Assembly (NCBI GenBank): GCA_029225065.1
Contig: JAQXVT010000053.1
Coordinates: 1 to 64,000 of the forward strand
Reading direction: 5' to 3'
Source: Lachnospiraceae bacterium
GTDB taxonomy: Bacteria > Bacillota > Clostridia > Lachnospirales > Lachnospiraceae
DNA length: 64,000 bases
Shown here one piece after another: positions 1 to 64,000 of the stretch (its first letter is position 1; the number at the start of each line of letters is the position of its first letter). Under the pieces are notes generated by a model. The model saw nothing but the letters and a program-made list of their open reading frames with translations, was not told where the DNA came from and ran no database searches. A program made the position numbers and the translations under genes.

Positions 1-1034
1 ATCATCTGTGTGCTCTGCCCAGCCGGGACAAAGCGAGGAATGGTACGTAAGGCCCCCTCAGTGCGCAGGTGCTGATTTCTTATCTGCCAGAAATCTCCAC
101 TTGTTTGTACCAGACCGCTGTTCTCCCCATCCCCTTGCTCACATCCGGCAATATTTCTTTTTCCGACTTCTTTTATTTCTCTTTTTTGCCGGTCTTCTGC
201 TTTGCTTTCTGTTTCATGATCCTTCTTATATGGGCGTCTTCCTGAAGCGGTGCCATCTGCGTCTTTGTCTGCTCTCGTTTCCCCCGCATTTCTTTGCTTC
301 ATCGCCTCCACACAGTTGCTCTGTTTCTCTTCTTCCTTCTTTGCAGGAAGCGCTGCGCTCTTTGCTGCAATCTTCCTTTTTCCACCAGCCCGCCGCTCCT
401 CCGCCAGAACCTCCTGATCCGCATGGCGAAGCGTCTGAATCTGGCGCATCGGCTCCAGAATCCGTCTGCGCGTCTTATGCGGTGCGAGCAGCTTCAGGCT
501 CTCCGCGGTCGGAAGCTCCAGATTGATGCTGACGCGATCTGCCAGAAAGCCGATCTGAGTGACCATCTCCTGCGGCGCACCCGGAATCACCTTTACATGA
601 ATGTATCCCTCAAACTGATACTTTCTCCGCAGCAGATACAGCGTCTGATACAGCTCCTCCATCGTATACCTCGGCGTATGCAGGACACCGGAACTCAAAA
701 ACAGTCCTTCGATATAATTTCGCCGGTAAAATTCCATCGTCAGCATACAGACTTCTTCCGGTGTAAATGATGTCCGTACAGTATCATTTGACCATCGATT
801 GATGCAATAATGGCAATCAAAGATACACTCATTCGTAAACAGAATCTTTAACAGAGAAATGCATCTGCCGTCCGCCGAAAAAGTATGGCAGACTCCAGGT
901 GCCATGCAGTTTCCCATTCCGCTTCCGCTGCCCTTCCGATCCACTCCGCTCGACGTGCAGGCCACATCATATTTCGCGGCATCGGAGAGAATCTCCAGCT
1001 TTTGATACAGATCCAGTTCCTGTGTAATTACCAT
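1..1034 (-). CDS. Putative DNA modification/repair radical SAM protein (SplB-like, rSAM_link_UDG type), 3' truncated by window edge
   Basis: Hand translation of the reverse strand from ATG at 1034 (MVITQELDLYQKLEILSDAAKYDVACTSSG...) stays open to base 1. CX3CX2C motif in NECIFDCHYCINRW and a FVPAGQSTQMI block near the edge. Missing from ORF track because no stop lies in the window. Confidence 0.82.
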   Translation of the reverse strand, partial: MVITQELDLYQKLEILSDAAKYDVACTSSGVDRKGSGSGMGNCMAPGVCHTFSADGRCISLLKILFTNECIFDCHYCINRWSNDTVRTSFTPEEVCMLTMEFYRRNYIEGLFLSSGVLHTPRYTMEELYQTLYLLRRKYQFEGYIHVKVIPGAPQEMVTQIGFLADRVSINLELPTAESLKLLAPHKTRRRILEPMRQIQTLRHADQEVLAEERRAGGKRKIAAKSAALPAKKEEEKQSNCVEAMKQRNAGETRADKDADGTASGRRPYKKDHETESKAEDRQKREIKEVGKRNIAGCEQGDGENSGLVQTSGDFWQIRNQHLRTEGALRTIPRFVPAGQSTQM

Positions 1035-1149
1035 TTTGCACCTCCATACCGAATTCATAATCAGAACTTTTGTTCTGAACTTATGTTCTTATTTTAGCAC
1101 AAACGTTCGAAAATGCAAGCGTTTTTTACACTTTTCCATTTTTTTCAAA

Positions 1150-1180
1150 TAAAAAATCCGCTGCATCCCTGCAACGGATC
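1150..1180 (-). terminator. Rho-independent terminator after the antiporter gene
   Basis: Minus strand ATCCGTTGCAGGGATGCAGCGGATTTTTTATTT. Confidence 0.65.
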
Positions 1181-1188
1181 TTTTCTCT

Positions 1189-2157
1189 CTACATCACAAA
1201 CTGAAGTACGCAAAACGCCGCGTAAATACAAAGCAGCAGCACGCCCTGCACTCTGGAAAGCTTTCCGCGAATCAGTGCCGGAACAGTGAGCAGCAGCATC
1301 ACGGCAAACATGACCGGGATATCCAGTACAAGGGACGCCGGATGGCCGAAGAGCACCGACTCTGCCGGAATCGAAAACGGTGCAAGCGCCACCGACACAC
1401 CGCTCACCAGTACCAGATTGAACAGATTTGCTCCGATGACATTTCCAAGTGAAAGTGCGCCGTGTCCCTTTGCCAGAGAAGTGATCGCCGTCACAAGCTC
1501 CGGCAGAGATGTGCCAAGTGCCACAAAGGTCAGTGCAATAACGGATTCCGGTACACCGAGCGCCTGCGCGATCAGCGTGCCGTTATCTACAAGCAGATTC
1601 GCACCAATTGCGATCAGTGACGCGCCGATAACCAGAAGGCCAATATTTTTTCCGGTCGAATTTTCATTTTTCTCTGCCTCTTCGACTTCGGCTGCCTGCT
1701 CCGGATTCGCCTTCATCTGTTTTACCGAGACAATCATATACACAACAAAAATCAGAAGCATCACGATACCGACCGGACGGCTGAAATATCCGGTAAAATA
1801 GGCAACGCCTGCATAGATCACTGCTGCCGTGAAAAAGAACAGGACAGGTGTGCGAAGCGTCTTCTTATTGACAGCTCCCGGGCGGATTGCAATGGTCAGT
1901 GCCGCAATCAACGCCGTGTTACAAATGACCGATCCGATTGCATTTCCATAGGCAATCTCTCCGTGACCGGTCAGCGCCGAGGTCGTGGATACCATAACCT
2001 CCGGAAGCGTCGTTCCGATGGAAACGACCGTCGCTCCGATCAAAAGCTCCGGCAGATGAAATTTTCGTGCGATCCCCGTCGCGCCGTCCACAAACCAGTC
2101 GCCGCCCTTAATCAGACACAGCAGACCAACAATAAACAATAATACTGGAATTACCAT
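1189..2157 (-). CDS. Calcium/sodium antiporter (CaCA family, YrbG-like)
   Basis: Duplicated G-N-xx-GS motifs (YGNAIGSVICNTALI, LGNVIGANLFNLVLV), multiple TM segments. Confidence 0.9.
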   Translation of the reverse strand: MVIPVLLFIVGLLCLIKGGDWFVDGATGIARKFHLPELLIGATVVSIGTTLPEVMVSTTSALTGHGEIAYGNAIGSVICNTALIAALTIAIRPGAVNKKTLRTPVLFFFTAAVIYAGVAYFTGYFSRPVGIVMLLIFVVYMIVSVKQMKANPEQAAEVEEAEKNENSTGKNIGLLVIGASLIAIGANLLVDNGTLIAQALGVPESVIALTFVALGTSLPELVTAITSLAKGHGALSLGNVIGANLFNLVLVSGVSVALAPFSIPAESVLFGHPASLVLDIPVMFAVMLLLTVPALIRGKLSRVQGVLLLCIYAAFCVLQFVM

Positions 2158-2160
2158 TCG

Positions 2161-3636
2161 TTACTCTCCTTTTTCACTTTTTCCAAACACAGCCTTCGCC
2201 TTTGCAAGCCCGTCACCAAGCTCCTCCATCGTCCGCTCGTAGGAATTCTTCGCGTCATCTCCCAGATCAGTGATACCAGTCTTTTCTGCAAGCCCGTCCA
2301 CATCATCCAGCGGAAGAATGTAATATTTTGAACCATTTTCCTGGAAACGGTATACCCAGGTCGGCAGAATATCCACATCTTTTATCGTTACGTTTCCTGC
2401 CGTATCCTGATGCAGGGAAAGTGTCACCATGACACCGTCCTCCGTGTGGCCGGTCGGCATCTCATTCGTCATCAGATACGTTCTCTGGTTGCTCAGCGCA
2501 TTGCCCTCCGAGAAAATACAGAACATCTGATGTCCGTCCAATGCATTTTCAAACACATCGATCGGCTGAAGACAGTGCGGATGCCCTCCAATCAGCGCAT
2601 CCACGCCAAGATCACAGAGCTTCTGCGCAATCTCGCGCTGCTCATCTGATTCCGTCAGATGATATTCCAGACCCCAGTGCATATTTGCCACAATAAACTG
2701 CGCACCGTCCGCCCGCATATCTTTTATGTTCTGCGCTGCTTCCTGATAAAAGGTATCCAGATCGTCATAATCAAAGCTGTTGATCAGATCCCAGTCCTTC
2801 TCTTCCAGCGGAATTCCGTTCAAATTCACACCTGTTCCGGTCGTCTCATAGACGTAATCCATAAATCCGATCTTCACGCCGTCCACATCTGCGATATAAT
2901 ACCGTTTGTCTGCGGTCGTCTGACGCATTCCCGTATATGCAATGCCGTCCTTCTCATAAACCTCCATCGTGCGGTGAAACGCCGAAGAAAGCCCGTCGTA
3001 GGAATGATTCGTTGCAAGCATCTGCAGATCCACACCGCTGTCCCGGATATTTTCAATGATGACATCCGGCGACTTAAAATTCGGATAACCGGAATAGCCA
3101 AGCTCCGGTCCGCCAAGAGTTCCCTCAAACTCACATGTCATAAAATCCGGTGCACTGTAATACGGGGTGATATATTTGTACACCGACGAATAATCATAGT
3201 TGCCATTCGCATCTACATACGAGGAAATAAAAGGCGAATGCAGCAGCATACAGCCTGTGCTTCCGATCGTAACATCCTTTTCCGCGTACACAGCTCCCGT
3301 CTCTGTTTCCGTCTCCACCACCGCGGCCGGAGCAGATGCCGGATGCCCGGTAAACAGTTTTCCGATCCCGCGCACCATGATACCGATGAAAAATAGAAAA
3401 AGCGCAGCCACCGCGGCCACGATCGCTATAAGTACCATCCTGCGCTTCTTTTCCCTCTCAAGATGCACCTGGTAGTGCTTCGGCGACATCGTTTCTTTCA
3501 GATGCGCTTCCCACTTTTTCTGTTTTTCCATCCGCTTTTTCTGTTCTTTTATAAAATTCCTGATAAAATCCGCCGGTGCCGTTTTCCTTACAGCAGTTTT
3601 CCTTTTTCCGGCCTTTTTTGCGGTTTTCTCTTCCAT
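2161..3636 (-). CDS. CapA family protein (poly-gamma-glutamate capsule synthesis-like metallophosphatase fold), N-terminal TM anchor
   Basis: GSTGCMLLHSPF..., FEGTLGG, MLATNHSYD, NMHWGLEY, DALIGGHPHCLQPID. Confidence 0.88.
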   Translation of the reverse strand: MEEKTAKKAGKRKTAVRKTAPADFIRNFIKEQKKRMEKQKKWEAHLKETMSPKHYQVHLEREKKRRMVLIAIVAAVAALFLFFIGIMVRGIGKLFTGHPASAPAAVVETETETGAVYAEKDVTIGSTGCMLLHSPFISSYVDANGNYDYSSVYKYITPYYSAPDFMTCEFEGTLGGPELGYSGYPNFKSPDVIIENIRDSGVDLQMLATNHSYDGLSSAFHRTMEVYEKDGIAYTGMRQTTADKRYYIADVDGVKIGFMDYVYETTGTGVNLNGIPLEEKDWDLINSFDYDDLDTFYQEAAQNIKDMRADGAQFIVANMHWGLEYHLTESDEQREIAQKLCDLGVDALIGGHPHCLQPIDVFENALDGHQMFCIFSEGNALSNQRTYLMTNEMPTGHTEDGVMVTLSLHQDTAGNVTIKDVDILPTWVYRFQENGSKYYILPLDDVDGLAEKTGITDLGDDAKNSYERTMEELGDGLAKAKAVFGKSEKGE

Positions 3637-3925
3637 ATTTATACTACTTTCTTTCCCCGGTCAGCAACCTGTTTTCTCCCGCCTGACCATCTTTCTCTGT
3701 TTGTAACTGCCCTAGAACGTGTTTGAAAAATCATTCCCGCAATCTAATTGGCTCATAAGGGATCCTTCCGCAGGCTTTTCCCTCCTCCTGAGAGTGTACG
3801 CCCCACTTTGCGGTATATTTCGCCTTCATTCGGTTGACGTAGCCCGGATCTGATTTCACCACTCCACGCTCACTGCTCATTGCAATAAAAGCAGAGGCTC
3901 GATTTAGTTAAAAAACACCACCGTC

Positions 3926-4144
3926 TCAGCAGCTCTCCAGTGCCTCAAGAAATGCATTCAGTCTTGCCAGAAGCAGTTCCGTCTCAATTCCATGCACCTG
4001 TGCCGCTTCCTCAACCGTTTCCATCTGGGAAGACGGACATCCGATGCAGTGCATACCGCCTGCTATCAGTACCGGCGCAAGTCCCTCGTTGATCTGCAGC
4101 AGTTCTCCGATTGTCATATCCTTTGTGATTACCGTTGATGCCAT
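3926..4144 (-). CDS. DUF1858 domain-containing small redox-disulfide protein
   Basis: MxxGxHCxGCPSSQMETVEEAAQVHG pattern. Confidence 0.85.
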   Translation of the reverse strand: MASTVITKDMTIGELLQINEGLAPVLIAGGMHCIGCPSSQMETVEEAAQVHGIETELLLARLNAFLEALESC

Positions 4145-4414
4145 TGCTGTTTCCTCCTTCTATTCTCTCATGTTTCCTTTTTGTCAAAGCTGCGCCTTAT
4201 TATAGTACGTTTTCAGATTGGTTTCAAGGCGCTGTGCTCCCTAACCTGCCAAGTTTTGACATTCTTTAGATTTCGTAATATTCCGTAACATTTTCGTCAT
4301 TTTTCCGTCGTTGTTTTCCCAGAAATACAAGAAAGACATTGCAATATTTCGCTTTTTGTATTAGAATAAGAAAAAGATTCCGAGAGGTAATCATTATAAA
4401 AGGAGGATAATATC

Positions 4415-4585
4415 ATGGCATATGTTATTTCTGATGAGTGTGTAGCTTGCGGAACATGCGCAAGCGAGTGCCCGGCAGACGCTATCTCTGAAGGAGATGG
4501 AAAGTACGTCATCGACGCTGATGTCTGTCTTGAGTGCGGTACATGTGAAGCAGCTTGCCCGACTGGCGCAATCTCTGCTGAATAA
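4415..4585 (+). CDS. 2[4Fe-4S] ferredoxin, 56 aa
   Basis: MAYVISDECVACGTCASECPADAISEGDGKYVIDADVCLECGTCEAACPTGAISAE; two CxxCxxCxxxCP motifs, AGGAGG upstream. Below the ORF-track length cutoff. Confidence 0.95.
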   Translation: MAYVISDECVACGTCASECPADAISEGDGKYVIDADVCLECGTCEAACPTGAISAE

Positions 4586-4603
4586 TTCGTACCAGAGTGA
4601 AAA

Positions 4604-4634
4604 GGACATCCCTTTCAAAAGGGATGTCTTTTTT
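4604..4634. terminator. Bidirectional terminator between ferredoxin (+) and MerR gene (-)
   Basis: GACATCCCTT-TCAA-AAGGGATGTC with flanking T/A tracts. Confidence 0.85.
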
Positions 4635-5559
4635 TACTGCCAAATCGCTTCCAGATCCGCTTCCACAGCCCGCCTTTTGTCTCCTGCTCCGCTGCCGCTT
4701 CCCCAAACGCTTCCAGAATCGCATCCAGCTGAAGTTCCAGTTCCTCCCGGATCAGCTCTGTCACTGCAAGCTCCAGCTTTTCATTCTGGTCCGCGACTGC
4801 CTCGCGGATAATGCGCCTTAAGATCTTCTCAAACTCGGCCATCGTCTCGGATTCATTTGTGATTACTTCGTATTCCAGGTGATCCTCCGCTTCCTCCTGG
4901 GATTCCTGTTCTTGTCTGGCTTCTGTTCTATCATTCCTTTCCTCCTCATTTTTACTTCGGCCTCTGTTCCAGGCAGTATCTTTCCTGGTTTCATCCGAAT
5001 TTCTTTCCTCTGAGCATTTGTTTTTGCCACTTCCACCTTCGCATGTTTCACTTCCATTTTCCTCTGGTTTTTGCTGCGCATTTCCGATTTCTTCACCTGT
5101 ATTTTTTCCCAATCTGTGCCATCTGTTTCCAGCTTCTTCATTCATATTTTTTTTCGATTTCTTCCCGTCATACCTGGCATCTTCTTTTCCTGTGCACCTC
5201 CGGTTTTTCTCCGTACTGCACGCCTCTGTTATTTCTTCCTGCATGCGATCCGGCTGATCCTCTCTAACAAGCTCCGCCGCCCCCGTCTGCATCAGACTCG
5301 CCATCAGCCGCTCCCACTCGGTCATTCCATCATCATGCGCCCCGCCAAGCAGCAGACGAATCGCTTTCAGTCCAATCCCCTGCGCCTTGAGTTCTTTCAC
5401 CTGCCGAAACAGTCGGATATTTTCCTCGGAATAGAGGCGATAGCCCTGCTTCGTTCGCCCGACCGTGATTCCAAGTTCTTCCTCCCAGTAACGCAGAACA
5501 TGCGACTCAACGCCAATAAGCCGCACTGCTTCCTGCACCTGATAATTCCGTTCCTCCAT
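4615..5559 (-). CDS. MerR family transcriptional regulator with long charged C-terminal region
   Basis: YQVQEAVRLIGVESHVLRYWEEELGITVGRTKQGYRLYSEENIRLF. Confidence 0.9.
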   Translation of the reverse strand: MEERNYQVQEAVRLIGVESHVLRYWEEELGITVGRTKQGYRLYSEENIRLFRQVKELKAQGIGLKAIRLLLGGAHDDGMTEWERLMASLMQTGAAELVREDQPDRMQEEITEACSTEKNRRCTGKEDARYDGKKSKKNMNEEAGNRWHRLGKNTGEEIGNAQQKPEENGSETCEGGSGKNKCSEERNSDETRKDTAWNRGRSKNEEERNDRTEARQEQESQEEAEDHLEYEVITNESETMAEFEKILRRIIREAVADQNEKLELAVTELIREELELQLDAILEAFGEAAAEQETKGGLWKRIWKRFGSKKRHPF

Positions 5560-6045
5560 GAAGCTTTCTCCCCTTTCACACTCCCGGATTTTTCAGTTTC
5601 CGAAAGTTTTGATCCCTTTTTCTCTGCTTTTCTGCCGTTTACCTGATATACAGTTTCCTTTTTCTCTCTCCTTTTACCTATTTTCCTGCATTCACTCATA
5701 CTTCACATTTTTGTTTTCGCAGCATTACAATTCAGAAATCCATGACAACCTCAGTATTCGCAGCTCTTATACCTATCTTATGAAGCTTGTCCTCATTTTA
5801 GAACCAACTCCTATATCAAAACGAATATTCGCAACAAAAGCAGGACCCCGCCTGACTCAGGCAAATGTTTCGGAAGCGCGCAAAAAAGCCCTCTCTGTTT
5901 CCGCTTCCTTGCAAAGCGGGCCACAGGAGGACTCATTTCTGTCTTTTCTATTATTCTATGATATGATGTCAGCGTCAACATTCTTTGCCCCTGACTTGAT
6001 ACCATGGACTACTTCGCAGCAATGCTGCTGCAGGAATATAAAATC

Positions 6046-7374
6046 CTATTTCTGCATATTTGCAAATTTCGTGAACGCCGGCAGCCATGCCAGCTCCACC
6101 GTACCGATTGAACCGTTTCTCTGCTTGGCAATAATGACCTCCGCCACGTTCTTCTTGTCGGTATCGTGATTGTAATAGTCATCGCGGTACAAAAACATTA
6201 CGACGTCGGCATCCTGCTCGATCGCTCCAGACTCTCGCAGGTCGGAGAGCATCGGTCGGTGATCGGGACGCTGCTCCACGGCACGGGACAGCTGTGACAA
6301 TGCCACCACCGGCACCTGCAGTTCCCTCGCGATCTCCTTTAAGGAACGCGAAATATCCGAAATCTCCTGCTGACGCGATTCTGCTCTGCGGCTTCCCGTC
6401 ATCAGCTGCAGGTAGTCGATCATGATAATGCCAAGATTGTGCTCCAGCTTATATTTTCTGCACTTGCTGCGCAGATTTGCAACGGAGATACCCGGCGTAT
6501 CGTCGATAATCAGGTTTGATTTTCCGATAATTCCGGCAGCCTCGATCAGGCTGGACCAGTCGCTGTCGCTTAAGTTTCCGGTACGCAGATTCTGCGCCTC
6601 GACGTGCGATTCCAGAGAGAACCGTCGATTCACCAGCTGTTCCTTTGACATCTCCAGACTGAAAATGGCAACCGTCTCATTGCTGTGAAACGCCATATAC
6701 TCTGCGATGTTGAGCACGAACGCCGTCTTTCCCATGGACGGACGCGCCGCAATCAGAATCAGGTCGGAATTCTGGAATCCGGCTGTCTTATAATCGAGAT
6801 CAATAAAGCCGGTCGCGTGTCCGGTGACATTTCCCTTCGTCCGGCTCGCCGCCTCGATCTTGTCGAGCGCATTTAATACGACATCCTTGATCGGCACAAA
6901 GTCATCGTTTGTCTTTCGCTGCAGCACCTGGAAGATCTTCTTTTCGGTATCCTCCATGATCTCATCCACGCTATCCTTTCCGGCGTAGCACGCGGATGCG
7001 ATTTCCTCATTTACTTTAATCAGTCTGCGCAGCGCTGCTTTTTCCGCCACGATCTCCGCATAGGATTTTACATTGACCGAGGTCGGCACCGCGGTAATCA
7101 GTTCTCCGGCAAATTCCAGGCTGCTGATCTCCGGCGGTACATCCTTTTCCCGAAGCCGGTTCTGCAGTGTCACAAGGTCGACCGGGCTGTTCTCCGTGTA
7201 CAGCTCCACCATCGCCTCAAACAGAATTCCATACTGTTTCTGGTAAAAATCCTCCGTCGTCAGGATCTCTGACGCGATCGTGATCGCATCGCGGTCCATC
7301 AGCATCGCGCCGATGACGGACTGCTCCGCCTCGACACTGTGCGGCATGACCCGTTTCAGCAAGGTCTCATCCAC
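6046..7374 (-). CDS. dnaB: Replicative DNA helicase
   Basis: VEAEQSVIGAML, AARPSMGKTAFVLNIA, DYLQLM, LSQLSRAVEQRPDHRPMLSDLRESGAIEQDAD. Confidence 0.97.
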   Translation of the reverse strand: MDETLLKRVMPHSVEAEQSVIGAMLMDRDAITIASEILTTEDFYQKQYGILFEAMVELYTENSPVDLVTLQNRLREKDVPPEISSLEFAGELITAVPTSVNVKSYAEIVAEKAALRRLIKVNEEIASACYAGKDSVDEIMEDTEKKIFQVLQRKTNDDFVPIKDVVLNALDKIEAASRTKGNVTGHATGFIDLDYKTAGFQNSDLILIAARPSMGKTAFVLNIAEYMAFHSNETVAIFSLEMSKEQLVNRRFSLESHVEAQNLRTGNLSDSDWSSLIEAAGIIGKSNLIIDDTPGISVANLRSKCRKYKLEHNLGIIMIDYLQLMTGSRRAESRQQEISDISRSLKEIARELQVPVVALSQLSRAVEQRPDHRPMLSDLRESGAIEQDADVVMFLYRDDYYNHDTDKKNVAEVIIAKQRNGSIGTVELAWLPAFTKFANMQK

Positions 7375-7398
7375 AGCATTTTCCTCCCTGCACTTCGC

Positions 7399-7845
7399 TT
7401 ACGCCTCTACCACGTGAACACGCATTTTCGCGGTCACCTTTGTGTGGAGCTTGATGCCGATCTCCGTGTAGCCAAGTGCCTTCACCGGTGCATCCAGCAG
7501 AATTTTTTTCTTGTCAATCTCATAGCCGAGCTGCTTTTTGATCTCCTCTGCGATCTCCTTCGTGGAAACGGAACCGAAGACTCTTCCACCCTCGCCTGCC
7601 TTTACGCTGACCTTTACTTCCTTGTCCTTCATTTCCTCTGCAAGTGCCTGCGCTGCGGCAAGATTTTCCTGCGCTACCTTCTCAGCATTTGCCTTCTGAA
7701 GCTTGAGATCGTTCATGTTCTGTCCGGTTGCCTCTTTGCCGAGACCTTTTTTCAGCAGCATGTTGCGTGCATAACCGTCGCTTACATTTACCACTTCACC
7801 TTTTTTGCCGAGTGCCTTTACATCCTGTAATAAAATAACCTTCAT
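7399..7845 (-). CDS. rplI: 50S ribosomal protein L9
   Basis: [35 protein letters not shown]. Confidence 0.97.
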
Positions 7846-7847
7846 AA

Positions 7848-9914
7848 TTAAATCGCTCCTTCTTTCGTCATCTGTGTCAGTACTTCTTTTAATTTCTGCC
7901 GCGCACCATCCAGATCCGTACCGGTCAGCTGCGCTCCGGCGATGTTCATATGACCGCCGCCGCCAAGCCGCTCCATGATGATCTGTACGTTGACCTCATC
8001 GATTGAACGCGCACTGATAAAGATCTTTCCATTATAATCGGTGAGCACAAACGATGCTTTCACACCGATGATGTTGAGCAGCTCGTTCGCCGCCTGCGCG
8101 CCGACGACGTTCGGACTCTCGAGTCCCTCACTTGGGCAGACGCTGATTGCATAACAGCCCATAAAGGCCTCCGCGTGGCGCACCGCCTCTGCACGTGCCT
8201 TGTACGTCTCCATATCGTTTCGGAATGCCTTGCGCACCCGTGTCACATCCGCACCGTAGCGGCGCAGGAATGCTGCCGCTTCAAAAGTACGCATACCGGT
8301 CTTCGCCACAAAATTGTTTGTATCGATGATGATTCCCGCATAAATCGTATCCGCCTCATATGGCTTTAACTTGATACCATCATCATAATACTGCAGGATC
8401 TCCGAGATCATCTCACACGCCGAGGAAGCCGACGGCTCAATGTACGACAGTGATGCATTTTCAATCTTCTCTGTCGTCTGTCTGTGATGATCGAGCACAA
8501 CAATCGTCCGTGTCAGATACAGGATTTCCTCACATTCTGCGATGCTTGGCCGGTTCGCATCCACAACCACCACCACTGTATTCTGGTTTGTCATCTCAAT
8601 TGCCTGTTCATGGGTGATAAAGACCTTCGCATAGGATTCGTCCTTTTCCTTGAGCATACTCACCCAGGAACGAATGCTGCTGTTGAGATCCCCAAGTACA
8701 ATGTATGCCGGCTTATCTGCCTGCATCGCAGCCCTGCATACACCAACGCAGGCTCCAAGTGAATCGATATCCGTGTTTTTATGGCCCATTACGATCACCT
8801 GCTCACGCGCGGCGATCATTTCGCGAAGTGCCTGTGCCTTTACACGGGCACGCACACGCGTATTCTTCTCGGAATGCTGCGTCTTTCCGCCGAAAAACGC
8901 CATCTTATCCTTGTCCTTTACAACGGCCTGATCGCCACCACGCGCCAGCGCCATCTCCATCGCTACTCGGGCGGCCTCAAAATTCTGTGCGTATCCGCCG
9001 TTGTTGAGTCCGATGCCGATGCTGACTGTCGCTGCAATCGAGTTGCCAATGTTGACCGTCTTGACATCTTCGAGCACCGTAAACCGGTCATCCTCCAGCT
9101 GATCCAACCCCTTGCGGTTGATGACAAGGAGATATTTGTCCTTTTCCAGCTTTTTGATCAGGCCGTCTGCCGAGCAGATGTACTTTGTGATCCGTCGATC
9201 CACCAGAGCCTCCAGCATCGAACGGCGCACATCCTCCACGCTTTCCATGACTTCGTCATAGTTATCCACATACAGAAGTCCTACCACTGCAGTCTGTTCA
9301 TAATTCTCCTGCATATACCAGGAAAGCTCCGTCGTGTCAAGAAAACTCATTGCGATTGCACAGCACTCACCATTTAACAGTTCTACCGCATCGCTTCCCT
9401 GCACAACCTCCTCCAGGGAGATCCGACGCATCGTTACGCGATATTTTTTGCCGTCATAATCAATATCCACAATACGATCTTCCTGATCCAGCGGAAAATG
9501 TGCGGAATTGATCTGCGGAAAGATCGACGTGATGTTCTTATGGTAATCCTTCTTTTTTCCGGTCATCTCCGCGAGCCGGTCATTCATCCGAAGAATCCGG
9601 CCGTCTGTCTGCACCAGACCGTACGGAATCGACATATCCTTCAAAAGCGTGCGCTCCACGCCGCTGTACTGCGCTGCAAAATCCAGCAGCTCACTCAAAA
9701 CACGCGGCCGGTAATACAGATAAATTCCGATAATCGTCAGATACAGAATAATCGTAAACCCACCGACGATCACGCCAGCCAGCGTATTGATGTACAGCAC
9801 CACCGCTGTCAGAACAAGCAGCAGCAGCACAACGACCACGCACCAGTACCAGTGGCGCATCAGCTTGCCGCTGTACTTGAGCTGCATTTTATTTTTTATC
9901 TTGTCATTTTCCAT
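7848..9914 (-). CDS. gdpP: DHH family phosphoesterase, GdpP-like c-di-AMP phosphodiesterase
   Basis: Two N-terminal TM, degenerate GGDEF, DHH (VLDHHR), [12 protein letters not shown]; adjacent to rplI and dnaB. Confidence 0.93.
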
Positions 9915-10139
9915 CGCTTCTGCCTTCCTGCCGGTAAATCCTCTGCTTATCTTACCGTATCTTTCCCGGCTCTGTAAAACGGACCTTCGTAATCCGCTGT
10001 CGCTTCGCGTTTCATTGCTTCCCGTTTTTTGCTTTCTCTTTTTTGTTTTCTGTCACTTTTTCCTTAATTCATTCCCTGCAGCCTGAACTTTTGCTGCCGT
10101 CCATTTTACCATATCCAGAGGAAGATGGGAAGTAGTTTC

Positions 10140-10805
10140 TTACGCCTCAATCATATTGCGGATCTTCTGCATTTCCTCGTCGATCGCAGTGATCGAATCC
10201 GCGCAGATACGCAGTTTTTCCATGATCACTTCCTCGTTCGTCACATTTTTCTTGTAGCGCAGTTTGTGATCGACACTTGCCCAGAAATCCATTGCAATCG
10301 TCCGAAACTGCACTTCCACCTTTACAAACGTCTTCCCTTCTTTCAAAAACACCGGAACTTCCAGAATCTGATGCAGGCTGCGATAACCGTTTGGCTTCGG
10401 ATTTTTAATGTAATCCTTCGTGCGCAGCAGCTGAATGTCGTCCTGATGCACCAGCAGATCAGAAAGTGCGTAGATATCCTCCTGGAACGCACACACAACA
10501 CGGAGCCCCGCCACATCAAACAGATTTTCCTCAATCTGCTGTTCCAGCGTTTCCTCATTGATCGGCAGTCCCTTGCGGCGCAGCTTTTCCATGATGCTCG
10601 CCGGACTTTTCAGCCGGCTCTTGATCGATTCAAACGGATTGCGGTCGTACTGAAGCGAAAACTCTGCGTTAAGTACTTTCAGCTTCGTCTCCACCTCCAT
10701 GATCGCGCATCGATATTTGTTCATCATTGCCATGTATCGTTTTCCGGTCTCCAGCATATTGATATACGTGCTGTATTCGTCCAGAATTTTAGTCTCTTTT
10801 TCCAC
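10140..10805 (-). CDS. Small alarmone (ppGpp) synthetase, RelQ/YjbM-like
   Basis: IKSRLKSPASIMEKLRRKG, DVAGLRVVC, YIKNPKPNGYRSLH, VEVQFRTIAMDFWASVDHKLRYK. Confidence 0.92.
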   Translation of the reverse strand: MEKETKILDEYSTYINMLETGKRYMAMMNKYRCAIMEVETKLKVLNAEFSLQYDRNPFESIKSRLKSPASIMEKLRRKGLPINEETLEQQIEENLFDVAGLRVVCAFQEDIYALSDLLVHQDDIQLLRTKDYIKNPKPNGYRSLHQILEVPVFLKEGKTFVKVEVQFRTIAMDFWASVDHKLRYKKNVTNEEVIMEKLRICADSITAIDEEMQKIRNMIEA

Positions 10806-11022
10806 CTTTTCCTCCGCCTCCGGAATGCTTTTTCTGATACGGCATTCTTCTGGTTTTCGCGTTCCTTTTTCGTCGTTCTTTCTTCTATTTTTCTTTTCGT
10901 TCCCGTATCCATTCTATTTTACCATAAAATGCGTTCTATTTCCTCTGATTTTTTCAATCTATTTGTGAAATTCTTCTAAACTGCTGCCGTTCAAAGACAA
11001 GTAAAATTTTATAAAACAGGCC

Positions 11023-11061
11023 GAAAAGCGCAGACCTCCTTTCGGAACACCTGCGCTTTTC
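11023..11061. terminator. Hairpin/terminator between ABC operon and alarmone synthetase
   Basis: GAAAAGCGCAG ... CTGCGCTTTTC, 11-bp perfect stem. Confidence 0.65.
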
Positions 11062-11121
11062 TCTATCTCAGTTTTTTCTTCTTATTTTTCTGTCTGCTCT
11101 CTATTCGCCTTCAGATCGGTT

Positions 11122-12393
11122 TTATTCTGCTCCGTCGATTGCTGCCCACTGCTCTTCGATTGCTGCGCATGTAGCGTCCTTATCTGCGCTGCCCGTGATA
11201 TAGGACTGAATCAGCTCGCCGAATACCTGATGCCAGCTGTCGGTTGAGTAGCAGATTCCAAGTGCTGCGCTGCCCTCAGATGCTTCCAGTTCGCTTCCCT
11301 GCTTAATGATCTCGAAGCTGCTCTCGCCCTCAGTCTGTACCGGCGGAACTACGCCTGCTACATCCGTAAACCAGTTGATGCCATAATCAGATGTATACCA
11401 CCAGTTCACGAAATCAAGTGTTGCCTGCAGTGCCTCTGACTCGTTGTATACATGAAGTGCCTGGTCAGAACCGGAGATAATCTTGCACTGGTCTGCCTTA
11501 TCGCTTACCGGATAGCCGTTGAAGCCAATCTGAAGATCCGGGTCGATTGCAAGGGAATCTGCCTCGATCCATGCGCCCTGTCCAAGTACCATCGCTGCCT
11601 CGCCGCTTCCGAACGCTGCCAGCTCGTTCTCAAGTGCGGTCTCAAGCGGCTTGTCGTCGCCGTACTGAATTGCCAGATCGATGAAATCAAAGAAATTGTT
11701 GTAAAGTGCCGGATAATCCGCAACCTTTGCCTCGCCCTTTTCGAAGGATGCTACGAGATCGGATACCTGAACGCCTGCATCACCTGCAGCTGCTGCCAGG
11801 AAATGCTGCCATACATGTTTGAATACCCACCACTCACTGAAGCCCGTCGTAAACGGTTTGTAGCCTGCCTCAGAAATCTTCTCGCATGCTGCCTTCAGCT
11901 CTTCGGTTGTCTTCGGGAACTCGGTGATGCCGCACTCCTCAAAGATTGCCTTGTTGTATACGATTCCAAAATAGTTGCCCTTGATTGCAAGGCCGTAAAC
12001 GCCATTGCCGTCTTCCGGAGATTTCATTGCGGATGCAACGGACGGAAGCATCGTCTCAGTCAGCGGCTGGCCGGTCAGATCATAGGACCACTCTTTGTAT
12101 ACATCGATCTCTTTTCCTGATGTCGATGAGAAAATATCCGGAACCTCGCCTGAATTCAGCTTTGCCTTGAGCAGCGTCGGGTAATCGTTCTGCGTTGTCT
12201 CGTAGTTGATCGTAACGTCCGGAGCCACCTCTTTGTACGCCTCAATCAGCTCGTTGATTGCATCTGCATACTCCGGCTGGCTGATAAACATGTAAACCTC
12301 ATTTTCATCTGCCAGTGCTGCCGTTCCCATCGTTCCGAATGCACTTGCTGCCACTGCTGCTCCAAGTATCAGGCTCAGTAATCTTCTTTTCAT
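11122..12393 (-). CDS. Carbohydrate ABC transporter extracellular substrate-binding protein
   Basis: Signal peptide; family 1 solute-binding sequence; upstream of two permeases. Confidence 0.92.
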   Translation of the reverse strand: MKRRLLSLILGAAVAASAFGTMGTAALADENEVYMFISQPEYADAINELIEAYKEVAPDVTINYETTQNDYPTLLKAKLNSGEVPDIFSSTSGKEIDVYKEWSYDLTGQPLTETMLPSVASAMKSPEDGNGVYGLAIKGNYFGIVYNKAIFEECGITEFPKTTEELKAACEKISEAGYKPFTTGFSEWWVFKHVWQHFLAAAAGDAGVQVSDLVASFEKGEAKVADYPALYNNFFDFIDLAIQYGDDKPLETALENELAAFGSGEAAMVLGQGAWIEADSLAIDPDLQIGFNGYPVSDKADQCKIISGSDQALHVYNESEALQATLDFVNWWYTSDYGINWFTDVAGVVPPVQTEGESSFEIIKQGSELEASEGSAALGICYSTDSWHQVFGELIQSYITGSADKDATCAAIEEQWAAIDGAE

Positions 12394-12563
12394 GTTTTTT
12401 CCTCCTTTTTTACTTTACATGATATAAGTTTTCACTACTTTTTATTTCAGCAGTATGGATACTGCCTTATTTCCGTTTTTGTCTGTATCAGCTTCTCCTG
12501 TTTCCTTTTTATCCGATACAGTTTTTCCAAATTCTGTTTCTTGCGCTTTGATTTTGAGTATGC

Positions 12564-13406
12564 TCAGCCTTTCACTGCACCTGCCACAACGCCCTCCACA
12601 ATGTACTTCTGCAGCAGGACAAAAATAATGATAGATGGTGTAACCGCAAGCACCATGGCCGTCATTGCGTAATGCCACTTTGTATTCATCTGTCCGATGA
12701 AAGTATACGCTGCAAGCACAAGCGTCTTCGTCTTGTTGCTGCTGTTGACCATCAGAAGCGGAAGCAGGAAGTCGTTCCAGATCCACATGACATCCAGCAC
12801 GATAACGGTCACCGTAACGGACTTTAGCAGTGGGAAAATAACCGATATAAATGTGCGGGTCGTCGATGCGCCGTCAATCTTTGCACTCTCATCCAGTTCC
12901 CGCGGGATTGTTTTCATAAAGTTATAAAAAATGAAAGTCGCCATCGGGATGCCGAAGCCCCAGTACTGAACGCCAAGTCCCAGTCTGCTTCCGGAAAGAT
13001 GAATCACATTCATCGCCTTAAGCAGCGTGATCATGATCGTCTGAAACGGAATCAGCATCGGTGTGATAATCAGGAAATGCGCCAGCTTCGTGTACTTCGA
13101 TCTCCTGCGGTCGAGCATGTAGGCCGCCGCCGAGCTGAATACCACAATCCCCGCAATACCGGTCACGGTAATCAATACGTTGTTTCCGAACAGGCGGAAA
13201 TAATCGATCTTATTGATTACATACGTATAATTTTCCAGCTCCGCGTGGGATGGAAGCGCGATTGCGTCCTTCACGATCTCTCCGAACGGCTTGAACGAAT
13301 TCATATACATCAGATAGACCGGATAAATATAAATCAGCGCCACCAGCAGAAGCACAATCAGAAAAATGATGCGCTTAATACGTTTTTTTGTCTTGTTCCC
13401 CGTCAT
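12564..13406 (-). CDS. Carbohydrate ABC transporter permease (MalG/UgpE-like)
   Basis: EAA loop ESAKIDGASTTRTFISVIFPLLKS; MNSFKPFGEI N-terminus. Confidence 0.93.
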   Translation of the reverse strand: MTGNKTKKRIKRIIFLIVLLLVALIYIYPVYLMYMNSFKPFGEIVKDAIALPSHAELENYTYVINKIDYFRLFGNNVLITVTGIAGIVVFSSAAAYMLDRRRSKYTKLAHFLIITPMLIPFQTIMITLLKAMNVIHLSGSRLGLGVQYWGFGIPMATFIFYNFMKTIPRELDESAKIDGASTTRTFISVIFPLLKSVTVTVIVLDVMWIWNDFLLPLLMVNSSNKTKTLVLAAYTFIGQMNTKWHYAMTAMVLAVTPSIIIFVLLQKYIVEGVVAGAVKG

Positions 13407-14287
13407 AACTCCACCTCCCTGCTGCTGAACAGCTTCAGCACGAACTGTGTCACGACAAGCACTACCAGGAAGTAGATGATCGATTCTGCCGAACCGAGTC
13501 CGTAATGGTTGTTCTGGAATGCTTCCTTATAAATCTGAAGCGTCACACTGTAGGTCGATGCGCCCGGCCCACCTTTGGTCAGCGCCAGAATAATATCAAA
13601 TACCTTCAGTCCGTTTGTCAGCGACATGAACACGCAGGTCGTGATCGATGGTCCGAGAAGCGGAAGCGTCACCTTAAAGAAACGCTGACGGTTCGATGCG
13701 CCGTCTACAACTGCCGCCTCCAGCACATCCGTCGGAAGCGCCTGCAGACCGGCGATATACAAAACAATGTAAAATCCAAGTGACTGCCAGATACCGACCA
13801 TTACAACAGAGAAAAATGCAATCTTCGGATCGCCGAGCCAGCTTAAATTCCATACGCCCCAGCCTGTGATATCGTACAGCTTCGCAAAGCCCTGCGTAAA
13901 GATGAACTTCCAGATAAAACCGACGATCGTCATACTCATGATATACGGGATAAAAAATACGCCGCGAAGCACATTTGCAATCTTCAGCTTTTTCGTCAGA
14001 CATACCGCGAGTGCCAGCGCAAATACATTGGAAAATACCATAAACAATATTGTGTATTTTCCGGTAAAAAGCAATGCATCCTTAAACTCGCTGCTCTCCA
14101 GAAAAATTGTCCGGAAGTTTTCCAGTCCGATGAATTCTGCGTCCTTTGCGATGCCGTTCCACTTTGTCAGGGAATAATAACCGCTCATGACAAATGGAAT
14201 GTACATCATCATCGTAACCAGAACGATTGCCGGAAGCGTATAAATCACAGTTTCCAGCGCCTCTTTTCTCTTTCGCTTTGATTTCAC
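13403..14287 (-). CDS. Sugar ABC transporter permease (MalF/UgpA-like)
   Basis: EAAVVDGASNRQRFFKVTLPLLGPSI; 4-nt overlap with downstream permease. Confidence 0.93.
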   Translation of the reverse strand: MKSKRKRKEALETVIYTLPAIVLVTMMMYIPFVMSGYYSLTKWNGIAKDAEFIGLENFRTIFLESSEFKDALLFTGKYTILFMVFSNVFALALAVCLTKKLKIANVLRGVFFIPYIMSMTIVGFIWKFIFTQGFAKLYDITGWGVWNLSWLGDPKIAFFSVVMVGIWQSLGFYIVLYIAGLQALPTDVLEAAVVDGASNRQRFFKVTLPLLGPSITTCVFMSLTNGLKVFDIILALTKGGPGASTYSVTLQIYKEAFQNNHYGLGSAESIIYFLVVLVVTQFVLKLFSSREVEL

Positions 14288-14719
14288 ACTGCCCTCTCCC
14301 TTCTGTCTTCATTTCGCTTTTTGTACATGCATCTTCCGTACAGGCTGCTGCATCAGATCTGCTTCCTGCTTCATCCAAAGCAGATCTTTTCTCTGTTTCT
14401 TATTCGGCCTGCATATTCTGTATGTTTTGCATGTCACTTTGTATGTTTTCATTATATCTTCCGTCTCTTTTTATTAAAATGGAATTTTGTGAACGAAAAG
14501 CAGGAAAATAATGAACAAAACTTTTATTTTACCAGTCATGCTTTTCGTCATTTCTTCCATGTGCTATAATGTTTCTATCATTTTTATATACCCATTTAAC
14601 CGAATTTGACAGGCAGCAAAACGTATTACAAAGATCACAAGTAAAGTTTATTCCAAACTTTGCAGAATAATATGCAGTAAAATATGACTTACCTGCATCA
14701 GAAAGGAACAATTTCAGCT

Positions 14720-16510
14720 ATGAATACTCCAGTTTCCGCACACAAATTTTCCCGCCTCCGCAGCCGGATGCCGCTCTGGGCGCAGCTCGTCGTCATGCTC
14801 ACCTTTGTGACCACTGCGCTGCTCTCTTTTATTCTGCTCCGCGACTACCAGAACAACCGGCGCAGTATCATCGACCGGCAGATTTCCACCTCCGGGCATC
14901 TGCTCGATCTGGAGCTGCAGAACCTCGATCAGTACATAAAGGAGCTCACCTCCTTCTGCCTGCAGCCACTTTACGACAACGATCTTTCCAGAATTCTCTC
15001 TGCAAAAGAGCCTCTTTCCCAGACGGATGAGACCTACGTTTTAAATCAGATGCGCACCTATTTCTTTTCCCGCAATGATTTAAACGGTTATCAGATCTGT
15101 CGGCTCGCGGACGGAAGCGTTTACGGCCGCAGCGGACAGATACAGCATTTTCGAAAGCTGTCTGACGGCACTGCTTTTCCGGATGAAGCAGTCACTGCAA
15201 GCTCAGAGGGCAAATATTTTCACGCAATTCTTCCCTCCGAGCAGAAAAACGGCTTTTTTGACTACTATCAATCGATCATCCGCATCAAAAACAAACAGCC
15301 CGCCGCCGTCATCCGGTTGGAAATCAACCGTTCTTTTGCAGCAGCTCTCAATCAGAGTCACGCGGCAAACGGCGAATTTCTCTGTATCCTGAATCAAAAC
15401 GGTCAGCTGCTTTTCTCCGGCTCTGAATTATTAGACGATATCGATTCAGATACCTTAAAAAAGATAAGCGAAATCGCATCTGCCCAGTCTGCCTCTATTG
15501 AAATTGATGGAAAAAAATGGCTCTGCATCTCCTGTCTGGATGACCGGTTCGGCATGCAGCTTGTTTCTTTTTGCCCCATACAGCAAATCGACGCACAGAT
15601 TTCTTTTATTCTGAAAAGCAGCCTGCTGCTGGGCATGCTCACCTGGCTACTCGCCGCGTTTGCAACGGTTCTGATTGTACGCCTGACAACCGCACCGCTG
15701 ACCGCGTTCAGCCGCCGTATGAAAGAGGTTGGAAATGGCAACTTTTCCCCGATTGAAGAAAATGGTGGAAGCCGTGAGCTGCTCGCACTCTCCCGGAGTT
15801 TCAATGAGATGGTCAGCCACATTGACGAGCTGATCAATCAGAATTACGTCTCCGAGATCAACGAAAAGACCGCGCGTCTCGCTGCGCTCGAAGCTCAGCT
15901 CAACCCGCATTTTCTCTACAATACGCTTCAGGCGATCGGCACAGAAGCACTTTTAAATGATCAGCCTCAGATCAACCGCATGCTCGCCTCGCTTGCAGCA
16001 AACCTGCGCTATTCGATCAAAGGCGGCGATCCGGTTCGCTTAAAAGACGAGATTGTATATGTCAACAATTACATTATGCTGCAGAAAATACGTTTTGAGG
16101 AACGGCTGCACGTCCAGATCGGGATTTCCGGCGAGTACGACAATTTTCTGATTCCGAAAATCAGCATTCAGACCCTTGTCGAAAATTCGATCCTGCACGG
16201 TTTTGATGATACGACAGAATCAATTTCCATCCATATCCGTGCATCGCGCAAAGGAGACCTGCTGCAGATTCAGGTCACAGACGACGGCTGCGGCATCGAT
16301 GAACCGCACCTGAAGGAGTTGAAATCTGAATTTCAAAATTATCTCACGCCCGGCCACATCGGAAAGATCGGCCTCGCCAACCTCTACAGCCGCCTGCAGA
16401 TTCTGTATCAGGGAAAGGCTTCGCTTGAGATCGAAAGCTCGCCTCATCAGGGAACTTCCGTCACCTTGCTGCTTCCGGCCACGACGGTGCTGACGGAGGT
16501 GCCGCGCTAA
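14720..16510 (+). CDS. YesM-type sensor histidine kinase
   Basis: HAMP-like region, QLNPHFLYNTLQAIG H-box, GIGLANLYSRLQILYQG. ORF opens at 14684; ATG at 14720 has an RBS-like AAAGGAAC. Confidence 0.92.
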   Translation: MNTPVSAHKFSRLRSRMPLWAQLVVMLTFVTTALLSFILLRDYQNNRRSIIDRQISTSGHLLDLELQNLDQYIKELTSFCLQPLYDNDLSRILSAKEPLSQTDETYVLNQMRTYFFSRNDLNGYQICRLADGSVYGRSGQIQHFRKLSDGTAFPDEAVTASSEGKYFHAILPSEQKNGFFDYYQSIIRIKNKQPAAVIRLEINRSFAAALNQSHAANGEFLCILNQNGQLLFSGSELLDDIDSDTLKKISEIASAQSASIEIDGKKWLCISCLDDRFGMQLVSFCPIQQIDAQISFILKSSLLLGMLTWLLAAFATVLIVRLTTAPLTAFSRRMKEVGNGNFSPIEENGGSRELLALSRSFNEMVSHIDELINQNYVSEINEKTARLAALEAQLNPHFLYNTLQAIGTEALLNDQPQINRMLASLAANLRYSIKGGDPVRLKDEIVYVNNYIMLQKIRFEERLHVQIGISGEYDNFLIPKISIQTLVENSILHGFDDTTESISIHIRASRKGDLLQIQVTDDGCGIDEPHLKELKSEFQNYLTPGHIGKIGLANLYSRLQILYQGKASLEIESSPHQGTSVTLLLPATTVLTEVPR

Positions 16511-16634
16511 TTGATAACAAAATATTAATCTTTCAGGATTTTTTACAGCATGTGCTGTTCCATCACTGCACCAGTCACAACTGAGTCCATTCAGGCAGCG
16601 CTTATCTGCTTTGTTCAAAGAGGAGGAATTTTTT

Positions 16635-17375
16635 ATGTACCGCGCAATCATCATCGACGACGAAAAACCGGTCCGCATCGCCGTCAGCAAACTCGGCCAC
16701 TGGTCCACCTTTCAGATCGAGGAGCCGCCCGCCATGGCATCCAACGGAAAAGAGGCGATCCGCACGATGCGCGAGCTGCACCCGCACCTCGCCTTTGTCG
16801 ACATGAATATGCCGGTCATGAACGGCTCCCAGTTTCTGCAGCAGGCCGCCGCAGAATTTCCGGACACCCGTTTTATCGTGATCAGCGGCTACGACGAATT
16901 TTCCTACGCGCAGCAGGCCATCCGCTGCGGCGCCGTCGATTACCTCTTAAAACCGATTATTGAGGAGGACTTAAATCAGGCAATCCTGCACGCCATGCAG
17001 TCCATCGATCCCTCCTTCGCCCCACTGCCGCAGGACCGCTGCAGCGCGCCGCCGGATTCCGATGCCGTGATCGACATCATTCACGATTACATCGATAAAA
17101 ATTATACAGAAAACATCAAGATCTCGATGTTCGCTGACCGCTATTTTTTCTCCCGCGAATACCTTTCGAAGCAGTTTAAGTCACGCTACGGCTGCGGCAT
17201 CTACGAATACGTCCTGCAGGTTCGCATGGAGCGCGCCAAAGAGCTTCTCCTCGACCCCGACATCAAGGTCCAGGACATCGCGCAGCGCATTGGCTACACC
17301 GACAACAACTACTTCAGCAAGGCGTTCCGCAACTACTATGGGATTTCGCCGAGCGCGTTCCGGCAGAGGACGTGA
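16635..17375 (+). CDS. YesN-type response regulator, AraC-family DNA-binding domain
   Basis: MYRAIIIDDEKPVRIAV receiver and C-terminal AraC HTH; AGGAGG upstream of ATG 16635. Confidence 0.93.
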   Translation: MYRAIIIDDEKPVRIAVSKLGHWSTFQIEEPPAMASNGKEAIRTMRELHPHLAFVDMNMPVMNGSQFLQQAAAEFPDTRFIVISGYDEFSYAQQAIRCGAVDYLLKPIIEEDLNQAILHAMQSIDPSFAPLPQDRCSAPPDSDAVIDIIHDYIDKNYTENIKISMFADRYFFSREYLSKQFKSRYGCGIYEYVLQVRMERAKELLLDPDIKVQDIAQRIGYTDNNYFSKAFRNYYGISPSAFRQRT

Positions 17376-17407
17376 AAACAGAAAAACTTATAGATTCAGC
17401 AAAAAGA

Positions 17408-17452
17408 AAAAGCCCTTAAATACCGGAAATTCCAGTATTTAAAGGCTTTTCG
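17408..17452. terminator. Bidirectional terminator between YesN-type regulator and rpsR
   Basis: AAAAGCCCTTAAATAC ... GTATTTAAAGGCTTTT hairpin. Confidence 0.75.
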
Positions 17453-17478
17453 TACATTTACTTTTTCGGTCAGGCTAA

Positions 17479-17742
17479 TTAGTCCTGTACGTACGGCATA
17501 AGAGCTACGTGACGTGCTCTCTTGATCGCTACGGTAAGAGCTCTCTGATGCTTTGCACAGTTTCCTGTGATTCTTCTCGGAAGGATTTTTCCTCTCTCAG
17601 ATACGTATCTCTTGAGCTTGTTTACGTCCTTGTAATCGATCTCGTTGTTCTCTTTGCCACAGAATACGCAGACTTTCTTTCTTCTGCGGATCGTGCCCCT
17701 TCTCTTCATCGGAGCATCGCCTCTATCTTTATTGAATGCCAT
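17479..17742 (-). CDS. rpsR: 30S ribosomal protein S18
   Basis: [43 protein letters not shown]. Confidence 0.97.
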
Positions 17743-17796
17743 TGCATGACCCTCCTTCTTTTACGCATTATACTGTAACAGTAATTAAATTTAAAT

Positions 17797-18267
17797 CTAA
17801 TTGAACGGAAGCTCTTCGTCGATTCCGTCCGGGATGTTCATGAATCCATCTCCTGACGATGCACTCGCCGGTGACGGCATCGGAGCTGCATGACTCGGTG
17901 ACGGTGCCTGACGCATCATGCTGCCGCCTTCTGAGGATGCTGACTTGCTCTCTGCGAACTCCTGATCTTCCACTACTACATCCGTTGTATAGACTTTCTG
18001 GCCATCCCGGTTCGTATAACTGCCTGTCTGGATACGGCCGGTAATTACGATCTTCGTACCCTGACGAAGATATTTCTCTGCAAATTCTGCACTTCTGCCG
18101 AATGCCACGCAGCCGATAAAATCTGCACTGGAACCCGAATCGCCGTCGCGGCGAAATCTGCGGTCAACAGCCAGTGTATATCTTGCAATTGCCATGGAGT
18201 TATCCCCTGCGGAATAACGAACTTCAGGGTCTCTGGTTAAACGTCCCATTAAGATGACTTTATTCAT
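17797..18267 (-). CDS. ssb: Single-stranded DNA-binding protein
   Basis: MNKVILMGRLTRDPEVRYS..., acidic tail DGIDEELPFN. Confidence 0.97.
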   Translation of the reverse strand: MNKVILMGRLTRDPEVRYSAGDNSMAIARYTLAVDRRFRRDGDSGSSADFIGCVAFGRSAEFAEKYLRQGTKIVITGRIQTGSYTNRDGQKVYTTDVVVEDQEFAESKSASSEGGSMMRQAPSPSHAAPMPSPASASSGDGFMNIPDGIDEELPFN

Positions 18268-18286
18268 TTGATCTCCTCTTTTCTAT

Positions 18287-18574
18287 TTATGCATCCTGTC
18301 TAACGCATAAATATCTGATGACATTTTCCATGATACGGATCCGTCTTTCAACTTCTGCCGGACATGTTGCATCAGCTTCGAAGCGAACAAAGTAGTAAAA
18401 TCCTTCACGCATTTTCTGGATTTCATAAGCGAGCTTCTTCTTGCCCCACTCTTCTACCTCTGTTACAGTACCGCCAAAACGGGTAATGTACTCTTTTACT
18501 TTCTCGATTGTAGCGGCTCTGTCTTCGTCTTCAATCTTTGCGCTGACAACCACTGCTAACTCATACTTGTTCAT
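18287..18574 (-). CDS. rpsF: 30S ribosomal protein S6
   Basis: MNKYELAVVVSAKIEDEDR..., GGTVTEVEEWGKKKLAYEI. Confidence 0.97.
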   Translation of the reverse strand: MNKYELAVVVSAKIEDEDRAATIEKVKEYITRFGGTVTEVEEWGKKKLAYEIQKMREGFYYFVRFEADATCPAEVERRIRIMENVIRYLCVRQDA

Positions 18575-18579
18575 GCTTT

Positions 18580-18640
18580 CGCACCTCCTTGTGGTCTCTG
18601 GCCCCTTTTCGTGAAAGGAGCAAGGAATTAAAAATCATAT
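18580..18640 (-). promoter_or_regulatory. Possible S6:S18 autoregulatory leader of rpsF
   Basis: Minus strand CCTTG-CTCCTTTCACGAAAAGGGG-CCAGAGACCA-CAAGG just before the rpsF SD: enclosing CCTTG/CAAGG stem around a hairpin. Confidence 0.35.
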
Positions 18641-18785
18641 CACGAGGAGTTATTATACCATAAAAAAAGTAGAAAGACAAGCCTTTTTTTTGCCTGTTTT
18701 CCCACTTTCTTGTTTTTGTCTGGCGGACACATCACACCGACGGAATACGCAGCATTTTGAATGTCGGCTCTGAACCGATAATAAC

Positions 18786-18989
18786 TCAGTTCTTTTTTTC
18801 TCCAGCCACGTTTTTCAGCTCCCGTGTATTCTTTTCCACCTGGCGTCGCGGCATCATGACCTGATGACCGCATCCCATGCATTTCAGGCGAAAGTCCGCA
18901 CCCACGCGAAGAATTTCCCACTCCTGACTCCCGCACGGATGCTGCTTTTTCAGTTTAACGATGTCTCCTACTTCGTATTCCATTGGCAT
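18786..18989 (-). CDS. DUF951 domain-containing protein
   Basis: EYEVGDIVKLKKQHPCGSQEWEILRVGADFRLKCMGCGHQVMMPRRQVEK. Confidence 0.9.
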   Translation of the reverse strand: MPMEYEVGDIVKLKKQHPCGSQEWEILRVGADFRLKCMGCGHQVMMPRRQVEKNTRELKNVAGEKKN

Positions 18990-19125
18990 CGCGCCCCTTT
19001 CTGTTACGTTCTGCTTCATTGGACAGATATTCCATGGTCGTCTCCATGTCTATCAAAAATTTTCCATACTTACCTGCCTGACTCACTTTGTTTCCTTTAG
19101 CAGCACCAATATCATCTGTTTTTTC

Positions 19126-19860
19126 TTATACTTCTTTGATTTCCAGCGCCCCGAGCACCTTTCCGATACTCTCCGCGATCAGCAGATCTGCCTGTTCATC
19201 CCGCGGCGTCGGCGATTTGTTGATCACGACGAGATATTTGCCGCGGAAGTAATCGATCAGACCTGCGGCCGGATACACGGAAAGCGAGGTTCCGCCGATA
19301 ATCAGCGCATCCGCATTTGTGATGTGATAGATCGAATCCTGAATCGTTTTCTGATCCAGTCCCTCCTCATACAACACGACATCCGGCTTGATGATACCGC
19401 CGCAGGTGCAGTGCGGTACGTCCTCCCGGTTTTCCAGAAGTGCTTTTGCATCGTAAAATTTTGCACAGCGCTGACAGTAATTGCGGTGAATGCTTCCGTG
19501 CAGCTCCAACACCGTTTTACTTCCCGCTTTCTGATGCAGACCATCAATGTTCTGCGTCACGATTGCCCGGAGCCTTCCCTTTTGCTCCATCTCCGCCAGC
19601 TTTTTGTGCGCCATGTTTGGTTCCACATCAAGAATCAGCATTTTGTCCCGGTAAAATCGGTAAAATTCCTCTGTGTTTCGTTTAAAAAAGGTATGGCTCA
19701 AAATCGTCTCCGGCGGATAATCATATTTCATATGGTAAAGTCCGTCCACGCTGCGGAAATCCGGTATCCCACTCTCAGTCGATACGCCCGCACCGCCAAA
19801 AAATACGATGTTGCTGCAGGTTTCCACGATCTCCTGCAGCTTTGCAAGTTTGTCTTCCAT
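19126..19860 (-). CDS. NAD-dependent deacylase, sirtuin (Sir2) family
   Basis: FFGGAGVSTESGIPDFRS, TQNIDGLHQKAG, CxxC pairs, GTSLSVYPAAG; start chosen at MEDKLAKLQEIVE. Confidence 0.93.
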   Translation of the reverse strand: MEDKLAKLQEIVETCSNIVFFGGAGVSTESGIPDFRSVDGLYHMKYDYPPETILSHTFFKRNTEEFYRFYRDKMLILDVEPNMAHKKLAEMEQKGRLRAIVTQNIDGLHQKAGSKTVLELHGSIHRNYCQRCAKFYDAKALLENREDVPHCTCGGIIKPDVVLYEEGLDQKTIQDSIYHITNADALIIGGTSLSVYPAAGLIDYFRGKYLVVINKSPTPRDEQADLLIAESIGKVLGALEIKEV

Positions 19861-20020
19861 ACCAGTCGCTTCCTTTCTGTTTTTTTTATTTCTTTTCTGC
19901 TTTTCCCGCAGTACTATTCTTTTTCCGCTCACAGGTACCACGCATCACAGTCTGCCTTACCGCCTGCAATCACATAGTCTTTGAACTGCTCTTTATCCAT
20001 TTCAGAAGCTTTTCTTCCCT

Positions 20021-21070
20021 TTACTTCGCAGTGCTGCTTCCACTCTCCGTCTGCGCCTCATCCGTCTTCGACGCATACACCTGTGCCAGCTTGCCCATCA
20101 CCACAAACCGGGTCGAATCATCGCCGGTACACGTCGACAGTGTCACCACGCGGTCCTCCCGCGTGACCTCGACTCCCGTATTGTCCACAACAGAGCTCGA
20201 AAATGCCTGATTTACAAACTGATTAAACTCATCCTCCGTGAAGGTGATCTGATAGGTCAGGCCGATCTTGTTGACCACGGATGCGGAAAAGATGCGGTAC
20301 TGATAGATCAGATCCGGGGTGTAAATCCAGAAATATTTGCTCTTTTTGAAGACATCCGGATCGTTGTAATTTTTCAGCTTTCCGAACATCGAACCGTTCT
20401 TCATGTTGTGACCGTAGATGATCGTATTCTGATCAGTGAGGTCTGCTTCGTTGTCGCAGTTCATAAAGAGACAGCCTGCAAAATTGTCGGTCCTCTCAAA
20501 CGTCCGGTGCAGATAGTAGTCATTGTCCTCGCCCTGCACGACCGGGTAGGAAATATCCAGCGCCCGAATACGCAGCCAGCCGACGATATCCTCGTTTACT
20601 GCTTTCAGCTGATCGAAATCGATCGGATTGCGCATCATTGGAACCGTGACTTCTTCCCCATTTTCTTCTATTGTTTTTAACGTTTTTCCGGTGATCGACT
20701 GTACTGCAGACGCATCCTTCAGCGTATCATCGTCATCGAGTGCATCATAGTCGCCGGTGCCCTGCCCGTCTACCGTATAGCTGCTCTCCAGATTGTCGTA
20801 CTCATCCGAACCCTGCTTGTAATTCTTGTAAAATCCATACAGTGTCCACCCGGAATACAGGAACACGCCAAGTGCAATGATCATCAGAAGAAAACGCAGG
20901 ACATCGCCGAACGTCCTCTTTCTCTTTTTCTTTTTGTTCGTGTGCACTTCCCGGTACGGGATTTCGCCGTTCCCATAAGGAGCTCCATTTTTTCCGTAGC
21001 CGCGCGGATCCTGCCCGCCGTCATGCACACCGCTGCTGTTTTGCCTGCCCCTGTCATCTCTGTCATTCAT
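20021..21070 (-). CDS. Class B sortase
   Basis: VVQGEDNDYYLHRTFERTDNFAGCLFMNCDNE, IYGHNMKNGSMFGKL, LSTCTGDDSTRFVVMGKL; start likely MNDRDDRGRQ. Confidence 0.92.
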   Translation of the reverse strand: MNDRDDRGRQNSSGVHDGGQDPRGYGKNGAPYGNGEIPYREVHTNKKKKRKRTFGDVLRFLLMIIALGVFLYSGWTLYGFYKNYKQGSDEYDNLESSYTVDGQGTGDYDALDDDDTLKDASAVQSITGKTLKTIEENGEEVTVPMMRNPIDFDQLKAVNEDIVGWLRIRALDISYPVVQGEDNDYYLHRTFERTDNFAGCLFMNCDNEADLTDQNTIIYGHNMKNGSMFGKLKNYNDPDVFKKSKYFWIYTPDLIYQYRIFSASVVNKIGLTYQITFTEDEFNQFVNQAFSSSVVDNTGVEVTREDRVVTLSTCTGDDSTRFVVMGKLAQVYASKTDEAQTESGSSTAK

Positions 21071-21199
21071 TTTTTCATCACTCCTGTCAGATTCTGATAT
21101 ATGGTAACTCTTAACCGCCAGATAATTTTTTATCCGGCGAATACGCTCCACTGATGAAATGTACTGAATTTTGAAGGTTGACTCTGAACTATTACCACT

Positions 21200-22348
21200 T
21201 TACCGTAAGATTCTTTTTTCCTGACCGACCGGCGGAAACGTCACAATGAACCGCGTATTTTTCTGGTCGCTTGCCGCTGTGATTGTGCCGCCGTGCAGCT
21301 CCACAACCTGTTTTGCGATTGCCAGGCCGAGTCCGGAGCCTCCTGTTTTGCTCGAACGGGAATCATCCGCACGGTAGAAACGTTCAAAAATCATCTCCAG
21401 TTTTTTCTGCGGAATCTGCGGCCCCTCATTCGTAAAGACGATCGTCGTCCTTCCATGGCCGCCGCGCGCCTGAATCAGGATCTGCGTATTCTCACTGCCG
21501 TACGCGGCCGCATTGCGCAGCAGATTTTCAAATACGCGCGCCAGCTTATCCGGATCGCCCTCGATCATCAGTCCCTCCTGTGCATCGACCGCACACGTCA
21601 TTCCCTTTTTCTGCAGCATGCCATAATTTTCATCTGCGATCTGCTCAAGAAAAATGGAAAGATCCATCTCCTGTTTTTCAAGCACAAAGTCCTGGAGATT
21701 AAATTTTGTGATATCAAAAAATTCATTGATCAGCTCTTCAAGGCGAAGCGCTTTCTCCAGTGTGATATGCGTATATTTTGCCCGCTCAGAAGGATCCATA
21801 TCCGGCTGATTTTCCAGCATCGTCAGATAGGCGACCACCGATGTCAGCGGAGTGCGCAGATCATGTGCCAGATACGCAACCAGCTCATTCTTTTTCTGCT
21901 CGCTGACCGCCGCCTCCTTTTCCCTGCGCAAAAGCTCTCCCTTCAGCTCCTCGAGCTGTCCGGTAAGAGACAGCAGCTCTTCCGGCAGCACCACCGGAGC
22001 TTCAGGCGCATGTTCCACCTGATCGAGCGCACTGCTGATATCACTCAAATATGCTGTCATACGGCTTACCGCAATCACAAACAGCGTGCCGACGGAGACT
22101 ATACAGCCAAGCAGTCCAATGCACTGCTTATTGTTTACCACCATGCTCTTAAACAGCTCCTCCGCTTCTTTGTACGTCATTCCCCTCACATAGACCAGCA
22201 GCTGCACTGCCGCTTCTGTGACCAGCGTTCCAAGCACGCTTTGTGCCGCCAGAGAAAATACGCCGTACCATACCGCGGATGCCAGAATGAATACGGCAAA
22301 TGCTCGCAGCAGAATCTTTTTGCGGAATCTGCGATACTCATTTTTCAA
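21200..22348 (-). CDS. Sensor histidine kinase (VanS-like)
   Basis: AYLAHDLRTPLTSVVAYL, RFYRADDSRSSKTGGSGLGLAIAKQVVELHGG. Confidence 0.93.
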   Translation of the reverse strand: MKNEYRRFRKKILLRAFAVFILASAVWYGVFSLAAQSVLGTLVTEAAVQLLVYVRGMTYKEAEELFKSMVVNNKQCIGLLGCIVSVGTLFVIAVSRMTAYLSDISSALDQVEHAPEAPVVLPEELLSLTGQLEELKGELLRREKEAAVSEQKKNELVAYLAHDLRTPLTSVVAYLTMLENQPDMDPSERAKYTHITLEKALRLEELINEFFDITKFNLQDFVLEKQEMDLSIFLEQIADENYGMLQKKGMTCAVDAQEGLMIEGDPDKLARVFENLLRNAAAYGSENTQILIQARGGHGRTTIVFTNEGPQIPQKKLEMIFERFYRADDSRSSKTGGSGLGLAIAKQVVELHGGTITAASDQKNTRFIVTFPPVGQEKRILR

Positions 22349-23033
22349 TTTTATATCCTACTCCCCAGACGGTCTTGATGAAATCGCTCTTGCGTGTTCC
22401 GTCGCCCATCTTTTCACGCAGATGCCGGATGTGTACCATCACCGTATTATTGCTGTTTTTGAAATACTTTTCCTTCCAGATCTGCTCAAAAAGCTGTTCG
22501 GAACTGATCACCTTGCCCCGGTTTGAACAAAGCAGCCAGAGAATATCAAATTCGATCGGGGTCAGGACCAGTTCTTTCTCGTTGTAGGTGCACTCGTGCG
22601 TGTCACGGTTCATCACCAGTCCGGCAAAATCGATTATATTTTCCTGCTGCTTTACGTTGTCGTTGTATTTTGTATAGCGGCGCATCTGTGCCTTGACGCG
22701 CGCCACAAGCTCGAGCGGATTGAACGGCTTTGGGATGTAATCGTCTGCACCGAGTGTCAGACCTGTGATCTTGTCGGTGTCCTCCGTCTTTGCGGTCAGC
22801 ATAATCACCGGAAACCGATAGCTTTCCCTGATTTTCTGCAGAACTGCAAATCCGTCCATATCCGGAAGCATGACATCCAGAAGTGCCAGCATCGGCGCTT
22901 CCGCTTCGACCTTTCGAAGTGCCTCGCGGCCGGTAAATGCAAGCTCCACCTCATAGCCTTCATTTCTCAGGTACAGTGCAATCACCTCAGCGATCTCCCG
23001 TTCATCGTCGAGTACCAGTATTTTATTGTTCAT
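22338..23033 (-). CDS. OmpR/VanR-type response regulator
   Basis: Receiver plus winged helix (LTPIEFDILWLLCSNRGKVISSEQLFEQIW); overlaps kinase start. Confidence 0.94.
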   Translation of the reverse strand: MNNKILVLDDEREIAEVIALYLRNEGYEVELAFTGREALRKVEAEAPMLALLDVMLPDMDGFAVLQKIRESYRFPVIMLTAKTEDTDKITGLTLGADDYIPKPFNPLELVARVKAQMRRYTKYNDNVKQQENIIDFAGLVMNRDTHECTYNEKELVLTPIEFDILWLLCSNRGKVISSEQLFEQIWKEKYFKNSNNTVMVHIRHLREKMGDGTRKSDFIKTVWGVGYKIEK

Positions 23034-23085
23034 ACGAAATCCTTATCTGCAGGCACGTTTCCGTGCCTGCTTTTGCTGCTGCTTT

Positions 23086-24474
23086 TTACTCGCAGTTGCC
23101 AACGGTACGCGGGTACGGCAGTACGTCGCGGATATTTGCCATGCCGGTCAGATACATCACGCAGCGCTCAAATCCAAGTCCGAAACCTGCATGTCTCGTG
23201 GAACCGTATTTTCTGAGGTCCATATAATAACGGTAATCCTCCTCACGCATGCCAAGCTCATGGATTCTTGCCGCCAGCTTATCGAAATCGTCCTCTCTCT
23301 GGCTGCCGCCGATGATCTCGCCGATGCCAGGTACAAGGCAGTCCATTGCCGCTACGGTCTTGCCATCCTCGTTCATCTTCATATAGAAGGCCTTGATCTC
23401 CTTCGGATAATCCGTCACGAACAGCGGGCGTTTGTAAATCTGCTCGGTCAGATAACGCTCATGCTCAGTCTGCAGGTCGCAGCCCCAGGATACCTTGTAT
23501 TCAAATTTGTCGTTGTGCTTCTCCAGAATCTCAATCGCCTCTGTGTAGGTCACATGTCCGAACTCGGAGTTCAGCACGTGGTTCAGACGGTCAATCAGTC
23601 CCTTGTCCACGAAGGAATTGAAGAAATTCATCTCTTCCGGTGCATGCTCCAGCACGTAACTGATGAGGTACTTGATCATATCCTCTGCCAGACGCATATC
23701 ATCATTCAGATCCGCAAACGCGATCTCCGGCTCGATCATCCAGAACTCAGCCGCATGACGTGCGGTGTTTGAATTTTCCGCACGGAACGTCGGTCCAAAG
23801 GTATAAACGTTGCGGAATGCCTGTGCGAATGTCTCGACATCCAGCTGGCCGCTTACGGTCAGGTTTGTCATTTTTCCGAAGAAATCCTGTGAAAAGTCTA
23901 CCTTTCCGTCTTTATCCTTCGGGATATTGTTCAGGTCCATCGTCGTAACCTGGAACATCTCGCCTGCACCCTCGCAGTCGCTTCCTGTGATGATCGGTGT
24001 ATGCACGTATACAAATCCTCTTTCCTGGAAGAACTGATGAATCGCGTAAGCGATCAGGGAACGCACGCGGAACACTGCCTGGAAAGTATTCGTACGTGGA
24101 CGCAGATGCGGAACGGTACGCAGGTACTCCAGAGAGTGACGTTTTTTCTGCATCGGATAATCCGATGTGGAAGCGCCCTCGAGTTCTACCTTTGCCGCCT
24201 GAATCTCAAACGGCTGCTTTGCGTTCGGCGTCTCCACCAGCGTACCGGTAACAATCACTGCTGCTCCGACGTTCATTTTGCAGATGTCAGCAAAATTTTC
24301 AAGCTGATCGGAGTACACAATCTGAAGTGTCTCAAAAAACGTACCGTCATGCAGTACGATAAATCCAAAGGTCTTTGAATCACGGTTGCTGCGCACCCAA
24401 CCTCCTACTGTGATCTCTTTTCCCACGTAGGACGCGCGGTCGTGATACAATTCTCTTACCGTAGTAAATTCCAT
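23086..24474 (-). CDS. asnS: Asparagine--tRNA ligase
   Basis: [21 protein letters not shown], class II motifs, [27 protein letters not shown]. Confidence 0.96.
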
Positions 24475-24588
24475 TTTTTTGTTCTCCTATCTTTTTCTTT
24501 CCGGAGACTGCCGACAGCCGGAAAAAAAAACGGCCTGCACCATTTTTCACACACTATGCCCCGTCTCGCCACGCAGTCTGTTTGACCT

Positions 24589-24617
24589 ATTATAGCCTCT
24601 TTTGCAGGGGACTGCAA
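24589..24617 (-). promoter_or_regulatory. Sigma-A promoter of asnS
   Basis: Minus strand TTGCAG - 17 nt - TATAAT. Confidence 0.7.
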
Positions 24618-24635
24618 GTTGAATCTGCTTCCTGT

Positions 24636-24745
24636 TCAGAGTCAGGTGAAATATCATACAGTGCCCGTAAAACGCTTGCGTTTTTTATGGTACTGTATGA
24701 TACTTCATCTGGCGGATACACCACAGCTTGACAGAGTATTCTCCT
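24636..24745. repeat. Intergenic palindromic element (dispersed repeat copy R)
   Basis: GAAATATCATACAGTGCC...GGTACTGTATGATACTTC arms; flanks TTCAGAGTC and TCTGGCGGATACACCACA recur near 18.7 and 21.1 kb. Confidence 0.55.
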
Positions 24746-24926
24746 CTTCTTTACAATCATTACAATATTTTTTTATTTTTCCTGCAACAATCCGGCCGTT
24801 TCCGCACACTTATATGTAGAACGGTAAATTTCACACCCTGAAATTCTGAAACGTTCAAATGTATTTTGTTTTGCGCAAAACCCGGTATGTTCTATATACC
24901 TTCACTTACTTAAAGGAGATTTTCAG

Positions 24927-25427
24927 ATGAATCAGACCACAGAGCTTGTCCGCCGGGCCGCATCCGGCGACGCGCATGCATTTGCCACGCTCTATTCCTT
25001 CATTTATAAGGATCTGTACCGTTTTTCTCTTTACACCCTGCAAAATCCGCAGGATGCCGAGGACGCGGTCAGCGAGGCGGTGCTTGACGCATTTTCAGGC
25101 ATCGGAGGACTTCGCGATCCGGCTGCATTTAAAAGCTGGATGTTCGCGATCCTGTCCGCCAAATGTAAGCAAAAAATCCGTCAGTATAAAAATGCCGACA
25201 GCGAGCTTTCCGAAGACCTCGCCGCAGATGACTGCAGTTTAAGCGAACAGACCGCTGTCCGACTCGCCTTTCATTCCCTTTCACCGCAGGACCGCCTGAT
25301 TCTCTCACTTCATCTCTTCGGCGGCTATACAAGCCAGGAGATCGGCGAGCAGTTGGAAATGCCAGCCGGAACAGTTCGTTCCAGACAGAGCCGTGCACTG
25401 CAAAAGCTGCAGACACTGCTTAGCTGA
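24927..25427 (+). CDS. RNA polymerase sigma factor, sigma-70 family (ECF-type)
   Basis: DAEDAVSEAVLDAFSGI region 2; GGYTSQEIGEQLEMPAGTVRSRQSRALQKL region 4. Confidence 0.92.
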   Translation: MNQTTELVRRAASGDAHAFATLYSFIYKDLYRFSLYTLQNPQDAEDAVSEAVLDAFSGIGGLRDPAAFKSWMFAILSAKCKQKIRQYKNADSELSEDLAADDCSLSEQTAVRLAFHSLSPQDRLILSLHLFGGYTSQEIGEQLEMPAGTVRSRQSRALQKLQTLLS

Positions 25428-25507
25428 CTGACGACAGTTCGCCTCCAGTCAGAGACAAAAGACTTTTGACCATGACATCATCATAATAGAAAGGATGACT
25501 TACTGAT

Positions 25508-27943
25508 ATGAACGAAAAACAACTTCTGGACCGGCTGAAACAGGACGCAGACGCGGTCACTCCGCCGGAAACGCTCTCGCCGGAAGCAATCGAGCGGATG
25601 CTGCTGGACGCCCGGGAAAGCCAGGCTGCACAATCGCAAAATTCCGCCAAACGATTATTGGATACCCAAGAACCTTTCGCAGATTCCGATTCTTCCGATA
25701 TGCAGAACTTTTCAACAGATTCCATTTCTTCTAATCCACAAAAACATTTCACATCACAGGAATCTGAGGAAGAGCACCGCACTTTCTTTGCAGTTTCTGC
25801 TGACAGCCGCTCTGACACCCAGGCTTCGGCACAAAGCGCGGCTTTCTCAGATACAGATTCCTCATCCAGGAAAGGAGGCAGCAACATGAAAAAACACACT
25901 TCTTTTTACCGCTGCGCAATGCGCTACGGAAGCCTCGCCGCCGTCTTTGTACTCGGTGTCACCGTACTGTGGCAGGCAAACCAGATCTCTTCGCTCAAGG
26001 AAAATCAGGCAGCACTGCCGCAGGGAAATGGAAGGGCTGCGGTTGTCATCGAGACCGAAGCTTTAGAAAATGCTAAACAGAATACAGATACCGAAGATAC
26101 AAACAATGAAAAAGCATCTATCCCTGATACGAATCAGAATGGGCCAAATGCAGCCGAAGCATCAATGGCAGAAAAACACGATGATGGAGCTGACTCTTCC
26201 AGCTTTTCCGATACATTGAATAATATCGATTCATCAGAACTCGCAGCAGCCTCTGCACAGCAGGAAGACGCATTCACTTACGCCGACTCCTATGAGCAGA
26301 TCTACGATACCTTAAAGGATAAGCTCGGCCTCTCGCTGTACGGACGAGATACTGCCTATGATGTTTACGCAGAAGTAGCCAGTGACACCGGAGCAGCGGT
26401 TGCCACTTCTGCTGATGACGCTGCTTCCTCCGGTTCTGACGTAAATGGGATTGATTTTTCTGAAACGAATCTGCAGGAGATGGGTGTTGATGAGGGCGAT
26501 ATCGTAAAAACAGATGGTCAGTACCTTTACATTCTGAAACAGGATCTGTCCTTCTCGATCATTCACGCAGACGGAAGTGATCTTACCTTATGCAGTACGA
26601 CAGATCTCGATGCATCTTCTCTCTCCAACGCGTCCGTAAAAGAGCTGTACCTTGACGGCAGTCAGCTCACGGTTCTGTTTCAGGGCACCCAGACCTCGCT
26701 GGAACAGGAGGACGAAGTCTACTATACCGCCTCCCAGATGTCATCTGTTCTTTGTACGTATGATATTTCCGATCCGAACGCTCCGAAACTGACCGGAAGT
26801 CTCACTCAGGAGGGACGCTATTCCACTTCCCGAAAAGTCGGAAACTATCTGTATCTCTTTACCAGCTATACGCCGACACTTCTCGATGCGTATGCTTCCA
26901 GTACGATGGCTCCGCGTGTCAACGGCACTGCCGTTCCTGCCTCCTGCTTCTACCTTCCGGAGCAGCTGAGCAGTCAGCAGTACCTTGTAATCACCGCAGT
27001 AGATTTGAGTGCAAACGCAGCCGTCACCGACCAGAAAGTCCTCGTTTCCGGAGCAGATAATTTCTATGTCAGCACCGAAAACATCTATATTGCAACCGAA
27101 AATTATAATTCCGATGATACGTTCACGGAGCTTGCCAAGTTCCACTACGACAACGGGCATATCACCGGCGTCGCTGCCGGTTCTGTACGCGGCTACCTGA
27201 ATAATTCATTCTCCTTAAATGAATACAACGGATATCTCCGTATCGTATCGACATATTACGATTCATCAAACGATGACTGGACAGAGAAAAATATTCTTAC
27301 GATTTTTGATGAAAACCTGAAGCAGGTCAGCACCATCGACGATCTCGCCTCCGGTGAGACAATCCGCTCTGCCCGCTTTCTCGAAGACACCGGATATTTC
27401 GTCACCTTCCGGCAGACAGACCCACTGTTCCGCGTCGATCTCTCCGATCCAACTGCTCCAAAGATTACCGGTGAATTAAAGGTCAGTGGTTTTTCCTCCT
27501 ACCTGCACTTTTACGGTGAAAACCTTCTGCTCGGCATCGGCTACGAAGCCGACGAAAATACCGGTGAGACGACCGGCATCAAACTCTCGATGTTCGATCT
27601 CTCGGATCCGGATGAATTAAAAGAAGTAAATCGAATCGCAATCTCTGGCATCACCTGGGCTCCTGCGATTGATGATTACAAATCGATTCTTGTCGATGCA
27701 GAGAAAAATCTGATCGGGTTCTACTGCGACGGCCGCTATCTTGTTTATTCTTACGACAGTGAAAATGGTTTTGAACGGATGCTGGTCTACGACTTCTTCG
27801 AGGACGATCTGATGGAGACTGCACAGTACGACACCATGCGCGGACTGTACATCGGCGATACGCTGTATCTGGCCGGCGATGGATTCGTGGTTCCGTTTGA
27901 TCTTGCGGATGGATGCAGCAAGCAGGAGGTATTCCGGTACTAA
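25508..27943 (+). CDS. Membrane-anchored protein with C-terminal beta-propeller domain, partner of the sigma factor
   Basis: About 130-aa N-terminal region, one TM (GSLAAVFVLGVTVLW), then propeller domain (DFSETNLQEMGVDEGDIVKTDGQYLYIL...). Confidence 0.85.
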   Translation: MNEKQLLDRLKQDADAVTPPETLSPEAIERMLLDARESQAAQSQNSAKRLLDTQEPFADSDSSDMQNFSTDSISSNPQKHFTSQESEEEHRTFFAVSADSRSDTQASAQSAAFSDTDSSSRKGGSNMKKHTSFYRCAMRYGSLAAVFVLGVTVLWQANQISSLKENQAALPQGNGRAAVVIETEALENAKQNTDTEDTNNEKASIPDTNQNGPNAAEASMAEKHDDGADSSSFSDTLNNIDSSELAAASAQQEDAFTYADSYEQIYDTLKDKLGLSLYGRDTAYDVYAEVASDTGAAVATSADDAASSGSDVNGIDFSETNLQEMGVDEGDIVKTDGQYLYILKQDLSFSIIHADGSDLTLCSTTDLDASSLSNASVKELYLDGSQLTVLFQGTQTSLEQEDEVYYTASQMSSVLCTYDISDPNAPKLTGSLTQEGRYSTSRKVGNYLYLFTSYTPTLLDAYASSTMAPRVNGTAVPASCFYLPEQLSSQQYLVITAVDLSANAAVTDQKVLVSGADNFYVSTENIYIATENYNSDDTFTELAKFHYDNGHITGVAAGSVRGYLNNSFSLNEYNGYLRIVSTYYDSSNDDWTEKNILTIFDENLKQVSTIDDLASGETIRSARFLEDTGYFVTFRQTDPLFRVDLSDPTAPKITGELKVSGFSSYLHFYGENLLLGIGYEADENTGETTGIKLSMFDLSDPDELKEVNRIAISGITWAPAIDDYKSILVDAEKNLIGFYCDGRYLVYSYDSENGFERMLVYDFFEDDLMETAQYDTMRGLYIGDTLYLAGDGFVVPFDLADGCSKQEVFRY

Positions 27944-27974
27944 AAAACATTCATGCTACAAACAGGTCCCCAAC

Positions 27975-28030
27975 CACTGCTTATTACTCCGCGCAATTGA
28001 AGCAGTGGGACTTGCCTGACTTGGTTAAAT
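27975..28030. repeat. Dispersed hairpin repeat, copy A
   Basis: CACTGCTTATTACTCCGCGCAATTGAAGCAGTGGGACTTGCCTGACTTGGTTAAAT; CACTGCTT/AAGCAGTG stem. Confidence 0.75.
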
Positions 28031-28046
28031 TCTTCTGATTATAAAA

Positions 28047-28089
28047 AATCCTCTGTGTACCACTTTATTGTATGGCCACACAGAGGATT
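28047..28089. terminator. Bidirectional terminator between propeller gene (+) and rsmA (-)
   Basis: AATCCTCTGTGT ... ACACAGAGGATT, 12-bp stem with flanking A/T tracts. Confidence 0.85.
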
Positions 28090-28110
28090 CTTCAGTTTTT
28101 TACGGTTGTC

Positions 28111-28992
28111 TTAATATGATGCCATATGCCGCTCCGTCAGCGCATCGCTGAGCTGTGCAAACTGTTCCAGCGTCAGCTGCTCGCCGCGCACCGTCTCTTT
28201 CCAGCCAAGCGCTGCAAAAGTTTCCAGCAATTCTTCTTTTCCATATGGAAGATCAGTGGCATTTTTCAGTCCGTTCAGCAGCGTCTTGCGGCGCTGGTTG
28301 AAGGAAGCCCGGATCAATGCAAACATCAGCTTTTCATCCTTTACCGATACCGGCGGATTCTGATAGCTTTCCAGATGAATGACTGCACTTCCAACATTTG
28401 GCCGCGGCATAAAGCAGTTTGGCGGCACGTTCGCTGCGATATACGGCGAAGCATAGTACTGAACAGCCAGCGACAGCGCACCGTAATCCTTGCTGCCCGG
28501 TCCGGCCTGCATCCGCTGTGCCACTTCTTTCTGCACCATGACGGTGATGCTGCTCACCGGCACATGACTCTCATAAAGCCCCATGATAATCGGCGTCGTG
28601 ATATAATATGGAAGATTTGCCACGACCTTGATCGGACGTCCTCCGTTTTTCTCCTGCGCAAGCGCTTCGAGATCCAGTTTCAAAATGTCCTGGTTGATCA
28701 CGGTCACGTTATCGTATCCCGCCAGTGTCTCCTCCAGAATCGGGATCAGATTCCGGTCGATCTCCACTGCTGTCACTTCCCGTGCTGCTTCTGCCAGATA
28801 CTGCGTCATCGTGCCGATGCCCGGTCCGATCTCCAGCACAAAGTCATCCTTTGTGATGCCTGCCGCCGCGATGATCTTATCCAGCACATGCGGATCAATC
28901 AGGAAATTCTGGCCAAATTTTTTCTGAAAATCAAAGCCGTGCTTCTGAATCACTTCTATTGTTTTTTTTGGGTTGGATAATTTTTCTGTCAT
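28111..28992 (-). CDS. rsmA: 16S rRNA (adenine1518/1519-N6)-dimethyltransferase
   Basis: KKFGQNFLID, VLEIGPGIGTMTQYLAEAA, VVANLPYYITTPII. Confidence 0.96.
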   Translation of the reverse strand: MTEKLSNPKKTIEVIQKHGFDFQKKFGQNFLIDPHVLDKIIAAAGITKDDFVLEIGPGIGTMTQYLAEAAREVTAVEIDRNLIPILEETLAGYDNVTVINQDILKLDLEALAQEKNGGRPIKVVANLPYYITTPIIMGLYESHVPVSSITVMVQKEVAQRMQAGPGSKDYGALSLAVQYYASPYIAANVPPNCFMPRPNVGSAVIHLESYQNPPVSVKDEKLMFALIRASFNQRRKTLLNGLKNATDLPYGKEELLETFAALGWKETVRGEQLTLEQFAQLSDALTERHMASY

Positions 28993-29214
28993 GGACTCCC
29001 CCTGTATTTTTCTCTGATGCTGCACTTTTTTCGCGCAGCCATTTTATTTTCCATCTCTTATCGAATTATTTTGTATCTTCTGTCGAATTTCGGTTCCCTT
29101 TTCTTTTGTATTTCTTACCGATTTTCGATTCTGTTCTACTTTGTATTTTTTACTGAATCTCAATATTCTTCACACTATCTATCTCCTGCCGGCTCTTCTG
29201 AATTCTTTTTCTTC

Positions 29215-29985
29215 TCATCGAATTTTCGAATATACCCGCTTCACATTTGCATAAGTGGCATCCTCCACCTCCTGCGGTGTCACCCCTTTGATTCTCGCAA
29301 TCTCCTCGATCACAAGCGGAAGATACAAAGAGGAATTGCGCTTGCCGCGGTTTGGTGTCGGTGCAAGATACGGACAGTCGGTCTCGACTACGATATGATC
29401 CAGCGGAACTGCTGCCGCCACTTCCTTCATCACACGCGCGTTTTTAAAGGTCACAACGCCGCCGATTCCGATCGAATATCCCAACTTCACATACTCAAGT
29501 GCCATCTGCGCCGATGAGGAAAAGCAGTGAATCACACCGCCGGTCGTCCCGGCATGCTCCTTTTTCATAATCTCAAAGGTCTCCTGCGCAGCGTCCCTGC
29601 TGTGAATATTCACCGGAAGTCCGTTTTCTTTTGCCATATTCAGCTGGGCGATAAACCACTCCTTCTGGCAGTCATGCGATTCTTTGTCCCAGTAATAATC
29701 CAGTCCGATCTCTCCGACTGCTACCGTCTTCGGCTTTTTGCACAGCTCATACAGCCACTGCATTTTCTCCTCATTCAGACTGCCGACATGATCCGGATGT
29801 ACCCCCGCCGCCGCATAGATAAATGGATACTGCTCCGCCAGCGCCTGGCTCGCCGCCACGCCCTCCAGCGAGGCTCCCATGTTGATGATGCCTCCGATGC
29901 CTGCCTCCTCCATACCCGAAAGAAGCACCTCCCGGTCTTCGTCAAACTGTTCGTCATCATAATGTGCATGACTGTCAAATATCAT
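29215..29985 (-). CDS. TatD family DNase/hydrolase
   Basis: MIFDSHAHYDDEQFDEDR, GEIGLDYYWD, ETDCPYLAPTPNRGKRN. Confidence 0.95.
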   Translation of the reverse strand: MIFDSHAHYDDEQFDEDREVLLSGMEEAGIGGIINMGASLEGVAASQALAEQYPFIYAAAGVHPDHVGSLNEEKMQWLYELCKKPKTVAVGEIGLDYYWDKESHDCQKEWFIAQLNMAKENGLPVNIHSRDAAQETFEIMKKEHAGTTGGVIHCFSSSAQMALEYVKLGYSIGIGGVVTFKNARVMKEVAAAVPLDHIVVETDCPYLAPTPNRGKRNSSLYLPLVIEEIARIKGVTPQEVEDATYANVKRVYSKIR

Positions 29986-30057
29986 TCTTTTGTCTCCGTT
30001 TCTTTCTCCAAATTTTTTCTATCCACATTTGTCTTTTCATTCTTTATCCTGTGTTTC

Positions 30058-30330
30058 TTACTGTATCGCATCAAAAACGATTCTTTCCAGATATTCTTTT
30101 TTCGAAAAATCACTTCCATCCGCAAAATACGCATTATATGCAACCAATGCAGTTCTCATATATCTGCTGTTTTGTCCAAAAATAGTTCTGTCTATTTTTA
30201 AACCTATCTCATCTGCATATTGACAACAAAATGTAATCGTCGTTCATGTATTACCTTCTCTGAACGGATGTACTTTCCACAAGCTTGCGAGTGATTCACA
30301 AAATTCTTCTGTAATTTTCTTCTTATCCAT
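30058..30330 (-). pseudogene. Remnant of Fic-domain toxin gene
   Basis: MDKKKITEEFCESLASLWKVHPFREGNT*TTITFCCQYADEIGLKIDRTIFGQNSRYMRTALVAYNAYFADGSDFSKKEYLERIVFDAIQ*. In-frame TGA at 30244-30246 directly after HPFREGNT; N-terminal part missing. Confidence 0.85.
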
Positions 30331-30343
30331 AATATGCCATGTC

Positions 30344-30451
30344 TTAGTTCTTATCTTCTTTTTCAATATACCTCTTGAAATCTTCTGTTGGTTCCAAGCC
30401 ATCCACTTTGATCATTCCATTTGCATAATTCCATGCTTCTCTATTGGTCAT
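30344..30451 (-). pseudogene. Truncated VbhA-like antitoxin
   Basis: MTNREAWNYANGMIKVDGLEPTEDFKRYIEKEDKN*, directly upstream of the Fic remnant. Confidence 0.75.
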
Positions 30452-30611
30452 TTTACATTACCCCTCCCCCGACTCTGTGTCATTGCTCCTTATTATAACA
30501 AAATACATTAACTTTTACATCTCATTTTTTAATGAAAAAACTCCCTTTTTAGCAGACAGTTTTATTACCGCCTCCCCAAAAGAGAGCTTTTCATTTCATC
30601 TTAAAAAATAT

Positions 30612-32024
30612 TTAATCCTGATACGTCGCCTTATAATTGTGGAAGCTCTCCACGTGATGCGGGTTCTCATCCCAGATCTCTTTTGCTTTTCCGGCCCAGT
30701 TTTCTGCGTAGTTCTCGCACTTGTCGCAGAGGTGGTCTACACTCTCCGGTGACTGAAGGTCGGTGGATTTTGCACCGGTCTTATGCACCATCTCACGCAG
30801 CAGTTCCGGATTCTCAAGCATCGGGCACGGTCTTAACTGGTTGTCATTAAACGGCTGACCGTCACGGTATGCCATGAACAGCGGCTGGCGCAGTGCGTCA
30901 AGCAGCGATACCTCGTGAATGTTTGCTCCCGAATAATGGATGAATACGCACGGCTCCACATCTCCGTTTGCATTGATGTGCATGTAGTTTCTGCCGCCTG
31001 CGATGCAGCCGCCGACGAATTCTCCGTCGTTCTGGAAATCCATCGCAAAGATCTGTTTTCCGCCTTCTTTGCCGCGGATCTCACGTACGCGGTGGTACAT
31101 GTACTCACGCTGCTCTTTTGTCGGAAGCAGCTCTACAGCAGCCTCGTTTCCTACCGGCATGTAATGGAAATACCAGGTGTAGCGGCAGCCCTTATCGATG
31201 ATCATATCGAGGAACTCGTTCGATGTGACAGTCTCGATATTTTTGCTCGTGTAGCAGATTGAGGTACCGAAGATCAGGCCGTACTGCTTCATCAGATCCA
31301 TCGCATGCATTACCTTGTCAAAGCAGCCTGCACCGCGGCGGGAATCGTTGACCTCCTCATAACCCTCAAGGCTGATGGAAACGGACAGGTTTCCGACACG
31401 AACCATCTCCTTGCACATTTCCTCATCGATCAGCGTACCGTTTGTGAATGCGTGGAATGCGCAGTCGCTGTGCTTCTCACACAGACGGATCAGATCTTTT
31501 TTGCGCACGAGCGGTTCTCCGCCGGTGTACATGTAGAAATAAATGCCGAGCTTCTTTCCCTGTGTGATGATACTGTCCAGATCCTCGTAGGAAAGGTTCA
31601 GCTTATGACCGTACTCAGCAGCCCAGCAGCCGGTACAGTGCATATTACAGGCACTGGTCGGGTCCATCAGAATCAGCCACGGTACCTGGCACTGCAGCTC
31701 TTTTCTCTTCTCACGGATTGTCTTTGTTCCGTAATAAGCTGCCTCAAATCCAAGATTCAGTGCCGTCATTTTTAAAACGTGCGGATCGACCTCATCCAGA
31801 AGACGATTGACGTACTGCACCCATTTGCAGTCCTTGTCCTGAAGCATTGCGCGCGCTGCGTCGTAGCTCTTCTCCTGGAACATGTCGCCGGCTACCTTCT
31901 GCACCGTGTCCACCAGCTTTAAAAGTGCCTCCTGACGATTTTCCGGATCTTTATTTACATAATGAAGAACGCCGTCGATTGCCGTACCTACCAGTGCGCG
32001 TTCTACTTTGTGTCCTGCTCCCAT
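30612..32024 (-). CDS. Radical SAM protein with SPASM-like C-terminal cysteines
   Basis: DPTSACNMHCTGCWAAEYGHKL, YMYTGGEPLVRKKDL, C-terminal CxxCxxY; start at MGAGHKVERAL with RBS. Confidence 0.92.
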   Translation of the reverse strand: MGAGHKVERALVGTAIDGVLHYVNKDPENRQEALLKLVDTVQKVAGDMFQEKSYDAARAMLQDKDCKWVQYVNRLLDEVDPHVLKMTALNLGFEAAYYGTKTIREKRKELQCQVPWLILMDPTSACNMHCTGCWAAEYGHKLNLSYEDLDSIITQGKKLGIYFYMYTGGEPLVRKKDLIRLCEKHSDCAFHAFTNGTLIDEEMCKEMVRVGNLSVSISLEGYEEVNDSRRGAGCFDKVMHAMDLMKQYGLIFGTSICYTSKNIETVTSNEFLDMIIDKGCRYTWYFHYMPVGNEAAVELLPTKEQREYMYHRVREIRGKEGGKQIFAMDFQNDGEFVGGCIAGGRNYMHINANGDVEPCVFIHYSGANIHEVSLLDALRQPLFMAYRDGQPFNDNQLRPCPMLENPELLREMVHKTGAKSTDLQSPESVDHLCDKCENYAENWAGKAKEIWDENPHHVESFHNYKATYQD

Positions 32025-32125
32025 GTTATTTTCCTCCTCTTTCTTATTCTGCTTTATCAAAAGGACTGTTCGCCTTTTTCTGTTCTGACTATTCGCCCGC
32101 AAAATTAGTTTGCCTCATAGTTAGT

Positions 32126-32707
32126 CTATACATATGGTGACGCCGCCATGAGCATGCCGAAAATCAGAAGAAATCCTCCTCCGGCAAAACAAATCTGGCG
32201 GCTCCACTTTGAGCCATACCAATAGCCGTAAAGCAATCCTGCCACTGCCGCTGCGACCGCCAGCAGCCAGATCGTTATCGTCCTGCCAAAATTCCGGTTG
32301 CTCGCATACCAGGCCAGCATACTGATAATTGTTGTTTTGATTCCGGCGCGTGCCGACTGACCAATCAGCCTGCGTGTCTCCGGCTCCTGCTCCCGGTGTT
32401 CCTCCATACCTTTTCCGTAAAATGCCATTCTGACACATGAAAATGCATAAATCAGAAGTACCACTGTTGCCAGTGCATGATACCATTTTGCAGCATTCTG
32501 CTCAAATCCGCTGACCCGGATGATTTCTACAATCAAAATTCCAAAAATCAGCATCAGCAGCTGCACACCGGAATAGATTCCTGTAATTCGAAAGGTCTTT
32601 CGACCTCCCATCTCTGCCTGTGTTGCGCCGATCTTCTGCGCATATTCAAAAATATAAAATGCGACTCCGGCACCCAGGCATATCATACCTGTGCCGCTGA
32701 TTCTCAC
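32126..32707 (-). CDS. Hypothetical integral membrane protein
   Basis: 193-aa ORF with several predicted TM segments; no family recognised. Confidence 0.6.
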   Translation of the reverse strand: MRISGTGMICLGAGVAFYIFEYAQKIGATQAEMGGRKTFRITGIYSGVQLLMLIFGILIVEIIRVSGFEQNAAKWYHALATVVLLIYAFSCVRMAFYGKGMEEHREQEPETRRLIGQSARAGIKTTIISMLAWYASNRNFGRTITIWLLAVAAAVAGLLYGYWYGSKWSRQICFAGGGFLLIFGMLMAASPYV

Positions 32708-32810
32708 CGCCCCCTCTTATCCTTGTTTTTCTGTCTGCAGGCTCGTTCACATCAGAGATCGATAAATTTCTCCCGGAACCAGAACCTGTTCAAATTGCTG
32801 TCTCTATCAT

Positions 32811-32850
32811 AAAAAAAAGGATCGAATATTGGAATATTCAATCCTTTTTT
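32811..32850. terminator. Bidirectional terminator after the TetR gene
   Basis: AAAAAAGGATCGAATATT-GG-AATATTCAATCCTTTTTT. Confidence 0.75.
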
Positions 32851-32905
32851 GTCGTTTACTTTTTCTGACATTTTTTTCTTTTTGTTATTTTTTTGACACA
32901 AGATT

Positions 32906-33535
32906 TTATTTCTGTGCAAGATTCCCAATCTTGTTCTGCATAATTTCATCCAGAGAATCCGATGCCAGTAACGAATACACCTCCACGATCTCACCCGCGC
33001 TGATGTCGCCATCATACTTCATCCATTTCTGTATCACGAACCAGAATACGCTGGCTATATATTCTGCGATTGTATCCGGGGTCAGAAGGCGGCTTTCACT
33101 TCGAAACTGTGATTTTGTCAGAGCCGCAATTACTTCCTCCTCTATGTAGCGCTGCATAATCTCCTTAAACGAATTCTGGCCTTCAATCACGATGAGTTTC
33201 CGGTAAAATGCCTTATCCTTTTCCATACAGACAAGCATGAAGCGCAGTCCCTCTTTTGTATACCCTGCTGAGATGAGGGAACGGGCCGGCTGCCAGATCT
33301 CCTGTTCAAAAATCCAGTCAATCACATCGTACTTGTCACGAAAATACGTATAAAAGGTCGGGCGCTTTACCTTCGCCCGATCTGTAATGTCTTTTACAAT
33401 TATTTTCTGAAATCCTTTTTCCTGCACAAGCTCTTTAAAACTGTCTGCAAGCATGCGTCTGATTTCCGTCACTGCGAAAGGCACTCCTTTTCTTCCTTGA
33501 TAAATAACACCGCCTGAACATTTTGTCCGGTGCAC
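32906..33535 (-). CDS. TetR/AcrR family transcriptional regulator
   Basis: IRRMLADSFKELVQEKGFQKIIVKDITDRAKVKRPTFYTYFRDKYDVIDWIF; true start may be GTG near 33472. Confidence 0.92.
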   Translation of the reverse strand: MHRTKCSGGVIYQGRKGVPFAVTEIRRMLADSFKELVQEKGFQKIIVKDITDRAKVKRPTFYTYFRDKYDVIDWIFEQEIWQPARSLISAGYTKEGLRFMLVCMEKDKAFYRKLIVIEGQNSFKEIMQRYIEEEVIAALTKSQFRSESRLLTPDTIAEYIASVFWFVIQKWMKYDGDISAGEIVEVYSLLASDSLDEIMQNKIGNLAQK

Positions 33536-33649
33536 CTGTCAGGCGGTTCTGTTCCTGTTTGAGCCTTTATTTTAACACAGGTTTCACTTTTTGGAAACTG
33601 CGTTTTTCCGCTTCCGTAAAGGTGAACGCTTCTGCTCTATGCTTTTTCC

Positions 33650-34993
33650 CTACGCAGTCACATGATGATGCAGCCATTTTCTGCTGCGGAAACGCAACAG
33701 AAATGCGATTCCGCGTGCGGTCCAGTCGGTAAACATTCCGATCCACACCGCGATCGGTCCGAAGCCCTGCACGCGGCAGAGGTAAACGCACAGCACTACA
33801 CGCAGCATCCACATCGAAATGCAGCTGACGATCATCGAAAACTTCACATCTCCTGCTGCCCGCATGCCGTAAGCCGGGATAAAGGCCAGTGTCCAGACGA
33901 TCGGCTTCACGATTGTGATCGCAGTGAGCATGTACAGGCACATTTCGGCGCTCTCCGGCTCCATGCCGCCAAGCACCGTAATCATTCTTCCTGCCGCAAA
34001 AACAACTGCGCAGCTGATGATAATCACGATTTCTCCAATGCCGGTAAATTTCTTTATATAGTAGACTGCCTCGTCATCTCTTCCTGCACCGATGCTCTGT
34101 CCGACAACCGTCATCAGCCCGATACCGACACCGATTGCAGCGATACCGTTTAGGTTTTCCATGATGTTCGTCATCGCCTGCGCAGCGATCGCAACCGTGC
34201 CGAGCGTCGATACGGTTGACTGGATTGCAAGCTTTCCGAACTGAAACATCGCGTTCTCAATACCGGACGGCACTCCGATTACAAGGATTTTACGGATGTA
34301 TTTCCACTCCGGCCGAATCGCCCGGTAATTGTAGACGCGCAGCTCATAGCACGGCCGGTGCAGCCAGATCATAACCACGACCGCGCAAAAGATACGGGAT
34401 ACCAGTGTCGAGATCGCAGCACCGGCCACACCGATTCCAACGCCCCAGATCAGCACGGCATTTCCGAAAATATTCATAAAATTGGAGATCACAGAGATCA
34501 CCATCGGACATTTTGTATTGCTCTGCGACCGGAAAATGGACGCGCCCGCGTCATAAATTGCAATAAACGGGAAAGAGAGCGCGGTGTACAGAAAATAGAC
34601 TTCTGAATTCGACATGACTGCCGGTTCCACCTCGCCGAAAATCAGCGACAGGAGCGGACGGCGAAACAGCAGGCAGACCACTGTCATCGCAGTCGAGAGC
34701 ACCGTCACGGTCAGCAGCACCTGATTGGCTGCATTTTCCGCCTGCCGAACATTTTTCCCTCCCATATACTGGGAACAGAGAATCGCGCCGCCCGCCGCCA
34801 GTGCGGAAAACAGCTGGATCACCAGTATGTTGATCGAGTCCACCAGGGATACGGCTGAGATCGCGGCCGAGCCGACGTTGCTGACCATGATTGTATCCAC
34901 CATTCCCATAAGCGAAGCAAGAAGCTGCTCCACCATGATCGGCAGAAGCAGCTTCCAGATATCTTTGTTGCTGAATAGGTGCTTTTCTTTCAT
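33650..34993 (-). CDS. MATE family efflux transporter
   Basis: LLLPIMVEQLLASLMGMVDTIMVSNVGSAAISAVSLVDSIN. Confidence 0.94.
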   Translation of the reverse strand: MKEKHLFSNKDIWKLLLPIMVEQLLASLMGMVDTIMVSNVGSAAISAVSLVDSINILVIQLFSALAAGGAILCSQYMGGKNVRQAENAANQVLLTVTVLSTAMTVVCLLFRRPLLSLIFGEVEPAVMSNSEVYFLYTALSFPFIAIYDAGASIFRSQSNTKCPMVISVISNFMNIFGNAVLIWGVGIGVAGAAISTLVSRIFCAVVVMIWLHRPCYELRVYNYRAIRPEWKYIRKILVIGVPSGIENAMFQFGKLAIQSTVSTLGTVAIAAQAMTNIMENLNGIAAIGVGIGLMTVVGQSIGAGRDDEAVYYIKKFTGIGEIVIIISCAVVFAAGRMITVLGGMEPESAEMCLYMLTAITIVKPIVWTLAFIPAYGMRAAGDVKFSMIVSCISMWMLRVVLCVYLCRVQGFGPIAVWIGMFTDWTARGIAFLLRFRSRKWLHHHVTA

Positions 34994-35139
34994 TTTTTAT
35001 TTCCCTCTTCCTGTCCATCCTGATTCTTTTTTCGGTCCAGGCGGAAAGTCTTTTTCCGCCGTCTGTTCCTAAGCATCTCATTTACTGCTTTTCACTGTCA
35101 CACGCGAAACGCCAGAATGTTCCTCTGCGCGCACATAAC

Positions 35140-35189
35140 GGGAACCAACGCGGTACCTCCATATCGTGGAAATACATGCGCTGGTTCCC
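35140..35189 (-). promoter_or_regulatory. Strong hairpin in 5' leader of the MATE gene
   Basis: GGGAACCA ... TGGTTCCC with further internal pairing (CGC/GCG, GTA/TAC, TCCA/TGGA). Confidence 0.45.
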
Positions 35190-35296
35190 AGTATCTGTCA
35201 AACACACTCTAGCACAGGAGAAGAAAAATCACAAGTGCTTTCTTTTTGTTTTTATATTTGTTATCTATTGCTGTTACAGTTCAAGGCACCCAGTCA

Positions 35297-37240
35297 TTAT
35301 GCCTGCTGGTCTACAGCGTAATCGTTCCAGGCTGTAAAGGTCGCTGCACCGCTTAAATCTGCGGTATCCTCATAGGATTCTACGGTAACGGTCCACTCGC
35401 TGTCTCCGTCCACATAGACGGTTCCGTCGGTGCCGACTACAGAAACGGTATTTCCGTTTTCGTCAGTGATCGTGCCTGCACACAGGAGATCGGTCAGCGT
35501 GCTGTCACCGGTTACTACCCAGGTACTGTCATCGCTGATGTAGAAGTTGCAGGTTCCGCTTCCACCATCACCTGCACAGGATTCATCATCCACAACCGCT
35601 CCGGTTAAGGTGCTGCCGTCTGTCATATAGAAATCAAGATCGCTGACGGAATCCCAGATCACATCACCCTGCATTTCCTGCTCTTTTGCAGTAAAGAGGC
35701 AGTCCGCGCCGTTGCTTCCGACGTTTCCCCAGCCGCGGCGGTTTTCATTTCCGGTGCAGCGCAGGAAAAACTCGCTGTCATCCGCATACGTGATATCCAC
35801 TCCGGAGAGAAGGAAGGTCGACTCGGTATTGGTCGTGTAGAACATACCGCCGTTCTTTGCTGTCAGGCTTCCGCCCTCCATCTCAAACGTGCTGTTTCCG
35901 ACCTCGGAATCACCGGACATGCTCTGATAAAGGATTACGTTCCAGGTGCAGTCGTTCTGGTCGTTATCTGCCATATTTCCGGTCAGATCAGAGTTAAACA
36001 GGTGAAGGGAATTCAGACCCTCGATGCAGACCGCCTCAGAACCATTTGCAGTCAGCTGCGCATCGTTTACCGCGATATCGGCCGTGCTGTAGATAGCCGG
36101 AGAACCGACACCGTTTGAGGTGTAGGTGCCGCCGTCCGCTACGATTGTTCCGCCGCCTCTGTCACTGCGGATGGCTGCGGAGGATTCACCGGAAGTCTCT
36201 GCATTTACATTCCAGGCATACAGGGTGCCGCCGCCTGCTACGTGGATACCGCCTGAGGTATCCTGCTTCGTCGTGATTGTCGTGTCAGATACGTATGCCG
36301 TGCCGTCGCCGTATGCGAAAACGCCTGCCGCTCCGGCTGCGTCGGTTGCGATCTCACTGTCTGATACCTTTACCGTGCCGTCCTTTGCAAGGACTGCAGA
36401 TCCGATTCCATAAAAACTGGAATTGTCACCGCCGGTGCTGTCGCTGGAGTTTCTTGAAATCTGTGCGTTTTTAACTGTCACATTCGCTCCGTTGTCAACC
36501 AGAATCGCATTCTCGTCTGTTCCGGTCGATGCAAACGTCTCACCGTCTGACTCCGCATCCTCGGTATACTCATTTGCCGCATCGTAGCCATCCGGCGCTC
36601 CCTGCTGTCCGCCCGGTACTCCGCCAGGAGCCATTCCGCCGCCCTGGCCGCCGTCCATCGGCATTACCGTGATAGATGCCGCTGTGCCGTCGTCATTCAG
36701 AGTGATCATGACCTGATCGCCTTCAGCAAGATCCGAAAGTGCGATTGTTTCCTGCTCGCCACCCGGCTGTCCCTGCGGTGCTCCGCCGTTCTCGCCTGGT
36801 GCTCCGTTTGCGTCGGAAGAATTTTCTCCATCCGGTTTCTCCGGTGCCTCGCCGTTCTCGCCTGGCTGCCCCTGCGGTGCTTCGCCCGGGTCTCCCATGC
36901 TCTGGCGGGAAATCTCCGTATCGTCTGTGATACTGATCTCTTTCTCATCCCCGTCATCCGTCTTCACGGTCACGCTGTTCTCACCAACTGCGGTAATCTC
37001 GCCTCTGACCTGATTTTCATCTTCTTCCGGTCTGCCGTTTTTATTCTGATCCTCAGCCTGCTCGCTGTCATTTTCCTGTGCTGTCTCATCTGTCGCCGCA
37101 TCTTTGGCCTCTGTGATGCCCTCCGTACTGTTCTCCGTCACAGATTCCTCTGCCATAACAGTCACTCCTGCCGCTGTAGTCCCTGCAGTAGACATCACCA
37201 TAGCTGCTCCAAGTAAAATCGCCACATATTTCTGTTTCAT
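35297..37240 (-). CDS. Secreted protein: collagen-like Gly/Pro-rich linker plus parallel beta-helix-like repeats
   Basis: Signal peptide MKQKYVAILLGAAMVMSTAGTTAAG; GEAPQGQPGENGEAPEKPDGEN...; repeated VKDGTVKVSDSEIATD / GGTYTSNG-type rungs. Confidence 0.75.
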   Translation of the reverse strand: MKQKYVAILLGAAMVMSTAGTTAAGVTVMAEESVTENSTEGITEAKDAATDETAQENDSEQAEDQNKNGRPEEDENQVRGEITAVGENSVTVKTDDGDEKEISITDDTEISRQSMGDPGEAPQGQPGENGEAPEKPDGENSSDANGAPGENGGAPQGQPGGEQETIALSDLAEGDQVMITLNDDGTAASITVMPMDGGQGGGMAPGGVPGGQQGAPDGYDAANEYTEDAESDGETFASTGTDENAILVDNGANVTVKNAQISRNSSDSTGGDNSSFYGIGSAVLAKDGTVKVSDSEIATDAAGAAGVFAYGDGTAYVSDTTITTKQDTSGGIHVAGGGTLYAWNVNAETSGESSAAIRSDRGGGTIVADGGTYTSNGVGSPAIYSTADIAVNDAQLTANGSEAVCIEGLNSLHLFNSDLTGNMADNDQNDCTWNVILYQSMSGDSEVGNSTFEMEGGSLTAKNGGMFYTTNTESTFLLSGVDITYADDSEFFLRCTGNENRRGWGNVGSNGADCLFTAKEQEMQGDVIWDSVSDLDFYMTDGSTLTGAVVDDESCAGDGGSGTCNFYISDDSTWVVTGDSTLTDLLCAGTITDENGNTVSVVGTDGTVYVDGDSEWTVTVESYEDTADLSGAATFTAWNDYAVDQQA

Positions 37241-37530
37241 AACTATCACTTTCCTTTTCAGATGATCTGTCGTGTTTCTGATCTTGTTTTTTGTCTTGTT
37301 CTTTTGAACTGATGCCAGTATATCCCACAAATGTGAAAAACAAACCACCAAATTATGAAAAACTCCGTAAGAAAATGTGATGAAACTGTGTGTTGTTACC
37401 TGCGTAAATCCATCTCCCGACATCAAGATCCCAATATTTACAAACACATAATAACAATTCACGCGATTAATGAGCCAGCCCAGGCGAGGGGGCTACGCCC
37501 CCAATGCCATCCTACCTCCACTACCAACAT

Positions 37531-37569
37531 AAAAAGCCCCGCGTCTCACTCTCATGATCCGCCGGGGCT
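37531..37569 (-). terminator. Terminator after the second DUF1858 gene
   Basis: Minus strand AGCCCCG ... CGGGGCTTTTTATG. Confidence 0.7.
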
Positions 37570-37615
37570 CTCCTCACCTCACGCCGCCTTCCGCCGCGTT
37601 CAGCCTTTATTCCTT

Positions 37616-37828
37616 TTATTTACTCTCCTTCTTGTCCGCAAGGTAAGCCTGAATATCAGCCAGCACTTCGTCTGCATTCAGTCCATGTACCATACATGCT
37701 TCCTCAAGAGATTCACCGATAGATGACGGGCATCCAACGCAGTGCATTCCTGCCTGCATCAGCACGTAAGCGATTCCCATATCATACTCCAGCATTTCGC
37801 CCATGGTTGTCTGTTTTGTAATCAGCAT
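37616..37828 (-). CDS. DUF1858 domain-containing small redox-disulfide protein (second copy)
   Basis: MLITKQTTMGEMLEYDMGIAYVLMQAGMHCVGCPSSIGESLEEACMVHGL. Confidence 0.88.
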   Translation of the reverse strand: MLITKQTTMGEMLEYDMGIAYVLMQAGMHCVGCPSSIGESLEEACMVHGLNADEVLADIQAYLADKKESK

Positions 37829-38101
37829 TTGTTTTCTCCTTTCTCATGCAGCCGTCTTACCAAAGCCACATACACTCTCCTGCGAGCCGCCCGGAACGTC
37901 CATCCGAACAGACTGCGAATACTCTATGATATACTCGTTTCCACCTGTTTTGTCAAGTAATTTCGTTTTCATTTCTGAGTAAATGTTACTGTTCTGCGTC
38001 AGGCGAACTTTTACAAAGTGAACGTAAAACACCTGCGCTTTTAAGGAGACTTTTAAAATTTTATTTTACTCTGTACAGTAACAAGTAAATGGTTAAGCCT
38101 C

Positions 38102-40381
38102 TCACTTCCAAACCTCATACAGTGCTTCTCCAGCCTTCACGACTCCCGAACCAAGCAGCCGGATTTCCTGCCCCTTCTTCAGATTCACGCACAGCACCGG
38201 TGATTCCAGAGACGGTGCATGAGCTTTCAGATAATCGAGATCCAGTTTCAGCAGTGCTATTCCCTTTTCCACCTTCTCTCCAACCATCACGAGCGTTTTG
38301 AATCCCGCCCCGTCCAGCTTTACCGTATCGATTCCGACATGAATCAAAAGCTCCGTTCCGTCCTCCAGCTTCATGCCGATCGCATGCCCGGTCGGATAGA
38401 GCAGCGTCACCTCGCCATTTCCCGGCGCATAGACGTACGGTTCCTCCGGTATCACAGCGGCCCCGTCCCCGATCATCTTTTCGGCAAAGACTTCGTCGCT
38501 CACCTGCTCCAGAGGAAGTACGCGCCCCGACATGGGACTTGCTATGATCGTCTTCTGCCCTGCTGCCGCAGTCTCCCGCTCACTTTCTGTTTCCGCTTTC
38601 TGCACATCCAAATTTTTACGCCCGGATTTTCCCGCCTTCCGCATCGCTTCAACTGCTGCGTTTTCGTCTTCCTCCGTTTCCGGACAGTTGTCCGCTTCCA
38701 GATACTCCTCCAGCGCCGACTTAATCCGCGTCACCTGCGGTCCGTAAATCACCTGCACGCCCTTTCCTCTCACAATCACACCGGATGCTCCGGTCGACTG
38801 CAAAAGTTCCTTCTGTACCTTCTCCGGCGCGTAAACGCTGCAGCGCAGGCGCGTCGCACAGCAGTCCACATCCTCGATGTTTTCCTTTCCGCCAAGCCCC
38901 CGGACAATGGAAGCACTTCGGACCATCTCCTCTTCCAGGCCATGCCCCAAACCGCACGCCTGCCGCATGTTTTGATGCTCCGCCTGCATTTCGTTCCCCG
39001 CTTCCTCATTTCTGCCGTTTTTCCCGGAGGCTCCCGCTCTCTTTTCTGCCACATCCTTTTTCGTATACAGCTGTGTCTCGCCCACCTCGCGCCCCGGTGT
39101 CTTCAAATCCAACTTTACAATCAGCACGCGGAAAATTCCATAATATAATAGGAAATAAATGATTCCGACCGGAATCAGCAAAAGCCAGCCCGTCTTCTGA
39201 TTGCCCGGCAGCACGCCGAACAAAATCAGGTCGATCAGTCCGCCCGAAAACGTCAGCCCCACTGCGATATTTAAAATATGTGCGACCATGTAGGCACTTC
39301 CAGCCAGCACTACCTGCACGCCAAAGAGGATCGGCGCCGTGAACAGAAAAGAAAACTCAAGCGGCTCCGTAATTCCGGTCAGCATCGAGGCGAGCGAAGC
39401 AGAAAGCAGAAGGCTGCCCGCCTGCTTTTTTCGCTCCGGTCTGGCTGTCTGATACATTGCAAGCGCCGCGCCCGGAAGTCCAAAGATCATAAAAAGAAAT
39501 TCACCGGAAAAATACCGCGTCGCATCGGCACTGAAATGAATGATGTTTGACGCATCCGCAAGCTGTGCAAAGAAAATATTCTGTCCACCCTGCACCAGCT
39601 TTCCGCCGACTTCCATCGTACCGCCAACCGCCGTCTGCCAGAACGGCATGTAAAAGACGTGATGCAGTCCAAACGGAATCAGTGCACGCTTCACCACGCC
39701 AAAGATCAGCGTGCCAAAATATCCGGTGCCGGTCACCAGGCTTCCGATTGCATAGATTCCGCTCTGCACCGCAGGCCAGATAAAATACATCGCAATCCCG
39801 ACAAATAGATAGACGAGGGTCGCAATAATCGGAATAAACCGTGATCCGCCGAAAAAGGAAAGCGCATCCGGCAGCCGGATCTGGTAAAAACGGTTGTGCA
39901 GAGCCGCGGTGCCAAGTCCGACGAGAATGCCGCCAAACACGCCCATCTGCAGCGTCTGGATTCCGCAGACGGACGCAATCGTCCCGTCCAGCACACCTTC
40001 CGCAATGCTTCCGTCTGCAAGAATTATTTCGTTTAGAAGCAGCATTCCGTTAATGGAAACGTGCATGACAAAAAACGCAATGAGTGCTGCGAGCGCTGCC
40101 ACTTCCTTTTCCTTTTTTGCCATGCCGATCGCCACTCCGACCGCAAAAATCAGCGGCAGATTGTCAAAAATGGCACTGCCCACCTCGTTCATCAAAACCA
40201 GCAGCGCATGCAGCACTGTCCCTGCTCCAAGCAGCCATTCCAGATGATAGGCTGCAATCGTCGTCTCATTTGTAAAAGAACTGCCAAGTCCAAGCAACAG
40301 ACCGGTAGCCGGAAGGATTGCGATCGGCAGCATAAAACTCCGCCCGATTCGCTGAAGCACCTCAAAGATTCTGTCTTTCAT
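38102..40381 (-). CDS. PTS transporter subunit IICBA (glucose/N-acetylglucosamine superfamily)
   Basis: EIIC N-terminus; EIIB ENIEDVDCCATRLRCSVYAPEKV; EIIA HVGIDTVKLDGAGF. Confidence 0.93.
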   Translation of the reverse strand: MKDRIFEVLQRIGRSFMLPIAILPATGLLLGLGSSFTNETTIAAYHLEWLLGAGTVLHALLVLMNEVGSAIFDNLPLIFAVGVAIGMAKKEKEVAALAALIAFFVMHVSINGMLLLNEIILADGSIAEGVLDGTIASVCGIQTLQMGVFGGILVGLGTAALHNRFYQIRLPDALSFFGGSRFIPIIATLVYLFVGIAMYFIWPAVQSGIYAIGSLVTGTGYFGTLIFGVVKRALIPFGLHHVFYMPFWQTAVGGTMEVGGKLVQGGQNIFFAQLADASNIIHFSADATRYFSGEFLFMIFGLPGAALAMYQTARPERKKQAGSLLLSASLASMLTGITEPLEFSFLFTAPILFGVQVVLAGSAYMVAHILNIAVGLTFSGGLIDLILFGVLPGNQKTGWLLLIPVGIIYFLLYYGIFRVLIVKLDLKTPGREVGETQLYTKKDVAEKRAGASGKNGRNEEAGNEMQAEHQNMRQACGLGHGLEEEMVRSASIVRGLGGKENIEDVDCCATRLRCSVYAPEKVQKELLQSTGASGVIVRGKGVQVIYGPQVTRIKSALEEYLEADNCPETEEDENAAVEAMRKAGKSGRKNLDVQKAETESERETAAAGQKTIIASPMSGRVLPLEQVSDEVFAEKMIGDGAAVIPEEPYVYAPGNGEVTLLYPTGHAIGMKLEDGTELLIHVGIDTVKLDGAGFKTLVMVGEKVEKGIALLKLDLDYLKAHAPSLESPVLCVNLKKGQEIRLLGSGVVKAGEALYEVWK

Positions 40382-40511
40382 GTCATTTCCTCCGTTTTTT
40401 TCTGCTGCTTATAAAAGCGAAACAGCACATACATCTTCCTCAAAAGCAGTCCACCCTTGGACACTTTCTCACAAATAGTATGCGCTGTTATCTGTTTTCT
40501 ATTCTATCCCG

Positions 40512-41096
40512 TCAGTACACGGAAAAAATATGACATAATTCTTTTTTTGAGGAAAGGCCGAGCTTTTTCAGAATGCTCGTCTGTTGATTCGCAATCGTTT
40601 TTTCCGACGAACGGAGCATAACATCCTCTCCAAGCATGCGGCGGCAGACACACATTTCCGCACCGGAAAGCTGCTGCAGCAGCGCTGCGCGGATCATATG
40701 CGACTGGGGTGTCGGCCCTTGCATCGTCTGCTGAATGGTAGGAACCAGCATAAAAAACTGACTTTTCATGATATACCCGGAAGCAAATGCCTTGCGGCTT
40801 GCGTTCAGTATCGTCTCCGAATCCTCATACCCGCTCAGAATCAGCACCTTTGCATTCGTCTGCTTCCGAATAATCCTTGATGCCTCAATCCCTTCCATTC
40901 CATTTTGCGAGAGTCCCAGATCCATCAAAACGATATCCGGCTGCTGCTCAAGCGCCGCATAAACTGCCTCATCCTTCGTTTTGCAGAGTCCTGTGATTGC
41001 AAATTCATTCTCAAGTTCCAGTGTCTGCACAATCAGATGCCAAAAATCATCGTCATCTTCCACAATCAGCACCCGAACCGGTCTTATCACCTGCAT
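40512..41096 (-). CDS. Response regulator with LuxR-like C-terminal HTH
   Basis: VRVLIVEDDDDFWHLIVQTLELENEFAITG receiver; SSEKTIANQQTSILKKLGLSSKKEL. Confidence 0.86.
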   Translation of the reverse strand: MQVIRPVRVLIVEDDDDFWHLIVQTLELENEFAITGLCKTKDEAVYAALEQQPDIVLMDLGLSQNGMEGIEASRIIRKQTNAKVLILSGYEDSETILNASRKAFASGYIMKSQFFMLVPTIQQTMQGPTPQSHMIRAALLQQLSGAEMCVCRRMLGEDVMLRSSEKTIANQQTSILKKLGLSSKKELCHIFSVY

Positions 41097-42510
41097 CTTC
41101 TTTTCTCCTTTTTTTCAGTCGGAACTTCCGACCTTTTCCCGGAAAGCAGAGAATAAATTCACTGCCATTCCCCTCCTTGCTTTTTACCTCAATCCTGCCG
41201 CCGTGCGCATTCATCACATTCCAGCAGTAGTACAGGCCAAGGCCCATATTTCGTTCCGTCTTTTTTGTCGTATAATAAGGTTCAAAAATCTGTCGGATAT
41301 CTGCCGCCGAAATTCCTCCGCCATTGTCCTTCACGGAGATAATTCCGCCTCCCGTTTTGGAAACCGTATAGGAAAGTTTAATCGTTCCGCGGCTTCCGCC
41401 TGCATCCGCCGCATTGAGCAGAAGATTCTTAAGCACTTCGAGCGTATGGATACGGTCACAGTAAAGCGGCTGATCCGCACACGCCGTAACCGTCACCCCT
41501 GCAATCTTTTTGTTTCGCCGCTTCAAATCCTCCTGCGCCTCCTCAAGCAGAGCGCTCACATCGCACCAGGCAGGATTTAATGAAATACTGTCCGAATAGA
41601 TCTGCGTTTCATACACAAACCGTTTCAGGTATTCCGTCGAGTGACGGATAATCTCCAGTTCCTCCGCTGAAACGCCTTTTCGCTCCAGCAATTGCAGGCT
41701 CCACTCAATCTTGGATAGTTCATTTTTCAGTGCATGGCTGACATACCTCGCATTCTGGCGGATCGTCCTTGCACTGTCCGTCCAGTTGTAATGCTCAAGC
41801 CTTAGCCGCATCCCCCAGATGCCGCCGTGAAACAGATGAAATACAACAAAGAACAGTACTGCCGCGACCATCAGCGCATTGAACTGCCACAGATCCTGAA
41901 GGCCATAGATCCCGAGCGCCTGATACGGAAACGACGTGAGTCCCCAGAACGCAAGCATCGCAATGATGCACAATGCCGCCCCGGCTCTCTGATAAAATTC
42001 ACCCTTCTGCCGGTTCTTCCACAGATACGCGATGAGAAGAGTGATTGCAAGCGCTGCGTATGCCACATTGTAACATCCGACGCTCAGACAGAATATCCGA
42101 TCCTTCTGATATACCACAACATTTTGCCACGGATAAATGATGCACATAATAACTGCCGGCAGATACGGCAGAAAACAGATGGGTCTGAAAAAACGGGAAA
42201 CCCTCCAATCTACCCTGCAGAAATAATAGCAGAAAATCATCACGGTTGGAAGTGCAAAATAATACAGCAGCGTACTCAAGGCACCGTACAGCAATTCTGA
42301 AAATCGAACTGTCCAGATCCCTTTCTCAATCAGTTTGGGCCCTATCTGATAATAAAGATACTCCTTTAACACACCGCCTGCAAAAATACAGCCGCCCACA
42401 AAGCACCACTGATTTGCCCGGTTCTTCGGATTCGACTGAAAAATCAGACAGAATACGAGCAGAATCAGCGCCGTAAAAATCAGAAGATTCATTTTCTCTG
42501 TCCACACCAT
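41053..42510 (-). CDS. Membrane sensor histidine kinase
   Basis: Seven or so N-terminal TM segments; NARYVSHALKNELSKIEWSL; SVKDNGGGISAADIRQIFEPYYTTKKTERNMGLGLYYC. Confidence 0.9.
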   Translation of the reverse strand: MVWTEKMNLLIFTALILLVFCLIFQSNPKNRANQWCFVGGCIFAGGVLKEYLYYQIGPKLIEKGIWTVRFSELLYGALSTLLYYFALPTVMIFCYYFCRVDWRVSRFFRPICFLPYLPAVIMCIIYPWQNVVVYQKDRIFCLSVGCYNVAYAALAITLLIAYLWKNRQKGEFYQRAGAALCIIAMLAFWGLTSFPYQALGIYGLQDLWQFNALMVAAVLFFVVFHLFHGGIWGMRLRLEHYNWTDSARTIRQNARYVSHALKNELSKIEWSLQLLERKGVSAEELEIIRHSTEYLKRFVYETQIYSDSISLNPAWCDVSALLEEAQEDLKRRNKKIAGVTVTACADQPLYCDRIHTLEVLKNLLLNAADAGGSRGTIKLSYTVSKTGGGIISVKDNGGGISAADIRQIFEPYYTTKKTERNMGLGLYYCWNVMNAHGGRIEVKSKEGNGSEFILCFPGKGRKFRLKKRRKEDAGDKTGSGADCGR

Positions 42511-42640
42511 TCTTTCCTGTTGCTTCTGTTATCCACTATTTTAACATATCCTGAACACGTTTCTGAAAATCCTTTCCGCACTCCGGATTTGCCACGCACA
42601 GTATAGCATATACTTCTGAATTTATCCATACACAAAAATC

Positions 42641-42668
42641 TTGACAAATGGATGGAATATGATACAAT
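42641..42668 (+). promoter_or_regulatory. Sigma-A promoter upstream of the MATE gene at 42923
   Basis: TTGACA - 16 nt - TACAAT. Confidence 0.7.
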
Positions 42669-42725
42669 GCATCTGAAAATTATGCAGTGGATTTTTCCAG
42701 ACGAACATAACATGTCATCTTTTCG

Positions 42726-42758
42726 CCACACAGCACTCACGCTGTGTGGCTTTTTTTC
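42726..42758 (+). terminator. Intrinsic terminator inside the 5' leader of a MATE gene
   Basis: GCCACACAGC-ACTCAC-GCTGTGTGGC-TTTTTTT. Confidence 0.9.
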
Positions 42759-42922
42759 TGTCACGGACTCCCCTGCCTGTCCCGCTGTAACCGACTCAGG
42801 CGTAAGACACTCTGCCTCTGAGTGGTATACACAAGCAGCTAAGCGGATTGCGAATATCCGTTTTCATCCAGCAACAGATCTCTTCAGCCTCATCGGCTGA
42901 CTCAAACAAACCGGAGGTAGGT

Positions 42923-44254
42923 ATGAACAACCAGTTTATGAAAGAGAAGCCGGTCTTTCCGCTGCTTCTGTCCATGGCGCTTCCTATGGTGCTCTCCATG
43001 ATGGTAAATGCGCTCTACAACATCATCGACAGCTTTTTCGTCGCTCAGATCAGCGAAGATGCGATCACCGCGCTGTCACTCATTTTCCCAATTCAAAATC
43101 TCATAAACGCCGTCGCAATCGGTTTCGGTGTCGGATTAAATGCCGTCATCTCGATCAACCTCGGCGCACAGGAGGAAAAAAAGGCAAATCAGGCAGCCAC
43201 GCAGGGCCTGCTGCTCTCCGCCGTGCACGGAATCGTCTTTACGGCAGGATGTATTCTTATCATTCCGACCTTTCTCGGTGCGTTCACCTCAGATGCTTCG
43301 GTCATCGATCTCGGCATCCGTTACTGCCGGATCGCCTTTTCCTTCACCACAATCATTATGTTCGGACTTGCCTTTGAGAAAATTTTCCAGGCAGTCGGCA
43401 GCATGAAGGTGACAATGTTCAGCATGCTCTGCGGCTGTATCACAAATATCATCCTTGATCCGGTCCTGATCTTCGGACTCGGGCCGTTTCCAAAACTTGG
43501 CATCGATGGTGCTGCACTCGCAACGGGCATCGGACAGACGGTCACGCTTGTGATTTATCTCGTCATCTATCTGCTGCGCCCGATCCGTGTCAAAATCCAT
43601 GTCAGGGATCTTCGCCCGAATCTCCCGATGATCGGACGGCTCTATGCAATCGGAATCCCGGCCGTGCTCAACATGGCGCTTCCGTCGATCCTGATTTCTA
43701 CCTTAAATGCAATCCTCGCACCGTATTCTCCGATTTACATTCTGATTCTCGGTGTCTACTACAAGCTGCAGACATTCCTGTATCTTCCGGCAAACGGAAT
43801 TGTACAGGGCATGCGTCCGATCATCGGATTTAATTACGGAGCAGGCGAGCAATCGCGCGTCCGCAAAATTTACCGGCTCGTGCTCATCATGACCGGCTCG
43901 ATCATGCTCGTCGGTATGATCGTCTGCATGGCGATTCCAGGTACATTGATCAGCCTCTTTACCGACAACCCGGAAACGATCGCCGCCGGAAAGACTGCGC
44001 TGCGCATCATCAGCCTCGGCTTCGTCGTTTCCTCGATCTCCGTCACTTCATCCGGAGCACTTGAGGGAATCGGAAAAGGCGTTCAGTCCCTGACGATCTC
44101 CCTGTGCCGTTACCTTGTCATCATCGTACCGGCTGCTTTCATCCTCTCACGCCTGATCGGACCGACCGGCGTCTGGCACGCATTCTGGATCGCAGAGGCC
44201 GGGGCGGCGGTGATTTCGATCATTGTGTACCGGAAAACGGCGAGCGCAAACTAA
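42923..44254 (+). CDS. MATE family efflux transporter
   Basis: MNNQFMKEKPVFPLLLSMALPMVLSMMVNALYNIIDSFFVAQISEDAITALSL; GGAGG before ATG 42923. Confidence 0.95.
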   Translation: MNNQFMKEKPVFPLLLSMALPMVLSMMVNALYNIIDSFFVAQISEDAITALSLIFPIQNLINAVAIGFGVGLNAVISINLGAQEEKKANQAATQGLLLSAVHGIVFTAGCILIIPTFLGAFTSDASVIDLGIRYCRIAFSFTTIIMFGLAFEKIFQAVGSMKVTMFSMLCGCITNIILDPVLIFGLGPFPKLGIDGAALATGIGQTVTLVIYLVIYLLRPIRVKIHVRDLRPNLPMIGRLYAIGIPAVLNMALPSILISTLNAILAPYSPIYILILGVYYKLQTFLYLPANGIVQGMRPIIGFNYGAGEQSRVRKIYRLVLIMTGSIMLVGMIVCMAIPGTLISLFTDNPETIAAGKTALRIISLGFVVSSISVTSSGALEGIGKGVQSLTISLCRYLVIIVPAAFILSRLIGPTGVWHAFWIAEAGAAVISIIVYRKTASAN

Positions 44255-44311
44255 ATATCTCTCAGAAGTAAAGCAGAAACACGAATACAGGCATTTGCTC
44301 CACGAATGATC

Positions 44312-44355
44312 TGGCCCTTCTTTACCGGTTGTTCCTGTAAAGAAGGGCCATTTTT
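44312..44355. terminator. Bidirectional terminator between MATE (+) and XylF-like gene (-)
   Basis: TGGCCCTTCTTTAC ... GTAAAGAAGGGCCATTTTT, 14-bp stem. Confidence 0.9.
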
Positions 44356-44366
44356 AACACTTTTTA

Positions 44367-45560
44367 TCACTCCGTCACGTTCCGGTACACATCCTCCCGC
44401 GTGTGGAAATCGCTTCCAATAATCACTTCATCGATATTCTCCGCAGTCACAGCCACCGGATCGATCGTATAATACGGCACCTCATGTGCATTATCTCCGA
44501 CTCTCTGGTCTGCTTCGCCCGCTTCATGGATCGTCGGCTCGTCGCTGTAGGTCACTGCGTCGTTGAGCGTTCGAAGGCTCTCCATCTCTTTCGCGCGCGC
44601 TTTCGCCTGCTGCGGAATGTCCTCCGGCCGGATCCGACCTTCCTCCTCCATTTTTGTGTAACCGAGCGCCGCTGCAAATTCTGCCGCCGTCTGCGCCAGC
44701 TGCTCCACGGATTTGTACACCGTCATCGTCTGCGTTCCCTCGACAATCCGCTGACAGGCAGACAGATCCGCGTCCTGTCCGACAAGGACCACCTTGCCCG
44801 CCAGCCGGTTCTCCGCAAGTGCCCGGAACGCCTGACTCGCCAGATCATCATTTCCGCACATCACGCCGACGAGGTTGCGCGGTGTTGTCGCAAGTCCCTC
44901 CTCCACCGCATCAAACGCAAGCTCCGCCAGCCAGTTTTCACAGTAGTTTGAGTAGACAATGTTCAATCCACTGCCTTCCAGCGCCTTCAGAAAACCTTTT
45001 TTCACCATCGTGATATTGTAATCGGTCGGCGAGCCGTAAATCGCAAAGATATTGCCACCGTCCGGCAGCGCCTTTTTCAGCGCCTCCGCCATCAGGGTTC
45101 CGACCATCTCATTGTCAAACGAAATGTAAAGGTCCGTCTTCGCATTCATCAGAAGGCGGTCATAGGAGATCAAACGAATTCCCTCCCGCTGCGCCTCCGC
45201 CACCACGTCCGCAAGCGCATTTCCGTCAACCGCAATCACGACGATCACGTCCATTTTCTTCTTGATAAAATAACGGATCTGTGAGATCTGCTGCTGCACA
45301 TCACCGTTTGCGACCTGCACATTTACCTCCGCACCGAGCTCCTTCGCAGTCAGTTCAAACTGATCCCGGTCCCGCAGCCACCGCTCGATCACAAAGGAAT
45401 CGAAGCTCATGCCAATCTGCAGGCGGTCAGCCTGATCTGCCTCCGAACTGCGCTCCTCGGATTTTTCGGTAGTGCAGCCTGTCGCTGTCAGCAATAAAAA
45501 TAATAACAGGAAACAAATTAACAGTATGCCACCGCGTGTTTTTCTATTTTTCTCCCCCAT
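44367..45560 (-). CDS. XylF-like sugar-binding lipoprotein
   Basis: Lipobox LLTATGC; QIGMSFDSFVIERWLRDRDQFELTAKELGAEVNVQVANGDVQQQISQI typical of D-xylose-binding proteins. Confidence 0.87.
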   Translation of the reverse strand: MGEKNRKTRGGILLICFLLLFLLLTATGCTTEKSEERSSEADQADRLQIGMSFDSFVIERWLRDRDQFELTAKELGAEVNVQVANGDVQQQISQIRYFIKKKMDVIVVIAVDGNALADVVAEAQREGIRLISYDRLLMNAKTDLYISFDNEMVGTLMAEALKKALPDGGNIFAIYGSPTDYNITMVKKGFLKALEGSGLNIVYSNYCENWLAELAFDAVEEGLATTPRNLVGVMCGNDDLASQAFRALAENRLAGKVVLVGQDADLSACQRIVEGTQTMTVYKSVEQLAQTAAEFAAALGYTKMEEEGRIRPEDIPQQAKARAKEMESLRTLNDAVTYSDEPTIHEAGEADQRVGDNAHEVPYYTIDPVAVTAENIDEVIIGSDFHTREDVYRNVTE

Positions 45561-45768
45561 ATCCAGTCCTTCCCACGTATTATGTTTCCTTCGACACACT
45601 TTCCTGCTATGAAAAATAATCATGTCGATATTATACTTCTCGTAGCCGACCATGTATCAGTCAAAGCAAATCTTCTCAATCCGCTTCGCTGCCTGCAGAA
45701 TCATAAGAATTTCATCCAGTATTTTTATGAACTCTGATATGCCAAATTTCTTCAAACAATAATACAGC

Positions 45769-47370
45769 TTACAGCCGCTCCCGGTACTCGCTCGGCGTGA
45801 TATCCTCCTGCTTTTTGAAGAGGCGGCTGAAGTAGTTCGGGTCGCTGTAGCCGGACATCAGACAGATTTCCTTGATGCTCAGCTCCGGATTTTTGAGCAG
45901 CTCCTTCGCATGTGCAATCCGGATTCTCGTCAGATACTCGATAAAATTCTCACCGGCCTCCTCTTTGAACAGCTTGCTGAAATAGTAGGGGCTGATGTTC
46001 ACATAGCGCGACACCTCGTCGAGCGAGAGTTCATTCGCAAAATTTTCGCGGATGTACGTTTTGGCTTTGGAAATGACGCTCTCGGACTGTTCCTCGCGCC
46101 GCGTCGCCACCTTTCTGCATGCCGCTTCCAGCTTTCCGAGAAACCATTCGCGAAGTGCTGTGTAATCCGGACACTCCAGCACTTCTGCCATGTAATCCCG
46201 GCGCGAGTGAAAGCCGTATGTCCCGATTCCACCGTTCATAAATGCTTCCCGCTCCGCCCAGATGACAAACTCCAGGACTTTGAGCTGAATGTCCGACTTA
46301 TCCTCATAATAATTGCGCACCATCCAGTCAAAAAATTCATTCGCCTTCTGTCTTGCTCCCGGCCAGTCGCCCTTCGCAATCAGGGCAAACAGCCTGCGCT
46401 CCGTCTCATCCGGATAATTGCCCTCGTACTGACCACGCACCGGAAGATCATCGACATGTGCCACGCTGCTCGTACTCTGGCTTAACGCGCGGTAAGCCTC
46501 CCCATAGGAAAGCTTCAGCTCCTCCATCGGATAGCTCTTGCCGATCCCGGCACGGAATTTCGCTTCAAATCCTTTTCCAAGCTTTCTGGTCAGATTTCTC
46601 GCCTGCTCGATGATCTGGATTCGCTCCCCGTACTCCTGCGTGTCCTCATCCTCCCCGCACGGCACCACCAGCACAATGCGGTTCGTCATGATCGGTCCGA
46701 CGATACAGTGAAAAAATTCCTTGCAGATGTTCCGGCACTCCGGATAAAATGCCTGCGCTTTTACACTCATGCCGACCGGCGTTGTCAGCACTCCCTCCTC
46801 GCCCGGCATGCCGAACTGAATCAGCACCACAAACGCCCGCTCGCTCTTGATGTCAAGCAGTGTCTTATAATAACCAAGATCGTTCGCTCCGTCCTCCTGC
46901 AGAATCATACTGTTTACGAAACCGTTTTCTACAATCGGAATCACCGTCTCCAGCTTTTCCTGAATGCGCAGGTTGTCGCTGCGCTTCTTCCGCTCACTGT
47001 CGATCTCCTTAATCGCGCGCTCCAGCACATCCACCACCGTCTGCTGGCGCACCGGTTTCGTCAAATAGTCCACGACACCGAGGTTGATCGCCTCCTTTGC
47101 ATAATCAAACTTGTCATACGCCGTAATAATCACAAATTTGATCGTGCTGTTGAACTTTCGTATCTCCCGGATTGCCTGAATCCCGTTGATGCCCGGCATC
47201 TGGATATCCATAAATGCAATATCCGGCCGAAATGTCTCCGCCAGCTCCACGACAGCGCGGCCGGTCTTTGCACAGGCCAGTTCACACTCGGTTCCGAAAT
47301 TTTTCGTAATAATCTTTTTCAGCGATTCCAGCATAATGCCTTCATCGTCCGCAAGCAGTACTCTGTACAT
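45769..47370 (-). CDS. Response regulator with AraC-type DNA-binding domain (YesN-like)
   Basis: MYRVLLADDEGIMLESLKKII; C-terminal AraC HTH (KEICLMSGYSDPNYFSRLFKKQEDITPSEYRERL). Confidence 0.93.
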   Translation of the reverse strand: MYRVLLADDEGIMLESLKKIITKNFGTECELACAKTGRAVVELAETFRPDIAFMDIQMPGINGIQAIREIRKFNSTIKFVIITAYDKFDYAKEAINLGVVDYLTKPVRQQTVVDVLERAIKEIDSERKKRSDNLRIQEKLETVIPIVENGFVNSMILQEDGANDLGYYKTLLDIKSERAFVVLIQFGMPGEEGVLTTPVGMSVKAQAFYPECRNICKEFFHCIVGPIMTNRIVLVVPCGEDEDTQEYGERIQIIEQARNLTRKLGKGFEAKFRAGIGKSYPMEELKLSYGEAYRALSQSTSSVAHVDDLPVRGQYEGNYPDETERRLFALIAKGDWPGARQKANEFFDWMVRNYYEDKSDIQLKVLEFVIWAEREAFMNGGIGTYGFHSRRDYMAEVLECPDYTALREWFLGKLEAACRKVATRREEQSESVISKAKTYIRENFANELSLDEVSRYVNISPYYFSKLFKEEAGENFIEYLTRIRIAHAKELLKNPELSIKEICLMSGYSDPNYFSRLFKKQEDITPSEYRERL

Positions 47371-47518
47371 CCTTCTTTTTCCACCCTTTTTCAGAATCCA
47401 ATCCCTGTCTTAAGAATTCTCTCTCGCCTGCATTTTGAAAAAACAGTCATTCGCTATTCACTTCGCTGCTTACAGGCTCATACGGAATCTTCCTAAAACT
47501 TCTGTCTGCCATCAGGCA

Positions 47519-49018
47519 TCATCCTTCCTCCGGCAGCGGAACCCGAATCCGCACCTCCGTCCCCTGCCCCGGGCCGTCACTTGTAATAGTCAGCAGATCC
47601 TTCTCTCCGAAAAACAGCTCCAGCCGGTTGATGACGTTGTCCACGCCGATTCCTGTCGAATCCTTTTTTTCTTCCCCTTCGCCCGCCTTGCCGGAAAGGA
47701 CCTCTGCGATGCGTTCCTGCGTCATGCCTTCTCCGTTGTCGCGCACGGAAATCATCACGCAGTCTGCCATCCGCTCCACGCGCAGGAAAATCCAGCCCTC
47801 CCTCGACACGTTCCGGATTCCGTGATTGACTGCATTTTCCACGATCGGCTGCAGGATCATGCTCGGCAGCTCCGTGTTTTCGATGCACGGATCGATCATC
47901 TTTTCAAAATGAATATCCCCGGCAAACCGCACATTCAAAATGTAGACATAATTGTCAACGGCCTCCAGTTCCTCCTGAAGCATGGCTCTTCCACCGTTTT
48001 TGCGTACGTTATAGCGGAAAAAATCGGCCATCTTCTCGATAAAGATGCTGGTCTTCTCCGCATCCTCCATCATTGCAAGCTGCGCGCCCGCATTCAGGGA
48101 ATTAAACAGAAAATGCGGATTGATCTGCGCCTGAAGATACTTCAGCTGCGCGTCCTTTAAATGCGTCTCCATCAAAAGCTCGCGCTCCATCATTTTCTGC
48201 TCTTTTTCCATGCTCTCCTTCGTCTGACGAATGTAGGTGCGAATGCTCGCAATCATCTTGACAAACGCGTGCTGCACGACGCCGACCTCATCACGGCTGT
48301 CCGTATCCGCAAGCTCAATATCAAAATTTCCCGCTGCCACTTCATTCGCAGAGCCTGCCAGCGCCCGCAGCGGCTCTGTGATTGTCCGGATCATCAGAAG
48401 CAGAATCATCAGGCTGCACACAGCAGCCGCAATCACAATCGCCGAGCAGACGATCTCCATGTATTTGAGGGAGTCCATCATCAGTCGGTAATTGTCCGTG
48501 TTGCTTCGGAAACGGATGTCATTAAGACGGTAAATCGCTGCCTGCACGTATTTGTAATTCTGCAGCGCCGTGGTGTAGACCGTATTGTATTTTTCCACAT
48601 TCCGTCCGCGCTTGGCCTGCACGGTCTCATCCGCATAGCGCAGATACGTATCCGCCATATTCCGGATATTGACCTCAAGAATTCTTCCGTCATTGTCGAC
48701 GATATCACTGTCAAGCTGCTCCAGCATATCCCGCAGCGTCTGTGTGTTCCGATAGTAATTTTCCAGCGAATCCGAGCTTTTCGTGTTCAGATATTCGTAG
48801 ACATCATCCTGCGTCTGCTCCAGACACTCGGAAAGCTCGTTCAGGCTCGCATTCGTCGCGTACACTTCGTCCAGCCTGCGCATCGAATGGTTGATCTGGC
48901 TGTACAGCATCAGATTGATCACAAACATCAAAACGGCAGTCAGCGCAAACGTCATCAGAAGCTTCGTCTGGATCGACATTTTCCGCAGCGGATTTTTTTT
49001 CTTTTCCCACATACTCAT
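47519..49018 (-). CDS. LytS/YesM-type sensor histidine kinase
   Basis: HAMP region; QAQINPHFLFNSLNAGAQLAMMEDAEKTSIFIEKMADFFRYNV; GIGVDNVINRLELFFG; start at MSMWEKKK. Confidence 0.92.
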   Translation of the reverse strand: MSMWEKKKNPLRKMSIQTKLLMTFALTAVLMFVINLMLYSQINHSMRRLDEVYATNASLNELSECLEQTQDDVYEYLNTKSSDSLENYYRNTQTLRDMLEQLDSDIVDNDGRILEVNIRNMADTYLRYADETVQAKRGRNVEKYNTVYTTALQNYKYVQAAIYRLNDIRFRSNTDNYRLMMDSLKYMEIVCSAIVIAAAVCSLMILLLMIRTITEPLRALAGSANEVAAGNFDIELADTDSRDEVGVVQHAFVKMIASIRTYIRQTKESMEKEQKMMERELLMETHLKDAQLKYLQAQINPHFLFNSLNAGAQLAMMEDAEKTSIFIEKMADFFRYNVRKNGGRAMLQEELEAVDNYVYILNVRFAGDIHFEKMIDPCIENTELPSMILQPIVENAVNHGIRNVSREGWIFLRVERMADCVMISVRDNGEGMTQERIAEVLSGKAGEGEEKKDSTGIGVDNVINRLELFFGEKDLLTITSDGPGQGTEVRIRVPLPEEG

Positions 49019-50049
49019 GTCTCCTCCGCTTCCTGATACGTTCCGACATTTTCTTTTGTGATGATATCGAGATCCACACTGAAATAGCTGGATACATACC
49101 CCATGCTGTAATATTCCTCCAGCGCCTCGATGCTGTACGCTCCGGCCTGCTGTGTATCGATCGTGACAACCCTCGGAATGACGCCTTTCTGCACTGCGCT
49201 GAGCATGCTCGCAGACTGATAGTAACCGATCAGCTTCACACTGCCGACCTGGTTGTAATCGACCATCGCATAGTAAGCGCACTCACTCTCTGTCTCACTC
49301 ATACAGACGAGGATGTCCGGACGGCCGCTCTCATTTTGCAGCAAATCACGGATCAGTTCCTCCGAGCCAAACGGACTGCCCGGCGTAAAAGTCAGCGATC
49401 CGACCTCCACCTTCTGTCCATCCTTCAGCCCTTCCTGTACGGTCGCGCGCAGCTGCTTGTAAACAAGATCCTTTCCGGCATCCGCCCGGTTTAAAAGCAC
49501 CGTAACCTTCTCCATATCCTCGTCAATGCACTCCAGTACCTGCTTTCCGTAAATCGTGCCGAGCTGGTAGCTGTTGACACCGACAAAGCTTTTCCGGCTG
49601 CTCGCGCTGTCATCCTCGAGCACTGTGATTACCGGAATCCCCGCTTCCTCTGCCCGGTCAATCGCCCGGCGCAGCTTCACTGTGCCGTCCGGCTTCAAAA
49701 TGATTCCGTCCACCTTCGCTGCGATCGCAATGTTCATATAATCGCTTAAGGAGTAGTCCTCTTCATTCCAGTTACCGGAGAGTTCCAAAAAAGCGCCACT
49801 TTTTGCGGCGGCCTCCTTCGCACTTTGATAAATGTCCTGCCAGAGCAGAGAAGAAGTGTCGTCCGCGATCATCACGTAATGCCGGTCGTATTTCTGATCC
49901 GACTGAAGCTCTTTCCACGCCTCATCTCCAAATGTCCGGCTGACATACTGCCAGAACACGAACGTAAGCACCGCCGTCAAACCGGACATCGCCAGCAGCG
50001 CGCGGTATCTTCTGCGTTTCTTTTTCTCGCGGTCCTGCACTCTTCTCAC
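49015..50049 (-). CDS. Membrane-anchored periplasmic-binding-protein-like sugar receptor
   Basis: N-terminal TM with no lipobox, then type I periplasmic binding fold (VDGIILKPDGTVKLRRAIDRAEEAGIPVITVLEDD); ATGA overlap with kinase gene. Confidence 0.88.
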   Translation of the reverse strand: MRRVQDREKKKRRRYRALLAMSGLTAVLTFVFWQYVSRTFGDEAWKELQSDQKYDRHYVMIADDTSSLLWQDIYQSAKEAAAKSGAFLELSGNWNEEDYSLSDYMNIAIAAKVDGIILKPDGTVKLRRAIDRAEEAGIPVITVLEDDSASSRKSFVGVNSYQLGTIYGKQVLECIDEDMEKVTVLLNRADAGKDLVYKQLRATVQEGLKDGQKVEVGSLTFTPGSPFGSEELIRDLLQNESGRPDILVCMSETESECAYYAMVDYNQVGSVKLIGYYQSASMLSAVQKGVIPRVVTIDTQQAGAYSIEALEEYYSMGYVSSYFSVDLDIITKENVGTYQEAEET

Positions 50050-50081
50050 CTCCGATTTTCATTTATATATTCTGAGCATGC

Positions 50082-51128
50082 TCAGCGCACTGAGAAGCGA
50101 TATCTCGTCACAGAATCGTAATGCTCACCCTTTTTAAGCAGCGGTCTTGCAAAATTCTCCTGATTGATCGCATTCGGATAATACTGGGACTCCAGGCAGA
50201 AGCCGTGGCGCTTGCCATAAATCACGCCGCCTTTTCCGGTCTGCGGATCGGTAATGAAGTTGCCTGCATAGAACTGCATGCCGCAGCACGTGGTCTCTGC
50301 TTCCATTGCAATGCCAGTCTTGTCGCAGTATGCTTCCGCCATCTTCTTCATCTCACCCGGCTTCTCGCAGATCGCATAGTTATGATCGTATCCGCCGACA
50401 AATTTCAGCTGCTCAAAGTCTGCCTCGATATCCTGTCCGATCGGCTTCATCGTCGTGAAATCCATCGGAGTTCCGGCTACCGGTGCAATCTCGCCGGTCG
50501 GGATTGCCTGATGATCTCTTACCGGTGTGTAATTCTTCGCTGTGAGCATCAGCTTCTGGTCAAGGATAGATCCGCTGTCATGGCCGCCGAGGTTGAAATA
50601 CGAGTGGTTAGTCAGGTTTACGGTCGTGTCCGCATCGCAGTCTGCCTCATAGTGAAGCTCGATCGCATTGTCGTCGGTCAGCGTGTAGGTCACCTTTACC
50701 TGGCAGTTTCCCGGATATCCCTGGTCTCCGTCCGGACTTTCAAGCGTGAACGAAATCGTATTCTCTCCCTGTGCTGCCACGTCCCATTTCCGCTTGTCGT
50801 AACCGTCCGGGCCGCTGTGCAGATTGTTCTCGTTGTCGTTAATTCCCAGCTGATACTCTTTTCCGTCGATCACAAAATGCCCCTTGTCGATACGGTTGCC
50901 GCTTCGTCCGATCACCGTACCGAAAAAGCAGGTGTGATCCAGGTAGCCCTGCGGTGTGTCATAACCGAGCACTACATCACGCAGCACACCGTCCCTGTCC
51001 GGTATGAGAACGCTCACAAGCGTCGCACCAAGGTCGGTCAGCACCATCGTCACATTGTTTTTATTCGTAAAAGAGTAAAGAGAATACTCAATTCCGTTTG
51101 CTGCTGTTCCAAAGCTTTTCTTTTCCAT
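50082..51128 (-). CDS. galM: Aldose 1-epimerase
   Basis: VVLGYDTPQGYLDHTCFFGTVIGRSGNRI, NLTNHSYFNLGG, GFCLESQYYPNAINQ. Confidence 0.95.
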   Translation of the reverse strand: MEKKSFGTAANGIEYSLYSFTNKNNVTMVLTDLGATLVSVLIPDRDGVLRDVVLGYDTPQGYLDHTCFFGTVIGRSGNRIDKGHFVIDGKEYQLGINDNENNLHSGPDGYDKRKWDVAAQGENTISFTLESPDGDQGYPGNCQVKVTYTLTDDNAIELHYEADCDADTTVNLTNHSYFNLGGHDSGSILDQKLMLTAKNYTPVRDHQAIPTGEIAPVAGTPMDFTTMKPIGQDIEADFEQLKFVGGYDHNYAICEKPGEMKKMAEAYCDKTGIAMEAETTCCGMQFYAGNFITDPQTGKGGVIYGKRHGFCLESQYYPNAINQENFARPLLKKGEHYDSVTRYRFSVR

Positions 51129-51312
51129 GTTTGTTTCCTCCATTCTGATTTGTAAAAGAATCTGATTTTGCCAGCCAAGCTAAACCTTTACAAGCTGTTT
51201 TGCAGAGCATATCCTCCGGTAAAGCGGACATTCACGGTCAATCTTACAGCCGAAAAGAGGCTGCCGCCTGTAAAAGCGACAGCCCCCTGTTCGTTTTCTA
51301 TGCCTTTATGCT

Positions 51313-52797
51313 TTATGCGAACGGATTCTCTGTTCTGTACGGCACGCTTGCCGGATGATTGTAGCCGATCTCGTCCGGGCATACGCCGATGAGCTTGAAT
51401 ACCTCATACAGTGCCTTGCCATGATGTCCGAATGCAACTGCTCCGTGATGCGGGAAGCCGCCCTCGATCAGTACGTGACGGTAGAAACGTCCCATATCCT
51501 TGATTGCGAATACACCGATGCCGCCGAAGGACTTCGTTGCTACCGGAAGTACTTCGCCCTGTGCTACATATGCACGCAGGATATTGTCTGCGGTGCTCTG
51601 CAGACGGTAGAATGTGATGTCGCCCGGAACGATGTCACCCTCGAGGGTTCCGTTTGTAACCTCTACCGGAAGGCTTCTTGCCATGATCTTCTGGTATTTC
51701 ATGTTGTAGCTTACCAGCTTGGATGTGCAGGTATTGCCGCAGTGGAAGCCCATGAAGGTATCCTTGTGTGTGTAATCGAATTTGCCCTTGATGGACTCTT
51801 CGTACATATCTGCCGGTACAGAGTTGTTGATATCGAGCAGCGTTACTGCATCGTTGCTTACGCAGGTTCCGATGAACTCACTTAAAGTTCCGTAGATATC
51901 TACCTCGCAGGATACGGTGATACCTCTGCCGGTCAGGCGGCTGTTGACATAGCACGGTACGAATCCGAACTGTGTCTGGAATGCCGGCCAGCATTTGCTC
52001 GTCATTGCTACGTATTTGCGGTATCCCTTGTGAGCCTCTGCCCAGTCAAGAAGAGTCAGCTCGTACTGAGCCAGTTTTGCCAGAACTTCCGGCTTCTTGT
52101 TGCCCGCACCCAGTTCATTCTCCATATCCTTTACAACGTCCGGGATACGCGGATCGCCTGCATGCTTGTTGAATGCTTCGAACAAGTCAAGCTCGGAGTT
52201 CTCCTCGATCTCAACGCCAAGGTTGTAGAGCTGCTTGATCGGTGCATTACATGCAAGGAAGTTCAGCGGACGCGGTCCGAAGCTGATGATCTTCAGGTCC
52301 TTAAGACCTACAACAGCACGTGCGATCGGCACGAAGTCATGGATCATATCTGCACACTCTTCTGCAGTACCTACCGGGTACTCCGGAATGTAAGCGTGAA
52401 TGTTACGCAGTTTCAGGTTGTAGCTTGCGTTCAGCATACCACAGTATGCATCACCGCGGCCGTCGCTCAAATCGTTCTGGCTCTCCTCTGCTGCAGCTAC
52501 GAACATCGACGGTCCGTCAAAATGCTTTGCAAGCAGGGTCTCGGAAATTTCCGGTCCGAAGTTTCCAAGGTATACAACGAGTGCATTACAGCCTGCGGCT
52601 TTTACATCCTCAAGAGCCTGTACCATATGGATCTCGCTCTCAACGATGCAGACTGGACATTCGTAGATGTCCTCTGCGTCATATTTTGCCTTGTATGCGT
52701 CTACTAAAGCCTTTCTTCTGTTTACGGAAAGAGATTCCGGGAAACAGTCACGGCTTACTGCCACAATACCAATTTTCACTTTTGGAATGTTGTTCAT
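51313..52797 (-). CDS. L-fucose/L-arabinose isomerase-fold family protein
   Basis: IGIVAVSRDCFPESLSVNRRKALVDAY, NFGPEISETLLAKHFDGPSMFVAAAEE, FMGFHCGNT. Confidence 0.9.
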   Translation of the reverse strand: MNNIPKVKIGIVAVSRDCFPESLSVNRRKALVDAYKAKYDAEDIYECPVCIVESEIHMVQALEDVKAAGCNALVVYLGNFGPEISETLLAKHFDGPSMFVAAAEESQNDLSDGRGDAYCGMLNASYNLKLRNIHAYIPEYPVGTAEECADMIHDFVPIARAVVGLKDLKIISFGPRPLNFLACNAPIKQLYNLGVEIEENSELDLFEAFNKHAGDPRIPDVVKDMENELGAGNKKPEVLAKLAQYELTLLDWAEAHKGYRKYVAMTSKCWPAFQTQFGFVPCYVNSRLTGRGITVSCEVDIYGTLSEFIGTCVSNDAVTLLDINNSVPADMYEESIKGKFDYTHKDTFMGFHCGNTCTSKLVSYNMKYQKIMARSLPVEVTNGTLEGDIVPGDITFYRLQSTADNILRAYVAQGEVLPVATKSFGGIGVFAIKDMGRFYRHVLIEGGFPHHGAVAFGHHGKALYEVFKLIGVCPDEIGYNHPASVPYRTENPFA

Positions 52798-52997
52798 TGT
52801 CTTGTCCTCCTGTTTATTTTTCTGCAGTTTTCTGCTTTATGCGGTTTCTTTTGAAAACCGGTGATCATCCCGGCCAGAGCACCCTCCGGCCGGGGATCAT
52901 TTCCTTTTTATCATACAGATACTTTTCACCTGATGCATGTAACTCTGAGCGGTTAAAACAGACATTCATGGTCGCACCACCGCAGACGTTCACGCTC

Positions 52998-53615
52998 TTA
53001 CTTCACACAAATATTCTCACCGATCAATCCAAGCGGCGATCCCTCCGGAAGTCCTCCCTCCGGATGGCCGATCAGCCATTTGTTCTTCGCGGTCAGGTGT
53101 CCGTCCTCTCCGCCCTCATGCTTCTCATCGAGCGGAAGGTTCGTATCCTTCGGAAGCACAATGACCACGCGGAATCCGTTTTCATCAGCGTTGCACGGCG
53201 CATAGTGAAGCGTCGTCGCATACAGCTCAACGCCCGTTCCCTTCGGCAGCAGGAATGCCTCGATCCTTGCAGTATCGTAGGTAAAATCATCTGTCACATC
53301 CGGCTGCCAGCCAAGCAGCAGTACCGCGTCGCTTGCCGCGATGTCAAGCTCTGAAGAGCGATGGTACTCAACTGCGTTGAGCTTATAATTGTTGCCGTTG
53401 CAGTAACCGACCTGAATCGGCAGCTCGCCGTAGCTTACGATCTGCAGTTCTTTATATACCGGAAGCGCCTCAAGTTCTGCTACGGACGGCTCATAAATAA
53501 CATCCGCCGGACATGGAGTCTCCTGCATTTTTGCAAGCAGCTCCGTAAAATCGATGCCGGTCAGGACACGTCCGTATTTGCGGAACGATGCGTCCGTTAC
53601 TTTTTTGATTTCCAT
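52998..53615 (-). CDS. DUF4867 family protein
   Basis: GIDFTELLAKMQETPCPADVIYEPS..., QVGYCNGNNYKLNAVEYHRSSELDIAASDAVLLLG; GGAGGGAC RBS. Confidence 0.85.
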   Translation of the reverse strand: MEIKKVTDASFRKYGRVLTGIDFTELLAKMQETPCPADVIYEPSVAELEALPVYKELQIVSYGELPIQVGYCNGNNYKLNAVEYHRSSELDIAASDAVLLLGWQPDVTDDFTYDTARIEAFLLPKGTGVELYATTLHYAPCNADENGFRVVIVLPKDTNLPLDEKHEGGEDGHLTAKNKWLIGHPEGGLPEGSPLGLIGENICVK

Positions 53616-53621
53616 GGTAAA

Positions 53622-53730
53622 GTCCCTCCTTATAATATTTTTCACTGTTCCTGATTACTTCTTATTTTTGATACCGGACGTGCGATTATAAGGCATCCTC
53701 CCACCTGCGGCGGGTCCCTCCTTATAATAT
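53622..53730. repeat. 17-bp direct repeat pair at the xylB/DUF4867 junction
   Basis: GTCCCTCCTTATAATAT at 53622-53638 and 53714-53730. Confidence 0.85.
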
Positions 53731-55188
53731 ATCAAACACCGGTTTGCAGGCCGGGTAAATCTGGCGGAACTGCTGGTATCTCTCCTCATATTTTGCTACC
53801 AGCTCCGGATCCGGATCTACGGTCTCTTTGATATGTACCAGCTTCGCAGCTGCATCCTCCACAGATGCAAACTCACCGCAGGCTACCGCCGCAAGCATTG
53901 CTCCGCCGAGCGCCGGTCCCTCCTCGCTCTCGATTACATCTACCTTCAGATTCATCACGTTTGCGATGATCTTCTTCCACAGCGGACTCTTTGCTCCGCC
54001 GCCGCAGATCTTTGTGCGCTCGATCTTAATGCCGAGTGCGCGTGCTACCTCAAGGGAATCACGCAGTCCAAACGCTACGCCCTCCAGCACTGCCTGCGTC
54101 ATATCTGCACGCGTCGTATCCATCGTCATGCCGATGAACGTCGCTCTCGCATTCGGATTGTTGTGCGGGGAACGCTCACCCATCAGATACGGCAGGAAGT
54201 AAACGTGGTTTTCGCCGAGCTTCGTGATCTGCTCCTGCTCCTTTGCATAATCCTTCGTGCCGATGATCTCATCCATCCACCATTTATTGCAGGACGCCGC
54301 ACTGAGCATGCAACCCATGAGATGGTAATGGCCATCCGCATGTGCAAACGCATGAAGCGCATTGAACCTGTCCACGCCGAATTTTTCAGAGGAAATGAAG
54401 ATCGTACCGCTTGTGCCAAGAGAAATATTACACATGCCGTCTCCGACGGTACCGGTGCCGACTGCCGCTGCCGCATTGTCGCCTGCTCCCGCTACAATCT
54501 TTACATCTTCCGAAACGCCCAGCTCCTTTGCTACCTCCGGAAGCAGTGTGCCGACCGCCTCATAGCTCTCAAAGATCTTTGCCATCTGCTCTTTCTTAAT
54601 GCCGCAGATCTCAAGCATCGGCTCAGACCAGCAGCGCTTCTTTACATCAAAAAGCAGCATGCCCGAGGCATCGGAAACATCGGTACAGTGCACGCCGGAA
54701 AGCCGATATGCAAGATAATCCTTCGGCAGCATGATCTTCTCGATACGTGCAAAATTCTCCGGCTCATTTTTCTTTACCCAGAGTACCTTCGGTACGGTAA
54801 ATCCGGTGAATGCAATGTTTGCCGTGTACTCGGAAAGCTTTTCTTTTCCGATTACGTTGTTCAGATAATCGGTCTCCTCCGAGGTACGCCCGTCATTCCA
54901 CAGAATTGCCGGGCGGATGACCTGATCGTCCTTGTCCAAAATGACAAGTCCATGCATCTGTCCGCCAAAGCTGATGCCTGCAAGCTCGCTCTTATCGCTG
55001 CCCTCAAGCAGCTCCTTCAGTCCCTCAATCGTTTTCTCGTACCAGTCCTCCGGCTTTTGCTCCGACCAGCCCGGATGCGGAAAGTAAAGCGGATATTCCT
55101 TTGAAACAATTTTTCTGATTTTTCCCTCGCCATCCATCAGAAGCAGCTTGACTGCCGATGTACCGAGGTCTACCCCTGCATACAACAT
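53722..55188 (-). CDS. xylB: Xylulokinase
   Basis: MLYAGVDLGTSAVKLLLMDGEGKI, SFGGQMHGLVILD, GAGDNAAAAVGTG, GGGAKSPLWKKI. Confidence 0.95.
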   Translation of the reverse strand: MLYAGVDLGTSAVKLLLMDGEGKIRKIVSKEYPLYFPHPGWSEQKPEDWYEKTIEGLKELLEGSDKSELAGISFGGQMHGLVILDKDDQVIRPAILWNDGRTSEETDYLNNVIGKEKLSEYTANIAFTGFTVPKVLWVKKNEPENFARIEKIMLPKDYLAYRLSGVHCTDVSDASGMLLFDVKKRCWSEPMLEICGIKKEQMAKIFESYEAVGTLLPEVAKELGVSEDVKIVAGAGDNAAAAVGTGTVGDGMCNISLGTSGTIFISSEKFGVDRFNALHAFAHADGHYHLMGCMLSAASCNKWWMDEIIGTKDYAKEQEQITKLGENHVYFLPYLMGERSPHNNPNARATFIGMTMDTTRADMTQAVLEGVAFGLRDSLEVARALGIKIERTKICGGGAKSPLWKKIIANVMNLKVDVIESEEGPALGGAMLAAVACGEFASVEDAAAKLVHIKETVDPDPELVAKYEERYQQFRQIYPACKPVFDIL

Positions 55189-55338
55189 AGTTTTTTCCTT
55201 TCTCTGAACTCAAAGCGGATGTTTACTGTCCGCTTTGCCATTTGCGCTTAATCACCATGGATAATTCATCTGTAAGTCAAGCGGCTATTCCAGGTTCGCT
55301 TCCTGACTGACCCGGTTCAGCAGCCCGACACAAAATCA

Positions 55339-56259
55339 TTACAGCGCCGCTCCATGCGGTACCGGCTCATCGTCACTCGGTGTCATGATTTCCAGTACCT
55401 GACACATATTGTCGAGTTCCACTCTTGTGTGCTCGCCGCCGTTCTCTCCGTCCCTCGTCCATGCGACCGGAGTCTCCGACGTAATCACCATATGCTTTGT
55501 CTTAAAACGCTGCACAACCTCTGATTTCTGATCCGGGAACAGTACCGAGGAGATCGCCTCCTGCCACTCGATCAGATTTTTCGGTGTGCGCACCAGCATT
55601 ACCTCAAACACTCCGTCGTTTAAGGCTACGTTCTTTCCCGGAAGCCCTTTGAATCCGCCTACCGAGTCGGAATTTGTCACCATTCCGAATACATAATCCC
55701 CTTCACCGGTGTATTCCTCACACTCCACATGAAGATGACTGCTGCGCCATGTTCCCATCCGCTTCATCGCTTCGAGCACATACGCGGCGTGACCAAGCGC
55801 ATTTTTCAGATCCTGTCTCGTCTGATACGACACATCCGTCAGCATGCCGAACGCAGCCACATACACAAAGTAATTGTCATTAAACCTTCCGATATCACAG
55901 GAAAAAGGCACTCCGTCTGTAATCAGCCGGGCTGCCTGCTCCATCTGCTTCGGTATTCCGAGACTGTTCGCAAAATCATTCGTACTTCCGGCAGGAATGT
56001 ATCCAAGCACTCGTTTCTGTCCGCTGCGCATCAGTCCGGTCACCACTTCATCCAGCGTCCCGTCTCCGCCGCTGCAGACAATCAGATCAAACTCCTTTGC
56101 CCGTTTTTCTACCGTCTCGCAACCATCCATCTCCCGCTTGGTGGGATAAATCGTCACATCATATCCTTTTTCCGATAAAATTTCGATCACCTGGGAAAGG
56201 CTGCCTCTGATCTGTCCCTTGCCTGAGTAAGGATTGTATACAAATAAAAGCTTTTCCAT
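55339..56259 (-). CDS. Diacylglycerol kinase family lipid kinase (YegS/DgkB-like)
   Basis: LLFVYNPYSGKGQIR, VCSGGDGTLDEVVTGLM, YIPAGSTNDFANSLGIP. Confidence 0.94.
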   Translation of the reverse strand: MEKLLFVYNPYSGKGQIRGSLSQVIEILSEKGYDVTIYPTKREMDGCETVEKRAKEFDLIVCSGGDGTLDEVVTGLMRSGQKRVLGYIPAGSTNDFANSLGIPKQMEQAARLITDGVPFSCDIGRFNDNYFVYVAAFGMLTDVSYQTRQDLKNALGHAAYVLEAMKRMGTWRSSHLHVECEEYTGEGDYVFGMVTNSDSVGGFKGLPGKNVALNDGVFEVMLVRTPKNLIEWQEAISSVLFPDQKSEVVQRFKTKHMVITSETPVAWTRDGENGGEHTRVELDNMCQVLEIMTPSDDEPVPHGAAL

Positions 56260-56440
56260 TTGAACACTCCATTCTTGCTCTTGTGAATCATGTGCTTTCT
56301 TTTCGGAGTAAAGCACTCATGAATCCACTAAAATAGACAAAAAACGCTGCACAAGTCCGCTTGTCTTTTGTCTATTTTACTACGACCGCACAAGATTCAC
56401 AAGTAAATTATTGCGAATTATCTGTTTATTTTTGCTTACT

Positions 56441-56572
56441 CAGTTCCGAGCGCAGGCAAAAATGAGAAGACAGGACGAGGCAAATTTATTTTCAGAGTCC
56501 TGTATTGTCATTTTTGTTTGTGGGCGGAACGTCCGGTACCACTATCCCTCTTCCAGCCTGCGCTCGGAACTG
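56441..56572. repeat. Nested inverted-repeat element between nagA and the lipid kinase gene
   Basis: Perfect 17-bp arms CAGTTCCGAGCGCAGGC (56441-56457) / GCCTGCGCTCGGAACTG (56556-56572); inner pairs AAAAATGA/TCATTTTT and ACAGGAC/GTCCTGT. Confidence 0.8.
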
Positions 56573-56574
56573 CC

Positions 56575-57756
56575 TTACTTAATCTTCTTCCCGTCCTTCA
56601 CAACGCCCTTCAGCCGCAGCTCCTCATCCAGCAGCACCACATTTCCGTGCTTGCCCGGCGTGATCGATCCATACTGATCATAGATGCCAAGGCTCTTCGC
56701 CGGGTTTGCTGTTGCACACGCAGCCGCAGTCTCAAACGGAATCCCCATCTGCTTTACCACCACGCGCATGCAGTCCGGCAGCGTCGTCACGGAGCCAGCC
56801 AGAGCACCGTCCGATACTAGCGTCGCATGGTTGCCGCGTACTTTCACGTCCAGGCCGCCAAGCGTATACTGTCCGTCCGGCATGCCTGCCGCACGCATAC
56901 TGTCACTGATCAGAATCATGCGGTTCGCGCCGAGCATCTTAAACGTCGCGCGCACGACTGCCGGATCCACATGCACGCCGTCACAGATCAGTTCCGCCAT
57001 CACGTGTTCACTGTCCGACACAGCTCCTACCACGCCCGGTGCACGGTGTGAAAACGGCGGCATCGCATTGTAGAGATGCACCGCATGATTTGCGCCCGCA
57101 TCAAATGCCGCCATTGCATGCTCATAATCCGAATTCGTATGCGCCAGCGACACATTTACCTCATCTTTTACTTCATGCACAAACTCAACCGCCCCCGGTT
57201 CCTCCGGTGCGATTCCGATAAAGCTCACAAGCCCTTCCGCCGCGCGCTGAAATCTCCTGAAAATTTCAGTATCGCACGGAATGATGTTCCGCTCATCCTG
57301 TGCCCCTTTTTTGACCTTACTGATAAACGGTCCTTCCATATTTACACCGACCAGATCCGCCTCAGCCTGCGCTTTTGCTCTCATCTCTTCCGGAGCATCT
57401 GCCGCTTTTTCCGTTTCCGCTTTTTTCCGATATGCAGCTGCCACTGAAAGAATGTGCTCCAGCTCCGGTACCGGAAGGGTCATCGTCGCCGGTGCAATCG
57501 CGGTCACGCCGATCGACGCCTCATACCGCGCGATTTCCCGGATTGCCTCCTCAGTACCGTCACAGAAATCATATCCCATGCAGCCGTGAAAATGGAGATC
57601 AATCATGCCCGGAATCGCATAACAGCCTTCTCCGTCCAGGATTTCCTCATTCTCCTGTGCATCTGCATTCTCTGCGAAAACACCGCCGCGGATACAGATT
57701 TCACCCTCTTTAAAAGTCTGGTTTTCCTGATATACCTTTACATTTTTAATAATCAT
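56575..57756 (-). CDS. nagA: N-acetylglucosamine-6-phosphate deacetylase
   Basis: AIPGMIDLHFHGCMGYDFCDG, HLYNAMPPFSHRAPGVVGA, ISDSMRAAGMPDGQY. Confidence 0.95.
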   Translation of the reverse strand: MIIKNVKVYQENQTFKEGEICIRGGVFAENADAQENEEILDGEGCYAIPGMIDLHFHGCMGYDFCDGTEEAIREIARYEASIGVTAIAPATMTLPVPELEHILSVAAAYRKKAETEKAADAPEEMRAKAQAEADLVGVNMEGPFISKVKKGAQDERNIIPCDTEIFRRFQRAAEGLVSFIGIAPEEPGAVEFVHEVKDEVNVSLAHTNSDYEHAMAAFDAGANHAVHLYNAMPPFSHRAPGVVGAVSDSEHVMAELICDGVHVDPAVVRATFKMLGANRMILISDSMRAAGMPDGQYTLGGLDVKVRGNHATLVSDGALAGSVTTLPDCMRVVVKQMGIPFETAAACATANPAKSLGIYDQYGSITPGKHGNVVLLDEELRLKGVVKDGKKIK

Positions 57757-57851
57757 CTTCCGTCCCTCCATACTCACCAAGTATAGCATCGAAACTGAAA
57801 ATAGCAAGGGAGTTTATAGACTTTTCATAACCTTTTGGCGGCCCCCCCAAT

Positions 57852-57890
57852 GCAAAAAGCTCCGGCAGAATTTACTCTGCCGAAGCTCCG
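57852..57890 (-). terminator. Terminator after the GH43 gene
   Basis: Minus strand AGCTTCGGCAGAGTAAATTCTGCCGGAGCTTTTTG. Confidence 0.75.
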
Positions 57891-57912
57891 AATATAGCCA
57901 ATGTAAGTCATC

Positions 57913-57966
57913 CTCTGCTTATTGCTCCGCGCAACCTTGCAGTGGGCTTGCTTGATTCGGTTAAAA
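57913..57966. repeat. Dispersed hairpin repeat, copy B
   Basis: CTCTGCTTATTGCTCCGCGCAACCTTGCAGTGGGCTTGCTTGATTCGGTTAAA, near-identical to 27975-28030. Confidence 0.75.
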
Positions 57967-57985
57967 TATTTATCCCTGCTTACTC

Positions 57986-60730
57986 TCAGCCCGCCTTGTA
58001 AAGATCCTTCACCTCAGTCGCGGTCAGCGCTCCGAAGTACACTCTCACGTCATCAAACAATGCGCTGCGGACATCCTCGTCGCCCCAGATTGCACCGCTG
58101 CCGACCATGACGTCCTTTGCCTGCGAGATACCGGTCTTGTTTTTGCGGAAGCAGTCAGTCAGGTCCTTTGTCTCCTCGCCGACCAGCTCTCCGTTTAAGT
58201 AAACCTTAATGCCCTGCGGATCTACCGTGTAAACCACGTGCTCCCAGGTGTCGCGTTCGCCGTTTATGGAAAGCAGTGCGCCCTGCACATCGCTGTAGGC
58301 ATTTGCATTGATGCGTGCGATCAGATTTGCACCGATTCTTGTCAGCGGATATGCATTATCCGCATCCGCCTCAAACAGTGCACTGTGCTCGAACGTATCT
58401 GATGCAATGTTGACCCACATTGCAACGGAATAGCCGGCCGGCTTGATGCCGGAGAACGTATCTTCCGGAAGCTTTAAGTAGTTTACGTTCTGTGCCCCCT
58501 CCTCATTTGTGACGGAAAGAACATTTCCGCGGGTCTCATCCTGAATAACGGATGCGCTTCCGACGAGCGCTGCCCCCTCAGAAAGTGCGGAACCGTCGAC
58601 TGCAGAAACCGTTCCGTCCTCTGCAGGCGTTTCAAAATCGTAGCCACAGATCAGGTAAGCATTCTGGCGAACCGTGACTTTATAAGTAGATTCCACCGTC
58701 GTGCTGCCGTAGGTGATCGTTGCGGTCAGTTTTGCACGTGCATCCTCACCCTCTGCCGGAGTGACCGTACCGTCAGCTGCGATGACCGATTCATCCGAGC
58801 TGCTCCAGGTGACATCCGCGCCCATGACAGAAGTCGGAAGCTCCAGATTTTCTCTCGTCGCAGACGGAATCGTCTGACCTATGGAGATTGCCGCCATGTT
58901 CGCGAGCATTTCCTCGTCATCCATATCAATCATGCTGCCCCAGATGTTGGTATTGTCATTTCCTGTCGCTGCAAACGTCATGACCGGAGTCGTATCAGAA
59001 TTTTCCTTGTGCTGGCGGAAGAAATATCCCTTGTAAACCACGTCGTTCATCTCAAACGTCACATAATCATAGCCTTTTCCAGAATCCGCCTTCGTCCAGG
59101 TGCCGGTCGCTGCACCGGACACCGTACCGTCCGCGTTTAAGGTCAGCATCTGCGTCTCGAGCATCTCACCGCTCGTCTTTGTGCCGTGATTGATAAATTC
59201 ATAGGAGCCGACTACTTCATCCTCTGAGTAATTTTCCGGCTGCTCACCGCGGTACTCATAAACCGCTGCCACCGGCCAGTTATCCTCATTTAAAAACTGC
59301 TGATGGACACGAACCTCGTGCGCCTCCAGCTGCGGGTCGACATCGAAACGCTGATGGTAAACGAGATAACGGGAACCGTCCTCATCGATCAGCGCGGAGT
59401 TGTGTCCGGCCGCGCGTTTGCCGAGCTGATTGTAAAAGCTGTAGTTGCCGATCAGCTTGATACCGTAGTTGTCATTGTTCTCGCCGCTCTCGCTGGCATT
59501 TCCGCCTGCCGCATCTACATACGGTCCGGTCGGATTCTCCGAACGGAAGAGACGCATGTTGTAGCCGCCCTCTGCAGTCAGTCCTCCATAAGTTTCATAC
59601 AGATAGTAGTAACCGGTTTCCGGATCATACTGAATATACGGAGCCTCGCCGGACTGATGATTGCCGCCTGCGAGGTGAACACCGAAATAGCGGTCCACGA
59701 AATTGCCGGAAACCTCGTCCGTGGAATCGACTCCCGGATAGATTGCCTCTCCTGTTGCGCGGTCAAGCTCCAGCAGGAAAAGACCGCCGGACCAGGAACC
59801 GTAGGACATGTAAAGCTTTTCTCCGTCCGCATCGAAAAACAGGTTCGGGTCGATCGCATTCGGTGCATAGAGGTTGTTCCAGCCGCCGGTCACATCAAAC
59901 CAGTTGTCGCTGATCTCATCGATCCCGCCGCCCTCGCTGCCTTTTTCGATCAGAGAGGTGAGATTTAAATAATCATTGTCCCATTTCGTATTGCGGGAGC
60001 TGTTGCCGTCCGGATCTCCCGTTTTCGTGAAACCAGAGTAGACAATCGTATCGACATACGTGTAGGTACCGTCGAGCGTTTTGGATACCAGATAGCTGAT
60101 ACAGGATCTCCGCCACGTCGAGGACGTACAGCAGTACAGCATATACGCACCCGTGGAGCCGTCCTCCCACTCATAGTACGGATTCCAGATCACATCCGGC
60201 GCCCAGATCGCATAGCCTCCGACACAGTCTCCGTCATTGTAGCCTGCCCACTGAAACGGGATTTCAAACGTCTCTTTCAGATTTCCGTAAAACGGCGTGT
60301 TTTCCGGATTGCCGTAGTCAAAGTTCACCTGCGTCCACTGAATCAGGTCGGAAGATTTCGCCGATGCAGTGTGACTGCCAAGCACATAATACGTGCCGTC
60401 CTCGTTCGAGCGGACAATCGACGGATCGTGAACGGAAACATGTGCCGCCGCGGTCGGCTGATCATCCTCCGCTTCGCCGGAAGCATCCGAGGAAACTTCC
60501 GTTTCGGCATCTTCGATCACGATGGTCTCTGCCTCCCCGGAAGCATCTCCTGCATTTTCTGTCTCAGGGGATTCCCCGATAATCACGTCCTCCGTGTCCG
60601 GTGTAACATCTTCGACGATAATCTCATCTGCGAATGCAGTCACAGCAGACGTCGCTGCAAGCACTGCGCCAAGTGTTCCGGCAAGAATTGTCCGTGCCAG
60701 GCGGCTGCGCCGCATAGATTTGTTGTACAT
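57986..60730 (-). CDS. Glycoside hydrolase family 43 (arabinanase-like) with Ig-like and LamG-like domains, secreted
   Basis: Signal peptide; VHDPSIVRSNEDGTYYVLGSH, AIDPNLFFDADGEKLYMSYGSWSGGLFLLELD, GHNSALIDEDGSRYLVYHQRF; TWSSSDESVIAADGTV; C-terminal LamG-like module. Confidence 0.93.
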   Translation of the reverse strand: MYNKSMRRSRLARTILAGTLGAVLAATSAVTAFADEIIVEDVTPDTEDVIIGESPETENAGDASGEAETIVIEDAETEVSSDASGEAEDDQPTAAAHVSVHDPSIVRSNEDGTYYVLGSHTASAKSSDLIQWTQVNFDYGNPENTPFYGNLKETFEIPFQWAGYNDGDCVGGYAIWAPDVIWNPYYEWEDGSTGAYMLYCCTSSTWRRSCISYLVSKTLDGTYTYVDTIVYSGFTKTGDPDGNSSRNTKWDNDYLNLTSLIEKGSEGGGIDEISDNWFDVTGGWNNLYAPNAIDPNLFFDADGEKLYMSYGSWSGGLFLLELDRATGEAIYPGVDSTDEVSGNFVDRYFGVHLAGGNHQSGEAPYIQYDPETGYYYLYETYGGLTAEGGYNMRLFRSENPTGPYVDAAGGNASESGENNDNYGIKLIGNYSFYNQLGKRAAGHNSALIDEDGSRYLVYHQRFDVDPQLEAHEVRVHQQFLNEDNWPVAAVYEYRGEQPENYSEDEVVGSYEFINHGTKTSGEMLETQMLTLNADGTVSGAATGTWTKADSGKGYDYVTFEMNDVVYKGYFFRQHKENSDTTPVMTFAATGNDNTNIWGSMIDMDDEEMLANMAAISIGQTIPSATRENLELPTSVMGADVTWSSSDESVIAADGTVTPAEGEDARAKLTATITYGSTTVESTYKVTVRQNAYLICGYDFETPAEDGTVSAVDGSALSEGAALVGSASVIQDETRGNVLSVTNEEGAQNVNYLKLPEDTFSGIKPAGYSVAMWVNIASDTFEHSALFEADADNAYPLTRIGANLIARINANAYSDVQGALLSINGERDTWEHVVYTVDPQGIKVYLNGELVGEETKDLTDCFRKNKTGISQAKDVMVGSGAIWGDEDVRSALFDDVRVYFGALTATEVKDLYKAG

Positions 60731-60987
60731 AATGACTCCTTTCTTCCGGCTGCCAGCCGGTATCCGTCAGGATAAAATTTCCCCTGCCGTCAAACGGTTC
60801 TCTGTTTATTATTTTAGAAAAATCTAAAATAATATAGATAAAACTATTATATATGAACATACAACAAATAGCAAGAGGAAGATGGGCGAAATGCCGAGAG
60901 AAATTAATAAAAAATCCGCCCCATTCGTAGAAAAGACGAATGAAGCGGCAAAATAGACAGATAATATGGCAAAATATGTATTTTTCT

Positions 60988-62325
60988 TTATTTATACAGC
61001 CCAGCAATCTTCTTCCTGCAATAGAAAAACGCCGGAATCAGAAACGCATCCGCAAAAATCCATGCCATTGGATGTGCCAGGCAGATACCGGTGTAGCCAA
61101 TCAGCGGCACAACCACAATGCCGGCTAATGACCGTGCAATCATTTCCAGTACGCCGGACGTAATCGCAAACACGGAGAAACCCATTCCCTGAATCGTAAA
61201 CCGCACAGTATTGACCAGCACCAGCAGACAGTAACCTGCCGATGTGATCACAAGAAACCGGTATGAATACTCGATTACCTGTGCATCCGCCGTATCCAGA
61301 AACAGAAGTGACAGCTGCTTTCCGGTCAGAAATACAAACACAAACAGCACGGCTGAAATTACAAACCCGAGAAGGGACGCGTCCCTCAGTCCTTTTCCTA
61401 CCCGTTCCAGCTTACCGGCACCCATATTCTGGCCGCTGTAAGGCGCCATCGTTGCTCCGATCGCCTCGATTGGACAGCTGATAAACGAATTGATCCGCTG
61501 CGCCGCCGTCACACCAGCTACGGTCAGGGAACCAAATCCATTGATTGCTGCCTGAATGACAAGCGTACCAATCGCTGTGACCGAATACTGCAGCCCCATC
61601 GGAATACCCATGTAGCACAGCGTTTTCATGTAAGAGCTCCGCATCCTCCATTCCTCTTTTGAAATACGCAGGATCTCAAATTTTTTCTTCATGTAATAAA
61701 GCGATAGCAAACCGGAAATTCCCTGCGCAATTACCGTTGCGAGTGCCGGTCCCTCAACTCCCATATGAAATACCAGGATAAACACAATATCAAGCACAAT
61801 ATTAATGCCCGAAGCAATCGCCAGAAATACAACCGGCGAACGGCTGTCCCCAAGAGACCGAATGATCGCCGCGGTTGCATTATACAGAAAGGTCGTTGGA
61901 ATTCCAATGAAAATGATCACAATATATACATACGCATATTCAAAAATATCTTCCGGCGTATCCATCAGCGTCAAAAGCGGCCGGCAAAATACCACGACTG
62001 CAGCCGTAAGTACAACAGAGAAAATCACACACAGCCACGCACTGTTCGCCACAAACCGACGCAGCTCCGATTCCCGCTTCGCGCCAAACATCTGTGAAAC
62101 CGGTATCGCAAAGCCATTACAGACACCGGTGCAAAAGCCGATAACAAGAAAGTTTAATGAGCTTGTGGAGCCGACGCCGGCCAATGGGCCGACGCCAAGA
62201 AATTTTCCTACAATCACTGTATCCACCATACTGTAAAACTGCTGAAACAGCATGCCCAGAAACATCGGGATCGCAAACCCGATAATCAGCTTCAGCGGAT
62301 TTCCGCTCGTCATATCCTTTGTCAT
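60988..62325 (-). CDS. MATE family efflux transporter
   Basis: NPLKLIIGFAIPMFLGMLFQQFYSMVDTVIVGKFLGVGPLAGVGSTSSL. Confidence 0.95.
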   Translation of the reverse strand: MTKDMTSGNPLKLIIGFAIPMFLGMLFQQFYSMVDTVIVGKFLGVGPLAGVGSTSSLNFLVIGFCTGVCNGFAIPVSQMFGAKRESELRRFVANSAWLCVIFSVVLTAAVVVFCRPLLTLMDTPEDIFEYAYVYIVIIFIGIPTTFLYNATAAIIRSLGDSRSPVVFLAIASGINIVLDIVFILVFHMGVEGPALATVIAQGISGLLSLYYMKKKFEILRISKEEWRMRSSYMKTLCYMGIPMGLQYSVTAIGTLVIQAAINGFGSLTVAGVTAAQRINSFISCPIEAIGATMAPYSGQNMGAGKLERVGKGLRDASLLGFVISAVLFVFVFLTGKQLSLLFLDTADAQVIEYSYRFLVITSAGYCLLVLVNTVRFTIQGMGFSVFAITSGVLEMIARSLAGIVVVPLIGYTGICLAHPMAWIFADAFLIPAFFYCRKKIAGLYK

Positions 62326-62330
62326 AGTTT

Positions 62331-63995
62331 TTACCTCGTATTAACAAACTGACTATTGTAAATTTCTGCATAAAATCCATTTTTTGCAAGCAGCTCCCTA
62401 TGTGTCCCCTGCTCCACAATATTTCCGTCCCGCATGACAAGAATCACATCAGCATTGCGGATCGTAGAAAGGCGGTGCGCCACAATAAAGCTTGTCCGGT
62501 CCTTCATCATCGTATGGAATGCCTTCTGAATTTTGATCTCCGTTCTTGTATCAATCGAGGACGTCGCCTCATCCAGAATCAGCATCGGCGGCAGACACAG
62601 CATGACACGTGCAATACACAGCAGCTGCTTCTGCCCCTGCGAAAGATTGCCGCCGTTTTCGGTGATCATCGTATCGTACCCTTCCGGCAGACGGCGGATA
62701 AAGCTGTGTGCATGTGCTTCCTTAGCCGCCTGAATGATTTCTTCATCCGTTGCGTCCGGCCGTCCGGTCCGGATATTATCTCGAATCGTGCCGCTGCGCA
62801 GCCATGTATCCTGAAGCACCATACCGAACGCGCTCCGCACCGTCTCCCGCTTCAGATCACGGATATCTGTTCCCTCGATTTTGATTGAACCGCTGTCTAC
62901 ATCGTAGAAACGCATCAGCAGATTAATCAGTGTCGTTTTTCCGCAGCCGGTTGGCCCGACGATGGCGATCATCTGACCTTTTTTTGTCTCCAGATTAAAA
63001 TCCTGAATCAGTTTTTTCTCAGGCGTATACGAGAAATTCATATGAGAAATCGAGACGCGCCCAATCTCCTGCGGGAGCTGCTTTTCCGGCTCCTTATCCG
63101 GAATCTGAGGTTCCTCATCGATCAGTTCAAACACGCGGCCCGCACATGCAACCGCATTCTGAAGCTCTGTGATAACGCCTGAAATCTCATTAAACGGCTT
63201 CGTATACTGGTTTGCATAGGAAAGAAATGCCGAGAGCTGTCCAACCGTCATCGCACCGCGCACAGCCGCAAACGCTCCCGTCAGTCCGACCGCCGTATAT
63301 ACCAGGCTGTTAACAAAACGAGTCGACGGATTTGTGATGGAAGAGAAAAATGTCGCGCGCAGCGAACATTTCTGCAGCCGATCGTTAATCTCATCGAACC
63401 GCAGCTGCACCTTTTCTTCCTGCCCATACGCCTGTACTACCTTCTGATTTTCAATCATTTCATTGATCAGCGCCGTCTGCTCACCACGCGTCTTCGATTG
63501 AAGCTTAAACATCGAATACGTACGCTTTGCGATAAAATTTGCCACCAGCAGTGAAACCGGTGTCAGTACCACAACGACCACCGTAATGCCCGCGTTGACC
63601 GAAAGCATGAAAAACAGCGTTCCAACAATCGTAACAATACCTGTAAACAGCTGTGTAAATCCCATCAGCAGTCCGTCCGCAAACTGATCGACATCCGCAA
63701 TGATGCGGCTGACAATATCGCCGGAGGAATGAGTATCCAGATACTTCAGCGGAAGAATTTCAAGCTTTGCAAATGCTTCCTCCCGGATATTCCGTGTCAC
63801 CGTATAAACGATCTTGTTGTTGCACACATTCATGATCCACTGTGCAGCTGCTGTAAGCGCGATTGCCGCCACCATCGTGCGCATAATCTGAAAAATTGCA
63901 GAAAATTCCACTTTTCCAGGACCTAAAATGTGGTCTACCACATTTCCGGTCAGTACCGGAAGGTACAGCGTCAGCGCTACAGAAACTGCCGCCAT
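62331..63995 (-). CDS. ABC transporter, fused permease/ATP-binding protein (5' end probably beyond window)
   Basis: AIVGPTGCGKTTLINLLMRFYD, LSQGQKQLLCIARVMLCLPPMLILDEATSSID. Confidence 0.94.
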   Translation of the reverse strand: MAAVSVALTLYLPVLTGNVVDHILGPGKVEFSAIFQIMRTMVAAIALTAAAQWIMNVCNNKIVYTVTRNIREEAFAKLEILPLKYLDTHSSGDIVSRIIADVDQFADGLLMGFTQLFTGIVTIVGTLFFMLSVNAGITVVVVVLTPVSLLVANFIAKRTYSMFKLQSKTRGEQTALINEMIENQKVVQAYGQEEKVQLRFDEINDRLQKCSLRATFFSSITNPSTRFVNSLVYTAVGLTGAFAAVRGAMTVGQLSAFLSYANQYTKPFNEISGVITELQNAVACAGRVFELIDEEPQIPDKEPEKQLPQEIGRVSISHMNFSYTPEKKLIQDFNLETKKGQMIAIVGPTGCGKTTLINLLMRFYDVDSGSIKIEGTDIRDLKRETVRSAFGMVLQDTWLRSGTIRDNIRTGRPDATDEEIIQAAKEAHAHSFIRRLPEGYDTMITENGGNLSQGQKQLLCIARVMLCLPPMLILDEATSSIDTRTEIKIQKAFHTMMKDRTSFIVAHRLSTIRNADVILVMRDGNIVEQGTHRELLAKNGFYAEIYNSQFVNTR

Positions 63996-64000
63996 CAGAA

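Follow-up and report, generated by a model that had tools for sequence, protein, structure and literature searches.

The MATE gene and its leader

The DNA analyzed here, a 64,000-nucleotide (nt) stretch of a Lachnospiraceae genome referred to as the window, encodes on its forward strand a 443-amino-acid MATE family efflux transporter (42923 to 44254; PF01554, 5.7e-45; TIGR00797, 3.9e-62), the putatively regulated gene of this study, whose ATG at 42923 is preceded by a Shine-Dalgarno (SD) sequence, GGAGG, at 42913 to 42917. Upstream of this gene and on the same strand, a promoter scan found a sigma-70-type promoter at 42641 to 42668, TTGACA-16-TACAAT with an extended −10 (TG), in which the −35 TTGACA (42641 to 42646) and the −10 TACAAT (42663 to 42668) are separated by a 16-nt spacer. 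This promoter had been named in the original prediction from the sequence, and it was borne out as an 11-of-12 match to consensus and the top promoter-like site across the scanned 6 kb. The same prediction included a perfect 10-bp terminator with T7, which also held up, as the terminator scan places an intrinsic terminator at 42725 to 42757 (+), with arms GCCACACAGC (42725 to 42734) and GCTGTGTGGC (42741 to 42750) forming 10 perfect base pairs around a 6-nt loop and a T7 run at 42751 to 42757, and ranks it strongest among the 10 candidates in this region. The promoter scan found no second promoter-like site on the forward strand from the terminator to the MATE gene, in agreement with the earlier remark that none was obvious before the MATE ATG. 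The predicted RNA from 42676 to 42757 has a folding value 4.6 standard deviations below that of shuffled sequences.

The upstream neighbor of the MATE leader is a histidine kinase gene on the reverse strand (41053 to 42510), and since this gene is divergent, the terminator does not serve it. We also observed that the divergent histidine kinase (HATPase_c) and a response regulator, together at 40512 to 42510 (−), adjoin the MATE gene and that the two-component pair and the MATE gene have a promoter region in common.

A conserved structured RNA between promoter and terminator

The approximately 55 nt from the promoter to the terminator form a conserved structured RNA with the consensus, 5' to 3', AAAAC, P1, GUGGAUUUUUC, P2, UUUUCGCCAC, and terminator, in which the final bases of the element, GCCAC, double as the terminator 5' arm. 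In the window, covariance model R1 matches this element at 42674 to 42733 (+) with a score of 48.3 bits (E = 7.6e-11 for the genome).

The element opens with an AAAA tract (42676 to 42679, +), which is found upstream of the conserved blocks in 122 of 136 homologous leaders compared to 38 expected from shuffles. In these homologs the tract is mostly exactly four A's long and the base after it is mostly C or U. The end of the −10 lies 5 to 10 nt 5' of AAAA in 78 of the 124 leaders with a usable promoter (10.8 expected), with a peak in this distance at 8 to 9 nt and a value of 7 nt in the window, and this spacing makes AAAA the predicted 5' end of the transcript. The P1 spacer follows at 42680 to 42686 (+); it is a small covarying hairpin in many homologs and only 7 nt long in the window. 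When P1 spacers of at least 9 nt were considered, 51 of 62 unique sequences had at least 3 contiguous base pairs, versus 36% in shuffles.

Downstream of P1 lies GUGG (42687 to 42690, +), the 5' strand of an antiterminator stem, and then AUUUUUC (42691 to 42697, +), the 5' side of a U-rich internal loop whose 3' side is UUUUCG (42720 to 42725, +). Between the two sides of the loop is the P2 hairpin, GACG...UGUC (42700 to 42716, +), with 3 Watson-Crick pairs and one G-U. The window P2 is short (3 to 4 bp) and falls in the CCNGAY..RUCAUC subgroup, and its three-pair stem appears in the predicted window fold when the antiterminator is forced. Across homologs, at least 4 contiguous base pairs are present in 72 of 96 unique P2 spacers, compared to 9% after shuffling and 31% after exchanging halves between sequences, and the first P2 pair occurs in all six types (A-U 33, U-A 39, G-C 6, C-G 4, G-U 5, and U-G 1). 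By pair count, P2 is found in two registers in the plain MAFFT alignment; in alignment A2 its register is mixed and 57.7% of cells are paired. The element ends in CCAC (42726 to 42729, +), and a terminator with GCCAC as its 5' arm is present in 120 of 136 homologs, versus 6 in shuffles. The terminator stem covaries, with pairing kept across 63 distinct 5' arms, and its loop is unconserved. Thus, when homologous leaders were checked for covariation, as had been suggested with the original prediction, P1, P2, and the terminator all covaried (62 to 136 sequences), which identifies the region as a structured 5' leader, and both conserved blocks were otherwise nearly invariant.

Two mutually exclusive folds

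No convincing antiterminator had been seen in this leader before. We found that one exists, as GUGG at 42687 to 42690 can pair with CCAC at 42726 to 42729 to form an antiterminator, or this CCAC can instead pair with the terminator's own GUGG (42746 to 42749). The antiterminator and terminator therefore have a strand in common, which is the arrangement of an expression platform. The GUGG:CCAC pairing is intact in all 98 distinct aligned sequences. At one locus (L249) the stem reads AUGG...CCAU, a G-C to A-U change in which the terminator arm is altered jointly, and in several leaders CCAC is replaced by CCGC with U-G pairing (four U-A to U-G changes). Because the pairing is so conserved, direct covariation evidence for it rests on these few changes. 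Most sequences were gathered by an exact pattern that fixes both blocks, and part of the invariance of these blocks is therefore due to how the sequences were selected; in the 28 sequences obtained with the covariance model and parsed, the blocks are likewise kept, apart from the changes listed above.

In the window, the terminator state has a predicted energy of −25.4 kcal/mol compared to −12.5 kcal/mol for the forced antiterminator, and the median hairpin energies are −22.6 for the terminator and −5.8 for the antiterminator. Since these energies favor the terminator, the gene should be off unaided and a stabilizer would be needed. Since RNA polymerase reaches the antiterminator first, a ligand could capture this fold before the terminator is complete.

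The internal loop differs in one group of leaders, in which U25/C57 (alignment A1 numbering) is changed to C25/U57, and some of the C25/U57 leaders precede nitroreductase-MATE operons. The variant with this coupled U/C swap in the internal loop, GUGGACUUUU...UUUUUGCCAC, was noted at loci L250, L260, L267, L269 to L272, and L275; part of these variants precede a nitroreductase gene and then a different MATE subfamily. This variant could mark a changed ligand specificity.

Distribution and associated genes

Within the genus, four of five other MATE orthologs (57 to 66% identity) carry the same arrangement of promoter, GTGGATTTTT, spacer, TTTTCGCCACAC, and a terminator with GCCAC at the start of its 5' arm; one genus member (L066) has the MATE gene and lacks the element. 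The original prediction had staked itself on conservation of the leader, and the leader is conserved before these orthologous MATE genes. The element was absent from the other MATE subfamilies inspected (L005 to L008 and L013).

When 391 genomes of the class were first searched by pattern, three more genomes (G362, G325, and G166) proved to have true copies, two of which precede the same MATE family; the copy in G362 has no intact MATE gene directly after it. An exact-pattern scan of named genomes gave at least 119 stretches. False matches, most of them within coding sequence, were removed, and about 110 stretches among the matches listed appear genuine by gene context, A tract, and terminator. 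The taxa among the matches listed are Lachnospiraceae, Faecalibacterium/Gemmiger, Negativicutes (among the matches listed, Mitsuokella, Megasphaera, and Phascolarctobacterium), Bacillaceae, and others. Taken together, well over 100 genomes carry the element, and these fall in Lachnospiraceae, other Clostridia, Bacilli, and Negativicutes. With covariance model R1, it was detected in 54 of 397 sampled genomes (about 14%) and 50 of 334 genera of the family, and it was rare outside the family (among 381 genomes sampled from the class, 5 had it, window included). In the class of genome G458, 4 of 201 genomes matched, two of them (L263 and L264) in a chance-like manner; weak covariance model matches at L263, L264, and L276 to L280 have no terminator and no exporter and were treated as chance.

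About 130 of the 138 collected matches lie directly upstream of a MATE or EamA/DMT exporter gene. The downstream gene is a MATE gene, mainly of one subfamily, in 114 of the 138, including four in nitroreductase-plus-MATE operons, and an EamA/DMT exporter gene in 16; for most of the remaining matches, the DNA ends before the downstream gene. At locus L081, a motif copy that looks genuine (near 5417, reverse complement) precedes an alpha-glucosidase-like gene and not an exporter gene, a placement that may reflect mis-assembly or rearrangement.

Comparison with known RNA families

Searches with Rfam 15 at the gathering threshold placed no family on the motif, either in the window or in 25 homologous loci, and the best matches in a permissive search of the window were far below threshold. 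This comparison, proposed with the original prediction, agrees with its failure to match the leader to a familiar riboswitch class, with the limit that an Rfam 15 negative may not cover guanidine-IV. No described MATE/EamA leader motif was found in the literature, in which coverage of subscription papers was incomplete, so prior publication is possible.

The trpB motif (RF04312; PMC11109978) is similar in that it has two hairpins, the second of which is the terminator, an antiterminator in the shoulder of the first, and a distribution in Firmicutes, but it scores 18.2 bits here against a 59-bit threshold, and its genes are those for an ABC transporter and trpB. The ykkC subtype 2d RNA (PMC7266159) is also an orphan riboswitch found before EamA transporters, but it has the large ykkC aptamer, and no ykkC/guanidine-I match was found at the motif loci in Rfam.

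The ENE consists of a U-rich internal loop between two duplexes and an A-rich tract (PMC11411715). A corresponding layout is present here, where GUGG:CCAC and P2 flank the U5/U4 loop and AAAA occurs in 122 of 136 leaders. By analogy, the A4 tract and U4/U4 loop may resemble the ENE triple helix, and we propose that the element may contain a U.A-U triple helix in which AAAA would be the third strand. ENE and MALAT1-type elements have been described in RNAs of viruses and eukaryotes, where they act in RNA stability (PMC11411715), whereas the element described here is bacterial, has its A tract at the 5' terminus, and apparently acts in antitermination. The SAM-V and guanidine-III riboswitches use triple helices (PMC6061858 and PMC5696562).

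A candidate riboswitch for an exported compound

By computation, the element is conserved, P1, P2, and the terminator covary, its two folds overlap, exporter genes follow it, and it lies at the predicted transcript start. On this basis we read the element as a transcription antiterminator acting in cis. It most likely represents an orphan riboswitch class that has yet to be described, and we put the probability of this reading at roughly 70% from sequence analysis. The riboswitch or attenuator put forward in the original prediction is thus strongly supported, as the leader is conserved before orthologous MATE genes and before an unrelated exporter family and an antiterminator is present. The fold layout and the type of gene suggest that the element binds a ligand and that binding turns expression on. 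With one RNA design outside Rfam recurring before efflux genes in well over 100 genomes, the element probably represents a chemical sensor, not described before, that induces export.

In such a riboswitch, transcription would start at or just 5' of AAAA, and in the nascent RNA the GUGG:CCAC antiterminator would enclose P2 together with the U-rich internal loop, onto which the 5' AAAA tract would probably dock. If the antiterminator were not stabilized, the second GUGG would be transcribed and pair with CCAC, and transcription would stop at 42751 to 42757, giving a default OFF state; a small molecule would stabilize the antiterminator and turn the exporter ON. The presence of two unrelated pump families and a nitroreductase points to a toxic organic compound or ion, and the candidate ligand is probably a toxic compound or a derivative of one that would be exported by MATE/EamA pumps and reduced by some nitroreductases. 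A more specific model, in which an approximately 50-nt aptamer at the mRNA 5' end would use an ENE-like U.A-U triple helix (A4 in the U4/U4 loop) as the ligand-stabilized antiterminator controlling efflux of a toxic compound that is common in the gut, is tentative.

The antiterminator might instead be stabilized by an RNA-binding protein, for which the same anatomy would suffice and whose gene could lie elsewhere. We consider this unlikely, as nucleotide conservation this high is what aptamers typically show, the element spans several classes and is upstream of almost only exporters, and no gene for an RNA-binding regulator is seen at the window locus, where the neighbor is the divergent two-component pair.

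The location of A4 at the predicted transcript start, and the C or U that mostly follows it, would also fit pyrG-type reiterative initiation, in which polymerase would slip on A4 and the extra A residues would block the terminator by pairing with the U-runs, in response to nucleotide pools. A slippage is common in Streptococcus, and B. subtilis pyrG is a precedent for prevention of attenuation by slippage. However, this process needs neither the near-invariant GUGG/CCAC nor a covarying P1 and P2, added A residues would not be enough to open a terminator stem as GC-rich as CCAC:GUGG, and nucleotide pools have no evident link to exporters, so we regard this explanation as quite improbable.

The guanidine-IV riboswitch (mepA motif, GGAM-1) precedes MATE genes (PMC7736828, PMC12186494, and PMC11611296), and like the element it is a short, two-hairpin, terminator-based leader in Firmicutes and a probable ON switch for exporters. 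The Gd4v motif (PMC9788692), a terminator-based orphan, is likewise found in gut bacteria, sometimes before MATE genes. In both, however, the conserved nucleotides that bind the ligand sit in the second loop, which caps the terminator hairpin, whereas the conserved bases here precede the terminator or form its base; conserved tip nucleotides of the guanidine-IV type were not found in 120 terminator loops, where no 3-mer occurs in more than 20. The loop pairing of guanidine-IV (A29-U72 and C30-G71, with AC 5') also differs from that of the element, in which GUGG is 5' and CCAC is 3'. SMR and PnuC genes are associated with guanidine-IV, whereas all 130 downstream genes identified here are MATE or EamA genes, with no SMR (SugE/Gdx) or PnuC gene among them; SMR leaders fetched as possible guanidine-IV examples contained guanidine-I only. 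Gd4v differs further in its guanidine-IV-like pseudoknot, the extra hairpin carried by its terminator, and its transaminase and GNAT genes. On this comparison, which for guanidine-IV is made with the published description and not by sequence alignment, it is very unlikely that the element is a member or variant of guanidine-IV or a Gd4v variant.

It is highly improbable that the element is a free small RNA of approximately 82 nt (approximately 84 nt in the original prediction) or that the terminator falls between promoter and gene by chance: a terminated RNA from 42676 to 42757 would be stable and may accumulate as a by-product, but the element is in line with and nearly always on the same strand 5' of exporter genes, the terminator is a competing fold, and its overlap with the antiterminator is conserved. 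Leader-peptide attenuation was excluded because there is no conserved reading frame, with block spacing in all three frames (57/48/31) and an SD-led open reading frame in 4 of 136 leaders, and a DNA operator fails to explain the variable-length covarying hairpins and the terminator overlap.

If the riboswitch reading is correct, the element would be a fairly widespread orphan class outside Rfam, with about 130 copies here, through which gut and other Firmicutes would sense a compound that they expel via MATE/EamA pumps. These pumps would gain a substrate hypothesis, the RNA switch would be small and directly testable, and its A4/U4/U4 core may represent, by its design, the first relative of the ENE triple helix in bacteria.

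Downstream hairpins and a dispersed repeat

The original prediction also listed later hairpins in the leader. They are present in the window; as parts of the switch, the hairpins between the terminator and the ATG were rejected, since they are absent from the orthologous leaders (L062 to L065). The CGGAT/ATCCG hairpin belongs to a dispersed palindromic repeat, a copy of which occupies 42831 to 42870 (+) (AAGCAGCGAAGCGGATTGCGAATATCCGCTT). The 12-base core of this repeat has 54 near matches in the genome, compared to 8 for a reversed control. The repeat is REP-like, and its copy at 42831 to 42870 is a separate, lineage-specific feature that is absent from orthologous leaders. A second copy lies near 45650 to 45697 (−) in the window. 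The repeat consensus is about ACAAGCAGCGAAGCGGATTGCGAATATCCGCTTTGA, with dozens of copies in the genome, many copies in congeners G002 and G019, and single copies in G023 and G038. It often adjoins another hairpin repeat, CATAAGGA..CCCGC..GCGGG..TCCTTATG, or an outer arm of CCGAGTCA/TGACTCGA.
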